Position numbers and translations under genes: made by a program. Under the pieces are notes generated by a model, which saw only the letters and a list, made by a program, of their open reading frames with translations, searched no databases and was not told the DNA's origin. A DNA stretch of 64,000 nucleotides from Deltaproteobacteria bacterium (GTDB taxonomy: Bacteria; Desulfobacterota; Desulfuromonadia; Geobacterales; Geobacteraceae), in contig JAJZUC010000001.1 in assembly GCA_021847245.1 (NCBI GenBank), positions 103,368-167,367 on the forward strand, written 5' to 3'. Positions 1 to 64,000 of this stretch are shown here, in pieces (within the stretch, counting starts at the first letter, position 1; each line of letters opens with the position of its first letter).

Positions 1-79
1 ACCTTGCCCCCTGAAATGGGTGCGTAGCGGCGGGTAACCTCTTTCCCTGGCAGGTGCTCCATGCAATTGGAGGCTCAAA

Positions 80-3000
80 ATGATGACAAGTAAATTATTC
101 AGGAAGGTTTTGCGGGCGGCGGTCATACCGGCATTGATTGCCCACATTGCTTCGTTTCCCGGGGTGGCGCGAGCCGACGACACGGAGATCTATTCAGCCG
201 GCGCCACCACGAAGCCGATGGTCATGATCATCATGGACAACTCCGGCAGCATGGGGGACCCGGTCCCTTATGACAACGTGACAACTTACGCAGGGAGCTA
301 TGCCCGCGATACCGTCTACCAGTATACCTGCACCGCCCGGAACAGGCGGGGGCAGTGCACATCGACCCAGTGGCAGGTGTATACCGGAGCTTTTACAGAC
401 CAGGTGAACCGTGACGGCGGCATCGATATTGCCGGCCAGGACGGCATCGATGACAGCAACACCAGCCTCAAGACCGGCAATCGCCTCAATTACGAAGCAA
501 CGACCGTTACCAGCAAGATGAGCACCGCCAAGGGGGTGCTCAACAACCTGGTCGATCTCATGTACAATGACGTTGATTTTGGCTTCATGAAGTTCAATAC
601 GGAAGACGGGGGAAACGTCATCTCCAAGATCGGGGCGACCCAGACCGCCATGCACGGCCAGATCAGCGCCATGAACGCCACTACCTGGACCCCCCTTGCC
701 GAGGCACTGACCGACGCGGGCAAGTATTTCGAGGACACCTACACCGGCCAGTACAGTCCCTGGAACGCGAACAACTGGTGCCAGAAGGCCTTCGTGATCA
801 TCGTCACCGACGGGGAGCCGACCCACGATACCGACGCCACGATCATCGGCCACTTCCTCGACCGGGGGCAGACGGGGATTACCGATTCGAACCGGGGACA
901 GAAGTGGGACCAGGACGGCGACTACTACAAGCACAGCTCCAACGTCAGCGACCCGCTCAACAACGACGTCTGGGTCGCCGACGACACATACAGCGACACC
1001 GTTCCCCAGACGTTTCTTGACGACGTGGCGAAATATCTCAATACCCACGATCTCCGTCCGGATCTGCAAGGGACACAAAACGTAACGACCTATACCATCG
1101 GTTTTGCCCACAATAGTCCCCTCCTGCAGAAAACAGCCCAGAACGGCGGCGGGCTCTATTTTACGGCCAACAACGCAGCGGAGCTCGAACACAGCCTTTT
1201 GATGGCCCTAGACGACATCGCCAAGAAACTCCAAACCTACACCGCCCCCGTTGTTCCGATTACCCGGACGTCGAGCGGCGACAAGATGTATCTTGCCTTT
1301 TTCAAGCCCCTCTCCTACACGAAGTTCTGGGTCGGCGACCTGCAGAAGTACGGTCTCTCTTCGTCAAACCAGATTGTCGACAGCGCCGGCAACAGCGCCA
1401 CCGATGCCAGCGGCGCCATACTCGACACGGCTGTCCCTTACTGGAGCGTCTCGACGGTCCTCAAGAACCGGGGAACGGCCAGGAACATCTATACCTACCT
1501 CGACACTAACGCCGATCTGACGAACAATGTGAATGCCTTCACAACCGGCAACGCATCTCTGACGGCTGCTACCTTCGGCAACCCGGCGAAAATCGCCACG
1601 GCCAACCCGGCAACCTCGGCGCGGGATGACCTGATCAACTTCATCCACGGCTACGACTCCTATGACGACAACGGCAATCTCAACTGGACGGAAAAGCGCG
1701 ATTTCGTCCTTGGCGACATCCTCCATTCCGTGCCGCTGGTGGTCGACTACAACGGGCCTACGGCGGTAGACCCGAACCGGCATATCTTCTTTGGTTCCAA
1801 CGACGGGATGCTGCACTGCATCTCGGATGTCGACGGGAGTGAGGAGTGGGCATTCTTGCCGCCGGATGCGCTGCCGCGATTGAAGCTCTTCCAGGAGGGG
1901 GCGTCACACCCCTATTTCATCGATGGGTCGGTGAAGCTCTACCAGGAGCGGGATTCGACGGGGGTGATCACCAAAGCGATCATTATCTTCGGCGAACGGG
2001 CGGGGGGAGACAACTACTATGCCCTCGACGTGACCACACCCTCGGCACCCCGTTTTCTCTGGCGGATCAACAGCGCGACGGCGGGACTTTCCGAGCTCGG
2101 ACAGACTTGGTCCGAGCCGGTGGTGGCAACGATAAGGAAAAAAGATGCCAGCAACAACCCAACCTCCTACCAGGCGATCATCTTTGCCGCCGGCTTCGAC
2201 CCGGCCCAGGCCAACAACACGGCGGTAACCGTCTCGGCCAAGGGGAGGGGGATCTTCATGGTCAACCTCTTTGACGGGACGCCCCTTGCGAGCTTCCTGC
2301 ACAGTGCGACAAACGGTCTCGACTATGCCATGCCGAGCAACATCACGGCAGTGGACCGGAATGCGGATGGAGTGGTCGACCGGGTTTATGTCGGCGACGT
2401 GGGGGGAAATCTCTGGCGCTTTGCCGCTCCCACCGGAGACGACAGTCTGGTGGACAACTGGGTCATCCGGGAGCTCTTCGCCTCCAATCCCGGTGCCGAC
2501 GGCAGCGGCGGCCGCAAGATCTATTATCAGCCTGAGATCGCCTTCCAGAACGGCTATGATTATCTCTTCTTTTCTACCGGCGATCGGGACAACCCCCGGT
2601 CGACCACCGCCGTCGACCGGCTTTACGGCGTCAAGGATTTTAACCCGGCGAGCGGTTTCGCTACCGTCACGGAGAGCACCCTGACGGACCAGACAGGGGT
2701 GGTCAGCACTTCGACGACGCCCGCGGGAGGGAACGGCTGGTACATTCGTCTCACTGCGGCGAGCGGGGAAAAGTCTCTGGCCGCTCCGGTTCTGTTCAAT
2801 AAATATGTCCTGTTCGATTCGTTTCTCCCAAATAACGCCATCTGTGACATCGGCGGGGGGGCAAAGCTTTATGCTGTCAGTTATTTGACTGGACTTTACA
2901 CCCGCTACGTCCTCGGTAACGGGATTCCCACCGAGCCGGTGCTGGTGGTCCGCCCGGTGGGGACTACGGCCTTCGTCGGTGCTGGTGGAGGGGTGGTCAA

Positions 3001-3109
3001 TCTATCTTCCCTCACTGTTGACGCAACGGGGCCGAACAGTACCCCGATTTCAACTATTTTCAATTTTGTCACCGGGATTATCCCAATCTCGTGGCGGGAG
3101 GTCTTCTGA
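80..3109 (+). CDS. PilY1-like type IV pilus tip/assembly protein (VWA domain plus PilC/PilY beta-propeller)
   Basis: N-terminal MIDAS-like MVMIIMDNSGSMG, C-terminal PilY1-type calcium loop and propeller motif AVDRNADGVVDRVYVGDVGGNLWRF; 1009 aa; upstream of pilMNOPQ. Confidence 0.9.
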   Translation: MMTSKLFRKVLRAAVIPALIAHIASFPGVARADDTEIYSAGATTKPMVMIIMDNSGSMGDPVPYDNVTTYAGSYARDTVYQYTCTARNRRGQCTSTQWQVYTGAFTDQVNRDGGIDIAGQDGIDDSNTSLKTGNRLNYEATTVTSKMSTAKGVLNNLVDLMYNDVDFGFMKFNTEDGGNVISKIGATQTAMHGQISAMNATTWTPLAEALTDAGKYFEDTYTGQYSPWNANNWCQKAFVIIVTDGEPTHDTDATIIGHFLDRGQTGITDSNRGQKWDQDGDYYKHSSNVSDPLNNDVWVADDTYSDTVPQTFLDDVAKYLNTHDLRPDLQGTQNVTTYTIGFAHNSPLLQKTAQNGGGLYFTANNAAELEHSLLMALDDIAKKLQTYTAPVVPITRTSSGDKMYLAFFKPLSYTKFWVGDLQKYGLSSSNQIVDSAGNSATDASGAILDTAVPYWSVSTVLKNRGTARNIYTYLDTNADLTNNVNAFTTGNASLTAATFGNPAKIATANPATSARDDLINFIHGYDSYDDNGNLNWTEKRDFVLGDILHSVPLVVDYNGPTAVDPNRHIFFGSNDGMLHCISDVDGSEEWAFLPPDALPRLKLFQEGASHPYFIDGSVKLYQERDSTGVITKAIIIFGERAGGDNYYALDVTTPSAPRFLWRINSATAGLSELGQTWSEPVVATIRKKDASNNPTSYQAIIFAAGFDPAQANNTAVTVSAKGRGIFMVNLFDGTPLASFLHSATNGLDYAMPSNITAVDRNADGVVDRVYVGDVGGNLWRFAAPTGDDSLVDNWVIRELFASNPGADGSGGRKIYYQPEIAFQNGYDYLFFSTGDRDNPRSTTAVDRLYGVKDFNPASGFATVTESTLTDQTGVVSTSTTPAGGNGWYIRLTAASGEKSLAAPVLFNKYVLFDSFLPNNAICDIGGGAKLYAVSYLTGLYTRYVLGNGIPTEPVLVVRPVGTTAFVGAGGGVVNLSSLTVDATGPNSTPISTIFNFVTGIIPISWREVF

Positions 3110-3450
3110 TGTCTGTGATAAAGAGAGCGGTCACCTTCGGGGGCTTTGCTTATTTGCTTCTCTCGGCCTCTGTCGTTTTCTGCCAGGACCTTCCATCCCT
3201 GGCCCAGTTGGGAACAAGCATGGAGCAGCTCATAACGCCTGAAACCCATGAGGGTGTCATCATGGAGGTGTATGCCAATAACCGCTTCTCGATGCGAGAG
3301 AAAACATACCTTATCCTCAAGGAGACTGAAGTTGGGGGCGTTCCGGCGGGAAAGGCATCGTTTAGACTCAGGAAAGGGCAGAAGGTCAAGGCGGTTGTCT
3401 ACCGACTGAAAAGCAAGGCTTACTTTGTCTCCGATCTCACCCTGGAGTAG
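3109..3450 (+). CDS. small secreted/periplasmic hypothetical protein
   Basis: start overlaps the pilY1 stop region; signal-peptide-like N-terminus MSVIKRAVTFGGFAYLLLSASVVFCQ. Confidence 0.65.
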   Translation: MSVIKRAVTFGGFAYLLLSASVVFCQDLPSLAQLGTSMEQLITPETHEGVIMEVYANNRFSMREKTYLILKETEVGGVPAGKASFRLRKGQKVKAVVYRLKSKAYFVSDLTLE

Positions 3451-3457
3451 CATTGCC

Positions 3458-4039
3458 ATGGGAAAACCGAATACCCCAGCGTCGCAGCGTGATGCCCTTC
3501 GTAGAAAACTCGCGCTGTCACTTGCCGGAATCCTTGTTGCGTCGTTAGCCGTCCTGACTGTAATCACATGGCCCTACAACCCGGTCGGAAGGATGATTTA
3601 CAAGGTTCTTGGCAAAGAACTCCCCCCGACGCGTTCAGAAGAGTTAGGGAATATCAAACGGTTTCTTGCGGCTCGAAGAAAACTCGACAAGAAGGAGTAT
3701 GCGCAGGCTTTCGAAGATCTCGACTATCTTCGTACACATGCCGGAACCTCTTTTACCTTCTTCAAGGAGGTATACCTTTATCTTGGCTACATCTACGAGA
3801 TAAGGGGAGATCTTGCTGGCGAAGAGCGCTTATACCATGAGCTTGCCGGAAGGGACAGAGTGTTCGCCCGGTTCATGGATGGCCTGTACAATTTTCGCCA
3901 CGGCCGGCTTGACGAGGCCCGGAAAGCGCTAAGCGAGGCAGTTGCTTTAGATGACAGGTTGAACCGTCTTGGCAAGTACCGCGGAATTGCGATCAAGACG
4001 CTTGAAAAGCTGGATAAGGGTCGACGGGACGTACGATAA
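3458..4039 (+). CDS. membrane-anchored TPR-like hypothetical protein
   Basis: N-terminal TM segment (LALSLAGILVASLAVLTVI) followed by TPR-like helices; start chosen at MGKPN. Confidence 0.6.
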   Translation: MGKPNTPASQRDALRRKLALSLAGILVASLAVLTVITWPYNPVGRMIYKVLGKELPPTRSEELGNIKRFLAARRKLDKKEYAQAFEDLDYLRTHAGTSFTFFKEVYLYLGYIYEIRGDLAGEERLYHELAGRDRVFARFMDGLYNFRHGRLDEARKALSEAVALDDRLNRLGKYRGIAIKTLEKLDKGRRDVR

Positions 4040-4220
4040 GAAGTGTTCTGTCAGATCACACAAATTTTGACCCGAACTGACCAAAACTGTCAGCGGATGA
4101 CGGTGCGAATAATGCGAGCTTGTCTATGCTGGCTGAATTTTTCAGGAGTTAGACGTTTTTGTTGACATTGTATGTACAGGTTTGAATTTTGCAGAGAACC
4201 AAAGAAATACTTTGAAATAC

Positions 4221-4302
4221 GTGATACACGACAAGACTAAACCACCCGCGAGGGTGGGGCGGAAAGCCCAAGGGTCTCACCGAGACAGCCGGGATGCCGA
4301 AA
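4221..4302 (+). ncRNA. GEMM-I (GEMM-Ib type) cyclic dinucleotide riboswitch aptamer, predicted 3',3'-cGAMP selective
   Basis: GATACACGACAAGACTAAACC-ACCC-GCGA-GGGT-GGGGCGGAAAGCCCAAGGGTCTCACCGAGACAGCCGGGATGCCGAAATA aligns with the Vc2 GEMM-I aptamer, has a GNRA (GCGA) loop on a 6-bp stem, and A at the position equivalent to G20. Confidence 0.88.
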
Positions 4303-4338
4303 TATCGCTCCGATACGAGGCCCCGGCTTTTCTTGTTT
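4287..4338 (+). terminator. riboswitch expression-platform intrinsic terminator
   Basis: AGCCGGG (4287-4293, inside the aptamer 3' strand) pairs with CCCGGCT (4322-4328), followed by a T-rich tract TTTTCTTGTTT. Confidence 0.75.
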
Positions 4339-4549
4339 CCGGATGCTGACGATGCGCGATTTGCGGATGAGGTGGAGGAATATGCAGAAAAACCTCTCAA
4401 GTTTTGCTTCGATACAGCCGATGGGGTTACTGTTTGAAGCAATTGTGCCAAAAAGGTTTCAATTCCTTTCAACTTCGACTAATTTCTTGACATATATTTC
4501 AATTTCAGTAAAGTTCGCCCTAAACTGCCTGTTCTTATGGGATTATGTG

Positions 4550-4750
4550 ATGAAATGCCGAAATAATGTAAGAAGAATCAGGGAGGAGAGGCTCATGAGC
4601 AAAGCTGAGCTGGCTCGTCTTGCCGGCGTCTCTCCTGCTACAATCGAGCGCATCGAACGCGGCGAGGAGTGCCGTATGGAAACCAAGAGAAAGATACTTC
4701 TTGCTCTTGGTTTTTCTTTGTCGGAGAGGGAACAGGTCTTCCTCAACTAA
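4550..4750 (+). CDS. small XRE/HTH-family DNA-binding protein
   Basis: MKCRNNVRRIREERLMSKAELARLAGVSPATIERIERGEECRMETKRKILLALGFSLSEREQVFLN, a classical HTH_3; ends just before pilM. Confidence 0.85.
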   Translation: MKCRNNVRRIREERLMSKAELARLAGVSPATIERIERGEECRMETKRKILLALGFSLSEREQVFLN

Positions 4751-4771
4751 CCAGGTGAACGGGAACCATCT

Positions 4772-5827
4772 ATGTTTTTCTCTAAGAAAAAGGACTTGAT
4801 CGGCATAGATATCGGCTCCAGCTCGGTGAAGCTCATGCAGCTGAAAGAGCACAAGGGAGTCTATCAGCTTCTCAACGTGGGCATTGTGCCACTGCCGCCG
4901 GAGGCGATAGTCGACAATACCCTCATGGACAGCTCTTCCGTGGTTGAAGCGGTCAAAAGCCTGGTCAAGAGCCTGGATGTGAAGGTGAAGGAGGTGGCTT
5001 GCTCCATCTCGGGCAACACGGTCATCATTCGCAAGATCAAACTCCCCGCTATGCCGGCCGACGAGCTGGAGGACCAGATTCAGTGGGAGGCCGAGCAGTA
5101 TATCCCCTTCGACATAAACGATGTGAATATCGACTTCCAGATTCTGGAACCCGACGAGGAAGATCCTTCCCGCATGGACGTGCTCCTGGTGGCGAGCAAG
5201 AAGGAGATCGTCAACGATTATGTAAACGTATTCACCGAGGCGGGTCTCAAGCTGATGGTGGTTGATGTCGACTCGTTCGCCGTTCAGAATGCCTTTGAAC
5301 TGAACTACGAAGCAGGTCCGGAAGAGGTGGTGGCCCTGATCAACATCGGCGCCAACGTCCTGAATCTGAACATCGTGAAGGGAGGGATTTCGCTGTTCAC
5401 CCGCGATGTGCAGATGGGAGGGAACCTCTTTACCGAGGAGATCCAGAAGCAGCTCGGCCTCAGCAGCGATGAGGCCGAGCAGGTGAAGATCACCGGCAAT
5501 TACCCCGACAAGGGGCGGTTGCAGGACGTCATCGCCAAGGTCAACGAGACCCTTGCCATCGAGATGCGTCGTTCCCTTGATTTCTACAATACAACGGCCG
5601 GCGAGGGGAAGATAGGCAAGGTGTATCTGAGCGGCGGTGCCGCCAAGACATCGTCTCTCTCCGAGGTCGTGCAGAACAAACTCGGTCTGCCGGTTGAAAT
5701 GATGGATCCCCTTCGGAAAATTGTCAGCAGCGAAAAGGAGTTCGACCCCGAATATCTCCGGGAGATCGGTCCGTTCGTTACCGTTGCCGTGGGACTGGCC
5801 ACAAGGAGGGTTGGAGACAAATGGTAA
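4772..5827 (+). CDS. pilM: type IV pilus assembly protein PilM
   Basis: IGIDIGSSSVKLMQL actin-like ATPase start; first of pilMNOPQ order. Confidence 0.97.
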   Translation: MFFSKKKDLIGIDIGSSSVKLMQLKEHKGVYQLLNVGIVPLPPEAIVDNTLMDSSSVVEAVKSLVKSLDVKVKEVACSISGNTVIIRKIKLPAMPADELEDQIQWEAEQYIPFDINDVNIDFQILEPDEEDPSRMDVLLVASKKEIVNDYVNVFTEAGLKLMVVDVDSFAVQNAFELNYEAGPEEVVALINIGANVLNLNIVKGGISLFTRDVQMGGNLFTEEIQKQLGLSSDEAEQVKITGNYPDKGRLQDVIAKVNETLAIEMRRSLDFYNTTAGEGKIGKVYLSGGAAKTSSLSEVVQNKLGLPVEMMDPLRKIVSSEKEFDPEYLREIGPFVTVAVGLATRRVGDKW

Positions 5828-6393
5828 GGATCAACCTTCTCCCTGTCAGGTTGTCAAAGAAAAAGGAGACGGCAAAACAGCAGATGCTGATTCTCCTTGT
5901 CTCTGTTCTGGTCGTCCTCGTCGCCGGTCTTGGCCTGTTCGGCTATGCGCAGGCGCGCATCAAGGCGACTACGGAGGAGATTTCCCGTGCTGAAAACGAT
6001 CTTGCCCAGTTGAAGGTAAAGATCGGCGAACTGGAAAACCTCAAAAAGCTCAAGGATGCGGTCACCAAAAAACTTGATGTGCTCGCCCAGCTCCGCAAGG
6101 GGAAGACGGGGCCGGTGAAGAGACTGGCTGTCATCAGCGACTCGACACCGGACAAGCTGTGGCTGACCAAGTATGCCGAAAGCGGTCCGAACGTGTCCAT
6201 CGGCGGGATTGCCGTCGATGAAGATCTGATTGCGGCGTTCATGAGGAATCTCCAGGCCTCCGATGAGTTTGGGAACGTGGAACTCGTCGTTTCGGAGCAG
6301 ACCGAGATCAGCGGCGTGAAGGCCAAGCGTTTTGAGGTTACCTGCTCTCTGAAGTCGTACAAGAAAGAAGAGCCGGCCCCGCAGAAAAAATAG
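5821..6393 (+). CDS. pilN: type IV pilus assembly protein PilN
   Basis: MVRINLLPVR N-terminal motif, TM segment; overlaps pilM. Confidence 0.95.
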   Translation: MVRINLLPVRLSKKKETAKQQMLILLVSVLVVLVAGLGLFGYAQARIKATTEEISRAENDLAQLKVKIGELENLKKLKDAVTKKLDVLAQLRKGKTGPVKRLAVISDSTPDKLWLTKYAESGPNVSIGGIAVDEDLIAAFMRNLQASDEFGNVELVVSEQTEISGVKAKRFEVTCSLKSYKKEEPAPQKK

Positions 6394-6411
6394 CCCGGTT
6401 GAGGACTTCCC

Positions 6412-7008
6412 ATGGATCCGAGAATTGACAAGCTGCTGAAGCTGCCCAAGAAACAGAAGATCGCCCTGCTGGTCGCCGTTGTCGCGATTGAAGCGGCGGC
6501 GCTTTACCTGGGGCTCTGCCAGCCGAAGCAGAAGGAGCTGCAGGAGCTTCGGGCGAAACTGGACGGGGTGCAGACGGAAGTTCAGGAAAAGCAGAAGATT
6601 GCCAACAACCTCCCGAAGCTGAAGAAAGAATACCAGCAGCTGCAGAAGGAACTGGAACATGCCCTCACCGAACTGCCGAACCAGAAAGAGATACCGTCGT
6701 TGCTGACCAGCATCACCAGCGTCGGCAAGAATGCGGGTCTGGATTTTCTCCTGTTCAAGCCGCGGCCCGAAGTACCGAAGGACTTCTATGCCGACGTCCC
6801 GGTCGATATCTCGGTCTCCGGGTCGTTTCACAGTGTTGCCAATTTCTTCACAGCGGTGGGGAACCTTCCGCGCATCGTGAATATCACGGATGTCTCCTTT
6901 GCGGATATCAAGTCTTCGGGGGGGCGCACTTCGGTCCGGGTCAACTGCCTGGCAACCACCTTCCGTTTCCTCGACAAGAAAGAGACCAAGGATGAGAAGA
7001 AAAAGTAA
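6412..7008 (+). CDS. pilO: type IV pilus assembly protein PilO
   Basis: single TM plus coiled coil and ferredoxin-like C-terminus; synteny. Confidence 0.94.
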   Translation: MDPRIDKLLKLPKKQKIALLVAVVAIEAAALYLGLCQPKQKELQELRAKLDGVQTEVQEKQKIANNLPKLKKEYQQLQKELEHALTELPNQKEIPSLLTSITSVGKNAGLDFLLFKPRPEVPKDFYADVPVDISVSGSFHSVANFFTAVGNLPRIVNITDVSFADIKSSGGRTSVRVNCLATTFRFLDKKETKDEKKK

Positions 7009-7540
7009 CTCTCTGTGGATTCTGGCACCGGTGTTTGCTCTGCTGGCGGTTTCGGGGGGGTGCAAGAAGGAAGAGGTGCCGCCTCCGCAGCCTTCACCCG
7101 CCGGGGCGCCGGCTCCGCAGGCCAAAACCCCGATTCAGAAGCAGGCTTCATCCGCAAGGCCGGCGGTAGCGGTCTCGCCCCAGCTTGATTTCACCAACCG
7201 CAAGGACCCGTTCAAGCCGTTCATCGAGCCGAAGAGCGTGGCAAAGGAAGCACCGGCGGCGAAGAGGGGCCGGGCGGTCGGTCTCCTCCCGATCCAGAGC
7301 TATGCCGTCGAGCAGTTCAAGGTTTCCGGGATCATCGTCGGGCTGAGGGAGAACAGGGCCTTGATCATCGACCCGGCCGGAAAAGGGTACGTGGTCAAAG
7401 TGGGGATGAGTATCGGTAACAACAACGGAGTCATCACCAGGATTGCCCCTTCGTACATTGAAGTTTCGGAACGATTCCGGGCCGAGAACGGCAAAATGAC
7501 AAAGAGGACGGTCAAGCTCTCTCTTTCCAAGAAACTGTAA
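6992..7540 (+). CDS. pilP: type IV pilus assembly lipoprotein PilP
   Basis: lipobox-like LAVSGGC near N-terminus, DPFKPF motif, HM-like C-terminal domain; ATG at 6992. Confidence 0.93.
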   Translation: MRRKSNSLWILAPVFALLAVSGGCKKEEVPPPQPSPAGAPAPQAKTPIQKQASSARPAVAVSPQLDFTNRKDPFKPFIEPKSVAKEAPAAKRGRAVGLLPIQSYAVEQFKVSGIIVGLRENRALIIDPAGKGYVVKVGMSIGNNNGVITRIAPSYIEVSERFRAENGKMTKRTVKLSLSKKL

Positions 7541-7552
7541 GGAGATTCCCCC

Positions 7553-10267
7553 ATGAGAATCGAGATGAACATACCCCTTAGCATCGCGTCATTTGCCCTG
7601 ATGGCGGTCTTGTCCGGCTGCGCCGGTGTCGGCCCTTCTCCGAAGGGGGGGGATCTGGTCGAGCAGGCCAAGGCTTCGGTCCTGCAGGATGTGCGGATTT
7701 CAGGTGAGGGGAAAAGGACCCTGGTGGCGATCGCCACCGACCGGCCGGTCGCCTATACCTTCTACATGAGCGAAAACCCCACGATGGCCGTGGTTGATCT
7801 TGCCCAGGTCGATCCGGGATCGGTTCACTTCCCGCTGGAGGTGAACAAGGGTGCCGTCAAGAAGATCGAGGCGGTGCGCCAGGGAGAGGGAGGGACGGCG
7901 ATGACCCGCCTGGAACTCTACCTGGCGAAGGGGGCGGATGTGACCGCGGCCCCCGATCCCAGCGACAAGAGAACTCTTCTGGTGACGGTAACCGCAGCCG
8001 AAGAGGTTCCTCCCGTGGCGGCCGCGACTCCGGCAGTCGAGGCGAAGACGGATACGCAGCAGGCGCTTGAGAAAACGAAACCTGCGGTTGCGGCGGCTTC
8101 GGCGGCAGTAACCCCGGTGCCGGCAGAAACTTCGGCAACTCCGGCTGAAGGCGCGAAGCAGCATGCCGCACCGGCACAGGCTGGTGCAAGCACGGTCACG
8201 GCAATCACTTCCGGGGACAATACCCTTGAGATCCAGGTCTCCGGCGGTGTGACGGAGTTCAAATCGTTCCGCCTCTCGAAGCCAGACCGGCTGGTCGTCG
8301 ATATCATGGGGGCGAAGGCGGGAATAGAGGCGAAGGTCGTTCCTCTGGACAGCCTTGGCGTCGGAACGGCGCGCATCGGGGCCTATCCCGAAAAGGTGCG
8401 GATCGTATTCGATTCCGCGCGCGGCCCGTTACCGCAACTGACTGTCGAAAAGAGTGAAGCCGGGCTGAAGATCGTTCCGGTTGCCGGCGCGTCCGAGACG
8501 GCCAAGGCTGTCCAGGTTTCTCCACCGGCCCCCTCGGTTTCGAAACCTGAGAAAAAAGCCGTTTCTCCAGCCGCAGCGAAAGCAGAACCTGCCCCGAGGG
8601 TAGCAAAACAGCCGGAGGTAAAGCACGCGGCCCGGGAGCATGCTGCCGTCGAGTCGATCGATTTCAGGGTGGACAATGGCGTGTCGCGTCTTCTCGTCTC
8701 GGTTTCCGGCGGCTGCGATGCCGAAAAGCCGGTCGGGACCGCCGACGGTCTGGCCCTGACCCTCAAAAACTGCACCCTCCCCGTCAAGTGGCAGCGCTTC
8801 CTCGACACAGGCGCCTTTGCCACTGTGGTCCAGAGGGTGACCCCGTACCAGGTGAAGACCAAGGGACGCAGCGACGTCAAGGTCCAGGTGAAGATGCGCC
8901 AGAGCGCCCCCTTCGAGCTTTCGCGCCGCGGAAACGTGATCGCCCTCGAAATCAAGAACCCGGCGGGACTCGAATCCGCCGCCGTGGAGAAGGAGCTGGC
9001 GGGGCCCGCCGGTCAGGCAATGCCCCAGACAATGCCAATAACGACCGAGGCCAAGCCGACCCAGAAAGTCTATACCGGCCGCCGCATCACCCTTGAGTTC
9101 TCCGATGCCGACATCAGGAAGATCTTCCAACTCATCGCCGAGGTGAGCAATCTCAACTTCCTGGTGGGCGACGACGTGACCGGCACCATCAGTATCAAGC
9201 TGGTAAACGTCCCCTGGGACCAGGCGCTGGATGTCATCCTCGAGAACAAGGGGCTCGGGATGCAGCGCGAGGGAAATATCGTCCAGATCAGGCCGAAGTC
9301 CAAGATCCAGACCTTGGCCGACGAAGAGCAGGCGATGAAGAAGGCCAAGGAAAAGGCCATGGAGCTTGAGACCAGTGTGTTTGATATCAATTTTGCCTCG
9401 GCAAGCGACGTGGTCACCCAATTCAACGCCCTCAAGAGCGACCGCGGTACGATCACGCAGGATGCCCGGACGAACAGGGTGATTGTCAAGGATATCGCAC
9501 CGGCCATCGAGGAGATGAAATTTCTCCTCAAGAATCTCGACATCCCGGAAAAGCAGGTTCTGATCGAGTCGCGCATTGTTGAAGCTACCTCGACGTTTAC
9601 CAGGGATCTTGGCGTGCAGTGGGGGATTCACTATAAAGACGGTACTGCTTCGCTGTTCGGGATAAACAAATTCGATACCGGGTTTGGGGGGATCGTGACG
9701 CCACCACCGTCGTCAGGCTTCTCCGATCCCGCAAGCGCCGGAGGTGCTGTTGGCATTTCCTTCGGGAAGCTTACCAGTAACGTCCAGGTCGATCTCCGTC
9801 TCTCTGCTGCTGCCACAGCCGGTCTGATAAAGATCGTATCATCGCCGAAGGTCGTTACCCTCAACAACAAAGCCGCCAAAATCTCCCAGGGCCAGTCGAT
9901 TCCGTACCAGACGACGTCCGCGGAGGGGACCAAGACCGAATTTGTCGAGGCTGCACTCACCCTTGAGGTAACCCCCCACATCACGGCTGATGGCAGCATC
10001 CTCATGAAGATCAAGGCCTCGAACAACTCCGCCGGCACCGGCACCCCGCCACCGATCAACAAGAAGGAAGCCACCACCGAACTGTTGGTTAAAAATGGGG
10101 AGACAACGGTCATTGGGGGTATATATGTGGATAGCGATACCGAGTCGAATCGCGGCGTGCCATTCCTGATGGATATCCCCTTGTTGGGGTGGATGTTTAA
10201 GTCCAATACCAAGAATAAGATCAAGACGGAGTTGCTGATTTTTATTACCCCTAAGCTTGTAAGTTGA
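7553..10267 (+). CDS. pilQ: type IV pilus secretin PilQ
   Basis: AMIN-type N-terminal domains, STN (DADIRKIFQLIAEVSNLNFLVGDDVTGTISIKL), secretin domain (VPFLMDIPLLGWMFKSNTKNKIKTELLIFITPKLV). Confidence 0.97.
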   Translation: MRIEMNIPLSIASFALMAVLSGCAGVGPSPKGGDLVEQAKASVLQDVRISGEGKRTLVAIATDRPVAYTFYMSENPTMAVVDLAQVDPGSVHFPLEVNKGAVKKIEAVRQGEGGTAMTRLELYLAKGADVTAAPDPSDKRTLLVTVTAAEEVPPVAAATPAVEAKTDTQQALEKTKPAVAAASAAVTPVPAETSATPAEGAKQHAAPAQAGASTVTAITSGDNTLEIQVSGGVTEFKSFRLSKPDRLVVDIMGAKAGIEAKVVPLDSLGVGTARIGAYPEKVRIVFDSARGPLPQLTVEKSEAGLKIVPVAGASETAKAVQVSPPAPSVSKPEKKAVSPAAAKAEPAPRVAKQPEVKHAAREHAAVESIDFRVDNGVSRLLVSVSGGCDAEKPVGTADGLALTLKNCTLPVKWQRFLDTGAFATVVQRVTPYQVKTKGRSDVKVQVKMRQSAPFELSRRGNVIALEIKNPAGLESAAVEKELAGPAGQAMPQTMPITTEAKPTQKVYTGRRITLEFSDADIRKIFQLIAEVSNLNFLVGDDVTGTISIKLVNVPWDQALDVILENKGLGMQREGNIVQIRPKSKIQTLADEEQAMKKAKEKAMELETSVFDINFASASDVVTQFNALKSDRGTITQDARTNRVIVKDIAPAIEEMKFLLKNLDIPEKQVLIESRIVEATSTFTRDLGVQWGIHYKDGTASLFGINKFDTGFGGIVTPPPSSGFSDPASAGGAVGISFGKLTSNVQVDLRLSAAATAGLIKIVSSPKVVTLNNKAAKISQGQSIPYQTTSAEGTKTEFVEAALTLEVTPHITADGSILMKIKASNNSAGTGTPPPINKKEATTELLVKNGETTVIGGIYVDSDTESNRGVPFLMDIPLLGWMFKSNTKNKIKTELLIFITPKLVS

Positions 10268-10279
10268 TGAGAGGAGGAG

Positions 10280-10849
10280 ATGATGATTCGGACTTTGGTT
10301 AAATGTGTTGCCTTGGCGGGGGTTGCCTTCCTTGCTGGCTGTGGCAGCGAAGGAGGCAGCGGCGGTGGGCCGACCACATATCTTACGGTTGGTATCAAGA
10401 CGGGAACGTCGTCAGCGGCGTTTGTCACCTTTTCTTCGGCGACCAAATTCAGACCTGGCACACTCTCATTTGTGGTTAATTCTAATATCTACACGGGGGT
10501 CACTCCCTCCAATGTACAAATCACGAAACAGACTCTGAACTATACTCCTCTTCCGTTCGAAACCTATTCAGGGAGTAAACAGCGAATGTCTCCGACGTTC
10601 ACTACTCTCCCAGTGGTTAATCCCGTCCCTCTACTAATACCAGGGGGAAGTAACGGTGGACTTGATAACTATCCGGTGTTCAGTGCAAATGAGTTCGCTG
10701 AACTGGCGCCGCTTACCATAGGGGACCCTCGTTATTCGGGAAAACTTTTGCGGTATCAATTGGATATGAAATTCGAAGGATATGAAGTACAGACTAATGA
10801 ACCTGTTTCGGGTACAATAAATTCGTTGATACAAGTTATGACCCCATAG
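10280..10849 (+). CDS. hypothetical lipoprotein
   Basis: lipobox VAFLAGC; 13 bp after pilQ stop. Confidence 0.7.
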
Positions 10850-10880
10850 AAAGTTGCCGCATTAATGCAGTTTTTCTTGA

Positions 10881-10910
10881 GGGCAGACATATCGTCTGCC
10901 CGACTTTTTT
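10881..10910 (+). terminator. intrinsic terminator after pil operon
   Basis: GGGCAGAC-ATATC-GTCTGCCC followed by GACTTTTTT. Confidence 0.8.
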
Positions 10911-10923
10911 AAAAGGAATGGTT

Positions 10924-12105
10924 ATGTTTCGTTACTTAACCGCGGGCGAATCCCACGGCCCGCAGCTGACGGCGATTCTTGAAGGAGTGCCGGCAGGGCT
11001 GAAACTGTCCGAGGAATTGATCAACAGGGACCTGGCGCGCCGGCAGGGAGGGTATGGCCGCGGCGGCAGGATGAAGATCGAGCGGGACGAGGTGCAGATC
11101 CTCTCCGGCGTCCGCTGGGGGGAGACCATCGGTTCACCCGTAACCCTCGTGGTGAGGAACCGGGACTGGCCGAACTGGGAAGAGAAGATGTCGCCCCACG
11201 AGCGGCATAGCGACGAGACGATCCGGGTAACCCGTTCGCGGCCGGGGCACGCCGACCTTCCCGGGGCCATGAAGTACTACCAGCGGGATGTGCGGAACAT
11301 CCTGGAACGTTCCAGTGCCCGCGAGACTGCCGTGCGGGTGGCGGTGGGGTCGGTTGCGAAGGCGTTTCTTGCGGCATTCGGCATCGAGGTGACCGGTTTC
11401 GTGTCGGAGGTTGGCGGGATCAAGGCCGAGCGCAAGCGGCTTTCGCTGGAGCGGATGAAAGAGCTGGCGGCGGGGTCGGAGCTTTTTACCTTTGACCCCA
11501 AGGCCGAGGAGCAGATGAAACGCTTTATCGACGGTGCCAAGGATGCGGGAGACACGGTCGGCGGGGTGGTGGAAGTCGTCGTGTCGGGGGTGCCGGTCGG
11601 GCTCGGCAGCCACGTGCAGTGGGATCGAAAGCTTGACGCCCGTCTTGCCATGGCGGTCATGAGCATCCAGGCGATCAAGGGGGTGGAGATCGGCATGGGC
11701 TTCGAGGCGTCCAGACGGCCGGGTTCCCGGGTCCATGACGAAATCTATTACGACTCGGCCAGGATAGCCCGCGGCGAGTCGTCGGGGTTCTTCCGCAAGA
11801 CCAACAACGCCGGCGGGATCGAAGGGGGAATTTCCAACGGGGAAGAGATCGTCGTCCGGGCCGCCATGAAGCCGATCCCGACCCTCTACAAGCCGCTTCG
11901 GTCCGTGGATCTGCTGACCAAGGAGCCGTTCGAGGCAACCGTCGAGCGTTCGGATTGCTGCGCGGTGCCGGCGGCGGCCGTGGTGGCCGAGTCGGTGGTC
12001 GCCGTGGAGATTGCCAACGCGGTTCTGGAAAAATTCGGCGGCGATTCCATGGCGGAAGTGCGCCGCAACTACGAATCCTACCTTGAGTATCTCCGCGCGT
12101 TCTAG
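10924..12105 (+). CDS. aroC: chorismate synthase
   Basis: [26 protein letters not shown] and GRxxxR/NxxGGIEGG motifs. Confidence 0.97.
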
Positions 12106-12106
12106 C

Positions 12107-12616
12107 ATGAGGAACGTCATTCTCACCGGATTCATGGGGAGCGGCAAGAGCACGGTCGGGCAATGTCTCGCAATGCGGCTCGGCAGCCGCTATCTCGATC
12201 TCGACGCGCTCATCGTTTCGCAGGCGGGGGGCTCGATCAACGACATCTTCGCCCGATACGGCGAGCCGCATTTCCGACAGCTTGAGACCGAGGCGATCCG
12301 GAGCATTTCCGCCTGCGACGGTCTCGTCGTTTCCACCGGGGGAGGTGCGGTGATCTCGCCGGTCAACCGGGAACTCCTCCACGCCGCCGGCGTCGTCGTC
12401 AACCTCACGGCGAGCATCGAGGAAATCGCCGCCCGCCTTGCAAACGACACCGAGAGGCCGCTGCTCAGGGAGGGGAGGTCGCCCGAGCGGATCGCCGCCA
12501 TGCTGGCGGAGCGGGAGCCGATGTACGCCGACGCGGACTTGAGGATTGACACCACCGGCAAAAGCGTGGAAGATGTGGTGGCCGAAATTGCTCGTTTTCT
12601 GGAAGCGAAGGGGTAA
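12107..12616 (+). CDS. aroK: shikimate kinase
   Basis: [19 protein letters not shown] Walker A and LDLDALI motif. Confidence 0.95.
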
Positions 12617-12618
12617 GG

Positions 12619-13701
12619 GTGGAGACGCTACGGGTCAGTCTTGGGAAAAGGAGCTATGACATCCGCGTCGGAGGAGGAATCCTCGACGGCGTGGGAACAA
12701 TCTGCCGTGATCTGGGGCTTGGCCGCCATGCTGCCGTCGTCACCAACACGACGGTCGGGCCGCTCTACTACGAGCGCGTTGCCGTCTCCCTGGCCGCTGC
12801 CGGCTTTACCCCCTGCCGCATCGAGGTCCCCGACGGCGAGGAGTACAAGAACAGCGCGATCCTGAACGGCATTTATGATGAGCTTATTGCTGCCGGCCTG
12901 ACCCGCGACGCGTTCATTGTGGCGTTGGGCGGGGGGGTGGTGGGTGATATGGCCGGTTTTGCCGCCGCCACCTTTTTGCGCGGCGTGCCGTTCGTCCAGG
13001 TGCCGACCACGCTCCTGGCCCAGGTCGACAGCAGTGTCGGCGGGAAAACCGGGATCAATCACCCCCGCGGGAAGAATCTGATCGGCGCCTTTTACCAGCC
13101 GCGGGGGGTGGTCATCGACGTGGAAACCCTTGCCACCCTCCCGGAGCGGGAGTACCTCGGGGGGATGGCGGAGGTCGTGAAGTACGGGGCGGTTCTCGAC
13201 CCCGAGTTCTTTTCCTTTCTCGAGAGCAATGCGTCCCGCCTCCTGGCGCGCGAGCGGGACCCCCTTGTCAGGGTCATCGGAAGGTCGGTGGGGCTCAAGG
13301 CCATGGTGGTGGAGAAGGACGAGTGCGAAGCGGGGCTGCGCGCCGTTCTCAACTACGGCCATACCCTCGGGCATGCCGTCGAGACGCTGACCGGTTACAC
13401 CCGTTTTCTCCACGGGGAGGCGGTGGCCATCGGCATGGTGCAGGCGGCGAAGGTGGCCGAGGCGCGCGGGTTGGCGACGCCGGCGGACACCCGGCGCATC
13501 GTTTCGCTCCTCGGGGCTCTGGGGCTGCCGACGGAACTTCCGGAATTCTCCGCCGCCGAGTATCGCGAGGCGCTGCTGCGGGACAAGAAATCGCGCGACG
13601 GGGGGCTTGACTTCGTGCTCAACCGGGGAGTCGGCGATCATGCGATCGTAAGACTTTCCGACCTTTCCGAGGTACTGGAAACATGCGGCATCGGGAGGTG
13701 A
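12619..13701 (+). CDS. aroB: 3-dehydroquinate synthase
   Basis: [46 protein letters not shown]. Confidence 0.97.
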
Positions 13702-14696
13702 CCGTGGGCAACGAGACAGAATCTTTCTGGAGCGACATCAAGCGGTACGAGGATATCCTCGGCCGGGATGCGGGATCGTATTGTTTCGCCCCCCTTTCCG
13801 AACTCTATCGCAGGGTCGGGCTCCTTGACGATGCCATCAGCACCGCCCGCAAGGGGATCGAGCTCCACCCCGAGTATGTGGGTGGCTATATGGCCCTCGG
13901 AAGGGCCTGCTTCGAAAAGGGGGAAAAGGCCGAAAGCCGCCAGGCATTCGAGAAGGTAGTTCGCGTGACACCCGACAATCTGATGGCTCAGAAGCTTCTG
14001 AGCCAACTCTACCTGGGTGCCGGCGAGGCCGAGAGGGCCCGCGCAAGTCTCGAGGCGGTCCTCGTTCTGAACCCCGAAGACCTGGAGAGCAAGATCGCCC
14101 TCGAAGCGCTGACCCGCGCGGCAGATCGGGAGTTTCAGCCCGATGACGAACTTTTTCCCGGCGGTGAGGAGAGGGGGGAGAGCGGGGACGGTGGAGAGGT
14201 CATGGACGAGTTTCTCCTCGAAGAGGCCGAGATCGTCGAGGAGCTGACGGATGAGCTCTTTGACGGGGAACTGCCGGTGGATGATACGGAGGCGGCGGAG
14301 GATGCGCTGACTGCGGGCGGGGAAGCGGCAGGGCCGGAAGAGGGGGGAGTTCCCCTGGCATCGGCGACCATCGCCGAATTGTACGTCTCCCAGGGGTTCC
14401 TGAAAAAGGCGCTGAAGATCTACCGTGATCTCTCCGATGCCGATCCTGACAATATCGAGCTGAGAGACAGGCTCGTGGAGCTCAAGCTCCGGATTGACGA
14501 GGACGAGGCCCGGGCCAGGGAAAATGCACTCTCCGAAACGGTGATCCCGGATTTTCCGTTTGATAAGGATGCAGTGTCGTCTCAGCCGCTGGCCGAGCCA
14601 TTGCCGGAGGTAGCCGAAAGAGATGTGGTGACCACGCTGGAAGGGTGGCTCGAAAACGTCGGGAGGATGCGCGCATGCCGTTCAGGGAAACGCTGA
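13683..14696 (+). CDS. TPR-repeat protein
   Basis: tandem TPR-like helices ([24 protein letters not shown]); acidic linker; overlaps aroB. Confidence 0.8.
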
Positions 14697-15037
14697 AGGG
14701 GCTCGTCGAAAGCGTCGACGGAGGGCTAGGGGCGGTCATCATGGGGTATGACGGCATCGCCATCGATCAGTTTCTGGTGGATGATGCCGGCATGGACCTG
14801 CACCTGATGGCCGTTGAGTACGCAACCGTCATCAAGGAGGTAAAACGGACGGTCGAGGTGCTCGGCACCGGAGACATGGAAGAGGTGACGGTCAACACCG
14901 GCCGGACGCGGATACTTGTGCGGACCATCAACGACGACCTGTTCCTGCTTCTGACCCTCCACCACGACGGCAATTGCGGCAAGGGTCGCTATCTTCTGCG
15001 TCGCGCCACGCCGCTCTTGCGTGACAGCCTTTCCTGA
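14675..15037 (+). CDS. roadblock/LC7-domain protein
   Basis: [30 protein letters not shown] roadblock-type fold motif; start overlaps TPR gene. Confidence 0.82.
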   Translation: MPFRETLKGLVESVDGGLGAVIMGYDGIAIDQFLVDDAGMDLHLMAVEYATVIKEVKRTVEVLGTGDMEEVTVNTGRTRILVRTINDDLFLLLTLHHDGNCGKGRYLLRRATPLLRDSLS

Positions 15038-15085
15038 GCCGTCGCTTCTCTTGTCGGCAGATTTCGATGATCGAGGACCCATCCC

Positions 15086-15538
15086 ATGAAGATACTGGTT
15101 GTGCATGGCCCTAACCTGAATATGCTCGGCCGGCGGGAGCCGGGCATTTACGGCACGGTTACCCTCGACGGCATCAATGAGGCACTTTCGCGACTGGCGC
15201 TGGAGCTGGGGTGCGAGCTGGCCTTTTTTCAGTCGAATTCCGAAGGGGCACTGATCGATGCGATTCAGGGGGCGGCCGACAGCTGCGACGGTATCCTGAT
15301 CAACCCCGCCGCCTACACCCATACGAGCGTTGCCATCCGCGATGCCCTTGCGGCAGCCGCCCTCCCGGCGGTGGAGGTGCATCTCTCCAATATCCATCGC
15401 CGCGAACCGTTTCGCCACGTGAGTCTCAGCGCACCGGTGGCGGTCGGTCAGATTGCCGGATTCGGCCTGGAGAGTTATCTGCTGGGGCTGCGCGCCCTTT
15501 TTAGTCACATTGAAAAAGAGATTGTCACAAAGGCGTGA
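15086..15538 (+). CDS. aroQ: type II 3-dehydroquinate dehydratase
   Basis: [23 protein letters not shown] and [16 protein letters not shown]. Confidence 0.97.
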
Positions 15539-15540
15539 TC

Positions 15541-16608
15541 ATGCTAAAAGACAGGTTCGTCAAGGCCCGGGGATTCGCGGAAAAACACGAGGTTGATGCC
15601 ATCGTGTTTTTTAGCATGAGCAACGTGCGCTATCTCTCGGGCTTTACTGGCAGTGATGGGGCAATCGTCCTCGGCATGGATGGTGCGTGGTTTCTGACCG
15701 ACTCGCGCTACACCACCCAGGCATCCCTGGAGGTGGTCGGGATCGAGACGATCGAGTACCGGACCAAGCTAGACGGTATTGCCTCCCTGGTTTCCGAACG
15801 GGGATTTCGTCGGCTCGGTTTCGAGGCCGAGCAGACAACGGTTGCGACGCTGAATGCCCTTGCGGAGAAGCTGCCGGCGGTCGAACTGGTGGCGGTTGGC
15901 GAAGAGCTTTCCCTCCTGAGGCTGGTCAAGAACTCCCGCGAGCTGGAGGTTCTCGGGGAGGCCGCACGGATCGCCTCCGAGACGCTGTTGGCCTCCCTTG
16001 CCTCGCTTGGGCCGGGGATTACGGAGCGTGACTATGCGCTGGAGCTCGAATTCGCCATGCGGCGTGCAGGGGCCGACGACAAGTCGTTCGATTTCATCGT
16101 CGCCTCGGGGGAGCGGGGGGCCCTTCCCCACGGCAGAGCCAGCGACAAGGTCATCGAGCGCGGAGAGCTGGTCACCATAGATTTCGGCGCCGTCTACGGC
16201 GGATATCATTCCGACGAAACCGTAACGGTGGCCGTCGGCGAGGCCGATCCCCGACAACGGGAAATCTACGGCATTGTCAAAGATGCCCATGACCGGGCGC
16301 TGGCGGCGGTGAGGCCGGGAGTCGCGTTCCGGGAGCTCGATTGTCTTGCGCGCGATTACATAGCGGAGAAGGGATACGGTCCTTATTTCGGGCACGGCCT
16401 CGGCCACGGCGTGGGACTTGACGTCCACGAGAAACCGGTCGTTTCCCCCCGCGGCGAGGGGGTCGCGGAGGAAGGAATGGTTTTCACCATCGAGCCGGGA
16501 ATCTATATCCCAGGGTGGGGGGGAGTGAGGATCGAGGATACGGTCGTCGTGACGGCCGACGGTTTTCGGCTCCTGACGCGGGTCCCCAAGGAGCTCATGA
16601 CGGTGTAA
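15541..16608 (+). CDS. Xaa-Pro aminopeptidase / M24 family peptidase
   Basis: creatinase N-terminus plus M24 metal ligands: [34 protein letters not shown]. Confidence 0.95.
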
Positions 16609-16676
16609 TGCCTGCTCCGCCTTCCCGCCCGGGCGGGAAGACGGGGAGTACAATTACGGAAAAAGGAGAGGACGGA

Positions 16677-17153
<477 letters not shown>

Positions 17154-17165
17154 GCATTGGGCGCC

Positions 17166-17252
17166 AGGCTGCAGGCTAAAGGCTGAAGGGAAACCTACCT
17201 GCCCTGCTAGCCCTCGGACTTCAGCCTCCAGCCTTCAGTCTTCAGCCTTTTT
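17166..17252. repeat. inverted arrays of degenerate heptamer AGGCTGA / TCAGCCT
   Basis: left AGGCTGCAGGCTAAAGGCTGAAGGG, right CCCTCGGACTTCAGCCTCCAGCCTTCAGTCTTCAGCCTTTTT. Confidence 0.75.
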
Positions 17253-17268
17253 CGTACGGAGATCTTAC

Positions 17269-18609
17269 ATGTTCCACAAAGTACTCATCGCAAACCGCGG
17301 GGAGATTGCCCTGCGCGTGATCCGGGCCTGCAAGGAGCTCGGCATCAAGACGGTGGCCGTCTACTCCACCGCCGACAGGGAGTCCCTCCATGTGAAGCTC
17401 GCCGACGAGAGCGTCTGCATCGGTCCGGCCCCCAGTCTGCAGAGCTATCTCAATATCAACGCCATCATTGCGGCGGCGGAGCTGACCGACGCCGAGGCGA
17501 TCCATCCCGGCTACGGCTTCCTTTCGGAAAATGCCGCCTTCGCCGAGATCTGCGAGAACTGCGGCATCACCTTCATCGGCCCTTCCTCTCGCAGCATGAG
17601 GGTCATGGGGGACAAGATCAGCGCCCGGCAGGCGGTGATCAAGGAAGGGGTTCCCATCCTCCCCGGCACCAAGGAGGGGGTCAACGACGTCAACGAAGCG
17701 ATCAAGATCGCCAAGAAGATCGGCTTCCCGGTGATCATCAAGGCGACTGCCGGCGGGGGGGGGCGGGGCATGAAGATCGTCCATTCGCCGGCCGCCCTTC
17801 CCAACGCCTTTGCCACCGCCCGCGCCGAAGCCCAGGCGGGATTCGGAAACCCCGAGGTCTACATCGAGAAGTACTGCGAACAGCCCCGTCACGTCGAGAT
17901 CCAGGTGATGGCCGACAAGCACGGCAACGTGATCCATCTCGGCGAACGCGACTGCTCCATTCAGCGCCGGCACCAGAAGATCATCGAGGAGGCGCCCTGC
18001 CCCGTAATGACGCCCGAGCTGCGCAAGGCGATGGGGGACGCCGCGGTCAAGGCGGCGAAGTCGGTCGGCTACGACAGCGTCGGCACGGTGGAGTTCCTTC
18101 TCGACAAGAACCGCGATTTCTACTTCATGGAGATGAATACCCGCGTCCAGGTCGAGCATCCGGTCACCGAGATGGTCACCGGCATCGATATCGTCCGGGA
18201 ACAGATCCGCTCGGCGGCCGGCCTGAAGCTGCGCTACAAGCAGAGCGACATCAAGATCCACGGCCACTCCATCGAGTGCCGGGTCAACGCCGAGGACCCG
18301 GTGAAGTTTACTCCCTCGCCGGGGAAGATCACAGGCTATCACACCCCGGGGGGGCTCGGGGTGAGGGTCGATTCCTTTGTCTACGACCAGTACTCGGTCG
18401 TTCCGCACTACGACTCGCTCGTCTCCAAGCTGATCGTGCATGCGGACACCCGCGAGGATGCGATCCGCCGGATGGCCCGGGCCCTTGACGAGTACATCAT
18501 CGAGGGGATCAAGACGACGATCCCGTTCCACAAGCGGATCATGGCCAACAAGGATTTCATGGAAGGAAACATCGACACCGGTTTCCTGGAGAGGATTGTG
18601 CTGGAGTAG
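17269..18609 (+). CDS. accC: acetyl-CoA carboxylase biotin carboxylase subunit
   Basis: [29 protein letters not shown]-grasp motif [12 protein letters not shown]. Confidence 0.98.
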
Positions 18610-18612
18610 CGT

Positions 18613-19008
18613 ATGGATTTCCCGGAGGAGTTGAAGTACAGCAAGGAGCATGTCTGGGTCCGCGTCGAGGGAGATCGGGCCGTTATCGGTATCAGTGATT
18701 ACGCCCAGGAGACCCTTGGCACCATCAGCGCCGTGGAGCTCCCTTCCGTAGGGGACGAACTGGAGCAGGACGATTCCTTCGGCTCGGTGGAGGCACGCAA
18801 AACGGCGGCCGAACTCTACGCGCCGATCAGCGGCGAGGTGATAGAGGTCAATGACGAGCTAGAAGCCTCTCCGGAGACCATCAACGACGACCCCTACGAC
18901 GCGGGGTGGATCGCCATCGTCTCCCTGGACGATCCGGAGGAGCTGAAGTCCCTCATGTCGGCAGAGGATTATGCCGATTACGTATCGGTTGCCGAGGAGG
19001 AAGAGTAG
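18613..19008 (+). CDS. gcvH: glycine cleavage system H protein
   Basis: lipoyl motif GSVEARKTAAELYAPISGEVIEVN. Confidence 0.93.
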   Translation: MDFPEELKYSKEHVWVRVEGDRAVIGISDYAQETLGTISAVELPSVGDELEQDDSFGSVEARKTAAELYAPISGEVIEVNDELEASPETINDDPYDAGWIAIVSLDDPEELKSLMSAEDYADYVSVAEEEE

Positions 19009-19033
19009 CCGACGGTCTGTCGAAGTCACGGTT

Positions 19034-19069
19034 AGCAAAGGCGAGATTGTCATCTCGCCTTTGTTTTTG
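19034..19069 (+). terminator. intrinsic terminator after gcvH
   Basis: AAAGGCGAGAT-TGTC-ATCTCGCCTTTGTTTTT. Confidence 0.85.
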
Positions 19070-19132
19070 TCGGCATCCCGCGCGGGGCGTCTCGCCGGGG
19101 CCGGCGTTTCTCCATATCTTTAGGGGGAGCAC

Positions 19133-19969
19133 ATGTCACTTACCATCGGTCAGATCGTATACGCCAACTGTACACCCATTTTCTCGGCCCTCCAGAATTC
19201 TTTCGACTGCTCCGGCTACCGCTTTGTCCGCGGAGTGCCGTCCCATCTGAACCGTCTCCTGGCGACGGGCGAGATCGACGTCTGTCCGTCTTCGTCCATC
19301 GAATACGGCAAGCATTCCGACCGCTACCTGATCCTTCCCGACCTCTCCATCAGTGCCGTCGGCGCCGTGAAGAGCGTTTTTCTCTTCTCCATGGTCCCCA
19401 TCGAGGAGCTCGATGGCGCGGCAATCGGCATGACAACAGAGTCCGATACCTCGGTGGCGCTGCTGCGGATTATCCTTGCCACATTCTATGGTTTTGTCAA
19501 TCGGTTCGAACGGACGCACCTCGAGATCGCCACGGCGCTGGAGCATTTTCCGGGACTGCTGCTGATCGGAGACAATGCCCTGAAGGGGAGCCTGACGCAC
19601 AGGGGTTACAAGGTTTATGACCTGGGAGAACTGTGGCACCGCTTCACGGGGCTTCCGTTCGTCTTCGCGCTATGGCTTGTCCGACGCGACACCGTCGCCA
19701 GATTCCCGTCCGAAGTTGCCAGACTCAGTGCCGATCTGATCCGCGCAAAGCAGCTGGCTTACGACTCGTACCCGCTCATTGCCGAAAGCGCCGCCGAGCG
19801 GGCGTGGATTGACCAGGCCCGCCTGGTCGATTACTGGCGGACCATTTCCTACGATCTGACTCCGCATCATATCGAGGGGGCGCGTCGCTTCTTCTCCCAT
19901 GCTTCCGACCTGGGGCTTTTGCCATCGATTCCGGAAATTGAGGTGTACAGTGGAGTCAGTGGCACATGA
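19133..19969 (+). CDS. mqnA: chorismate dehydratase (menaquinone biosynthesis, futalosine route) MqnA
   Basis: MqnA-like start IGQIVYANCTPIF, PSSSIEYGKH; MqnA/MqnD-type periplasmic-binding fold. Confidence 0.85.
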   Translation: MSLTIGQIVYANCTPIFSALQNSFDCSGYRFVRGVPSHLNRLLATGEIDVCPSSSIEYGKHSDRYLILPDLSISAVGAVKSVFLFSMVPIEELDGAAIGMTTESDTSVALLRIILATFYGFVNRFERTHLEIATALEHFPGLLLIGDNALKGSLTHRGYKVYDLGELWHRFTGLPFVFALWLVRRDTVARFPSEVARLSADLIRAKQLAYDSYPLIAESAAERAWIDQARLVDYWRTISYDLTPHHIEGARRFFSHASDLGLLPSIPEIEVYSGVSGT

Positions 19970-19987
19970 TTTGCTTTGAGTGTTTTC

Positions 19988-22384
19988 ATGAACTCGAATG
20001 CAAAAGCGACGGTACGTTGGTTTGACGCCCTGACGCAACGAATTGCCCTGGTCAGACAGGGTATGAAGGCGCGGGAATCCGAAAAAATCGAAGATCTCAA
20101 AAGCCGCATCCGACTCGTGGTCAGGACCCGCTGGCTCCTGCTCTGTTTCATCGGCATCTACTGTGTCGTCGCTGCGAGCTTCTTTTCGCTGAGCCGGTTC
20201 GGACTATTTTTGTCACATTCCCAGGCAGTAACCCTCGTCGCTTCCCTCGTCGCGGTCATTACCTACAATCTGGCCCTGCATCGCAATATCGTCACACTCT
20301 CCCCCTATTTCCGCCTTCTTATCCCGCTCCAGGTGATCCTCGACCTGCTGCTCGTCACGGTTCTGGTCCATTCGAGCGGCGGTGCCGCAAGCTGGTTCTG
20401 GCCGGTCTATCTTATCGTGACGATAGAAGCGTCCTTTCTGATCGATACGCAGCGTGAAGTCTGGCTGATCGGCGCGATCGGGGGGATTTTCTACGGTCTG
20501 CTGCTGGTCCTGGAATACTGGTCCCTCGTCCCGAACGTTCCGATGCCATTCGTGGCGGCCGAGATCCATCATGATCCCCTCTATCTCCTCCTGAGCTGGC
20601 TCTGGGTCGCATTGCTGAATGCCGCGGTTGCGGTCATCGGCTCCTATTTCATGGCATTGGTCCGGCGCGAGTCGGATGCCGTCAGGGAGAGCGAGGAACG
20701 GCTCGCGTCGTTCCTCGACTCGGCCAACGACCTGATCATGAGCATCACCACCGAGGGGCGCTTTCTCTACGTCAACGCTGCCTGGAAGAAGACCCTCGGT
20801 TACGGCCTCGAAGAGCTCGAACCCCTTTCATTCTTCGACCTCGTGCACCCCGACAGCAAGGAGCAGTTCGCCATGGAACTGTGCCGTGCTGCGGCGGGGG
20901 ATGCACTCAGTCCCTTCGAGAGCGTAGTTGTCGCGCGCGGGGGACGGTCGATCGTTGTCGAGGGGAATCTTACCTGCGGCAACGAGGAGGGGGAACAGTC
21001 GGTCATCTGGGGAATCTGTCGTGATATCACCGAGCGGAAGCAGGCCGAGGAGCAACTCTACCGCCTTGCCCATCACGATACCCTAACCGGGCTTCCGAAC
21101 CGCATTCTTTTCCTCGACCGGCTCCAGCAGGCCAAGGCCCTCGCCACCCGGTACCACCACCAGGTTGCGGTCCTCTTCCTCGATCTGGACCGATTCAAGA
21201 TCATCAACGATACCCTGGGTCACCCCTTGGGAGACAAGCTGCTTCAGAAGGTCGCCCAGAGGATTGCCGGCTGTGTCCGTGAGGTCGATACCGTGGCGCG
21301 GATCGGGGGGGATGAATTCACCATCGTGCTCGTCAACATCGATTCGATCGACGACGTAAAACGGGTCTCCCACAAGATACTGAAATCGCTGTCGGTTCCC
21401 TTCACGGTCGATACCTACGAACTCTTCATCACCACCAGCATCGGCATCACCCTCTTTCCTGCCGACGGGGAGAACATCGACACCCTCGTCAAGAAGGCGG
21501 ACATTGCCATGTACCATGCCAAGGGGGAGGGGAGGAACAACTTCCAGTTCTATACCCCGCAGATGGATGAGAACGCCGACAAGCGGCTCCTGCTGGAGAC
21601 GAGTCTCCGCAAGGCGCTGGATCACGGGGAATTCCGCGTCTACTACCAGCCGAAGGTCGACGTGGCCACCAAGTCCATTACCGCCATGGAGGCGCTCCTG
21701 CGCTGGGAACACCCGCAGTTGGGACTCATCTCGCCGGCGGAGTTCATCCCGCTGGCCGAGGAGACGGGGCTCATCATCCCGATCGGCGAGTGGGTGCTGC
21801 GGAGTGCATGCCTGCAAAATCGCGAATGGCTCGAACAGGGGGTGCCGCGGATGCGGGTGGCGGTCAACCTCTCCGGATTCCAGTTCCAGCAGAAGAACCT
21901 GCTGGAAATGATCACGTCGGTACTTGCGGAAACGGGCCTGGAAGCCGAGCTTCTGGAACTGGAAATAACGGAAAGCGTCATCATGCAGAACCCCGACTTT
22001 GCCGTCTCCGTGCTCAATGCCCTGAAGGAGATCGGGATCCATATTTCGATCGACGATTTCGGTACCGGCTACTCGTCCCTCGCCCACCTGAAACGCTTTT
22101 CGGTGAATACGCTGAAGATCGACAAGTCATTCGTGAGGGACGTGGAGGTGAATTCGGCGGATGCGGCCATCACCACGGCGATCATCGCCATGGGGAACAG
22201 TCTCAATCTCAAGGTCATTGCCGAGGGGGTGGAGACCGAGGGACAGTTCAGCTTTCTCTCGGAGAACAGGTGCGACGAGGTCCAGGGATTTCTGTTCAGC
22301 ACCCCCATGCCCGCCGCCCAGGTGGCCGGATTTCTCCGGGAGCACCGGGGAGGCGCGGCGGGTCGGGAAACAAAAGCCGGTTAG
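19988..22384 (+). CDS. membrane PAS-GGDEF-EAL protein (diguanylate cyclase/phosphodiesterase)
   Basis: TM N-terminus, PAS, GGDEF motif RIGGDEFTIVL, EAL motif MEALLRWEHP. Confidence 0.95.
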   Translation: MNSNAKATVRWFDALTQRIALVRQGMKARESEKIEDLKSRIRLVVRTRWLLLCFIGIYCVVAASFFSLSRFGLFLSHSQAVTLVASLVAVITYNLALHRNIVTLSPYFRLLIPLQVILDLLLVTVLVHSSGGAASWFWPVYLIVTIEASFLIDTQREVWLIGAIGGIFYGLLLVLEYWSLVPNVPMPFVAAEIHHDPLYLLLSWLWVALLNAAVAVIGSYFMALVRRESDAVRESEERLASFLDSANDLIMSITTEGRFLYVNAAWKKTLGYGLEELEPLSFFDLVHPDSKEQFAMELCRAAAGDALSPFESVVVARGGRSIVVEGNLTCGNEEGEQSVIWGICRDITERKQAEEQLYRLAHHDTLTGLPNRILFLDRLQQAKALATRYHHQVAVLFLDLDRFKIINDTLGHPLGDKLLQKVAQRIAGCVREVDTVARIGGDEFTIVLVNIDSIDDVKRVSHKILKSLSVPFTVDTYELFITTSIGITLFPADGENIDTLVKKADIAMYHAKGEGRNNFQFYTPQMDENADKRLLLETSLRKALDHGEFRVYYQPKVDVATKSITAMEALLRWEHPQLGLISPAEFIPLAEETGLIIPIGEWVLRSACLQNREWLEQGVPRMRVAVNLSGFQFQQKNLLEMITSVLAETGLEAELLELEITESVIMQNPDFAVSVLNALKEIGIHISIDDFGTGYSSLAHLKRFSVNTLKIDKSFVRDVEVNSADAAITTAIIAMGNSLNLKVIAEGVETEGQFSFLSENRCDEVQGFLFSTPMPAAQVAGFLREHRGGAAGRETKAG

Positions 22385-22397
22385 GGTGGGAACGGAT

Positions 22398-22850
22398 CTA
22401 GCGGGGTAAAGAGGGGACAGTCTTCAGGTAGTCATCGAGAATCCGGCGGTGATCGAAACAGAGGTGGTCGGGGAGGGTGGCGAGGGGGAAGACGACGGCG
22501 TTCGCGGCGTCGTCTGCGGCCGTCGGTGCACCGGATGCCTTGGCGATGAATACCACGGAGATATTGTGCTGCCGGGGATCGCGGGCGGGGTCGGAATAAC
22601 AGCCGAGGAGCCGGAGGTTGGAGACCTCCAGCGAGGTCTCCTCGCGGGCCTCCCGGATTGCCGCGGCTTCAAGGGTCTCGCCGTAATCGACGAATCCCCC
22701 CGGCAGGGCCCACCCGCGCGGTTCGTTTTTCCGCTCGATGAGCACGATCCCCCCCTCGGTTTCGATGATGATGTCGACCGTGGGGATCGGATTGCGGTAA
22801 GCTTTCACTTTTTCCCCGCAGCGGGGGCAGGCGAGGTAGTCGAAGGGCAT
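22398..22850 (-). CDS. NUDIX hydrolase with N-terminal zinc ribbon
   Basis: CPRCGEKV and Nudix box [26 protein letters not shown]. Confidence 0.93.
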
Positions 22851-22867
22851 GGCTCCTCCTGTACAAA

Positions 22868-22902
22868 AAGAAAGGGGAGGAACTGGTTCCTCCCCTTTGC
22901 CG
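22868..22902 (-). terminator. hairpin between PxxKW and NUDIX genes
   Basis: AAGGGGAGGAACTGGTTCCTCCCCTTT inverted repeat. Confidence 0.6.
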
Positions 22903-22920
22903 GATGCATGCTGCGGACGG

Positions 22921-23217
22921 CTACTTCTTCTTGCCGCCGCCACCCGAGGCCTTCTTGGATGCCTTGAGCGGGTTGATCTTGAGGTCCTCGGTCTTGATCT
23001 CGACTTTCACGTGGGTGGCGAAGTTGCAGATGCCACCGGTCCACTTCCTGTCCGGCGCCGGATAGGCGCTGCAGACCTTGCCGATGGTACCGTCGACGAT
23101 CCGCTCGCACCCTTCGCAGTTTTCGATCACAACCTGGCAGGAACCGCCGGTGAATATACAACCTTGTTTTCCCCAGAAGGTACACTCGGTACCAGGAAGA
23201 ACGGTTTGACACTGCAT
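22921..23217 (-). CDS. PxxKW-type cysteine-rich protein
   Basis: [40 protein letters not shown]...[18 protein letters not shown]; basic [11 protein letters not shown] tail. Confidence 0.8.
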
Positions 23218-23419
23218 GATGAATCCTCCTAACGTCTGTGTTTTCCGTAAATCGTGTATTTTTAAATCTAGCAATTCCAAAAGAAGAAAGTCAACAGGAA
23301 AAATCCCCCCTAAAACCCCCTTGCGCTTGACTCGCCGGGGGGTCTGTATTACGCTTTTCACTGCCTTTAAATTCGGGCCTTCGCGCCTTGCCGGGGCCAT
23401 TAACCATGGGAGGGAACTT

Positions 23420-24838
23420 ATGTATCGGATTGCCTTCGGAACCTCGGGGTGGCGGGGTATTCTCTGCGAGGATTTCACTTTCGAGAACGTGAAGGTGGTG
23501 ACCCAGGCCATTGCCGACCACGTGACCGCCATCGGCGAACGGGAAAAGGGGATCATCGTCGCCTACGACACCCGTTTCATGGGTGAGCGCTTCGCGAAGG
23601 AGACCGCGCGGGTCCTGGCCGGTTCCGGGATCAAGACTTATTTCTGCAAGCGCGATACCCCGACGCCGGTGGTCTCGTTCGAGATCCTGCGCCGTGGCGC
23701 CGCCGGGGCGATCAACTTCACGGCCAGCCACAACCCCCCCGAGTACAACGGGATCAAGTTCTCGCCGTCGTGGGGGGGGCCGGCCCTCCCCGAGACGACG
23801 GGGGATATCGAGCGGCGCGCCAACGAGATGCTCGGAGAGGTCTGCTACCGGGAGCTTGCCCTGGACGAGGCGCTCCGCTCCGGCCTGCTGGAGGAGATCG
23901 ACCCCCGCGGGGCGTATCTCGCCGAGCTTGAGAAGAAGGTCGACTTCGCCGCCATCGCGGGGCTCGGCACCGTGGCGGTGAACGCCCTTTACGGCACCGG
24001 CCGCGGCTACCTCGACGAGCCGCTTGCGGCCCACAACGTCTCCGTCCGGAGTCTGAACATGCACCGGGATCCGTATTTCGGCGGGTTCCCGCCCGAGCCC
24101 TCCGAAAAGTACATCCAGGACTTCATCGGACTGGTAAAGGGGGATCCGGCGATCAGGCTCGGCATTGCCACCGACGGTGACGCCGACCGCTTCGGCATCG
24201 TCGATGAGGACGGGACGTTCATCGAGCCCAACTACATCATCGCCCTTCTGCTCGACTACCTCGTGCGCGTCCGGAAGATGACCGGCGCGGTGGCGCGCAG
24301 CGTCGCCACCTCGCACCTTGTCGACGCGGTGGCCCGCAGGCACGGGATCGAGGTGATCGAGACGCCGGTCGGGTTCAAGTACATCGGCGAACTGATCAGC
24401 CAGGACCGCATCATCATCGGCGGCGAGGAGAGCGCCGGCCTCACCATCAAAGGTCATGTGCCGGAGAAGGACGGCATCCTCGCCTGCTTCCTCGTGGCGG
24501 AGATGGTGGCGTGGGAGGGGATGCCGGTAAAGCGGCTTCTGGAGAGGCTCTACGGCGAGGTCGGCACGTTCGTCACCAGGCGCGAGAACATCACCCTCTC
24601 GCCGGAGCTGGAGGCGGGGTATGCCGACAAGCAGCGTCAGGCGCCGGGGGAGTTCGCCGGCCTGAAGGTCCGGGAGACCGTTACCGTTGACGGGAGCAAG
24701 TTCATCCTGGAAGACGGCAGCTGGCTCCTCTTCCGCAAATCGGGGACCGAGCCGGTCGTCCGCCTCTACGGCGAGGCGTCGTCCGCCGAAAGGCTCGCGG
24801 CGGTCATGGCGGCCGGCAAGGCGTTCATTCTCGGGTAA
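23420..24838 (+). CDS. phosphoglucomutase/phosphomannomutase family protein
   Basis: FGTSGWRG start, TASHNPPEYNGIK, DGDADRFG, RKSGTEPVVRLY. Confidence 0.96.
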   Translation: MYRIAFGTSGWRGILCEDFTFENVKVVTQAIADHVTAIGEREKGIIVAYDTRFMGERFAKETARVLAGSGIKTYFCKRDTPTPVVSFEILRRGAAGAINFTASHNPPEYNGIKFSPSWGGPALPETTGDIERRANEMLGEVCYRELALDEALRSGLLEEIDPRGAYLAELEKKVDFAAIAGLGTVAVNALYGTGRGYLDEPLAAHNVSVRSLNMHRDPYFGGFPPEPSEKYIQDFIGLVKGDPAIRLGIATDGDADRFGIVDEDGTFIEPNYIIALLLDYLVRVRKMTGAVARSVATSHLVDAVARRHGIEVIETPVGFKYIGELISQDRIIIGGEESAGLTIKGHVPEKDGILACFLVAEMVAWEGMPVKRLLERLYGEVGTFVTRRENITLSPELEAGYADKQRQAPGEFAGLKVRETVTVDGSKFILEDGSWLLFRKSGTEPVVRLYGEASSAERLAAVMAAGKAFILG

Positions 24839-24876
24839 GTAGATACTATTACAGAACTCAAGGAGGTTTGCTCTCT

Positions 24877-25398
24877 ATGCTGAGCGCTGAAATGGCCGCC
24901 GCCCTGAACCGGCATCTCAACACGGAACTCTATTCCGCCCAGCTCTATCTCTCCATGTCCTCCTATGCCAACTTCCTCGGCCTCAAGGGGGCCGCCAACT
25001 GGTTCATGGTGCAGTACCAGGAGGAGATGGTCCACTTCACCAGGTTCTACGACTATATCAACAGCCAGGGGGAGCACGTGAGGCTCGGCTCTCTCGATGC
25101 CCCCCCGAGCGAATTCGCGAGCCTTCTTGCCATGTTCCAGAAGACGCTCGAACACGAGACGTACATCACGAAGTGCATCAACGAGCTGACCGAACTGGCG
25201 GTGAAGGAGAGGGACCACGCCACCCAGATTTTCCTCCAGTGGTTCATCACCGAGCAGATCGAGGAGGAGGAGAACGACCGGGCGATCATCGGGAAGTTGA
25301 AGCTTGTGGGGGACAACGGCTACGGACTCCTCATGATCGACAATGAACTCGGTACCCGTGTCTTCACGCCCCCTCCCGCCACCGGGCAGGCTCCGTGA
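24877..25398 (+). CDS. ferritin (non-haem, FtnA-like)
   Basis: LNRHLNTELYSAQLYLSMSSYANFLGLKG; SD AAGGAGG; ATG at 24877. Confidence 0.95.
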   Translation: MLSAEMAAALNRHLNTELYSAQLYLSMSSYANFLGLKGAANWFMVQYQEEMVHFTRFYDYINSQGEHVRLGSLDAPPSEFASLLAMFQKTLEHETYITKCINELTELAVKERDHATQIFLQWFITEQIEEEENDRAIIGKLKLVGDNGYGLLMIDNELGTRVFTPPPATGQAP

Positions 25399-25418
25399 CG
25401 CCCGGAGCCGGCATCACC

Positions 25419-25450
25419 GGGAGGGTCGGCCAACCGCCGATCCTCCCGAC
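25419..25450 (+). terminator. hairpin downstream of ferritin
   Basis: CGGGAGGGTCGGC-CAACC-GCCGATCCTCCCG; no clear T tract. Confidence 0.45.
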
Positions 25451-25749
25451 AGTAACCCCATGAACCCCCCCGCTTTTTTCCCCACCTCCCCCCGAGCTCC
25501 ATTTCCCTTCCTCCCGTCCGACATAACCCTTCCTTCCGGTCGTTTCCTGCCGTCAGGATGTGGTGTCAGTCATGAAAAAATATTATGTGGCGCGATGTTA
25601 CGCGGTAAAGGTAATGTATACCCATATCGTTTCGGTCGAACGCTCCCTGAAGCAGGTATCGAAGCAGCCGATGTACTTTCATGTGATGCGCCGATTAATG
25701 GGATCCCTCTGCACCCCCGTGCGGAGAACCTGACGGCGGTGGAGTTTCA

Positions 25750-26973
25750 ATGGTCAGGAGAGTCCTCACCTTCCTTTTCAAAAGCCGCCGTCGGGTAGTA
25801 TGCACTGCAGCCCTCCTGCTCGCCGGGCTCTTCCTTTCGATAGTTCATTTCCGTTTTTACGGCCACCTGGAGGGGATCTACGTCCTTAAGGGCAAGACCG
25901 GCGGTTTCGAAGTAAAGGACGACCTCATCTTCGGCGACGAGGACCGGATCGTTCTCGCGCTCCCTGCCGAGCCGATCTTCAAGTTCCTGCGTGGCGATGT
26001 CGGCCATGCGATGGGGATAACCCGTCTGGATAAGGAGTGGTTCCGGTTCGACGGCAGCGGCTACGTCCGGTCGTACCTGGCCGACGGGACCTCGTTTCTG
26101 ATGTGCTTCAGCCGGTTCATCGACAGCGCCGGGCTGGAGACCAAGGGGGTGTTCGTCGGAGGGGGGCTCCCCTTCGATCTGGAGAACGATCGGCGCGCCT
26201 CGATGAGTGAATCGGGGATGGCCTATTACAACGGCAAGGAGTGGCTGCACATCTGGTGCAACGTGAACGAGTCGATCGCCTCGTGGCACCATCCCGAAAT
26301 TCCGATTGCGCCATCCACCTGGCGGTTCCTCGGCAGCTCGGTCAGGAAGAAGACGGAGGACGAGCTCGTTCTCACGAGCAGCCACGAGGTCGACATCGAC
26401 GGCACCCCCTTCAGGATCGACCGCACTGCCTCGTTCAAGGCGGGATCCCGCCATACGACCCTTGCCATCACCATCAGCAACGTAGGGCAAGTCCCTGCCG
26501 GCTACTTCTACGTCTATGGCGACGAGCCGTGGGTGGGCGAGTACGGCTCTTCAGCCGGCAATGTCGGATGGGTGCAGGACCGGCTCATCAAGCACGAGGC
26601 GACCATCAATCCCCTGCATTACGGGTGGGCCGGCTACTTTGACTACGGAAATGACGCCGCCGGCGAGAAGCACGACCATAGCGGCGTGGCGAATTTCATC
26701 GAGTGGCAGGCGGGACTGCGCCCCGATCTTGTCTATTTTTCCAACAAAATAGGTACATTTGCCGAAGAGAGCGCCCGGGTCCCGCTGGCGAGCGACAACA
26801 ACCGGGTCATCTTCCTGCAGTGGGGGCCGCGGATGCTCTCCCCCGGGCAATCCGAAACCATAATACTTTCCGTCGGCATGGCCGACCGCAATCCGGCCAA
26901 CGGCTTCCCGGTCAAGCCGGACACCTCGGGGACGCTCCGTCTCCTCCTTTCCTATCTTGCGCCGGACGCTTGA
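25750..26973 (+). CDS. membrane-anchored hypothetical protein
   Basis: 407 aa ORF with N-terminal TM (VVCTAALLLAGLFLSIVHF); beta-rich sequence; no family recognised. Confidence 0.8.
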   Translation: MVRRVLTFLFKSRRRVVCTAALLLAGLFLSIVHFRFYGHLEGIYVLKGKTGGFEVKDDLIFGDEDRIVLALPAEPIFKFLRGDVGHAMGITRLDKEWFRFDGSGYVRSYLADGTSFLMCFSRFIDSAGLETKGVFVGGGLPFDLENDRRASMSESGMAYYNGKEWLHIWCNVNESIASWHHPEIPIAPSTWRFLGSSVRKKTEDELVLTSSHEVDIDGTPFRIDRTASFKAGSRHTTLAITISNVGQVPAGYFYVYGDEPWVGEYGSSAGNVGWVQDRLIKHEATINPLHYGWAGYFDYGNDAAGEKHDHSGVANFIEWQAGLRPDLVYFSNKIGTFAEESARVPLASDNNRVIFLQWGPRMLSPGQSETIILSVGMADRNPANGFPVKPDTSGTLRLLLSYLAPDA

Positions 26974-27017
26974 GCTCCCGGCACGTTCTTTCCCCCCGTC
27001 GCTGCGTTGGTGACCCC

Positions 27018-28607
27018 TTACCCTGAAACAGTGAAACGGCTCTGGTACAGCGGGTCGACGGCGAGCAACCGTACACCGTGGTCGGGGTTGGCCGCGGCGT
27101 GGAGCAGGATGTGGAAGACGGCCTCCACGTCGGCGCCCGGCCCGATGGCGGCGGCGATCTCCTCGGCGGTGGCCGGCACTCCCGTCCCGCGCAGGTAGGC
27201 GAGGACCTCGGCCTGAAGGTTCAGGACCGCTCCCGCCGCCTTCTTCCCCGCTTCGACCCCCGGCTGGTGGTAGGCGTTGATGTCGATCAGCGATGCGTAG
27301 AGGCCGACGGCGCGCTCGAAAAGGGCGATCAGGACCCCGATCGTGGCGGGAGAAACCTCGGGGATGGTGATGGTGAGGGATTCGCGCCCCTTTTCATGGA
27401 GCGCCGTCCGGGTCCCCAGGAAGAAGCCCGAAAGGTAATCCCCGCTCGTTATTCCCGGCTCCACCTCCGGCGATTTTCTCTCCCGGTCCCGCAGCACCTC
27501 GATGAACGTCACGAAGAAATTGTTGATCCCCTCCCGCAACTGCTGGACGTAGGCATGCTGGTCCGTGGACCCCTTGTTCCCGTACACCGCGATCCCCTGG
27601 TTCACCACGGTGCCGGTGCGGTCCAGCTCCTTGCCGAGGGACTCCATGACGAGCTGCTGGAGGTAGCGGGAGAAGAGGAGGAGCCGGTCCTTGTAGGGGA
27701 GGACCACCATGTCCTTCGCCCCCCGGCCGCCGGTGGCGTGGTGCCACATGAGGGCCAGGAGCGCCGCGGGATTATTCGTGGTCTCCGGCCTCCGGGTAGC
27801 CTCGTCGCAGAGCCAGGCCCCCTCCAGGAGCCTGTCGATGTCGAGCCCCTGGAGCGCCGCCGGAAGGAGTCCCACGGCCGAGGTTACCGAGGTGCGGCCG
27901 CCGACCCAGTCCCACATGGGGAAGCGGGCGAGCCACCCTTCCCCCGTGGCGATCCGGTCGAGCTCGCTTCCCGCTCCGGTCACCGCGACGGCATGACGGG
28001 GAAAATCGAGTCCGGCGCGGCGGTAGGCGGCTTGTGCTTCCAGCATGCCGTTTCGCGTCTCCTTGGTCCCGCCACTTTTCGAGATGACCACCGTCAACGT
28101 TTCGGCGAGCCCCGTCCCGAGCCTGACGAGAACCCGGTCCATGCCATCGGGGTCGGTGTTGTCGAAAAAGTGCGGTTCCATCCGGTCGTCGGCCATGCCG
28201 AGGGCGTCGGCCACGAACTGGGGGCCGAGGGCCGAGCCGCCGATCCCGATCACCAGCAGCCGGCGGAACCGCTTTCCTCCTGGCGCCGCGATCGTTCCCC
28301 CATGCACGTTGGCGGCGAATTCCTTCACCTTCGCGATGGTTTCCGTAATCTCCGCCGCGATCTCCCCGTTGGGGGCGAGGGCCGGGTTGCGCAGCCAGTA
28401 GTGCCCCACCATCCGGTTCTCGTCGGGGTTGGCAACGGCCCCCCTTTCCAGAGCCTCCATCTCCTTGAAGGCGCGTTGCAGCGCCGGTTCCATCCGGGCA
28501 AGGAAGCCATCCGGGAAGTTCATCCGGCTGATATCGAGCATGAGGCCGGTTTCGGGGTCGTGGAAAAGGTGCTTGCGGTAGCGTTGCCACAGGTCTGGTG
28601 AGTTCAT
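27018..28607 (-). CDS. pgi: glucose-6-phosphate isomerase
   Basis: [37 protein letters not shown]-like [26 protein letters not shown]. Confidence 0.95.
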
Positions 28608-29590
28608 TGGTCCTCCTGGAGTGGGATAAGGTCTCGGGCAAGGGCGCCGGTGCAGCTGGAACCTTCGCCGGCGGTGCAACAGTAGCAGTGCTGCGACAGG
28701 AAAAGCTCGGCGCCTGTGCGGGCCGCCTCTTCCAGGTCGTCGATCTTCAGGCTCTCTCCGGATTCCCCCGTGATCGGGAGCCCGGTCGCCTGGTTGAAAT
28801 CGCAGTTGTACAGAAAGCCTTTCCAGTCGACGCTCACGAGGGTGCGGCACATGATGGCGCGGGCCGCCTCGGGGTTGAAGCGGGTGGCGAGGAGGGCGAG
28901 GTAGCGCTCGTAGGCCCCCCTGGATTCGAGGTAATAGCGGAAGCGGCCGATGGGGGCGTTGGTGATGGTAAAGAGGCTGTTGAAACGGACCCCGTGGCGG
29001 GCTGCGAGCTCGGTCCGGTATGCCCGCTCCAGCTCGTTCTGGGAACCGGGAAGGAAGTCACCCCCGGGGTTGTAGACCAGGTCGAGCTCCAGGGTGTCGC
29101 CGTAACCGAGGCCGTTCAGATGCCTCAGGACCTCGATGCTCCGGGCGAAGACCCCCCTGCCGCGCTGGGCGTCGACATTCTCTTCGAGGTAGCAGGGAAG
29201 GGAGGCGACGATCACCAGACCCTGATCCCGGCAGAAGGAGGGGAGCCACTCCCGGCCTGCTTCGGTCATGACGGCGAGATTGCTCCGGAGGATGCGTCGC
29301 GGCGCGAGACCGGCGGTCCGCTCCACCAGGTGGCGGAAAAGGGGGTGCATCTCCGGGCAGCCGCCGGTAATGTCGAGGGTGAGTCCCGACCGGCGGGCAA
29401 GAAAAGCGATGATTTTCTCCATCACCTCGCGTCCCATGAGCCGGTCGCCGGCGGGCGATGCAGCCACATGGCAGTGGGTGCAGCTCAGGTTGCAGATGTT
29501 GCCGAGATTCACCTGGAGGGTCCGGAGATTTTCGAAGGTGGCGTACTGCGGGTCGACGGCCCGGAGCGCATCTTTGAAGGCGGCTACCAT
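28604..29590 (-). CDS. arsS: ArsS-type (rSAM/selenodomain family) radical SAM protein
   Basis: CNLSCTHCH radical SAM motif, C-terminal [10 protein letters not shown]...[17 protein letters not shown]. Confidence 0.88.
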
Positions 29591-30265
29591 TCAGGTGCTC
29601 CTTTTCAGTTTCCTGTAGAGGAGGGGGATCAGGGAGAAAAGACCGAGCAGGCCGAAGGAGCCGAGGACCCGGGGCGATGTCACATCCGCCGGCGTGTCGA
29701 TGCTGGCGAGACTCGCCCCGGCGTTTACGTAGACAAATCCCCCCGGGATGATCCCGACCAGGGTGCCGATGAAGAACGTCCGGAGCGGCAGGCGCGTCAG
29801 CCCCGCCCCCAGATTGATGAGGAAAAAGGGAAAGATCGGAACGAGGCGCAGGAAGAGGAGGTAATGGAGCCCTGCCGATTCCAGCTCGCGGTTGATGGCC
29901 GCAAGTCTCGGTCCCACTCTCCGCTGCACGGCGTCGTGAAAGAGGTAGCGGGTCACGAGGAAGGCGAGGGTCGCCCCGGCGGTGGCACCAATCACCGCGT
30001 AGATTGTTCCCGCGAGCGTGCCGAAAACCGCTCCGGCCGCCAGGGAGAGGACCGCCGCGCCGGGGAGGGAGAGGGCGGTCTGCAGCACGTACACGGCGAG
30101 AAACAGAGCTACCGCGCCGAGCCGGTGCTCCGCGGCGAACGCGACCAGCGCCTCCCGGTGCTCCTTGAGGGAGGCGACGGTGAGGTGCCTGCCGAGCCCC
30201 GATGCGAAGAAGAGGGCGACGAGGGCGGCAAGCACGACCACAATGAGGAGTTTTCTGACGGACAT
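29591..30265 (-). CDS. TVP38/TMEM64 (DedA-like SNARE-associated) membrane protein
   Basis: GAAVLSLAAGAVFGTLAGTIYAVIGATAGATLAFLVTRYLF and FLLINLGAGLTRLPLRTFFIGTLVGIIPGGFVYVNAG. Confidence 0.92.
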   Translation of the reverse strand: MSVRKLLIVVVLAALVALFFASGLGRHLTVASLKEHREALVAFAAEHRLGAVALFLAVYVLQTALSLPGAAVLSLAAGAVFGTLAGTIYAVIGATAGATLAFLVTRYLFHDAVQRRVGPRLAAINRELESAGLHYLLFLRLVPIFPFFLINLGAGLTRLPLRTFFIGTLVGIIPGGFVYVNAGASLASIDTPADVTSPRVLGSFGLLGLFSLIPLLYRKLKRST

Positions 30266-30427
30266 GGGAAAGTTATAAACCAGGCGGTGGGGGTTGGCAA
30301 TGGGCAAAGGGAGGCGACGCGTTTTCCCGTCCAATGGCCGTATTGCCGCGGTTCGGGGAGAGAAATGCTTTGACAACAGCGGCGATATTCCTTTAGTATT
30401 GCCAAAAATTTGCCTGAAGGATATGTG

Positions 30428-31396
30428 ATGCACGCTGCCCTTGCCCTTGTCGGGGAAGACCTGAAAAACGTCGAATTGCAATTCAGAAAGGACCTGGAGT
30501 CGGATGTCTATCTCATCCGCAAGGTGGGGGAGTACGTCCTCGCCAGCGGCGGGAAGCGGATTCGTCCGGCGCTGCTCCTCCTTTCGGCGAAGCTGTGCGG
30601 CTACCAGGGCGACCGGCATGTGCCGCTGGCGAGCGTCATCGAGTTCATCCACACGGCCACCCTGCTGCACGACGACGTGGTCGACAACGCCACGCTGCGG
30701 CGCGGCAACGCCTCGGCCAACGAGGTCTGGGGGAACGAGGCGTCGGTCCTCGTCGGCGACTTCCTCTTCTCCAAGTCGTTCTCCCTCATGGTCGACGCGG
30801 GTGATCTGCGGGTCCTCAAGGTGATGTCCAACGCCACCACCATCATCGCCGAGGGTGAGGTCCTGCAGCTTCTCTGCACCAGCGACCTCGACATGACCCA
30901 GGAGCGCTACATCGAGGTGGTGAAGAGCAAGACCGCCGTTCTTCTCTCGGCCGCCAGCGAAGCGGGTGCCATCCTCGGCGGGGTTTCGCCGGAGCAGCAG
31001 GCGGCGCTCCGGGATTACGGCATGGACCTGGGGATCGCCTTCCAGCTCATGGATGACACCCTCGATTACACCGCCGTCGAGGAGCAGTTCGGCAAGGAGA
31101 TCGGCCACGATCTCGAAGAAGGCAAAATCACCCTGCCGCTCATTCACACCCTGCGCAAGTGCACCGACGAAGAGCGCGAAACCATTTCCGACATCGTGGA
31201 GAAGGAGGCGATGGAGCCGGGGGATTTCGAGTCGGTCTTCACGCTCGTCCACAAATACGGCGGCATCCAGTTCACCACCGAGGTCGCCACCGAGTACATC
31301 GCCCGCTGCAAGTCCCACCTGGAGGCCTTCCCCGATTCTCCGGAGAAGAGCGCGCTTGTCGAGCTTGCCGATTACGTGGTCAGCCGCAAGCTGTAG
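30428..31396 (+). CDS. ispB: polyprenyl (octaprenyl-type) diphosphate synthase
   Basis: GGKRIRPALLLLSAKL, first DDxxD-type LLHDDVVDNATLRRG, second FQLMDDTLDY. Confidence 0.93.
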   Translation: MHAALALVGEDLKNVELQFRKDLESDVYLIRKVGEYVLASGGKRIRPALLLLSAKLCGYQGDRHVPLASVIEFIHTATLLHDDVVDNATLRRGNASANEVWGNEASVLVGDFLFSKSFSLMVDAGDLRVLKVMSNATTIIAEGEVLQLLCTSDLDMTQERYIEVVKSKTAVLLSAASEAGAILGGVSPEQQAALRDYGMDLGIAFQLMDDTLDYTAVEEQFGKEIGHDLEEGKITLPLIHTLRKCTDEERETISDIVEKEAMEPGDFESVFTLVHKYGGIQFTTEVATEYIARCKSHLEAFPDSPEKSALVELADYVVSRKL

Positions 31397-31498
31397 CCCG
31401 GCAGCATATCCTTTCCCCTGCGCCGTCCGTGCGGCCCCGTGGCTTCGCCGCTCTGTTTGCCCTTGCATTCTCCCCTCTCATGAATTAATAGTTTATCC

Positions 31499-32605
31499 AT
31501 GAAGCCTTCCGGAATGCCACGCATCCTGCTGCTTTCCTCCTTCATCGTCGGGATCAGCCTCTTCCACTACCTGACCCCCCTCCATCTCCCGGCGTTTCAC
31601 GACATCCTGCAGCGTCTCTACTACATTCCGATCATCTTGGCGGCTTTCTGGTTCGGGCTGCGGGGGGGGCTGATCTCCTCGATCATCGTCAGTATCCTCT
31701 ACGCGCCCCACGTCCTGTTCCAGTGGGGGGTGCAGCCGTCGCTGGAGCTGGAGAAATTTCTCGAAATTCTCCTCTACAACGTGGTCGGCGGCGTCACCGG
31801 TTTTCTCTGCCAGAAGGAGGAGCTGCGCCGCGAGGAGCTGGAGCGGACGGCCCAGGGGCTGGAGGAGTCGTACCGCACCCTCCAGCGCCAGGCCGACCTG
31901 ATCATCGAAATCGAGGAACAGCTCCGCCGTGCCGAGCGCCTGTCGGCCGTGGGGGAACTCTCCGCCATGCTTGCCCACGAGATCCGCAACCCCCTGGGCT
32001 CCATCAGGGGGACGGCGGAGATCCTCCGGGACGACTTCAGGCCGGGGGAGGCGAAATACGAGTTTCTCGAAATCCTCCTCAAGGAGACTGACCGGCTGAA
32101 CCGGGTGGTGGAGGATTTCCTCCGGCTCGCCCGTCCCATCGACGTGGAGCGCAAGACCTGCGATCTCGTCGCCGAACTCCGGGAAGTCGTCACGCTCCTC
32201 GGCGGGCAGGCGGCCGGGCGCCAGGTGCGGCTCGAACTGGAGGCGGCCGACATCCCCCCCGTAGCGGGTGACGGAGAGCGGCTCCGGCAGGTGTTTTTCA
32301 ATCTCCTGCTGAACGGCATCCAGGCCACCGGGCCGGGGGGGCGCGTCGCAGTGCGGATGACGACCGTTGCGGCCGACGGCGACACCCCCGCCGGGGTGGA
32401 GCTCGTCTTCAGCGACACGGGGAAAGGGATCGCGGCCGCCGACCTGGAGCGGATATTCACCCCCTTCTTCACCACCAAGGAGGGGGGGACCGGTCTCGGC
32501 CTCGCCATCACGCAGCGGATCGTGGAGGCCCACGGCGGTACCATCGTGGTGGAGAGCGAAGCAGGGAGGGGGACGACATTCCGGGTGAGGCTGCCCCTGG
32601 GATAA
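31499..32605 (+). CDS. NtrB-like sensor histidine kinase
   Basis: H-box SAMLAHEIRNPLGSIRG, HATPase GKGIAAADLERIFTPFFTTKEGGTGLGLAI. Confidence 0.95.
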   Translation: MKPSGMPRILLLSSFIVGISLFHYLTPLHLPAFHDILQRLYYIPIILAAFWFGLRGGLISSIIVSILYAPHVLFQWGVQPSLELEKFLEILLYNVVGGVTGFLCQKEELRREELERTAQGLEESYRTLQRQADLIIEIEEQLRRAERLSAVGELSAMLAHEIRNPLGSIRGTAEILRDDFRPGEAKYEFLEILLKETDRLNRVVEDFLRLARPIDVERKTCDLVAELREVVTLLGGQAAGRQVRLELEAADIPPVAGDGERLRQVFFNLLLNGIQATGPGGRVAVRMTTVAADGDTPAGVELVFSDTGKGIAAADLERIFTPFFTTKEGGTGLGLAITQRIVEAHGGTIVVESEAGRGTTFRVRLPLG

Positions 32606-32626
32606 GTTAAGGGTGAGGAGTGAGGC

Positions 32627-34012
32627 GTGAGGAGTGAAGAAACGGAAAAAACCTGGATCCTGGTCGTCGACGACGACGTCTCGTTGCGGCGGGTGCTGGA
32701 GTACAACCTGCAGGAGGCGGGGTACGAGGTGCTCACCGCCGGCAGCGGCGAGGAGGGGCTCCGGCTCTTCGAGGAGCGGGGACCGGCGCTCGTGGTCACC
32801 GATCTCAAGATGCCGGGGATGGGCGGGTTCCAGCTCCTGAAGGAGGTGAAGGAGAAGGCGTCCGATGCGCTCGTCGTCGTCATCACCGCCTTCGGCGCCG
32901 TGGAGACGGCGGTGGAGGCGATGAAGCTCGGCGCCTACGACTTCATCACCAAGCCGTTCAACCGCGATGCCCTCAGGCTGACGGTGCGCAAGGCCCTGGA
33001 GATGCAGGGGCTCTCCCGGGAGAACCGCCGGCTGAAGGAGGAGCTTTCGGAGCGGGAGGCGTTCCGGAACATCGTCGGCATCTCGCGGCGGATGGAGGAG
33101 GTCTTTCGGGTCATCGGCCGGGTGGCCGACACCGACGCCACGGTCCTCATTACGGGCGAGTCGGGGACCGGCAAGGAGCTCGTGGCCCGGGCGATCCACG
33201 GTCAGAGCGGGCGCCGCGCGGCCCCGTTCGTCGCCATCAACTGCGCCGCCATCCCCCGGGATCTGCTGGAGAGCGAGCTCTTTGGCCACGTGAAGGGGGC
33301 GTTCACCGGCGCCGTGAAGGACAAGGCCGGGAAGTTCCAGCAGGCCGACGGCGGGACGCTCTTCCTCGACGAGGTGGGGGAGCTGCCGGTGGAGCTGCAG
33401 TCGAAGCTGCTGCGCGCCCTGCAGGAAAAGGAGGTGCAGCCGGTGGGGGGGACCGCCGTGCAGAAGCTGGACGTGCGGGTGGTGGCCGCCACCAACGCCG
33501 ATCTTGAAGAGGCGATCGCCGAGGGGAGGTTTCGCGAGGACCTCTTCTACCGCCTCTCGGTGATCCCGCTCCATCTCCCCCCCCTGCGGGAGCGCGCGGA
33601 GGATATTCCGCTGCTGGTGCGGCATTTCGTCGCCAAGCATGGCGGGACTGGGGTAACCTTCGTGCCGGAGACCCTGGAGATCATGACCGCCTACCGCTGG
33701 CCGGGAAACGTGCGGGAGCTGGAGAACACGGTGGAACGGATGCTCATCATGCGCAACGGCGACACCATCACCCCCGGGGACCTGCCGGAGAAGGTGCGCC
33801 ACGGCCGGAGCGCCCCCCGGGAGTGCCCGGTCATAAACCTTCCGGACGAGGGATACTCCCTGGAGCAGCTCGAGCGGGAGATCGTGATCGAAGCCCTGGA
33901 GCGCAACAACTGGAACCAGAGCTCGGCGGCCCGGTTCCTGCGGATCCCGCGCCACACCCTGATCTATCGCATGGAGAAATACACCATTACTCCCCCGGAG
34001 AAAAGACGATGA
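32627..34012 (+). CDS. sigma-54 dependent response regulator (NtrC family)
   Basis: REC domain, GESGTGKELVARAIH, GAFTGA, C-terminal Fis-type HTH. Confidence 0.97.
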   Translation: MRSEETEKTWILVVDDDVSLRRVLEYNLQEAGYEVLTAGSGEEGLRLFEERGPALVVTDLKMPGMGGFQLLKEVKEKASDALVVVITAFGAVETAVEAMKLGAYDFITKPFNRDALRLTVRKALEMQGLSRENRRLKEELSEREAFRNIVGISRRMEEVFRVIGRVADTDATVLITGESGTGKELVARAIHGQSGRRAAPFVAINCAAIPRDLLESELFGHVKGAFTGAVKDKAGKFQQADGGTLFLDEVGELPVELQSKLLRALQEKEVQPVGGTAVQKLDVRVVAATNADLEEAIAEGRFREDLFYRLSVIPLHLPPLRERAEDIPLLVRHFVAKHGGTGVTFVPETLEIMTAYRWPGNVRELENTVERMLIMRNGDTITPGDLPEKVRHGRSAPRECPVINLPDEGYSLEQLEREIVIEALERNNWNQSSAARFLRIPRHTLIYRMEKYTITPPEKRR

Positions 34013-34524
34013 AAAAAATGAAGATTTTCCGCATGATACCGATGATTGTCCTGGCGCTGTTTCTTGGCTGCAGCCGTGAACAGAAACCGGCCATCGAGGG
34101 GAATCCCGCCCCCGACTTCACCCTGAACACCCTGAACGGCGAGCTGGTGAAGCTCTCCGATCTGAAGGGGCAGGTGCTCCTCGTCAACTTCTGGGCCACC
34201 TGGTGTCCCCCCTGCCGGGAGGAGATCCCCTCCCTGATGCGGCTGAATGCCGCCATGGCCGGCAAGCCGTTCCGGATGCTCTGCATCTCCATCGACGAGG
34301 GGGGGAAGGTCGCCGTCGAGGAGTTCTTCCGCAAGAGTGGGTATGTGCTCCCAACGCTTCTCGATACCGACAAGCGGGTCGGTAAAATGTACGGCATCAC
34401 CGGCGTCCCCGAAACTTTTGTCATCGACAAACGGGGTGTTATACTCAAGAAAGTCGTAGGCGGCATGGAGTGGGACCAGCCCGATGTCATTGCCTATCTC
34501 AACGAGGTCATGAACAAACCGTAG
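34009..34524 (+). CDS. TlpA/ResA-like thioredoxin-fold lipoprotein
   Basis: lipobox LFLGC, active site NFWATWCPPCREEIPSL. Confidence 0.95.
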   Translation: MKKMKIFRMIPMIVLALFLGCSREQKPAIEGNPAPDFTLNTLNGELVKLSDLKGQVLLVNFWATWCPPCREEIPSLMRLNAAMAGKPFRMLCISIDEGGKVAVEEFFRKSGYVLPTLLDTDKRVGKMYGITGVPETFVIDKRGVILKKVVGGMEWDQPDVIAYLNEVMNKP

Positions 34525-34549
34525 CAGTACGGACCGGTTCGAGGTATCC

Positions 34550-35278
34550 ATGCAACCAGCCAACATCACCATTTTCGGCGCGTTCATCGCGGGGCTCCTC
34601 TCCTTCCTCTCCCCCTGCGTCCTGCCGCTGATCCCCTCGTACATTACCTACATCACCGGCCTCTCCTTCGCCGACCTCCAGGCGGAGCATCCGAGCCACA
34701 AGGTCCGGCAGCAGACCATAATCCATTCGCTCCTTTTCATCACCGGCTTCACGGTGGTGTTCGTCCTGCTCGGGGCCTCTGCCACGTTTGTCGGGGGATT
34801 TCTTCAGGAGCACATGGAGAGCATCCGCAAGGTGGGAGGGGTGCTGATCATCATCTTCGGGATCCACGTCTCGGGGCTCGTCCCGATCCATCTGCTCCTC
34901 GGCGAAAAACGGTTCACCCTCCACCGCAAGCCGGCGGGGTATCTCGGGAGCTTCCTCGTTGGGCTCGCCTTTGCGGCCGGCTGGACCCCCTGCATCGGCC
35001 CGATCCTGGCGACAATCCTCATGGTCGCGGCCACCGAGGAAACGGTCGTCCACGGGATCGTCCTCCTCTTCGTCTATTCCATGGGGCTTGCCATCCCCTT
35101 TTTCCTTTCGTCCCTGGCCATGCACCAGTTTCTGGTCTTTTTCAACCGCTTCAAGAAGCATATCCGGATCCTCGAGGTCGTCACGGGGCTCTTTCTGATC
35201 GTCGTCGGGGTGATGATCTTCACCAACTATCTGAGTATCCTTTCCCGCTACACCACGAAGTGGTTCGGAGGCATGTGA
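34550..35278 (+). CDS. ccdA: CcdA-type cytochrome c biogenesis / disulfide electron transfer protein
   Basis: LSPCVLPLIPSYITYITG and GWTPCIGPILATIL. Confidence 0.94.
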   Translation: MQPANITIFGAFIAGLLSFLSPCVLPLIPSYITYITGLSFADLQAEHPSHKVRQQTIIHSLLFITGFTVVFVLLGASATFVGGFLQEHMESIRKVGGVLIIIFGIHVSGLVPIHLLLGEKRFTLHRKPAGYLGSFLVGLAFAAGWTPCIGPILATILMVAATEETVVHGIVLLFVYSMGLAIPFFLSSLAMHQFLVFFNRFKKHIRILEVVTGLFLIVVGVMIFTNYLSILSRYTTKWFGGM

Positions 35279-35281
35279 CGG

Positions 35282-35695
35282 GTGAGCGCCCCAACGTTAT
35301 CGATCCAGCTGGCGGTGGCCGACCTCGATGCCACGGAGGCCTTTTACGCCGGCATCCTTGAGCTCGATGTCGTGCGGGCGCTGACGGCCCGGGGAGCTCC
35401 GGAGCATCTGACCCTGAGGCGGGCCGGCGGGGAGATCATCTTCGTGGAAGAGGAGGCGGTCGCCCGTGCCCATCCGCTCCTCGGCGAGCGGTTCGAGGAG
35501 TTCCCCAAGGGGGTCGGCATGACCATTCACGTGTCGGTCGACGACATCGTGGGGGCGTACGAGGCGGTGATGGAGGAGGAGTTGGAGATCTTCTACCCGC
35601 TGGAGAGGAAACCTTACGGGATCAGGGAATTCTGGTGCTTCGACCCCGACGGGTTCCTGGTTGCCGTCGAGGAGCAGAAAAGCAAAGGGGCGTGA
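35282..35695 (+). CDS. VOC (glyoxalase/bleomycin resistance) family protein
   Basis: IQLAVADLDATEAFYAGILELDVV... FWCFDPDGFLVAVEE; GTG start. Confidence 0.88.
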   Translation: MSAPTLSIQLAVADLDATEAFYAGILELDVVRALTARGAPEHLTLRRAGGEIIFVEEEAVARAHPLLGERFEEFPKGVGMTIHVSVDDIVGAYEAVMEEELEIFYPLERKPYGIREFWCFDPDGFLVAVEEQKSKGA

Positions 35696-35714
35696 TCGTC
35701 ACGCCCCTTTTTCG
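35683..35714 (+). terminator. intrinsic terminator after VOC gene
   Basis: AAAGGGGCGTGA-TCG-TCACGCCCCTTTTT. Confidence 0.8.
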
Positions 35715-35761
35715 TGGTCCTTCTTCTCGTCCTTCCGACCGGAAGAACAGCCGTCGGCCAT

Positions 35762-35851
35762 TCAGGTCGACACCCCGAGCCGGGGGAGGATCACCCGGTT
35801 GAGGAGGACCCAGAAGGCGAGAAACCCCACCATCAGCAGCAATTCTTTCAT
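35762..35851 (-). CDS. 29-aa putative single-TM small membrane protein
   Basis: minus strand ATG...TGA: MKELLLMVGFLAFWVLLNRVILPRLGVST preceded by AGGAGGTGCGACA (strong SD); below ORF-track cutoff. Confidence 0.65.
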   Translation of the reverse strand: MKELLLMVGFLAFWVLLNRVILPRLGVST

Positions 35852-35973
35852 TGTCGCACCTCCTGTCGAAAAGAGTATCAAATATCTCTATAGTTGAATA
35901 GTTTTTTATCCCGAGCGGCCGATCCCGGAGGGCGCAAAAAAGAGGTTGACTTTTACCGGTCGATAAAATAATT

Positions 35974-35988
35974 TGAAAATCACTTTCA
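35974..35988. promoter_or_regulatory. Fur box in fur promoter
   Basis: TGAAAATCACTTTCA (7-1-7 inverted repeat), exact reverse complement of the site at 36506-36520. Confidence 0.75.
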
Positions 35989-36002
35989 CCTGAGGGGCGG
36001 GG

Positions 36003-36434
36003 ATGAAGCGGGTCAAGAAAAAGATCTTCCATGACTATATCGCCAAACAAGGTCTCAAGTCGACCCGCCAGCGGGATATCATCCTTGAGGCGTTCCTCTC
36101 CTCCGACCGGCATCTCAGCATCGAGGAGCTCTACCTGAAGCTCCGGGCGAAGCACCCCAACATCGGCTACGCCACGGTCTACCGCACCCTCAAGCTCTTC
36201 GCCGAGTCGGGGATAGCCAGGGAGATGCAGTTCGGCGACGGCCAGACCCGTTACGAGCATGTGGGGGAGGGGGAGCACCACGACCACCTTGTCTGCACCG
36301 GCTGCGGCGCCATCATCGAGTTCGAGAATGAGACGATCGAAACGCTCCAGAAGGAAGTGGCCGCCGCCCACGGTTTCCTGATCCAGACCCACAAGCTGGA
36401 ACTCTACGGCCTCTGCGCCCGCTGCCGGGGCTGA
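36003..36434 (+). CDS. fur: Fur family ferric uptake regulator
   Basis: ILEAFLSSDRHLSIEELY, GYATVYRTLKLFAESGI, HHDHLVCTGCG. Confidence 0.95.
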   Translation: MKRVKKKIFHDYIAKQGLKSTRQRDIILEAFLSSDRHLSIEELYLKLRAKHPNIGYATVYRTLKLFAESGIAREMQFGDGQTRYEHVGEGEHHDHLVCTGCGAIIEFENETIETLQKEVAAAHGFLIQTHKLELYGLCARCRG

Positions 36435-36449
36435 CCGGACTTACGGACG

Positions 36450-36491
36450 CGCCGCAAGCGTCGGGAAAGACAACACACTTGCGGCGCCTTT
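36450..36491 (+). terminator. intrinsic terminator after fur
   Basis: GCGCCGCAAG ... CTTGCGGCGC followed by CTTTTCGG. Confidence 0.7.
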
Positions 36492-36505
36492 TCGGTTGCG
36501 CATCA

Positions 36506-36520
36506 TGAAAGTGATTTTCA
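36506..36520. promoter_or_regulatory. Fur box in feoB promoter
   Basis: TGAAAGTGATTTTCA, followed by CATAAT -10-like. Confidence 0.78.
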
Positions 36521-36550
36521 CTAACATAATTAAATTCTGAGGTAGTTCTG

Positions 36551-38542
36551 ATGTCCCTATTCAAGAAGAAACCCTCCTGTCACGGCAACGGCACAGGCGA
36601 TCCCGTCCGGGGGAAGAAGGTCGCCCTGGTCGGCAATCCCAACGTGGGGAAGAGCGTCCTCTTCAACGCGCTGACCGGCGCCTACGTGGCGGTCTCCAAC
36701 TATCCCGGCACCTCGGTGGAGGTCTCCCGCGGCGGGGCGACCATCGACGGCAGCACGTACGAGATCATCGACACCCCCGGCATGTACTCGATCCTCCCGA
36801 TCACCGAGGAGGAGCGGGTGGCGCGGGAGATCCTCCTCACCGAGAAGCCCGACGTGGTGCTCCATGTCCTGGACGCCCGCAACCTGGAGCGGATGCTCAC
36901 CATGACGATCCAGCTCGTGGAGGCGGGGCTGCCGGTCATCCTCGTGGTGAACATCATGGATGAGGCCGAGCGGATGGGGCTTGCCATCGACATCCCGCTT
37001 CTGGCGGAAAAGCTCGGCATCCCGGTGATCGGGGCCGCCACCGCCAAGAAACGGGGGCTGGCGGAGATCCGGCAGGCGATTGCCTCCTACGATGCGGGGC
37101 GCCATGCGGTCTTCGGTTACAGCCGGCGGCTTGAGGGGGATATCGAGGAGATCGCGGGCCTCCTCCACGGGGAGTACACCCTGACCAGGAAAGCCCTGGC
37201 GCTGCTCCTGCTCCAGCGCGACGAAGAGATCGCGGGGCTCGTGGCGGCGCAGGAGGGGGGGCGGGCGCCCCTCATCATGGAGCGGGTGAAGGAGAAGGTC
37301 TTCGAGCGGCGCGAGTCGTTCCACCTCGACCTCTCCCTGGAGCGCAAAACGATTGCGAAGGGGCTTCTCGAAGGGGTCGTGAAGATCCCCGATAAACGCC
37401 GGACGACCTTCGGCGAGCGTCTCTCCGCCTGGGCGGTCAACCCGATCACCGGCGTGCCGCTGCTGCTGATCGTCCTCTACTACGGCCTCTACGAGTTCGT
37501 CGGGGTCTTCGGAGCGGGGACCCTCGTCGATTTTCTCGAAGGAAAGCTCTTCGAGGAGCTGTTCAACCCCTGGATCTCGAAACTTGTGAAGGGCCTCGTT
37601 CCGTGGGAGATCCTCCAGGAGCTCTTCGTGGGTGAGTACGGGGTGATTACCCTGGGGCTCCGCTACGCGGTGGGGATCATCCTCCCCATCGTCGCCACCT
37701 TCTTCCTCTTCTTCTCGATCCTGGAGGACAGCGGCTACTTCCCGCGGCTCGCGCTCCTCGTCGACCGGCTCTTCAAGAAGATCGGCCTCACCGGCCGCGC
37801 CGTGATTCCGATGGTCCTCGGCTTCGGCTGCGACACCATGGCCACCATGGTCACCCGGACCCTGGAGACGGTGCGGGAGCGGATCATCGCCACGGTACTC
37901 CTGGCGCTCGCCATCCCCTGTTCCGCCCAGCTCGGCGTCATCATGGCGCTCCTCTCCAAGGCGCCGGGGGCGCTGGCGGTCTGGAGCATCTGCCTCGTGG
38001 TGATCTTCCTCGTGATCGGCCTTCTGGCGGCCCGGATCATGCCGGGGGAGACCCCCATGTTCTACATGGAGCTCCCGCCGATGCGGCTCCCCCAGCTCTC
38101 CAACGTCATGACCAAGACCTACACCCGGATGCAGTGGTACTTCATGGAGATCCTTCCCCTCTTTATCCTGGCGTCGGTGCTCCTCTGGCTCGGCAAGATC
38201 ACCAATTTCTTCGACAGGCTCGTCGCCTGGATGGAGCCGGCCATGACCGCCATCGGGCTTCCCAAAGAGTCGGCGGTCGCCTTCATCTTCGGCTTCTTCC
38301 GGCGCGACTACGGTGCCGCCGGCCTCTACGACCTGCAGACCAAGGGGCTCATGAACCCGCGGCAGCTGGTGGTGGCGGCGGTGACCCTCACCCTCTTCGT
38401 TCCGTGCGTGGCCCAGTTCCTGATGATGAAGAAGGAGCGGGGGCTCAAGACCGCCACCCTCATCGCCATCTTCATCTCCTTCGCCGCCTTCGGGAGCGGC
38501 TGGCTCCTGAACCGCTTCATTCTCATCACGGGGCTGCTATGA
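36551..38542 (+). CDS. feoB: ferrous iron transporter FeoB
   Basis: G protein motifs ALVGNPNVGKSVLFNALTG, DTPGMYS; TM Gate repeats (VLGFGCDTMATMVTRTLE). Confidence 0.97.
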   Translation: MSLFKKKPSCHGNGTGDPVRGKKVALVGNPNVGKSVLFNALTGAYVAVSNYPGTSVEVSRGGATIDGSTYEIIDTPGMYSILPITEEERVAREILLTEKPDVVLHVLDARNLERMLTMTIQLVEAGLPVILVVNIMDEAERMGLAIDIPLLAEKLGIPVIGAATAKKRGLAEIRQAIASYDAGRHAVFGYSRRLEGDIEEIAGLLHGEYTLTRKALALLLLQRDEEIAGLVAAQEGGRAPLIMERVKEKVFERRESFHLDLSLERKTIAKGLLEGVVKIPDKRRTTFGERLSAWAVNPITGVPLLLIVLYYGLYEFVGVFGAGTLVDFLEGKLFEELFNPWISKLVKGLVPWEILQELFVGEYGVITLGLRYAVGIILPIVATFFLFFSILEDSGYFPRLALLVDRLFKKIGLTGRAVIPMVLGFGCDTMATMVTRTLETVRERIIATVLLALAIPCSAQLGVIMALLSKAPGALAVWSICLVVIFLVIGLLAARIMPGETPMFYMELPPMRLPQLSNVMTKTYTRMQWYFMEILPLFILASVLLWLGKITNFFDRLVAWMEPAMTAIGLPKESAVAFIFGFFRRDYGAAGLYDLQTKGLMNPRQLVVAAVTLTLFVPCVAQFLMMKKERGLKTATLIAIFISFAAFGSGWLLNRFILITGLL

Positions 38543-38727
38543 TCCGGTGCGGGTTCTGCGGACACGAGTTTCCCGAGGACGAGGGGATCAGATCCTGCGG
38601 CAAGTGCGGCAAGCCGGGGGGGTGCCGGATGGTGCGCTGTCCGAAGTGCTTCTACGAAAATCCGCCGGAGCCGAAGTCGCTCAAGACGGTGAAAAAACTG
38701 TTCGGAAAGTTAAAAATAACGAAATAA
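38539..38727 (+). CDS. small double CxxC zinc-ribbon-like protein in feo operon
   Basis: MIRCGFCGHEFPEDEGIRSCGKCGKPGGCRMVRCPKCFYENPPEPKSLKTVKKLFGKLKITK; overlaps feoB stop. Confidence 0.85.
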   Translation: MIRCGFCGHEFPEDEGIRSCGKCGKPGGCRMVRCPKCFYENPPEPKSLKTVKKLFGKLKITK

Positions 38728-38744
38728 AGGCAAGGAGTGAAACG

Positions 38745-39389
38745 ATGAAACTGTCCCATACGGCAGAAGAGATCCTCGAAGCGCTCTGGATGGCGGTGGA
38801 AGAAGAAAAAAAGGGCTTCCTCGAAGTGGAGAAGATCAAGGTTGCGGCCGGCGATCCCGCCTATGCCGAACTCGCCTCCCTTGCCTTCGTCGAGCTCCGC
38901 GACGGCCGGGTCTATCTCCGCCCCGAGGGGAAGGAGGAGGGGAAGCGGACCGTGCGCCGCCACCGGCTGGCGGAGCGGCTCATGATGGATGTCCTCAACA
39001 TCCGGGGGGAGAACGCCGAGGACAAGGCGTGCGAGTTCGAGCATCTGCTCCACGAGGAGGTGGACGCCAAGGTCTGCACCATGCTCAACCACCCCACCAC
39101 CTGCCCCCACGGTAAGCCGATTCCGCCCGGGGAGTGCTGCGATGTGGCCCGCAAGAGCGGCGACCTCGGCGTGGTCCCCCTCACCGAGCTTAAGGCGGGG
39201 GAGGAAGGTGAAATCGCGTACATCCTGACCGAGGACGACATCAAGATGCGCAAGCTGATGGCGATGGGGGTCCTGCCGGGGAACCGGATCAACCTGATGC
39301 AGACCTTCCCCTCGTACATCTTCCGGGTCGGTTTTTCCGAGTTCGCCATCGACACCAACCTGGCGCGGGAGATCTTCGTCAGGCGGTAG
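38745..39389 (+). CDS. iron-dependent regulator-like protein fused to FeoA domain
   Basis: DtxR-like N-terminus/metal-binding segment (CEFEHLLHEEVDAKVC...HPTTCPHGKPIP) and C-terminal FeoA (RKLMAMGVLPGNRINLMQTFPSYIFRVGFSEFAID). Confidence 0.88.
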   Translation: MKLSHTAEEILEALWMAVEEEKKGFLEVEKIKVAAGDPAYAELASLAFVELRDGRVYLRPEGKEEGKRTVRRHRLAERLMMDVLNIRGENAEDKACEFEHLLHEEVDAKVCTMLNHPTTCPHGKPIPPGECCDVARKSGDLGVVPLTELKAGEEGEIAYILTEDDIKMRKLMAMGVLPGNRINLMQTFPSYIFRVGFSEFAIDTNLAREIFVRR

Positions 39390-39500
39390 CGGAGAGCGCC
39401 GGCATTTGATTTTTTCGGCCCGGTTGTTGCCTGGTCTTCAGGAAGAGGCGTGAACACCTGATATTCCTTGACACACGAATTTCCGTGTTGTATCTAGCAC

Positions 39501-39528
39501 GTGTTACTGATTTGGTGTTTGGTGACAC
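39501..39528. promoter_or_regulatory. NikR-like operator
   Basis: GTGTTAC-N14-GTGACAC, one mismatch from the GTGTTAC-N14-GTAACAC type signal. Confidence 0.6.
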
Positions 39529-39578
39529 GCGGTGGATGCCGCCGGGTAGTTTCGGTGATTCGTGACAGGGGGAAGACC

Positions 39579-40613
39579 ATGCACATGGCGGATGCGCTGC
39601 TGTCTCCGGCGGTCGGCGGGGCAATGTGGGGAGCTGCGGCGGGGGCCATCGCCTATTGTTCGCGGAAGGTGCGTAGCGACCTGGACAATCGCAGGGTACC
39701 GCTCATGGGGGTGCTCGGGGCGTTTGTCTTCGCGGCGCAGATGATCAACTTCAGCATTCCCGGCACCGGCTCCAGCGGCCACCTGGGGGGCGGGCTCCTG
39801 CTCACCATCCTCCTCGGACCCCATGCCGCCTTTCTCGTCATCGCGTCGGTCCTGGTGGTTCAGGCCCTGTTTTTTGCCGACGGCGGTCTCCTGGCGCTGG
39901 GGTGCAACATCTTCAATCTCGGGTTTTTCCCCGCGTTTGTTGCCTATCCCCTCATTTACCGGAGACTGGTCGTGGGGCGCTCCGGCGGCGGACGAGAGGT
40001 CGCCGTGACGATCGCCGCCGCCGTCGCCGGCCTGCTGCTGGGGGCCCTCGGGGTCGTTTTGGAGACGGTCGGGTCCGGGGTCTCCGCGCTGCCGTTGTCG
40101 ACCTTCGTCCTTATGATGCTCCCGATCCACCTGGCCATCGGGGTGGTGGAAGGGGTGGTCACCGCGGCGGTGGTTTCCTTCGTTCGCAAGGCACGCCCCG
40201 AGATCGTGGAAAGTGTCCGGGAGACTCGCCCCCTCGCTCCGTTTCCGATGCGCCCGGTCCTGGCCCTCTTTTTCGTTGCCGCCCTCCTCGTTGGCGGGCT
40301 CCTTTCCCGGTTCGCTTCCGGGAATCCGGACGGCCTGGAGTGGTCCATCGCCCGGGTGACGGGGAAGGGGGAGCTTACGGCGCCTACAGGGGGGCTCCAC
40401 GGGGCCGTTTCGTCCCTTCAGGGGAAACTGGCGCTCTTTCCCGACTACAGGTTCAAGCAGCCGCCCGCCGGCCCGAAACCCGGTGACGCCAGGAGTGGCG
40501 AGGCGGAGAGGGGAAGCGGTACGTCGGTGGCCGGCATGGTCGGCGGCGTTCTTACCCTGCTGACGGCCCTGCTGATCGGGTTCGTCCTGAAAAGGCGCAA
40601 TACTTCCGGGTAA
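39579..40613 (+). CDS. ECF-type nickel/cobalt transporter substrate-binding permease CbiM/NikM fused to PDGLE (NikN-like) domain
   Basis: MHMADALLSPAVGG start (essential Met-His-x-x-Asp type N-terminus) and C-terminal NPDGLEWSIARV. Confidence 0.93.
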   Translation: MHMADALLSPAVGGAMWGAAAGAIAYCSRKVRSDLDNRRVPLMGVLGAFVFAAQMINFSIPGTGSSGHLGGGLLLTILLGPHAAFLVIASVLVVQALFFADGGLLALGCNIFNLGFFPAFVAYPLIYRRLVVGRSGGGREVAVTIAAAVAGLLLGALGVVLETVGSGVSALPLSTFVLMMLPIHLAIGVVEGVVTAAVVSFVRKARPEIVESVRETRPLAPFPMRPVLALFFVAALLVGGLLSRFASGNPDGLEWSIARVTGKGELTAPTGGLHGAVSSLQGKLALFPDYRFKQPPAGPKPGDARSGEAERGSGTSVAGMVGGVLTLLTALLIGFVLKRRNTSG

Positions 40614-40676
40614 CGGGCGCGTGTGCTCTGTCGGGCGACCGGCTGCCGTCCCCCGTCTTGTTGCAGAGGGAACTCG

Positions 40677-41489
40677 ATGGCGAAGATCGAAACGACCTTT
40701 CTCGATTTCACCTACCTCGATCTCCTCGCCGAGGGGGAGACGGCGGTGCACCGTCTCGACCCCCGGGCCAAGGTTCTGGCCACTGCGGTCTTCATCGTCG
40801 TCGTCGTTTCCTTCGGCCGCTATGCCGTCGCCCCCCTTGTCCCGTTTTTCCTCTTTCCGGCGGTGGTGGTGGCCCGCGGCAATCTGCCAGCCGGTTTCCT
40901 GGCGCGGAAGCTCCTTTTCGTCCTCCCCTTCGTGCTCCTGGTCGGGATCCTGAATCCCCTCTTCGACCGGGAAACCGCGCTCACGCTCGGTCCGCTGGCG
41001 ATATCCGGCGGGTGGGTCTCGTTTTTCTCCATCGTCCTGCGGAGCATCCTTACAGTCGGTTCGGCCCTGGTGCTGATTGCGACCACCGGCTTCACCGGCA
41101 TCTGCCTCGCCCTGGAGCGCCTCGGGGTGCCGCAACCCTTTGTCGTGCAGCTTCTCTTCCTCTACCGGTACATCTTCGTGCTGACGGAGGAGGCGGTGCG
41201 CACGGTCCGGGCGCGGGAGCTCCGTTCCTGCGGCAGAAGGGGAAAAGGGGTGGGTGCCTTCGCCCCCCTCGTCGGGACGCTCCTGCTGCGGACCTGGGAC
41301 CGGGCCGAGCGGATCCACCTGGCGATGCTCTGCCGGGGGTTTCGGGGCGAGTTCCATGTCCGTCGTGCGTACCGCTTCGGTACCGCCGAAACCCTGTTCA
41401 CCCTCGGGTGGGTGGGGGTGTTCATCCTGTTCCGGCTGGTCAATGTTTCCGCCATTCTCGGGGGGTGGATTACGGAGATGCTGCAATGA
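40677..41489 (+). CDS. ECF transporter T component CbiQ/NikQ
   Basis: HRLDPRAKVLATAVFIVVVVSFGRY, ARELRS and AMLCRGFRG coupling motifs. Confidence 0.93.
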   Translation: MAKIETTFLDFTYLDLLAEGETAVHRLDPRAKVLATAVFIVVVVSFGRYAVAPLVPFFLFPAVVVARGNLPAGFLARKLLFVLPFVLLVGILNPLFDRETALTLGPLAISGGWVSFFSIVLRSILTVGSALVLIATTGFTGICLALERLGVPQPFVVQLLFLYRYIFVLTEEAVRTVRARELRSCGRRGKGVGAFAPLVGTLLLRTWDRAERIHLAMLCRGFRGEFHVRRAYRFGTAETLFTLGWVGVFILFRLVNVSAILGGWITEMLQ

Positions 41490-42289
41490 GTCACCATATT
41501 GTCGAGGTGAAGGAACTGCGCCATACCTACCCGGATGGCACCGCCGCCCTCAACGGGGTCTCCTTCCGGATCCGTCACGGCGAGGCCGTGGCGGTGATCG
41601 GCGCCAACGGCGCGGGGAAATCGACCCTCCTCCTCCACCTGAACGGGTACCTGGCCCCCACGAGCGGAGAGGTGCGGATCGGCGACTTTCCCCTGACGCG
41701 GGAGACCCTGCCGGAGGTGCGGCGCACGGTCGGGATGGTCTTCCAGGACCCGGACGACCAACTCTTCATGCCGACGGTCTTCGACGACGTCGCCTTCGGT
41801 CCTCTCAACCTGGGGCTTCCTCCCGAAGAAGTGGAGTCCCGGGTGCTGGATTCCCTGGCGCGGGTCGGGGCGGAGCATCTCACGGAGAAACCCCCATACC
41901 GCCTGTCGGGTGGTGAGAAAAAGCGGGTCGCCATCGCCACGGTCCTCGCCATGTCTCCTGACATTCTCGTCATGGACGAGCCGACCACCGGGCTCGACCC
42001 TTTCGCCCGCCGCCGGTTGATCGGCCTTTTGAAGGAGTTCCGGCACACCCGGATCTTCACCAGCCATGACCTCGACATGGTGCTGGAGCTCTGCGAGCGG
42101 GTCATCGTCCTGCGCGAGGGGGTGGTGGTGGCGGACGGCCCGGCCCGGGAGATCTTCCGCAACGAGGAGCTTCTGGCCGCCTGCCGGCTGGAGAAGCCCC
42201 TGTCGATGCAAGGGTGCCCGGTCTGCGGAAACGTGACCCGTCAGCCAGAAGATATCATCAGGAACAGAAAGGGAGCCGTGGATGAATAA
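41486..42289 (+). CDS. ECF transporter ATPase CbiO/NikO
   Basis: GANGAGKSTLLLHLNG, LSGGEKKRVAIATVLAMSPDILVMDEPTTGLDP. Confidence 0.96.
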   Translation: MSHHIVEVKELRHTYPDGTAALNGVSFRIRHGEAVAVIGANGAGKSTLLLHLNGYLAPTSGEVRIGDFPLTRETLPEVRRTVGMVFQDPDDQLFMPTVFDDVAFGPLNLGLPPEEVESRVLDSLARVGAEHLTEKPPYRLSGGEKKRVAIATVLAMSPDILVMDEPTTGLDPFARRRLIGLLKEFRHTRIFTSHDLDMVLELCERVIVLREGVVVADGPAREIFRNEELLAACRLEKPLSMQGCPVCGNVTRQPEDIIRNRKGAVDE

Positions 42290-43913
42290 GGCCTTGTTTT
42301 TACTATCCCTGGTCGTTTGCACTCTATGCTGGAATCCCGTCTTCGCTGCCGACGATGGGGAGCAGATTCCCGAGCAGGTGACCATGAGCCACTGGTCCTG
42401 CAAGCAGATAGCGGAACTGGCCAGAAAATACGACGCGGAAAAGAAGCTCCCGGACACGGTCGAGGTCGAAGGAAAGCCCATCTCCAGAGCGGAGCTGGCG
42501 AAATATCTTCTCTACGTAATGGATAAAGTCGTCAAGAAGTGCGACCTGGAAGGGAAGGAGGCGGTGAGCAGGGAGGACCTGGACCGGATCGCCACCCTGC
42601 ACGAGGCGCTTAAGGACGAACTGGTAAAGTACGAGGGGTACCTGACGCGGCGGAAGGCGATCGAGGCGGTCCTCGCCAGGCCCGAGGTGCCGCTCTTCGA
42701 GTACAAGGTCGGCGCCAACGGCTTTCTGCGGGGCGAGGGGGTCGGCAACTTCCGGCTCCCGGATTTCAGCTACGCGCCCGGTCACAACGAAGGGCGCTTT
42801 CTCTACCGCGTGAAACCTTACCTCTACTGGCACCCGACCGACTGGCTCGATATCCACGCCGAAGGGCAGGGGTACGGCTTCACCGGCGGCAGCCAGTACG
42901 AGGGGAAGGTCTCCCTCTACCAGGGGTTTGCCGAAGTGAAGTGCCCGAAGGTGGAGGGGTATTCCCTCAAGGCCGGCCGCCAGGAGCTTGTCTACGGCAG
43001 TGCCTTCATGCTCGGGAGCGACACTTTCTACAAGGGGCTCAGTTACGATGCCCTGCGGCTGCGGGTGACGCCCGTCAGGCCCCTGACGATCGACCTCTTC
43101 GGCGGGTGGTACGCCACGCCGTGGTCCGGCGGCCTCAAGGGGAGCCTGGCCGGCGGCTACGCCACCTGGACCTTTGCCGAAGGGAGCTCCCTCGACGCCT
43201 ACGCCTTCCGCGATTCCGGCTCCGCCGACCGCCACGCCGGCGAGCACCGCAACAGCTTCGGCCTGCGGGGAGTGGCGAAGCTCGGCCCGGCACGCCTTGA
43301 GGTCGAGCCGGTCTGGCAATCGGGGCGGCTCTTCAACGGGGTGGACGCCACTGACAGCATCGGCGCCTGGGGCGGCCATGCCGACCTTACCGCCGATGCC
43401 GTGATCGCCGGGGTGACCAACCATTTCCTCGCCGGCGCCGCCTACGGCTCCGGGAGCCGCGACGCCGCCACCGGGGGAAGCGCCCGGAAGGAATTTCTGA
43501 ACCAGGCGAACGATACCTCCCTCACCGGGGACATGAGCGTCATCGGCGACATCTCGGGGCTCACCCTCACCGACGCCGCCGGCACGGAGCACCGCGCCAG
43601 CGGCCTCCAGATCTACACCTTCGGCTGGGGGATCGATCTGGCGAAGGATCTCACCTTCTCCGCCACGGGACGCTACTTCCTCGCCAATTACGCGGAGGGG
43701 GGCTTTAGCCGCAGACTCGGCCTGGAGACCGACTTCACCGTCATCTACGCGGTGAGCGACAACCTCTCGGTCATCGCCGGCTACGACCGCTTCTTTACCG
43801 GCGGATTCTTCCGCGACGCCACTGGGAGCGGCCGGGATATCCACTACGGCTACCTGATGCTCCAGTTCGACCTTTCACACGAGAGACCGAAGCTCGCGAC
43901 CCGGCAGAAATAA
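42282..43913 (+). CDS. outer-membrane beta-barrel porin (alginate-export-like)
   Basis: signal peptide; repeated amphipathic strands, FRLPDFSYAPGHNEGRFLYRVKPYLYWHPTDWLDIHAEGQGYGFTG..KAGRQELVYGS; overlaps cbiO stop. Confidence 0.83.
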   Translation: MNKALFLLSLVVCTLCWNPVFAADDGEQIPEQVTMSHWSCKQIAELARKYDAEKKLPDTVEVEGKPISRAELAKYLLYVMDKVVKKCDLEGKEAVSREDLDRIATLHEALKDELVKYEGYLTRRKAIEAVLARPEVPLFEYKVGANGFLRGEGVGNFRLPDFSYAPGHNEGRFLYRVKPYLYWHPTDWLDIHAEGQGYGFTGGSQYEGKVSLYQGFAEVKCPKVEGYSLKAGRQELVYGSAFMLGSDTFYKGLSYDALRLRVTPVRPLTIDLFGGWYATPWSGGLKGSLAGGYATWTFAEGSSLDAYAFRDSGSADRHAGEHRNSFGLRGVAKLGPARLEVEPVWQSGRLFNGVDATDSIGAWGGHADLTADAVIAGVTNHFLAGAAYGSGSRDAATGGSARKEFLNQANDTSLTGDMSVIGDISGLTLTDAAGTEHRASGLQIYTFGWGIDLAKDLTFSATGRYFLANYAEGGFSRRLGLETDFTVIYAVSDNLSVIAGYDRFFTGGFFRDATGSGRDIHYGYLMLQFDLSHERPKLATRQK

Positions 43914-43959
43914 CCTTTCCCGTGACACGGGGCGAGATTTTCGCTACCCTGTACGCTTT

Positions 43960-44128
43960 CTAGGAATCTGTCGGACTTAGGGAATCGTAGCGAGAGAATG
44001 GCAGATCGAGGACAGATTTTCGGGAATTTGCAGGCGAATAGTGGTTCTATTCGTCAAGAATTCCCGGAAATATGGACCGATTTGCCGTTCTCGCAGCAGA
44101 TTCTTTCCTAAGTCCGACAGGCTCCTAG
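43960..44128. repeat. 169-bp imperfect palindromic element (MITE-like)
   Basis: CTAGGAATCTGTCGGACTTAGG ... CCTAAGTCCGACAGGCTCCTAG ends with internal complementarity (CGAATAG/CTATTCG, GGGAATT/AATTCCC). Confidence 0.8.
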
Positions 44129-44153
44129 TACCATAAACGAAAGGGGAAATACC

Positions 44154-44624
44154 ATGAAGCGCATCGCATCCGCAGCGGCCATTGCCCTTCTTGCGGCCGC
44201 CACTGTCGCCTCCGCGGCGGGCAAGGCCTCGCTGCCGAAGGACTATGAGAGGTGGGACAAGAGCAAGGAGAAGGTGATCAGCGACAAGAGTTCGCTTTTC
44301 TACGGCATCCATTACATCTACGTGGACAAGAAGGCGCTGCCCGCCTACCGGGCCGGCGGGAAGTACCCCGAAGGGGCCCGCTTCGTCGTGGTGAACTACG
44401 GGATCAGGGAAGAAGGGGGGAAGCCTGTCAAGGGGAAGAAGAGCATGGTCGTCCTCATGAAGAAGGACCGGAAGCAGACCGCCACCGGCGGCTGGCTCTT
44501 CGCCGGCTTCACCCCCGAGGGGAAGCCTTCCGGCATCGATCCGGTCAAGAACTGCTTCGAGTGCCATCTGAAGGAGGCGAAGACGACCGACCTGGTAATC
44601 TCAAGGTACGCCGACTTCAAATAG
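44154..44624 (+). CDS. cytochrome P460-family c-type cytochrome
   Basis: signal peptide, P460-like core, single CFECH haem c motif near C-terminus. Confidence 0.88.
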   Translation: MKRIASAAAIALLAAATVASAAGKASLPKDYERWDKSKEKVISDKSSLFYGIHYIYVDKKALPAYRAGGKYPEGARFVVVNYGIREEGGKPVKGKKSMVVLMKKDRKQTATGGWLFAGFTPEGKPSGIDPVKNCFECHLKEAKTTDLVISRYADFK

Positions 44625-44650
44625 AACATCAATGCGACAAAGTGAGGAAC

Positions 44651-44683
44651 GGAAAGCGCCGCGGGGAACCACGGCGCTTTTTT
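44651..44683 (+). terminator. intrinsic terminator after P460 gene
   Basis: AAAGCGCCGCGGGGAACCACGGCGCTTTTTT. Confidence 0.75.
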
Positions 44684-44790
44684 GCGTCGTGCGCCAGGCA
44701 TGGCGTGATATCAGTCGATCTTGTCCGAACCCGAAGGGGGAGTTGCCCGGCTGCCGTGCAATGAGCATGGAACGGCAGAAGAAGTGCGTT

Positions 44791-45885
44791 TCAGCGGCGG
44801 ACAACTGTCGAATTCTCGTCCCCGCTGCGGAGGGAGAGCCGGAACCAGAGCCAGGTGAGAAGCGCTGCGGCGAGCCTTCCCGGCGGGTGGTCGGTGAGCC
44901 GGTCGAAAAACCGGTCGTGGAGGTCGAGGAGGGACGTCTCGCCGCTTCCCGCCGGGTCCCCGGCCCGGAAATGGCGCCGGGCGTCGAGGAGGAAGGGGAG
45001 CTGCCAGGCGTTCCCCCGCACGTACCCCCCCGTGGCGTACCAGAGCCGGCGCCGCTCGGCGGGGGAGAGCCGTTGCAGGAGCGCGTCGATCCGGCGCAGG
45101 ATCGGGGCGAGGCGAAGCCGCTCCGTCCGCTCCCGGCACCGGTACCCCGCCACCAGCTCCGCCACCCCCTCCTGCCAGCCGATATGGGCGAAGTTCATCA
45201 GCAGGGCATTGACGGTCTGGCGCTCCCGAAGCCCCTCCGCCTCGAAGCGCCGGGCCGAGGTGACGAGTTCCGCCGGGAGCAGGAGCCACTCCCCGGCCGC
45301 GGCGATGCGGGCCGCCAGCCCCGTGTCCTCCAGGATCGGGAGCGCTTCGTCGAAGGGGCCGGTCTCCCCGAAAAACGAACGCCGGATGAGGAGCCCCTGG
45401 TCGCCGTGGGTGCAGCCGGGGCGGTGGAGCCGCGCCTTCCACTCGTAGAAGTACCACGGCAGCGACGGGGTCGCGTCGCTGCGGGCGAAGCGGAGCCGGA
45501 AATGCCCGGCGACCCGTTCGTCCCCCCGGCGGGCGATGGCGGCCTCCAGGCTCTCCAGCGCCGCGCGCAGCGCCAGCGGTCCGGGTAAGGTGGAGTCGGC
45601 ATGGAGGAAGAGGAGGGTGCCCCCCCGGGCGGCGCGGAACCCCGCGTTCATCTGCCGTCCCCGCCCCCGGCCGGTCGTCACCACGGTGACGGGAAAGGGG
45701 GCCCCGGGCGCCAGGGCGCCGACCGCGGCGACGGTGCCGTCGTCGGAGCCGCCGTCGGCGATCACCACTTCCAGCGCCACTCCTCGCTGGGCGGCGAGGG
45801 TGGCGAGGAGGGGGGCGATTGCCGGCCCCTCGTTGAGGACCGGGACGACGACGGAGAGTTGTGGCGGTTCGGATTGTTTGGGCAT
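44791..45885 (-). CDS. rSAM/selenodomain-associated family 2 glycosyltransferase
   Basis: LSVVVPVLNEGPAIAPLLATL, VVIADGGSDDGT, GRGRQMNAGFRAARGGTLLFLHADSTLP. Confidence 0.88.
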   Translation of the reverse strand: MPKQSEPPQLSVVVPVLNEGPAIAPLLATLAAQRGVALEVVIADGGSDDGTVAAVGALAPGAPFPVTVVTTGRGRGRQMNAGFRAARGGTLLFLHADSTLPGPLALRAALESLEAAIARRGDERVAGHFRLRFARSDATPSLPWYFYEWKARLHRPGCTHGDQGLLIRRSFFGETGPFDEALPILEDTGLAARIAAAGEWLLLPAELVTSARRFEAEGLRERQTVNALLMNFAHIGWQEGVAELVAGYRCRERTERLRLAPILRRIDALLQRLSPAERRRLWYATGGYVRGNAWQLPFLLDARRHFRAGDPAGSGETSLLDLHDRFFDRLTDHPPGRLAAALLTWLWFRLSLRSGDENSTVVRR

Positions 45886-45945
45886 GGAGTCATCCTACCC
45901 GAGCGAAGTGGCGGGAGAAAAGCGTTTTCTGGCTGGCGTCAGATG

Positions 45946-45976
45946 CAAAAAGAAACGCCCGGTTTCCCGGGCGTTG
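45946..45976 (-). terminator. intrinsic terminator of cheV
   Basis: minus strand AACGCCCGGGAAACCGGGCGTTTCTTTTT. Confidence 0.8.
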
Positions 45977-46002
45977 AGGTGCGGCGAATCATGACGGAAA
46001 TT

Positions 46003-46941
46003 TCAGTTCATGACGCTGTCGGCAATCTTCACCAGGTTCGGCAGGTCGGGCTTGGTGACGATGTCCAGCGCCCCCAGGTCCTTCCATTTGCGCCGGTTGT
46101 CGTCGGTGGCGAGGGAGGAGAAGATCAGGATCGGGAGCTCCCGCAGGGTGTCGTCCTTCTTGACCAGGGTGGTGAGGTGGAGGCCGTCCATCTTCGGCAT
46201 CTCCACGTCGGTGATGAGGAGGTCGATCTCGTGCTTCAGTCCCGTCCCCGTGGCGCGGCAGCGGTCGAGCTTCGCCGAGATTATCTGCCACGCCTCCTCG
46301 CCGTTTTCCGCCTCCTCCACGACGTAGCCGGCCCCCCGCAGCGTCGAGCAGATGCTTCCCCGGATGAAGGCCGAGTCGTCGGCCACCAGGATCCGGTGCC
46401 GGCTCCGGTCGAGGGGCGGCCCTTCCAGGAGCTGCCCCTCGTCCAGGGCGTGGAGGGCGCTGTCCGAGCAGATCTCGCCGATGATCTTCTCGAAGTCGAG
46501 CATCAGGATGATCCGGTCCTCCATCTTCACCACGCCGGTGACGTAGGCCGACTCGATGGCCCGCACCGGCGGCTCCACCTGCTCCCAGGAGATGCGGTAG
46601 ATCCGGGAGACGTCGTTCACCAGGATTCCCACCACCATCCGGTTGAACTCCAGGACCACGACCCGTTCGGCCGGCAGCGTCTCCATGCTCTTGCCGAGGA
46701 CGGTGGCCAGGTCCACCACCGTGATCACCTTGTCCCGCAGCTTCATCATCCCCGCGACGGCGGGGTGGGTGTTGGGGACCTTCCACATCTGGGGCTTGCG
46801 GATGATCTCCCGCACCTTGGCGACGTTGACGCCGAAGTGGGACGGGATCGTCTCCCCCCGCCCGTTCTGCTCGTTGAGCATGAACTCCACGATCTCCAGC
46901 TCGTTGGTGCCGCTCTCCAGGAGTATTCTGTTGTCAGCCAT
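46003..46941 (-). CDS. cheV: chemotaxis protein CheV (CheW-REC fusion)
   Basis: N-terminal CheW-like (LEIVEFMLNE...VREIIRKPQMWKVPNTHPAVAGMMKLRDKVITVVDLA), C-terminal REC (ILVADDSAFIRGSI, LLITDVEMPKMDGL). Confidence 0.95.
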   Translation of the reverse strand: MADNRILLESGTNELEIVEFMLNEQNGRGETIPSHFGVNVAKVREIIRKPQMWKVPNTHPAVAGMMKLRDKVITVVDLATVLGKSMETLPAERVVVLEFNRMVVGILVNDVSRIYRISWEQVEPPVRAIESAYVTGVVKMEDRIILMLDFEKIIGEICSDSALHALDEGQLLEGPPLDRSRHRILVADDSAFIRGSICSTLRGAGYVVEEAENGEEAWQIISAKLDRCRATGTGLKHEIDLLITDVEMPKMDGLHLTTLVKKDDTLRELPILIFSSLATDDNRRKWKDLGALDIVTKPDLPNLVKIADSVMN

Positions 46942-47039
46942 GTGCCGATACCTCGCGGGTTGATGGGCCCTCGAAACGAAGGCATGGTTAGCGTATCGGC
47001 GGTGATCCGGAAAACTTTAATCCTGAAGACGCCAGTTGA

Positions 47040-47130
47040 ATAACTCCCCCCGGCCCCCTCGTAACTTAAAGGGGGTACAGCAACATGTTTTCTCCTCCCC
47101 TTAAGCTAAGGGGAGGTCGGGAGGGGTTAT
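47040..47130. repeat. dispersed-type G/C-rich inverted repeat
   Basis: ATAACTCCCCCCGGCCCCC ... CCTCCCCTTAAGCTAAGGGGAGGTCGGGAGGGGTTAT. Confidence 0.7.
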
Positions 47131-49142
47131 AGGCTGGAGCGGATATCAATCCGCGTATCGTAAAACGTGCTCCCGTTCCCCCGGTCGGTGAGGCGCTGGG
47201 AGGTGAGGGCGTTCACCGTCCGGTCGCCGGGGGCGTAGACGCTCCACCAGACCCCCTCGGCCACCGCCACGCCGGCGGGGACGCGCTCGGTGACCCGCAG
47301 GATGAACTCCACCTCCCCCCGCTCGTTCCACGCCACGACCCGCTCGCCGTCGGCGAGGCCCCGCGTTTCGGCCTCGGCCGGGTTCACCATGAGGGTCATC
47401 CCCCCCTGTTTCGCCCGCAGCTCCTCCTGCTCGTAGAATGAGGCGTTCAGGGCAAAGAGAGTCGGGGCGGTCATCAGCCTGAGGGGGAGCACCCCCTCCT
47501 CCTCGTGGGTCGGGAGATGGCGGGGGAGCGGCTCCGGCTCCCGGGGGTTCAGGATCTCCACCTTCCCCGACGGCGTCCGGAAAGTGCCCGTGGCGTCGGG
47601 GGGGAGCGGCAGCTCCACCGCCTTCCCCCCGGCGAAGCGGGCCGGGTCGATCCCCTCCCGCATGGGGGTCGGGACCGCCAGGAGCCGGTCGATCATCCCT
47701 TCGGCGCTCTGGCGGAAGAACGGCTCGTCGAACCCCATCGCTGCGGCCAGCAGGGCGAAGGTGTCCCAGTTGGAGCGGCTCTCCCCCACCGGCGGGACCG
47801 CCGGCCGGCTCCGCTGGATGCAGTAAGTGCCGTAGGCGCGGTAGACGTCGCTCGTCTCCAGGGACGAGCAGGCCGGCAGCACCACGTCGGCCCAGCGGGC
47901 GGTGTCGGTCATGAACCGCTCGTGGACCACGGTGAAGAGATCGTCGCGGCCAAGCCCCCGCAGGATCGCGTTCTGATCCGGCGTCACGGCGGCGGGGTTC
48001 GAGTGGTAGACGTAGAGCGACATCACCGGCGGGTCGGCCAGCTCGGTCAGGGCGTGGCCCAGGCGGTTCATGTTCACGAGCCGGGTGGGGTGTGGCAGGA
48101 AATCCTCCCGCAGCACCTCCCGCATGGCGAAGGCCGCGCCGGTGGAGGTGGAGGCGAAGAGCCCGCTCCCCCGCTTCCCGTAGGCCCCCGTCAGGGCCGG
48201 GAGGGCGCAGATGGTCCGGACCGTCATGGCCCCGTTGCCGTAGCGGGAGAGGCCGCTTCCGAGGCGGATGAACGGCGCCCGCGCGCAGCCGTAAAGCCGG
48301 GCCAGCTCCTCGATGGTCGCCGCCGGAATGCCAGTGAGCTCCGCCACCCGCTCCGGGGGATAGTCGGGAAGGATGGCTTTTGCCAGCTCTTCATACCCCT
48401 GGACCCGCTCCGCCACGAAGGCCCGGTCCACCAGCCCTTCCCGGGCGATGACGTGCATCAGCCCCAGGGCCAGGGCCCCGTCGCTCCCGGGGCGGGGGAG
48501 GATGACCCGGTCCGCCGCCGCGGCCGTTGGGGTCTCGTAGGTGTCGATGAGCCAGACCGCCGCTCCCCGCTTCCGCGCCTCCCGCACCCCGTGGAGGAAG
48601 TGGATGTTGGTCGCCGCCGCGTTGATCCCCCAGAGGATCACGAGGTCGCTCTCCGCCACCTCGTCCGGGTGCGGGGCCGGGGTCTCCCCCATCACCGCGT
48701 GCCACCCCGCCTCCTTGGCCGGCGAGCAGATGGTCCGCTCCAGCCGCGACGCCCCGAGGCGGTGGAAGAAGGGGTGGCCGGCGTTTCGCTGCACGAGCCC
48801 CATGGTCCCGGCGTAGGAATAGGGGAGGATAGCCTCGGCCCCAAAGGCCGCGATGATCTCCTTCCAGCGGTCGGCGATGGTGGCGACCGCCTCCTCCCAC
48901 GGGGCGGGGCGGAACTCCCCCGACCCCTTCGCCCCGGTGCGGACGAGGGGGGTGGTGAGCCGCAGCGGCGAGTGGACCGTACGCTCGTAGTGGAGCATCT
49001 TCGGGCAGAGGGTGCCGCGGGTGAAGGGGTGCTCCGGGTCGCCGGTCACCCGGACGGCCCGGCCGTTTTCCACCTCCACCAGCAGGCCGCAGGTGTCGGG
49101 GCAGTCGTAAGGGCAGACGGAACGCGTGATCGTGGTAGTCAT
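47127..49142 (-). CDS. molybdopterin-dependent oxidoreductase (BisC-like)
   Basis: N-terminal Fe-S motif CPYDCPDTCGLLV...TLCPK, molybdopterin and dinucleotide-binding domains. Confidence 0.94.
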   Translation of the reverse strand: MTTTITRSVCPYDCPDTCGLLVEVENGRAVRVTGDPEHPFTRGTLCPKMLHYERTVHSPLRLTTPLVRTGAKGSGEFRPAPWEEAVATIADRWKEIIAAFGAEAILPYSYAGTMGLVQRNAGHPFFHRLGASRLERTICSPAKEAGWHAVMGETPAPHPDEVAESDLVILWGINAAATNIHFLHGVREARKRGAAVWLIDTYETPTAAAADRVILPRPGSDGALALGLMHVIAREGLVDRAFVAERVQGYEELAKAILPDYPPERVAELTGIPAATIEELARLYGCARAPFIRLGSGLSRYGNGAMTVRTICALPALTGAYGKRGSGLFASTSTGAAFAMREVLREDFLPHPTRLVNMNRLGHALTELADPPVMSLYVYHSNPAAVTPDQNAILRGLGRDDLFTVVHERFMTDTARWADVVLPACSSLETSDVYRAYGTYCIQRSRPAVPPVGESRSNWDTFALLAAAMGFDEPFFRQSAEGMIDRLLAVPTPMREGIDPARFAGGKAVELPLPPDATGTFRTPSGKVEILNPREPEPLPRHLPTHEEEGVLPLRLMTAPTLFALNASFYEQEELRAKQGGMTLMVNPAEAETRGLADGERVVAWNERGEVEFILRVTERVPAGVAVAEGVWWSVYAPGDRTVNALTSQRLTDRGNGSTFYDTRIDIRSSL

Positions 49143-49228
49143 GGGAACCTCCGGAAGGGGACGTCACTGAATCATCCAGGTAGCATACCGCAGATGCCGG
49201 CGGGCGGCAACGGTGGGGGGGAGAGGCG

Positions 49229-49624
49229 CTACACCGCCAGGGTGGCGAAGAGCGCTTCGAGCTTGGCCGCGTCCAGCGGCTTGACGATGAAGCTGGCGGC
49301 GCCCAGTTCACGGCAGCGGTCGAGCTCGTCGGGGTTGTCGGACGAAGAGGCAATGACCACCGGCAGCTCCCTGGTGGCGGGGTTGTGCCGCAGGCGTGCG
49401 AGGACATCCGACCCGTTCAGTCGGGGGAGCTGCAGGTCGAGGATGACGAGGGCCGGGAGCTGCGGTGCGGGGGTGGTCCCGTCCCCCACAAGCCGGCGGA
49501 GGGCCTCGGCCCCGTCGCGGGCGATCTCCAGCCGCACCGGCCGCGACAGTTTCTTCATCGCCCGGGTGGCGAGAAAGCGGTCATCGTCGTTGTCTTCAAC
49601 CAGCAGCACGTTCAGTTCGGTCAT
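49229..49624 (-). CDS. stand-alone response regulator receiver protein
   Basis: NVLLVEDNDDDRFLATRAM, LVILDLQLPRLNGSDVL, KPLD; start at MTELN. Confidence 0.93.
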   Translation of the reverse strand: MTELNVLLVEDNDDDRFLATRAMKKLSRPVRLEIARDGAEALRRLVGDGTTPAPQLPALVILDLQLPRLNGSDVLARLRHNPATRELPVVIASSSDNPDELDRCRELGAASFIVKPLDAAKLEALFATLAV

Positions 49625-49680
49625 GCGTTCCACCTGAAAACATTACTGATTAACACTAATCTTTCGCTACCAGATGTTCC

Positions 49681-49782
49681 CCCTCCCTTGACGGGAGGGG
49701 GAAGGGGGTGGGTGAAGTTTCAACTGGCTGATATCTTGGTACTTTCACCCCCACCCTAACCCTCCCCCGTCAAGGGGGAGGG
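49681..49782. repeat. dispersed-type inverted repeat around CCCTTGACGGG
   Basis: CCCTCCCTTGACGGGAGGGGGAAGGGGGTGGGTGAAGT ... ACTTTCACCCCCACCCTAACCCTCCCCCGTCAAGGGGGAGGG. Confidence 0.75.
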
Positions 49783-49789
49783 AATTTGT

Positions 49790-51397
49790 TTAGGAAGGCG
49801 GAGGCGGGCAGGGGGGGAGGGAAAAATAGCAGGTGGTGCCGCGCCCCTCCTCGCTCTCCAGCCAGATTCGCCCCCCGTGGCGCGAGACCACCCGGTGGAC
49901 GATGGCAAGCCCCACGCCGGTGCCGGGGAACTCGTCCGGCCGGTGGAGCCGCTGGAAGGGCTGGAACAGCTTGCCGGCATACGCCATGTTGAAGCCGGCG
50001 CCGTTGTCCCGCAGGTAGCAGACCGTCTCGCCGTCCCGCCAGGCCCGGCCGAAGGAGATCCTCCCCCGCTCGGTGCGGGCGGTGAACTTCCAGGCGTTCC
50101 CCACCAGGTTCTCCATCGCCACCCAGAGGAGCTCCGTGTCGGCGCAGACCATGACGTCCGGCTCCACTGTCACCTCCACCTCCCGTGCCGGCTCCCCCTC
50201 CGCCAGCGTCGCCGCGATGGCCCGGATCATGGCGCTCAGGTCCAGCTCCCGCAGCGCCAGCTCCCGGCGCTGCACCCGGAAGAGGGTCGACATGGCGGCG
50301 ATGACCCGCTCCATCTGACCGCTCACCCCCCTGATCCGCCGGAGGTAGTCGCGGCACTCTCTGCTCAGGGTGTCGCCGCATTCCTCCTCCAGGGCCTGAC
50401 AGAACCCGTTCAGGCGCATGAGCGGCGCCCGCAGGTCGTGGGAGGCGGAGTAGTTGAACGACTCCAGCTCCCGGTTCGCCTCCTCCAACTGGGCGGTCCG
50501 CTCCCGCACCCGCTCCTCCAGACGCGCGTTCAGCTCGGCGATCCGCAGGTTCGCCTCCTCCCGTTCCCGTCGGCGCTGCCAGATCGCCTCCACCATCCGG
50601 TTGAACGATGCCGCCAGCTCGCCGATCTCATCGTTTGATTCCACCGGGATGGTGGCGCTTCCCCCCGCCTCCACCGCCCGTACCCCCTCCGCCAGGTGCA
50701 GGAGGGGGTGGGTTACACCCCGGATCACCCCGTAGACGGCCCCGCAGCCGGCCAGGAGAAAGAGCGCGGCCGCCAGGCAGGTCGTGACGATCATGGCGCG
50801 GAGCCGCCGGTTGATCGGTTCTTCGTCCATGACGACCCGCACCGACCCCAGGGTGGACAGGGCGCCGCCGCTCCCCCCGGTCTCGAAGAAGAGATCCGAT
50901 TCGCGGGTCGCCCTGGTGCTGCCGATGACCGTCTCGGAAAACTCGAGCCGCCGCCCGATCCGGCGCAGCCCCGGTTTGCCGGCGGATGCTGTCTCTTGCG
51001 CCGGTGCCGGCTCCGCGCTTCCGTCGGCGGGACGCGTCACGGTCACGAGGGGATGGTTGTCGCGGTCGAAGATCGTGACCGAAAGGGCCTCGGGTGTTGC
51101 CATCGCCCCGTCGGCGATCTCCCGCAGCTGCTCGACGTTGCCGGCGAAGAGGGCCACGCGGGCATGGTTGGCCAGGAGCCGGGCCAGGAGCCGCCCCTCG
51201 GTGACGAGCTTCTCCTCCTCGCTCTCAAGGTGGTGGGTGATGAAGAAAACGGCAAAGATGGTCGAGATCGCCACGATCATGGTGGCGGTTACGGTGAAGA
51301 GCTTGGCGCGGAAACTGCCGCGGATGCTTCCGCAGATGCGGGAAATGGCGCCAGTTCGCGCAGTAGTCGGGGGGGTGCTCCGGGTTTCAGCAGTCAT
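49790..51397 (-). CDS. membrane sensor histidine kinase (HAMP)
   Basis: two TMs, HAMP, SASHDLRAPLMRLNGF H-box, HATPase DNGAGFNMAYAGKLFQPFQRLHRPDEFPGTGVGLAIVHRV. Confidence 0.95.
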   Translation of the reverse strand: MTAETRSTPPTTARTGAISRICGSIRGSFRAKLFTVTATMIVAISTIFAVFFITHHLESEEEKLVTEGRLLARLLANHARVALFAGNVEQLREIADGAMATPEALSVTIFDRDNHPLVTVTRPADGSAEPAPAQETASAGKPGLRRIGRRLEFSETVIGSTRATRESDLFFETGGSGGALSTLGSVRVVMDEEPINRRLRAMIVTTCLAAALFLLAGCGAVYGVIRGVTHPLLHLAEGVRAVEAGGSATIPVESNDEIGELAASFNRMVEAIWQRRREREEANLRIAELNARLEERVRERTAQLEEANRELESFNYSASHDLRAPLMRLNGFCQALEEECGDTLSRECRDYLRRIRGVSGQMERVIAAMSTLFRVQRRELALRELDLSAMIRAIAATLAEGEPAREVEVTVEPDVMVCADTELLWVAMENLVGNAWKFTARTERGRISFGRAWRDGETVCYLRDNGAGFNMAYAGKLFQPFQRLHRPDEFPGTGVGLAIVHRVVSRHGGRIWLESEEGRGTTCYFSLPPCPPPPS

Positions 51398-51427
51398 GCC
51401 GGCCTCCTGGGAGCTTCAAAACAAAAT

Positions 51428-52297
51428 TCATTCCCCGCGCAGATCGCGGGTGATGCCGAGGTTGCGCGCCACCGCCCCGTTGATCCGGAGGGTGATCCGG
51501 GCCGGCGCTTCGTCCGGCACCTCTTCCGGTGGGGTGCCGTTCATGATCCGGCGGGCCATCCGTCCCGCCTGGCGTCCCATGTCGGCCGGGTCCACCTCGA
51601 AGGCGGCCAGTGCCCCGTGCTGCAGGTACTTGGCGGCGAAGGCCATGACCGGCACCCGGTTCTCCTGGGAGAAGAGGGCGATCGCCTCCAGGGTCTCGGC
51701 GGTCACCACCGTCGGGTCGGGGAGGAGCCAGAGGACGTCCACCTTCCCCTTGAGGGCGGCGAGCTGCTGCAGCACCTGGCGGGGGGCGCGGACCTCGCGG
51801 GTCACCAGGGTGACCCCCTGGCGCTGCGCCGCCTGCCGCGCCTCCCTGACCATGGCGCCGGTGCGCCCCGGGTCGAAGAGGAGCCCGACGCGGTGGGCGG
51901 CCAGGTCGGCGTGGGCGAAGGCGAGGTAGCGCTCCGCCGGGACTCCCATGGTGATGCCGGTCACGTTGCCGTGGGCGGCGGTCGAGGGGGGGGCGGCCAC
52001 CATGACGTAGACGATGGGGATCTCGCGGATATCCTTCACCCGGGCCAGGGCCTCGCGGCCGATGGCGAGCACCACCCGGGGGTGCGCCTCCCGCACGGAG
52101 CGGACCACGTCGGCCCCCCGCAGCTCGGCGAGAACGAACCGCTCCACGGAACGGACCTCGGCCGTCGCCTCGAAGCCGTGCAGCGCCGCCTCGAAGGGTG
52201 CCATCCGCTCGCCCTGCACCACCACGACCTCCGCGGCGAAAGCCGGGAAGCCCCAGAGGAGCAGGAAGGCGAGTATGTGGAGGATGCGAGTCGTCAT
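51428..52297 (-). CDS. ABC-type (TrpX-like) substrate-binding protein without adjacent permease
   Basis: signal peptide; GITMGVPAERYLAFAHADL, VGLLFDPGRTGAMV; no ABC permease/ATPase in flanks. Confidence 0.85.
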   Translation of the reverse strand: MTTRILHILAFLLLWGFPAFAAEVVVVQGERMAPFEAALHGFEATAEVRSVERFVLAELRGADVVRSVREAHPRVVLAIGREALARVKDIREIPIVYVMVAAPPSTAAHGNVTGITMGVPAERYLAFAHADLAAHRVGLLFDPGRTGAMVREARQAAQRQGVTLVTREVRAPRQVLQQLAALKGKVDVLWLLPDPTVVTAETLEAIALFSQENRVPVMAFAAKYLQHGALAAFEVDPADMGRQAGRMARRIMNGTPPEEVPDEAPARITLRINGAVARNLGITRDLRGE

Positions 52298-52317
52298 GCG
52301 TTCCTAGATAGTTGCCG

Positions 52318-54183
52318 TTACCACTTGATGCGGAGGCCGCCTTCGAACCAGCGGCTGGGGTTCTTGAAAATCTCGTCGTGATATTGATTGTTGCTGAACA
52401 GGTTGTGGCCGGTGGCGAAGAGTTCGGCCTCGGTGTTACCGCTTCTGAAAAAGCGCCACCCCAAGTTTAGATCCCAGATGAAGTTGCCGTATTTGCCGCC
52501 CCAAGAGCTCGGGGTGTTCCAGTCGCGGTAATAGCCGATGAGGGAGCCGCGGAAGCGCTGCCGGTCGTCGTAGTGGAGGCCCAGATCCCAGGTTTGACGG
52601 GCTACACCGTCAAGTTTTTCGCCGGTCTCAAGGTTCCTTGCGTCGGTGAAGACATAGCCTGCGGTGAGCCAAGAGTTGTAGAGCGGAACGGTGCGGGCCT
52701 CAATCTCGAAACCTTCCCGCAGCGTTCTTGTCACTGTGTCACCCCGCTCCTTGAATTCATTGCGGAACCAGGTTCCTTTGAGCCAGAGGAAGGGGATGTC
52801 TGTGGTTTCGAAACCGGTCTGGACGGTCCAGCCAGTGTCTTTGGTGGCATAAGCCGGGTTCAAGACCGGCAGGTTGTAGCCCCGGGCCGTGTAGGCCCGT
52901 AGCAGTGTCTTGTCGGTGATGCCAAGGGTTACCCCGATGCTGGGGCTGAAGAAGTCGCCGGTTTTGCTGGTCAGGTCGTAACGGACTGCTGGGGTGATGG
53001 TAAGCCGCTTCCAGGCGATGGTGTCGTTCAGGAAGAAGCCCCATTTGTCGTTGGAGGCGTCGATATTGAAGAGGGGGTTCTTGGCCTGTCCATGGTCGAA
53101 GTCGATCCCACCGGTCAGGGTGTGGAGACCCTGGCGCCAAGTAAGTATAGCCGCGCCCCCGGCTGTTTTCTCGTCGTTGGTGATGGTAGCTAAACGCTCG
53201 CCGGTGCTGATGTCGTCATAACCTTCAGTGAAATCGAATCGCGTTCCTTTGATGAGGGCGTTGAAGGTTAGCCGGTCGGTCAGGGAGTAGTCGAGGGAGA
53301 GAGTCGACTGGAGGATGCGAAGCTTAAATTGGTCCGAAAATCCGGCGAATGTGATAAGGCCAACCTGCGGCGCTGTTTCCATGGAGTTGAAGGTGAGGCG
53401 GAGGCTTCCCCGGTCGGACAGGTTCCAGCGGAGCTTGGCGTAAGCGTTGTTGTTCTCGGTGGCGTTGAAGGGATGGAAGCCGTTGCTCTGGAGGTTGCCG
53501 CCCGAAAGATAGTAGCCGAGCCGGCCAACCGTGCCGGAGAGTTCTCCTCGTCCGTCGCGGGTGCCGTTCTCGCCACCTGAGAAAGATGCGGCGCCGCTGA
53601 AGGAGGCATGAAGGGCCGGCTCCTTCGTGATGACGTTGACTATACCTCCCAAGGAGGAGCTCCAACTCGAGGATGCGGGCCCCTTCAGGATTTCCACCCG
53701 CTCAATGTTCTGGACCGGGACCATGCCAGGGATGGCATAGCTGTCGGACTCGTTGTCAATGGGTACCCCGTCGATCAGGATCTGGATAAAACGGGTGGTG
53801 GCTCCAGCGAACTCAGTAAGAGTGGGAGCTCCTGGAGCGGTGTTGCCGGCGACCTGAACCCCGGGAACGATGGCGAGGACATCGGCCAGGGTGTGGGCAT
53901 TTATTGCCTCGATTTCTTCGGCGGTGATGACGGTTATGTTCTCGGCACTCCGGGAGAGGGGGCGCGGCGAGCGGGTGGCAGAGGTTACAGTCAGGTCCTG
54001 GGGTTCGTAGTAGAGCTCCATTGTCTCCCGGTCGCCGTCGGTTTCGGCGTGGGCAGGGAGGGGGAGACACAGGATGAACTGGGCAAGGAGGAAAAGAAAA
54101 ACGAGCCGCTCCCCCAGCGCCAATAGCCGCCGGAAACGCATTCCGGCGGATGCTGTCGCTATGGGGAGGCTCGATGGTGGCAT
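52318..54183 (-). CDS. TonB-dependent outer membrane receptor
   Basis: plug domain ITVITAEEIEAINAHTLADVLAIVPGVQV, RVEILKGPASSSWSSSLGGIVNVITK; C-terminal WFEGGLRIKW barrel strand. Confidence 0.95.
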   Translation of the reverse strand: MPPSSLPIATASAGMRFRRLLALGERLVFLFLLAQFILCLPLPAHAETDGDRETMELYYEPQDLTVTSATRSPRPLSRSAENITVITAEEIEAINAHTLADVLAIVPGVQVAGNTAPGAPTLTEFAGATTRFIQILIDGVPIDNESDSYAIPGMVPVQNIERVEILKGPASSSWSSSLGGIVNVITKEPALHASFSGAASFSGGENGTRDGRGELSGTVGRLGYYLSGGNLQSNGFHPFNATENNNAYAKLRWNLSDRGSLRLTFNSMETAPQVGLITFAGFSDQFKLRILQSTLSLDYSLTDRLTFNALIKGTRFDFTEGYDDISTGERLATITNDEKTAGGAAILTWRQGLHTLTGGIDFDHGQAKNPLFNIDASNDKWGFFLNDTIAWKRLTITPAVRYDLTSKTGDFFSPSIGVTLGITDKTLLRAYTARGYNLPVLNPAYATKDTGWTVQTGFETTDIPFLWLKGTWFRNEFKERGDTVTRTLREGFEIEARTVPLYNSWLTAGYVFTDARNLETGEKLDGVARQTWDLGLHYDDRQRFRGSLIGYYRDWNTPSSWGGKYGNFIWDLNLGWRFFRSGNTEAELFATGHNLFSNNQYHDEIFKNPSRWFEGGLRIKW

Positions 54184-54210
54184 GGGGTTTGCTGTTTAAT
54201 GAGAAAGTCT

Positions 54211-54238
54211 GTTATTGGCAGGCGCCCCTGCTTATAAC
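54211..54238. promoter_or_regulatory. candidate operator palindrome between TonB receptor and RiPP precursor
   Basis: GTTATTGGCAGG-CGCC-CCTGCTTATAAC (10/12 paired). Confidence 0.45.
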
Positions 54239-54309
54239 AAAAAAGATACGGTGTTGTCCATTTCATTCTGTACCTTCGGTGATTACTGCGCCAAAAGGAG
54301 ATGAGAGCC

Positions 54310-54429
54310 ATGAGTGAGATCACAGACGAGGTGGTGGTGCTGGATGCCGGAACATCCAGCGCCCCCGAGGGGCCGACGGCTTGCTGCACGTCGTCGTTAG
54401 TAACCACAAGGGTTCAGCCGGCAGAGTAG
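54310..54429 (+). CDS. geopeptide-like RiPP precursor peptide (39 aa)
   Basis: MSEITDEVVVLDAGTSSAPEGPTACCTSSLVTTRVQPAE; SD AAGGAG with 9-nt spacing; followed by terminator-like hairpin and radical SAM maturase; absent from ORF track. Confidence 0.75.
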   Translation: MSEITDEVVVLDAGTSSAPEGPTACCTSSLVTTRVQPAE

Positions 54430-54440
54430 CACTAAGGAGG

Positions 54441-54475
54441 AGAGGGGAGGGGACCGTTTCCCCTCCCTTTCTTCG
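54441..54475 (+). terminator. hairpin/terminator between precursor and maturase
   Basis: AGGGGAGGGGACCGTTTCCCCTCCCTTTCTTC. Confidence 0.65.
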
Positions 54476-54535
54476 CCCTCCGGCCATTTCGCGGGTCCCG
54501 TGCCAGAAAAGGGCGGGATGTCCGGTTCAGCACCG

Positions 54536-54735
54536 GGGCGTTGCCCCCGCCCCCACGTACTTTCTTTGGCCGCCCAAAGAAAGTACGCAAAGAAAACCGC
54601 CCCTGATGCCTTGGCCGCTGGCGCGGCTTCCCTCGCTCCGTCGGACGCTGCGGCGGGGGCCGGAACTCGCTTCGCTCAGACAGCCGCCCCCCTTCTTCCG
54701 CCGCGTCCTTACTCACTCGGCTGCGGCAAAGGGGG
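54536..54735. repeat. dispersed intergenic repeat with perfect 13-bp hairpin
   Basis: GTACTTTCTTTGG-CCGC-CCAAAGAAAGTAC (54557-54586) followed by CGCAAAGAAA and a Ser/Arg-like GC-rich tail. Confidence 0.6.
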
Positions 54736-54812
54736 AGAGACGAAAAGCGATAAGCGATAAGCAGGATTGCCCCCCCTTCATTCTGTCCATCACCTTTTCA
54801 TTCGGAGCCCCC

Positions 54813-56057
54813 ATGATCCTCTCCCGTTACGTCAAGGAATTCCCCTCCCCCGAGTCCCCTGACCAGCTCCTCCTCTTCTCCTGCCGCACCGGTGCGGTGG
54901 TGCGGGTGTCCCGGGCCACCTTCGCCGCGGCCCGGGCCGGCACCCTCTCTCCCGCGGCAGCCGCTACCCTGGAGCAGCACGGCTTCCTCACCCCCGACCG
55001 CGCCACGGAGCGGGCGGAGATGCTCGCCTGGTTCGACCGGATCAACGCCGGGCGGCGCCGCGCCGGTCTGGTGGCGGTCCTGACCCGGCGCTGCAATCTG
55101 GCCTGTCCTTACTGCTTCGAGGGGGGGCAGGCACCGGAGGGTGACATGGCGGAAGAGACCGCCGATCTGCTGGTGGCGATGATCGGGCGGGAATACTTTG
55201 CCAAGGGATGGCGGGTGGATCTCGATTTCTACGGCGGCGAGCCGCTGCTGCGTCCCGGCCTGATCCGGCGGATCGCCGCGCCGCTGCGGGCCGCGGGGGG
55301 CGAACTGTTCCACGGGCACCTGGTCAGTAACGGCACCCTCCTCGACCGGGAGGTGATGGCGGAGCTGGTCCCCCTGGGGATCGAGTCGGTGAAGGTGACC
55401 CTTGACGGCCCGCCCCACGTCCATGACCGCCACCGCCCCTACGGCGGCGGCGCCGGGAGTTTCCGCGACATCCTGCGGGGGGTGAAGGAGGTGGCGGAGC
55501 TGGTGAGGGTCCACGTGGGAGGGAACTTTACGCGGGAAACCTGGCGGGAGTACCCGGCGCTTCTGGATCTGCTGGTGGCGGAGGGGCTCACCCCGGAGCG
55601 GCTCGGGACGGTGCGCTTCACCCCGGCCGTGGGAGGGAAGGGGAGGGGGTGCGTGACCTGCGAGGAGCCGTGGCTGGCGGAGGCGGAGCTTTCCCTGCGG
55701 CAGGAGCTGGCGGCGCGGGGATTCCGGCTGCCGAAGCCCGGCCCCTTCTCCTGCATGATCGATCTGGCAAGTGACCTGGCGGTGGATGCCGACGGTCGCT
55801 GCTACAAATGCCCCGCCTTCATGGGGCACGCGGGGTACGCCGTGGGGACCCTGGGCGGCGGCCTCACCGGCGCACTCCCCGCCTACGGCCCCGATATCTG
55901 GAAGACGGAGGAGTGCCTCGGCTGCGCCTGGCTCCCCTTGTGCTTCGGCGGCTGCCGCTTCATGCGGCTGGCGGAGGCGGGAGGCGTGGACGGGGTGTCG
56001 TGCCTGCGGGGGTACCTGGACGCTACCCTGGAGACGGGGGTGCGGCGGGCGGCTTGA
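54813..56057 (+). CDS. geopeptide-type radical SAM peptide maturase (SPASM-like C-terminus)
   Basis: radical SAM CNLACPYCFEGG, DFYGGEPLL; C-terminal CYKCPAF...CLGCAWLPLCFGGCRF...C cluster. Confidence 0.88.
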   Translation: MILSRYVKEFPSPESPDQLLLFSCRTGAVVRVSRATFAAARAGTLSPAAAATLEQHGFLTPDRATERAEMLAWFDRINAGRRRAGLVAVLTRRCNLACPYCFEGGQAPEGDMAEETADLLVAMIGREYFAKGWRVDLDFYGGEPLLRPGLIRRIAAPLRAAGGELFHGHLVSNGTLLDREVMAELVPLGIESVKVTLDGPPHVHDRHRPYGGGAGSFRDILRGVKEVAELVRVHVGGNFTRETWREYPALLDLLVAEGLTPERLGTVRFTPAVGGKGRGCVTCEEPWLAEAELSLRQELAARGFRLPKPGPFSCMIDLASDLAVDADGRCYKCPAFMGHAGYAVGTLGGGLTGALPAYGPDIWKTEECLGCAWLPLCFGGCRFMRLAEAGGVDGVSCLRGYLDATLETGVRRAA

Positions 56058-56065
56058 ACAAAAGG

Positions 56066-56140
56066 TCCCCTGAGCAGAAGTTCGGCTGCGTTGCTGCTCT
56101 GTTCGGACTTTTCCAGTAGATCCTGCACGTCATTGTCCAT
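56066..56140 (-). pseudogene. truncated HEPN-domain gene remnant
   Basis: ATG overlaps the MNT stop; reads MDNDVQDLLEKSEQSSNAAELLLRG, HEPN-like N-terminal helix, then unrelated sequence antisense to the maturase. Confidence 0.65.
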
Positions 56141-56472
56141 CAGAGTGCCATCCCTTCTTGTCGGACGTTGAGCAGCAGGGGGGAGCGGCGTGTGTGGAAC
56201 GCGGCTGCTTCGTAGGGAATTACGGAAACAACGGTGTCGTACTTGAGCGAGATGTCGCTGATGGTCGCCAGGTACCGTTCGCGCTCGGTGGCGATATCCT
56301 GAAGATGGTCCAGTACAACGATGATGTCGACATCCGAATCGTCCGTGAAATCGCCCCGCGCGTAGGAGCCGAAGAGGATGATCTCCTTGAGCCGGGTGCC
56401 GTAAATTCTCTGGAGTTCGGAGCGAGTTTCCGCAAGCAGCTGGTCAATCTTGTCTGGAAATCGTTGTGCCAT
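56140..56472 (-). CDS. minimal nucleotidyltransferase (MNT, HEPN/MNT antitoxin type)
   Basis: IILFGSYARGDFTDDSDVDIIVV NTase motif GSxARG-DxD. Confidence 0.9.
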   Translation of the reverse strand: MAQRFPDKIDQLLAETRSELQRIYGTRLKEIILFGSYARGDFTDDSDVDIIVVLDHLQDIATERERYLATISDISLKYDTVVSVIPYEAAAFHTRRSPLLLNVRQEGMAL

Positions 56473-56560
56473 GGAAGCCGGGTGCCTCCCGTCAGATGCG
56501 TTCTCTCTATGTTTACCAGAAAAAACGCACTCTTTCCACCGTTATGCTTTGACAACGTCC

Positions 56561-57655
56561 CTACCCCAGCAGCCTGTCCAGCTGGTCGAAGTCGAGCACC
56601 TCTTCGGCCTGGGCCTTGATCAGGTCGATCTTTTCCGTGTCCTCGGCGCTGATCTTGGAGACGTGGTAGGTGAGGGCGGTGAAGACGTCGGCGGTGGTCT
56701 CGTGGATCCGGATGTAGGGGATGTTGCTGTCGTCGAGGATCTTCTGGGTGATGGCGGAGATCGGCGCGTGGCCGGGGATGATGAGGCCGGCGATCTTCTC
56801 GTAGTAGGACGGGATGTGGTAGAGGGACGAGAGGGTGACGAGGAGCTCGTCCCGGGAGCTGGTGCTGACGAGGAGCGTCGAGTCTAGGAGGTTGTCGATC
56901 ACCTTCTGGGACGAGGCGGCGCCGAGCTGGATGTGGTGGATGATCCGCGTTCCCTGGCTCCGGTCCCCCTTGAGGGGATGGCCGAGGAGCCGGGAGATGC
57001 TGTTGAGGGTCGGGTCGGCGAGGACGGGGGAGTAGTCGAAGGCGCCGACGACGCTGATCCGGTCCGGCGCGAAGGCGCGGGCGAGGTACGAGAGGGAGGT
57101 CTCGCGCTTTTCCGGGACGAGCTTGTTGACGAGGAGCGCCCGCACGTCGGCCCCTTCCAGCCGGTAGAGGGGGAGGTTGAGCTGGACCGAGTCGATGACG
57201 TTGCCGATCCCGCCGCCGGAGACCATGATGACCGGGGCATCGACGAGCTTCGCCACCCGGGCGTTGTTGAGGCCGATGACCGAGCCGACGCCGCCGTGGC
57301 CGGCTCCTTCGATGATGAGGAAGTCGTTCTTCGCCTCCAGCGCCCGGACCGCCTCGGTGATCCGCTCCACCGGCTGGCGGACCGTAATCTCGCCGTCGAT
57401 GAACTTCTTGGTGGAGCCCCGCCCCAGCACCACCGGCGACATGTGGGCGATGTCCGCTTCGAGGCCGTAGATGCGGGCCATGAGGGCGGCGTCCTTGTCG
57501 ACGGTCACGCCGTTGAAATCCTGGCATTTGGGGCCGATGGCCTTGATGAATCCTACCCTGCCGTACTTCTTCCGCGCCAGGTGCATGAGCGAGACGCTGA
57601 CGGTGGTCTTGCCCGAGTGCTGCCCCGTGGCGGCGATGAAAACCTTCCTGCACAT
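56561..57655 (-). CDS. BioD-like P-loop protein with DRTGG domain (phosphotransacetylase-like N-terminal family)
   Basis: FIAATGQHSGKTTVSVSLMHLA Walker A; FLIIEGAGHGGVGSVI; C-terminal DRTGG-like region. Confidence 0.85.
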   Translation of the reverse strand: MCRKVFIAATGQHSGKTTVSVSLMHLARKKYGRVGFIKAIGPKCQDFNGVTVDKDAALMARIYGLEADIAHMSPVVLGRGSTKKFIDGEITVRQPVERITEAVRALEAKNDFLIIEGAGHGGVGSVIGLNNARVAKLVDAPVIMVSGGGIGNVIDSVQLNLPLYRLEGADVRALLVNKLVPEKRETSLSYLARAFAPDRISVVGAFDYSPVLADPTLNSISRLLGHPLKGDRSQGTRIIHHIQLGAASSQKVIDNLLDSTLLVSTSSRDELLVTLSSLYHIPSYYEKIAGLIIPGHAPISAITQKILDDSNIPYIRIHETTADVFTALTYHVSKISAEDTEKIDLIKAQAEEVLDFDQLDRLLG

Positions 57656-57688
57656 ATATTCTGAGCGTTTTCCTTTCCGTTTCCGATA

Positions 57689-57760
57689 GAGACTCTTGCA
57701 CGAAGTCTTTTCCCACTCCCTTGACGGGAGGGGAGTTCTTGGGACTTTTGCACGAGTCTC
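57689..57760. repeat. 72-bp imperfect terminal-inverted-repeat element
   Basis: GAGACTCTTGCACGAAGTC ... GACTTTTGCACGAGTCTC enclosing CTCCCTTGACGGGAG. Confidence 0.6.
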
Positions 57761-57850
57761 AATAAATTCCCCGTTTTTTCAGTATAATTTCAGTAACCGT
57801 CCCTCTGCAAGCGCGTATACGCAACGGGGACGGGAACCGGGAGAACGGGG

Positions 57851-58174
57851 ATGGGGAAGGGGATTCTGGCGGACATCGTCCGGCTGGAGGAGGAGATTCA
57901 CCGCCGGCTGGAAGGGGAGCGGCAGCGGGCCGCGGCGCTTGTGGCGGAGGCCCGCCGGGAGCGGGATGGGGCGGTCGCCGCGGAGGAGGCCCGGCTGCGG
58001 GAGGAGCTCGACCGGGCGGTGGCGGCGGCGCGGGAGGGGGCGCTCCGGGAGGCGCAGGCCCGGGAGCGTGAGGCAGAGGCGCGGGGGGCGCGGCTGGCCG
58101 CCCTGGACGACGGTTTCCTGCGGGAGAGGGTCCGAGCCCGTCTGGCCGCGCTCCTGCCGGGAGGGGGGCCATGA
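57851..58174 (+). CDS. V/A-type ATPase peripheral stalk subunit (G/H-like)
   Basis: long Ala/Arg/Glu coiled coil, first gene of V-ATPase operon. Confidence 0.75.
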   Translation: MGKGILADIVRLEEEIHRRLEGERQRAAALVAEARRERDGAVAAEEARLREELDRAVAAAREGALREAQAREREAEARGARLAALDDGFLRERVRARLAALLPGGGP

Positions 58175-60087
58175 TCGTCCGGATGGCGAAGATCGAGATT
58201 GCCGGCCCGAAGGAGCTCCTCCTCGACGTTCTCGCCCTGGTGCAGGAGCTGGGGCTTTTCCAGGTGGAGCCGGAGCCCGGCGGCTTCGTCGAGGCGGGGG
58301 TCGAGGCGAAGGTGCGGCCCCTGGTCCCCGATGAGCAGCTGGTGGCGGAGCGGCTCTTCCTCGAAAACCTCGGAAGCGGGATCGCGGGGGTCCTTGCGGC
58401 CCTCCCCCGGTCGGCGGTCGGTACGAGCCCCCTCGACCCCCAGGCCGCCCTGGCGGTGGTTGCCGCCGCCGTCGGGGGGCATGGCGCCTGGTGCCGGGAG
58501 CAGGAGGAGCGGCTCGCCGCCCTGCGCCGGGAACGGGACGAGCTGCAGCGCCACGCCGTGATCGTCGAGGCGCTGGATCGACTCCTGGCCGGGGTCTCGC
58601 CGGGGGAGGGGGTCGACTGCATCGGCCTGGTGCTGCGGGAGCCGGCGGCGCTGGAGCGTCTCCGGTGGCTGGTGGCCAATGGTACCGAAGGCGCCTCGGA
58701 GCTGCTGACGGCGGTGGCGGCCGACGGGACCACGGTCTGCCTGATCGTCACGGTGCGGGAGCGGGGGGCGCGGCTGCGGGAGCTCTTGGGGGCCGAGCAG
58801 CTGCCGGAGCTGGAGCTGCCGGCGGCGTTCGCCGGGCTTCCGTTTCCCGAGCGGATCCGCCGCCTGCGGGGGAGGCTGGCCGAGGCGGCGGCGGAGATGG
58901 CGGCCATCGAAGGGGCGCTGGCGGATTTCGCCCGGACCTGGGGGGGCGCCTACCTCAGGGCCCGGGAATGGGTGGAGAACCGTCTCTCCCTCCTCCGGCT
59001 CACCGCCCGGGTCCACGAGACGCTCATGTGCTTCGTCGTCCACGGCTGGATGCCGGCCGCCGGCGTGCCGGGGCTGGAGGGGGAACTGGCGGCGCGCTTC
59101 GGCGGCAGGGTGGTGCTGGAGGAGAAGGCGCTGCGGGAGCAGGACCTGCAGCGGATCCCGGTGGCACTGAAGAACCCCCCCTATTTCCGGCCCTTCGAGC
59201 TCTTCTCCCGCATGCTGCCGCTGCCGCGCTATACCTCCTACGACCCGACGCCGTTCATCGGGGTCTTCTTTCCCCTCTTCTTCGGGATGATTCTCGGCGA
59301 CGCCGGCCACGGGACGGTGCTGCTGCTGGCGTCCCTGGCGGCGTTGCGGCTCTGGCCGGGGCGCCCCGTCGTCCGTGACGGGGCGCGGATCCTCCTCGTC
59401 TCTTCCCTTTCCGCCATCGTCTTCGGCTTCGTCTACGGCGAGTTCTTCGGCGAGCTGGGGGAGACCCTCTTCGGGCTGCGCCCGCTCATCGTGGAGCGGC
59501 GCACGGCCATCGTCTCGATGCTCTGGTTTTCCCTGGCGGTGGGGACGGTCCACGTCATTCTCGGGCTCTTTCTTGGCTTCCTCTCGGCCGTGCGCCGGCA
59601 CACCGGCAAGGAGGCGCTCTTCCGGCTGACGACCATCGCCGCCATCCTCTGCCTGGCGCTGCTGGCCGTCTCGCTCTTCCATCTCTTCCCCCGCAACCTG
59701 GCCCGGCCGGCCGTCGTCGCCCTGGTGGCGCTCGTCCCGCTCCTCCTGGCGACGGGAGGGTTCATCGCCCCCCTGGAGTTTCTGCGGACCGTCGGCAACA
59801 TCCTCTCCTACGCCCGGATCATGGCCATCGGCCTCGCCTCGGTCCTCCTCGCCAGCATGGCCAACACCCTCGCCGGGATGACCGGCGACATCGTCACCGG
59901 CATCATCGTGGCGGGGCTGCTTCATACCGTCAATCTCGTCCTGGGGGTCTTCTCCCCCACCATCCAGTCCCTCCGTCTCCACTACGTCGAGTTCTTCAGC
60001 AAGTTCCTGGAGCATGGGGGGAGGGAGTTCGCTCCCTTCAAAAAATCGCGCACGGACAGGGAGGAAGAGTCATGGAAAAGGCACTGA
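58171..60087 (+). CDS. V/A-type ATP synthase subunit I (a subunit)
   Basis: C-terminal TM domain FFPLFFGMILGDAGHGTVLLLASL, RTVGNILSYARIMAIGLASVLLASMAN. Confidence 0.95.
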   Translation: MIVRMAKIEIAGPKELLLDVLALVQELGLFQVEPEPGGFVEAGVEAKVRPLVPDEQLVAERLFLENLGSGIAGVLAALPRSAVGTSPLDPQAALAVVAAAVGGHGAWCREQEERLAALRRERDELQRHAVIVEALDRLLAGVSPGEGVDCIGLVLREPAALERLRWLVANGTEGASELLTAVAADGTTVCLIVTVRERGARLRELLGAEQLPELELPAAFAGLPFPERIRRLRGRLAEAAAEMAAIEGALADFARTWGGAYLRAREWVENRLSLLRLTARVHETLMCFVVHGWMPAAGVPGLEGELAARFGGRVVLEEKALREQDLQRIPVALKNPPYFRPFELFSRMLPLPRYTSYDPTPFIGVFFPLFFGMILGDAGHGTVLLLASLAALRLWPGRPVVRDGARILLVSSLSAIVFGFVYGEFFGELGETLFGLRPLIVERRTAIVSMLWFSLAVGTVHVILGLFLGFLSAVRRHTGKEALFRLTTIAAILCLALLAVSLFHLFPRNLARPAVVALVALVPLLLATGGFIAPLEFLRTVGNILSYARIMAIGLASVLLASMANTLAGMTGDIVTGIIVAGLLHTVNLVLGVFSPTIQSLRLHYVEFFSKFLEHGGREFAPFKKSRTDREEESWKRH

Positions 60088-60284
60088 TAGCACTGGCGGC
60101 GGCGCTCGCCATCGGATTGAGCGCCCTGGCGACGGCGTGGGCCCAGTCCCGGATCGGCTCGGCCGGGGCGGGGACCATCGCCGAAAAGCCGGAGCTGACC
60201 GCGACCGTGATCATCATGCTGGCGATCCCGGAAACCATGGTTATCCTCGGGTTCGTGGTGGCCGCCATGATCCTCTACCGGTGA
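60072..60284 (+). CDS. V/A-type ATP synthase proteolipid subunit K (c ring)
   Basis: two-TM 70 aa: TAWAQSRIGSAGAGTIAEKPEL...LAIPETMVILGFVVAAMIL. Confidence 0.93.
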   Translation: MEKALIALAAALAIGLSALATAWAQSRIGSAGAGTIAEKPELTATVIIMLAIPETMVILGFVVAAMILYR

Positions 60285-60296
60285 AAGGCGCCTTCC

Positions 60297-60860
60297 ATGG
60301 GGAGCCGGGAACTGGCAGAGGCGCTCCGCGCCGCGGCGGAAGAAAAGGCGGCGGCGATCCGCCGCGGGGCCGAGGCCGACTGCGGGCGGATCCGGAGTGA
60401 GGCCGCGGCGGCCATGGCAGAGGTTCGGGAGGAGTACGCCCGTCGGGAGGCGGCGGCGGTTGAAGCGGCAAGAGCGGAGATCCGCGCCGCCGCGGAGCGG
60501 ACGGCGCGGCTGGCGGGACTCCGCGCGGAGCAGCTCCTGGCGGAGCGCCTCCGGCGGCTGGCACGGGAGCTTCTCCCCGCCGTCCGGGCCGAGGGGGGGG
60601 AGGCGCTCTTCGCCGCCCTCGCCCGGGAGCTTCCCCCGGGGGAGTGGGAGCGGGTGACGGTGAACCCGGCGGACGAGGCGCCGGCGCGCCGCCTCTTCCC
60701 CGGCGCCGCCATCGCGGCCGACCCGGCCGTTTCCGGCGGCCTGGAGGCGGAGCGGGGGGAAGGGAGGTTCCGGGTGGTGAACACCCTGGAGAAGCGGCTG
60801 GAGCGGGGGTGGGCGGAACTCCTCCCCGCGCTGGTGGCGGAACTCCGTGGCGGGGGGTGA
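60297..60860 (+). CDS. V/A-type ATP synthase subunit E
   Basis: N-terminal coiled coil, position in operon. Confidence 0.85.
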   Translation: MGSRELAEALRAAAEEKAAAIRRGAEADCGRIRSEAAAAMAEVREEYARREAAAVEAARAEIRAAAERTARLAGLRAEQLLAERLRRLARELLPAVRAEGGEALFAALARELPPGEWERVTVNPADEAPARRLFPGAAIAADPAVSGGLEAERGEGRFRVVNTLEKRLERGWAELLPALVAELRGGG

Positions 60861-60864
60861 GGCG

Positions 60865-61821
60865 ATGGAGCTGCTGCGGGAAACGGCAGGTAGGGGGTAT
60901 CCCGCCGATTACCTCCTGGCGCGGCTGAAGGGGCGGCGGGGGTATCTCGTGGCCGACTGGGAGGGGGTGCTGGCCGCGGCCGAGCCGCTGGCGGCGCTCC
61001 CCCCCTCCCCCTACCGTGGGCCGCTGGTGGACGCCACCGACGAGGGGGTCTGGGCGGGGCTGCTGCGGGAGTACGGCTGGGTCTGGCGGCAGATGGACGA
61101 GGGGTGGCGCCGGCTCTTTGCCCCGGTCTTCGGCGGTGCCGAGCTGCGGACCCTGACCCTCGTCCTCCGTGCCGTGGGGAAAGGGGAGCGGGAGCGGGCG
61201 GGGCGGCTCCTGGCCGATTCGCTCCTTCCCCGGCGCCTCCTGCGCCGGCTGCTGGAGAGCGCCGATCTGGCCGCCGCCGTCGCGGCCGTGGCGGAGGAGA
61301 CGGGGGGTAATGCGGCGTGGCGCCGGCGGCTCGCCGAGGCGTTCCGGCGGCGGGGGGTGGCCGGGGTCGAGGAGACCCTCACCGACCGCCATCTGGCGGA
61401 AGGGGCCAAGGCACGCCACCCGGAGATCAAGGCGTTTTTCACCTGTCTCGTGGACGGGCGCAACATCGTCGCCCTCCACAAGCACCTGCGGTGGCGGATC
61501 GCCTCCCCACCGCCGCTGGTGGCGGGGGGGAGCCTTCGCCCCGACCTTTTCCGGGAGGCGGCGGCACAAGGGGACCCGGCGGCGGTCTTCCCGCTGGTGG
61601 CGCGCCTCACCGGCCGGGTTGCCGGGCCGGAGGCGGGGTCGGTGGAGCACCTCCTCCTGGCGGGGGTCACGCGGATGCTGCGGCGCCGCGGGCGGGAGTC
61701 GGAGGTCGCCCTGGTCCTCGACTACCTCTGGCGCTGCGCCGTGGAGGCCCGCAACCTGAGCCTTCTCATACATGCCGGGGCGCAGGAGCGTGAGGCACTC
61801 CGGAGGGAGGTGGTGCGGTGA
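60865..61821 (+). CDS. V/A-type ATP synthase subunit C (d-like)
   Basis: helical V-ATPase C/AC39-like protein (RNIVALHKHLRWRI, EARNLSLLIHAG). Confidence 0.88.
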   Translation: MELLRETAGRGYPADYLLARLKGRRGYLVADWEGVLAAAEPLAALPPSPYRGPLVDATDEGVWAGLLREYGWVWRQMDEGWRRLFAPVFGGAELRTLTLVLRAVGKGERERAGRLLADSLLPRRLLRRLLESADLAAAVAAVAEETGGNAAWRRRLAEAFRRRGVAGVEETLTDRHLAEGAKARHPEIKAFFTCLVDGRNIVALHKHLRWRIASPPPLVAGGSLRPDLFREAAAQGDPAAVFPLVARLTGRVAGPEAGSVEHLLLAGVTRMLRRRGRESEVALVLDYLWRCAVEARNLSLLIHAGAQEREALRREVVR

Positions 61822-62135
61822 AACGGATCGTCTTCATAACCCCACCCGACGCCCGCTACGGCTTCAGCGTGAGCGGCTTCGCCCAGCACGTCATCGCCCC
61901 GGAAGAGGCGGAGGCGACCCTCCGGCGGGTGATGGCCGACCCGGAGAGCGGGGTGGTGGTGATCGACGAGCGGCTCATCGCCGGGATCGACGACCGGCTC
62001 TTCCGGGAGATGGAGCGGCGCTGGTACGGCATCCTCCTCGTTCTCCCCGCCCCGGCGGCGGGGGAGGCGGAGGGTGACTACGCCGACCGCCTCATGCGGC
62101 GGGCGGTCGGCTACCAGGTGAGGATCCGGCCGTGA
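61818..62135 (+). CDS. V/A-type ATP synthase subunit F
   Basis: RYGFSVSGFAQHVIAPEEAEATLRRVM; GVVVIDERLIAGI. Confidence 0.88.
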   Translation: MKRIVFITPPDARYGFSVSGFAQHVIAPEEAEATLRRVMADPESGVVVIDERLIAGIDDRLFREMERRWYGILLVLPAPAAGEAEGDYADRLMRRAVGYQVRIRP

Positions 62136-63763
62136 CCGGCCGCATCATCGGGATAGCCGGCCCGACGGTGACCGTCGACCTCCGGGGGCTGAAGCTCTAC
62201 GAGATGGTCTCCGTGGGGGAGGCGGGGCTCACCGGCGAGGTGGTGCGGCTGGAGCGGGACCGGGCGGTGGTCCAGGTGTACGAAAACACCGCGGGGCTTG
62301 CCGTGGGCGAGCCGGCGCGGGGGACCGCCCGGCCGCTCACGGTGGAGCTCGGGCCGGGGATCCTCTCCTCCCTGTTCGACGGCCTGCAGCGCCCCCTGGA
62401 CCGGTTGCGGGAGACGACCGGCCCCTTCATAAGCGGCGGCGGGGGGGTCTCCCACCTGGACCCGGAGCGCCGCTGGCGCTTCTCCCCCGCCGTGGGGGAG
62501 GGGGAAGAGGTGGCTGCCGGCGCCATCCTCGGCCGGGTGGCGGAGGGTTCCTTCAGTCATCCCATCACCGCCCCCGCCGCCGGCCGCGTCGCCAGTCTGG
62601 ACAGGGGGGAATTCTCCCTCGGCGAGCCTCTCGGGACCTTCGCCGACGGCCGGGAGATCCGGGCCACCAGCTTCTGGCCGGTGCGCCGGCCCCGCCCCTG
62701 CCGGCGCAAGCTTCCGCCGGGGGAGTCGCTGGTGACCGGGCAGCGGGTGATCGATTTCCTCTTCCCCCTGGCGCGGGGGGGGACCGCCATCTTCCCCGGC
62801 GGCTTCGGCACCGGGAAGACGGTCCTGGAGCAGGGGATCGCCAAGTTCGCCGACGTGGACATCGTGGTCTACGTCGGGTGCGGCGAGCGGGGGAACGAGA
62901 CGGCGGAGCTCCTGGAGGATTTCGTCTCCCTCTCGGACGTGCGGACCGGCGCCTCGCTGATGGAGCGGACCATCGTGGTGGTCAACACCTCCAACATGCC
63001 GGTGGCGGCGCGGGAGGCCTCCATCTACACCGCGGTCTCCATGGCCGAATACTACCGGGACATGGGGTACCACGTGCTGCTGCTGGCCGACAGCATCTCC
63101 CGCTGGGCCGAGGCGCTGCGGGAGATCTCCTCGTCGCTGGAGGAGATGCCGGGGGAGGAGGGGTACCCGACCTATCTCGCCTCGCGGCTGGCCGGCTTCT
63201 TCGAGCGGGCCGGGGTGGTGGAGACCCTGGGGGGGGCGATCGGCTCCCTCAGCATGGTCGTTTCCGTCTCCCCCCCCGGCGGGGACTTCACCGAGCCGGT
63301 CACCCAGGCGTGCCTGCGGGCGGCGGGGGCGTTCTTCATGCTCGACACCTCACTCGCCCACCGGCGCCATTTCCCCGCCGTCAACTGGTTCCAGAGCTAC
63401 TCCCTCTACGGCCGGGGGGCGACGGAGCACTTCGACCGTCTCCTCTCCCCCCGCTGGGGTGAGATGCAGCGGCGCTGCCGGGAGCTTCTGAAACGGGAGG
63501 AGACGCTGCGGGAGGTGGCGGAGATCGTCGGCGTGGAGGGGCTGCAGGATGCCGACCGCCTCCTGATGAAGACGGCGGAGCGGATCAGGCTCGAATTTCT
63601 CAGCCAGAACGCCTACACCGGCGACGCCTTCTCTCCCCCCGAGGCGACCCTGGCAAGGATCGCGGAGATCGTGGCGGCCCACGACCGGGCCGCGGCGCGG
63701 CTGGCGGCGGGGGAGTTCCTCGACGAGGTACTGAAGGAGCCGGCCAAAGGGGTGACCCCATGA
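62132..63763 (+). CDS. V/A-type ATP synthase catalytic subunit A
   Basis: Walker A GGFGTGKTVLEQ, GCGERGNETAELLEDF, LLLADSISRWAEALREIS; GTG start. Confidence 0.96.
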   Translation: MTGRIIGIAGPTVTVDLRGLKLYEMVSVGEAGLTGEVVRLERDRAVVQVYENTAGLAVGEPARGTARPLTVELGPGILSSLFDGLQRPLDRLRETTGPFISGGGGVSHLDPERRWRFSPAVGEGEEVAAGAILGRVAEGSFSHPITAPAAGRVASLDRGEFSLGEPLGTFADGREIRATSFWPVRRPRPCRRKLPPGESLVTGQRVIDFLFPLARGGTAIFPGGFGTGKTVLEQGIAKFADVDIVVYVGCGERGNETAELLEDFVSLSDVRTGASLMERTIVVVNTSNMPVAAREASIYTAVSMAEYYRDMGYHVLLLADSISRWAEALREISSSLEEMPGEEGYPTYLASRLAGFFERAGVVETLGGAIGSLSMVVSVSPPGGDFTEPVTQACLRAAGAFFMLDTSLAHRRHFPAVNWFQSYSLYGRGATEHFDRLLSPRWGEMQRRCRELLKREETLREVAEIVGVEGLQDADRLLMKTAERIRLEFLSQNAYTGDAFSPPEATLARIAEIVAAHDRAAARLAAGEFLDEVLKEPAKGVTP

Positions 63764-64000
63764 GGCTTGCCGAGCATGTCTACCGCACCATCTCCTCCAT
63801 CCGGGGGCCGCTCCTCTTCGTGGAGGAGGTGGTCAGCGTCCGGAGCGGCGAGGTGGTGGAGATCGTCTTTCCGGACGGCGCCGTCATGGAGGGGGAGGTG
63901 CTGAAGATCGACGGCGCGACGGTGCTGATCCAGGTCTACGGCGAGACCCGGGGGCTCGATACCGGCTCGGCGGTGGTCTTCACCGATTCGGTGAAAAAGG
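63760..64000 (+). CDS. V/A-type ATP synthase subunit B (partial, runs off window)
   Basis: MRLAEHVYRTISSIRGPLLFVEEVVSVRSGEVVEIVFPDG...VLIQVYGETRGLDTGSAVVFTDS. Confidence 0.9.
   Translation, partial: MRLAEHVYRTISSIRGPLLFVEEVVSVRSGEVVEIVFPDGAVMEGEVLKIDGATVLIQVYGETRGLDTGSAVVFTDSVKK

Follow-up and report, generated by a model that had tools for sequence, protein, structure and literature searches.

Closest described systems

Geopeptides are a kind of RiPP already named in a curated library (NCBIfam), in which TIGR04229 describes the precursor and TIGR04280 the radical SAM maturase. To our knowledge, a receptor module is not part of the geopeptide family description. Searches of a literature library for geopeptide, for TIGR04280/TIGR04229 and for Geobacter radical SAM RiPPs found nothing relevant. 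The Geobacterales, which include Geobacter, are an order of metal-respiring bacteria.

Two further groups of systems resemble parts of the locus described here. The first comprises CteB (with its substrate CteA) and other sactipeptide and ranthipeptide synthases such as SkfB, AlbA and PapB, in which an RRE, a radical SAM domain and a SPASM domain follow one another in the same order. CteB has an RRE, and the open site of its auxiliary cluster is taken by a substrate cysteine (review, PMC8172795). The second comprises RiPP genes that lie beside a TonB receptor. Methanobactin operons (MbnA/B/C, MbnT) contain such a receptor and sometimes a periplasmic binding protein (PMC3621798), and lasso peptide clusters of Asticcacaulis and Sphingomonas carry a divergent TonB receptor together with an isopeptidase (PMC11006600). 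Methanobactin, however, depends on MbnB/MbnC chemistry, FecIR-type regulation and a MATE exporter, whereas the present locus has a radical SAM maturase and a histidine kinase, and it is this same combination of maturase and sensor kinase that separates it from the lasso clusters. We know of no radical SAM maturase or kinase relay of this type in either methanobactin or lasso systems. Pfam scans of the eight proteins encoded from 49229 to 57655 found neither an MbnB/MbnC pair nor a lasso cyclase (asparagine-synthetase-like), leader protease or isopeptidase.

Organization of the locus

The locus lies in a 64,000-nucleotide stretch (hereafter the window) of a Geobacterales-type draft genome (G000; 2.96 Mb, 78% complete). 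Its features are listed in Table 1. A preliminary description of this DNA ended at 56057 and covered the precursor and maturase; absent from it was a divergent receptor operon on the minus strand (49790-54183), which is separated from the precursor by a 126-bp intergenic region.

Table 1. Features of the geopeptide-type locus (window coordinates)
Feature	Position	Strand	Details and basis
Response regulator, single-domain	49229-49633	-	PF00072 2e-16
Membrane sensor histidine kinase	49790-51397	-	535 aa; weak sCache, HAMP, HisKA, HATPase
Periplasmic ABC_sub_bind protein	51428-52297	-	289 aa; PF04392 7e-26
TonB-dependent outer-membrane receptor	52318-54183	-	621 aa; PF07715 2e-20, PF00593 5e-17
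TGGACAA element of shared divergent control region	54254-54260	-	
Shine-Dalgarno sequence of precursor	54293-54300	+	AAAAGGAG; 9-nt spacing to ATG 54310; direct reading
Precursor peptide gene	ATG 54310 to TAG 54427-54429	+	39 aa, MSEITDEVVVLDAGTSSAPEGPTACCTSSLVTTRVQPAE; direct reading
Precursor parts	C25-C26 at 54382-54387	+	leader EITDEVVVLDAG; core with vicinal C25-C26; 13-residue tail; direct reading
Terminator-like hairpin between precursor and maturase	54442-54465	+	
14-bp palindrome in dispersed-repeat-like insert of the gap	54556-54587	.	
Radical SAM/SPASM geopeptide maturase	ATG 54813 to stop 56057	+	414 aa; TIGR04280, PF04055, alignment, predicted model
Maturase parts		+	RRE-like residues 1-80; CNLACPYC 94-101; SPASM C314...C397

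The short precursor frame with its well-spaced ribosome-binding site, first proposed from direct reading, proved to be real. In a leave-one-out profile, which was built from 143 other precursors with the window copy left out and served as a chance test, it was the sole significant match among 1,353 window frames (E=2.7e-7), the runner-up frame reaching only E 0.06. A second in-frame ATG at 54301 is an unlikely start because the Shine-Dalgarno sequence touches it. A plain phmmer search of relatives with the window precursor yielded weak matches only, part of which turned out to adjoin maturases, and profile searches were needed.

Searches with the geopeptide models, proposed as a check in the preliminary description, gave a divided answer, since the maturase lies well over the TIGR04280 cut-off of 400 (531.2 bits, 2e-159) and the precursor under the curated TIGR04229 cut-off of 30 (25.2 bits, E=9.6e-06). 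The precursor nevertheless has the attributes of the TIGR04229 type, in that it is a short open reading frame upstream of a maturase with the conserved family leader and CC, and it is filed here as geopeptide-like by position, leader and CC rather than by the model. Besides this low score, two features distinguish the window locus from the described geopeptide system. Its 13-residue tail is among the longest of 143 CC peptides, in which the tail after CC spans 7-15 residues (median 8), and its precursor and maturase are 386 nt apart, whereas the median at other loci is about 71-74 nt, so that the two genes do not lie close together.

Terminator-like hairpins occur in 62 of 135 homologous precursor-maturase gaps, the window among them, against 3.8 in shuffles. 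The hairpin possibly limits maturase expression, and such hairpins are consistent with more precursor being made than enzyme. The window gap also holds a dispersed-repeat-like insert (54540-54700), similar copies of which are present in three other genomes (G002, in 9 places, G003 and G017).

The precursor family

A profile search of 152 fetched stretches found 142 precursor-like open reading frames upstream of maturases, in 135 loci. CC is present in 139 of them and CTC in the remaining three (L125, L160 and L181), which are a natural spacing variant of CC. Manual reading of loci missed by the profile added extra CC peptides, including those of Nitrospirota loci L235 and L237, where long lysine-rich repetitive leaders replace the acidic ones and the CC tail is the same. 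Across the precursor set the leader is conserved, and the cores are short, C-terminal and hypervariable. Lack of conservation beside maturases had been named beforehand as grounds for abandoning the geopeptide-type pairing; the survey looked for it and found the CC precursor conserved at these positions.

From just before CC onwards, 74 of 143 cores contain no aromatic residue or histidine. Aromatic cyclophane chemistry is thus disfavored as a general rule, and cysteine is the single reactive feature common to the cores. The window core, CCTSSLVTTRVQPAE, likewise has zero aromatic or histidine residues and thereby lacks the cross-link partner of radical SAM cyclophane RiPPs. CC itself is not absolute, because at two loci from the genus to which the window belongs the core contains just one cysteine. 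One of these, L051 (G000:C4:8794-10074), is the second geopeptide locus of the window's genome and has the core MKNAHVTAPKSSTRILVLDEGCAKSPYPKFCMVPLFRYYAN; the other, L053, has the core GICFGSYFIVRG. Alignment with these single-cysteine cores points to the second cysteine of CC as the possibly essential residue.

Some loci encode more than one precursor. At L063 (G021), a tandem array of about 5 kb combines several near-identical leaders with differing CC cores. Loci L074 and L081 have two precursors each, in which the leaders differ and the species-specific core is the same (CCWAVFLFTF and CCWAVFAFTF), which suggests selection on core identity.

The maturase and its proposed chemistry

The preliminary description named the next gene as a geopeptide radical SAM maturase, and the full-length match agrees: residues 1-412 align with positions 1-423 of the 428-position TIGR04280 model, and the protein almost certainly belongs to this family. 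The maturase is encoded by 42 of 48 genomes in a family sample and by 103 of 141 in the order, most of which have one or two copies. It is sparser at the phylum level, with 31 of 395 over the cut-off, and relatives also occur in Nitrospirota and other MAGs. One candidate, L092, was excluded from the maturase loci as a different radical SAM family.

Alignment of 18 homologs shows conservation of C94/C98/C101, C280, C314, C333, C368, C371, C377, C381 and C397. The radical SAM motif CX3CX2C and the seven-cysteine SPASM pattern CX13GX4C...CX2CX5CX3C...C are both present, and G328 is also invariant. The SPASM cysteines reported earlier stand as regards this seven-cysteine set, but the first cysteine of CYKC (C331) is private to the window copy.

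The maturase fold was predicted by AlphaFold with a pLDDT of 91.5, and C280 lies within the sole poorly predicted loop (275-280). The N-terminus is modeled as beta-beta-beta-alpha-alpha-alpha, as expected of an RRE. In a Foldseek ranking CteB came first (5why, 5wgg), followed by anSME, ChlB, TigE, SuiB and SkfB, and CteB was also the top match by sequence in a profile search, although identity in the structural alignment is only about 21%. The model thus contains the RRE, radical SAM and SPASM fold of sactipeptide and ranthipeptide synthases, and its closest structural match forms thioethers in a RiPP, which lends further support to the pairing of precursor and maturase. This predicted fold is not diagnostic of thioether formation, because non-thioether maturases share the same three parts, and the fold alone would not decide the chemistry.

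Three cysteines (C314, C333 and C381) are apparent ligands for auxiliary cluster I, which could therefore have an open site. Three such ligands and a cysteine-containing substrate are further likenesses to CteB-type synthases, but the substrates of those enzymes have spaced cysteines, whereas the geopeptide has two adjacent ones close to its C-terminus. The resemblance of the fold to CteB and the possible open site make thioether formation the preferred chemistry, and the chance that the product contains a cysteine thioether is put at about even.

In the proposed pathway, the RRE-like N-terminus of the maturase would bind the precursor leader (VVVLDAG), and the enzyme, after abstracting a hydrogen from a residue close to C25-C26, would form one or two cysteine thioethers. 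The open site of auxiliary cluster I would hold a substrate cysteine during this reaction, as described for CteB. The leader would then be cut off by a protease encoded elsewhere, and a small mature product would leave the cell. The cognate TonB receptor would capture this product, the periplasmic protein would bind it and the kinase would report it, so that the producer would sense or re-import its own peptide, either bare (as a signal) or loaded with cargo such as a metal. We infer these steps, from closure of the thioether through removal of the leader and export to recognition of the product by the linked receptor.

Conserved linkage to a receptor module

The new part of this system is its genomic context, which points to a near-obligate link between the geopeptide genes and one TonB receptor, one binding protein and one kinase. 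In the window, the response regulator is the likely partner of the sensor kinase, judging from its position, and no ABC permease or ATPase gene was recognized in the receptor operon. Receptor homology and fold named no ligand, with PirA, BtuB, PqqU and FepA-type matches about equally good, and homology searches with the binding protein named none either. A minimal, MntA-like nucleotidyltransferase is encoded at 56140-56472 (36.7 bits, under the cut-off of 60).

Linkage was counted at the 117 maturase loci for which no less than 3.5 kb of upstream and 3 kb of downstream sequence was available. A homologous TonB receptor is found at 115 of these, the ABC_sub_bind protein at 110, the sensor kinase at 99 and all three at 95. 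The two loci without the receptor have divergent maturases (L195:4077 and L196:4081, strand-oriented starts), the peptide upstream of which is of another type, MEGFGHTCCVL[LI]ACSVP..., and possibly form a separate maturase subfamily. In some Nitrospirota MAGs (L230, L232 and L235) the binding protein and kinase lie 3' of the maturase, so that the parts are kept and the order is changed; at L232 and L235 the receptor, too, accompanies the pair in this other arrangement. At the sequence level, the CC precursor, the SPASM maturase and the receptor, binding protein and kinase operon are kept together across Geobacterales and beyond, in further groups of which Nitrospirota is one.

Plug-domain counts bear on the same link. 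In the window genome two PF07715 domains exceed the threshold, one per geopeptide locus, and further receptors may be missing from this incomplete draft. The plug domains at geopeptide loci number 1/1 in G002, G009 and G025 and 2/2 in G028. Genomes G004, G013, G015 and G020 have neither the maturase nor this receptor subfamily, and the fragmented drafts G059 and G060 keep the receptor without a maturase.

Distances between maturases track those between receptors (r=0.74). The genomic linkage of the two may come partly from vertical inheritance. When maturase distance was removed in a partial Mantel analysis, core-specific coevolution with the receptor was not found, the partial r being 0.168 for receptor versus core and 0.172 for receptor versus leader.

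Among family homologs of the receptor, 30 of 81 lie away from a maturase. The binding protein and kinase are still present at 17 of 18 fetched loci of this kind, and in the receptor tree the maturase-less copies are interspersed with maturase-linked copies, the label changing at least five times. The reception set thus occurs on its own, and the peptide pair almost never without it. A producer/receiver arrangement predicts this asymmetry, and receptor-only sets would be expected where a strain retained just the reception part, but a separate primary ligand of the receptor would give the same result.

A scan of neighbor clusters (open reading frames of at least 90 aa, simple overlap rules) found no exporter, leader protease or peptidase, or ABC permease among the common clusters of maturase loci, and no conserved immunity gene. 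A sigma-54-type response regulator is nearby in 30 loci.

Functional interpretation

The best explanation of the whole, held with slightly more confidence than doubt, is that the locus is a geopeptide-type RiPP built into a receptor module. The conserved context favors, by a similarly small degree, the peptide being a self-made ligand of that module, either a signal or a metallophore. A broader and more tentative reading, which we would currently bet against by a little, is that geopeptides form a new RiPP class that is sensed by its own producers, in which a vicinal-cysteine peptide modified by a radical SAM enzyme serves as dedicated ligand for the relay of TonB receptor, periplasmic binding protein and histidine kinase; receiver-only strains would then have lost the peptide genes.

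The strongest competitor, though an unlikely one, is that the modified CC peptide is a cell-associated regulator or accessory, staying in the cell or periplasm and tuning the system of receptor, binding protein and kinase, for instance by switching with redox state or metal. CC is plausible as a metal or redox site, no exporter was found in the common neighbor clusters, and the receptor set also occurs at loci that lack the peptide, so that it may primarily bind something else. However, hypervariable short C-terminal cores behind a conserved leader look more like a released product, and the frequent hairpin after the precursor (62/135 gaps) suggests a product in excess over the enzyme.

It is improbable that the peptide is instead the source of a small cofactor for an enzyme elsewhere, which the receptor would scavenge from neighbors in the way that PqqU scavenges PQQ. 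Radical SAM enzymes have precedents for turning a peptide into a cofactor, in PQQ and mycofactocin, and the receptor has PqqU with PQQ among its best structural matches, but TonB receptors are all alike at that level, which makes this similarity weak evidence. The cores are also too variable for one universal cofactor, and the PQQ precedent comes without a kinase and binding protein.

An antimicrobial peptide, with the TonB receptor as entry gate or decoy and the kinase sensing the peptide, is more improbable still. Bacteriocins are common among thioether RiPPs. The lack of a conserved immunity or export gene among the common neighbor clusters argues against this role, as does an occurrence unlike that of bacteriocins, with 103 of 141 genomes in the order encoding the system and most having one or two copies; on the other side, peptide antibiotics such as MccJ25 do enter through TonB receptors (PMC11006600). 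Least probable of all is inherited linkage of an ordinary geopeptide pair to an unrelated receptor operon, for although shared descent would also give a high maturase-receptor distance correlation, paralogous loci within one genome each have a receptor, the parts persist while gene order changes, and the 115/117 linkage spans families and phyla.

On the preferred reading of a self-made ligand, the conserved linkage provides a first testable function for an orphan family and a radical SAM counterpart, in Geobacterales, to the methanobactin and lasso uptake systems. If geopeptides are indeed self-sensed, several Geobacterales genomes would have no other detected use for TonB-dependent receptors, and a role as metallophore or kin signal would bear on metal handling or community coordination in this order.

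The divergent control region

An Rfam search of the region returned nothing credible. No palindromic operator common to the homologous intergenic regions was found, the only enriched elements being TGGACA and ribosome sites. Of 85 homologous intergenic regions, 35 contain TGGACA, compared with an expectation of 5.2 and a maximum of 11 across 200 shuffles. Most copies are on the receptor strand, some 30-90 nt away from where the precursor starts, as is the window copy. The divergent promoter of the window also contains an operator-like imperfect inverted repeat, TGTTATTGGCAGG-CGCC-CCTGCTTATAACA, at 54210-54239.
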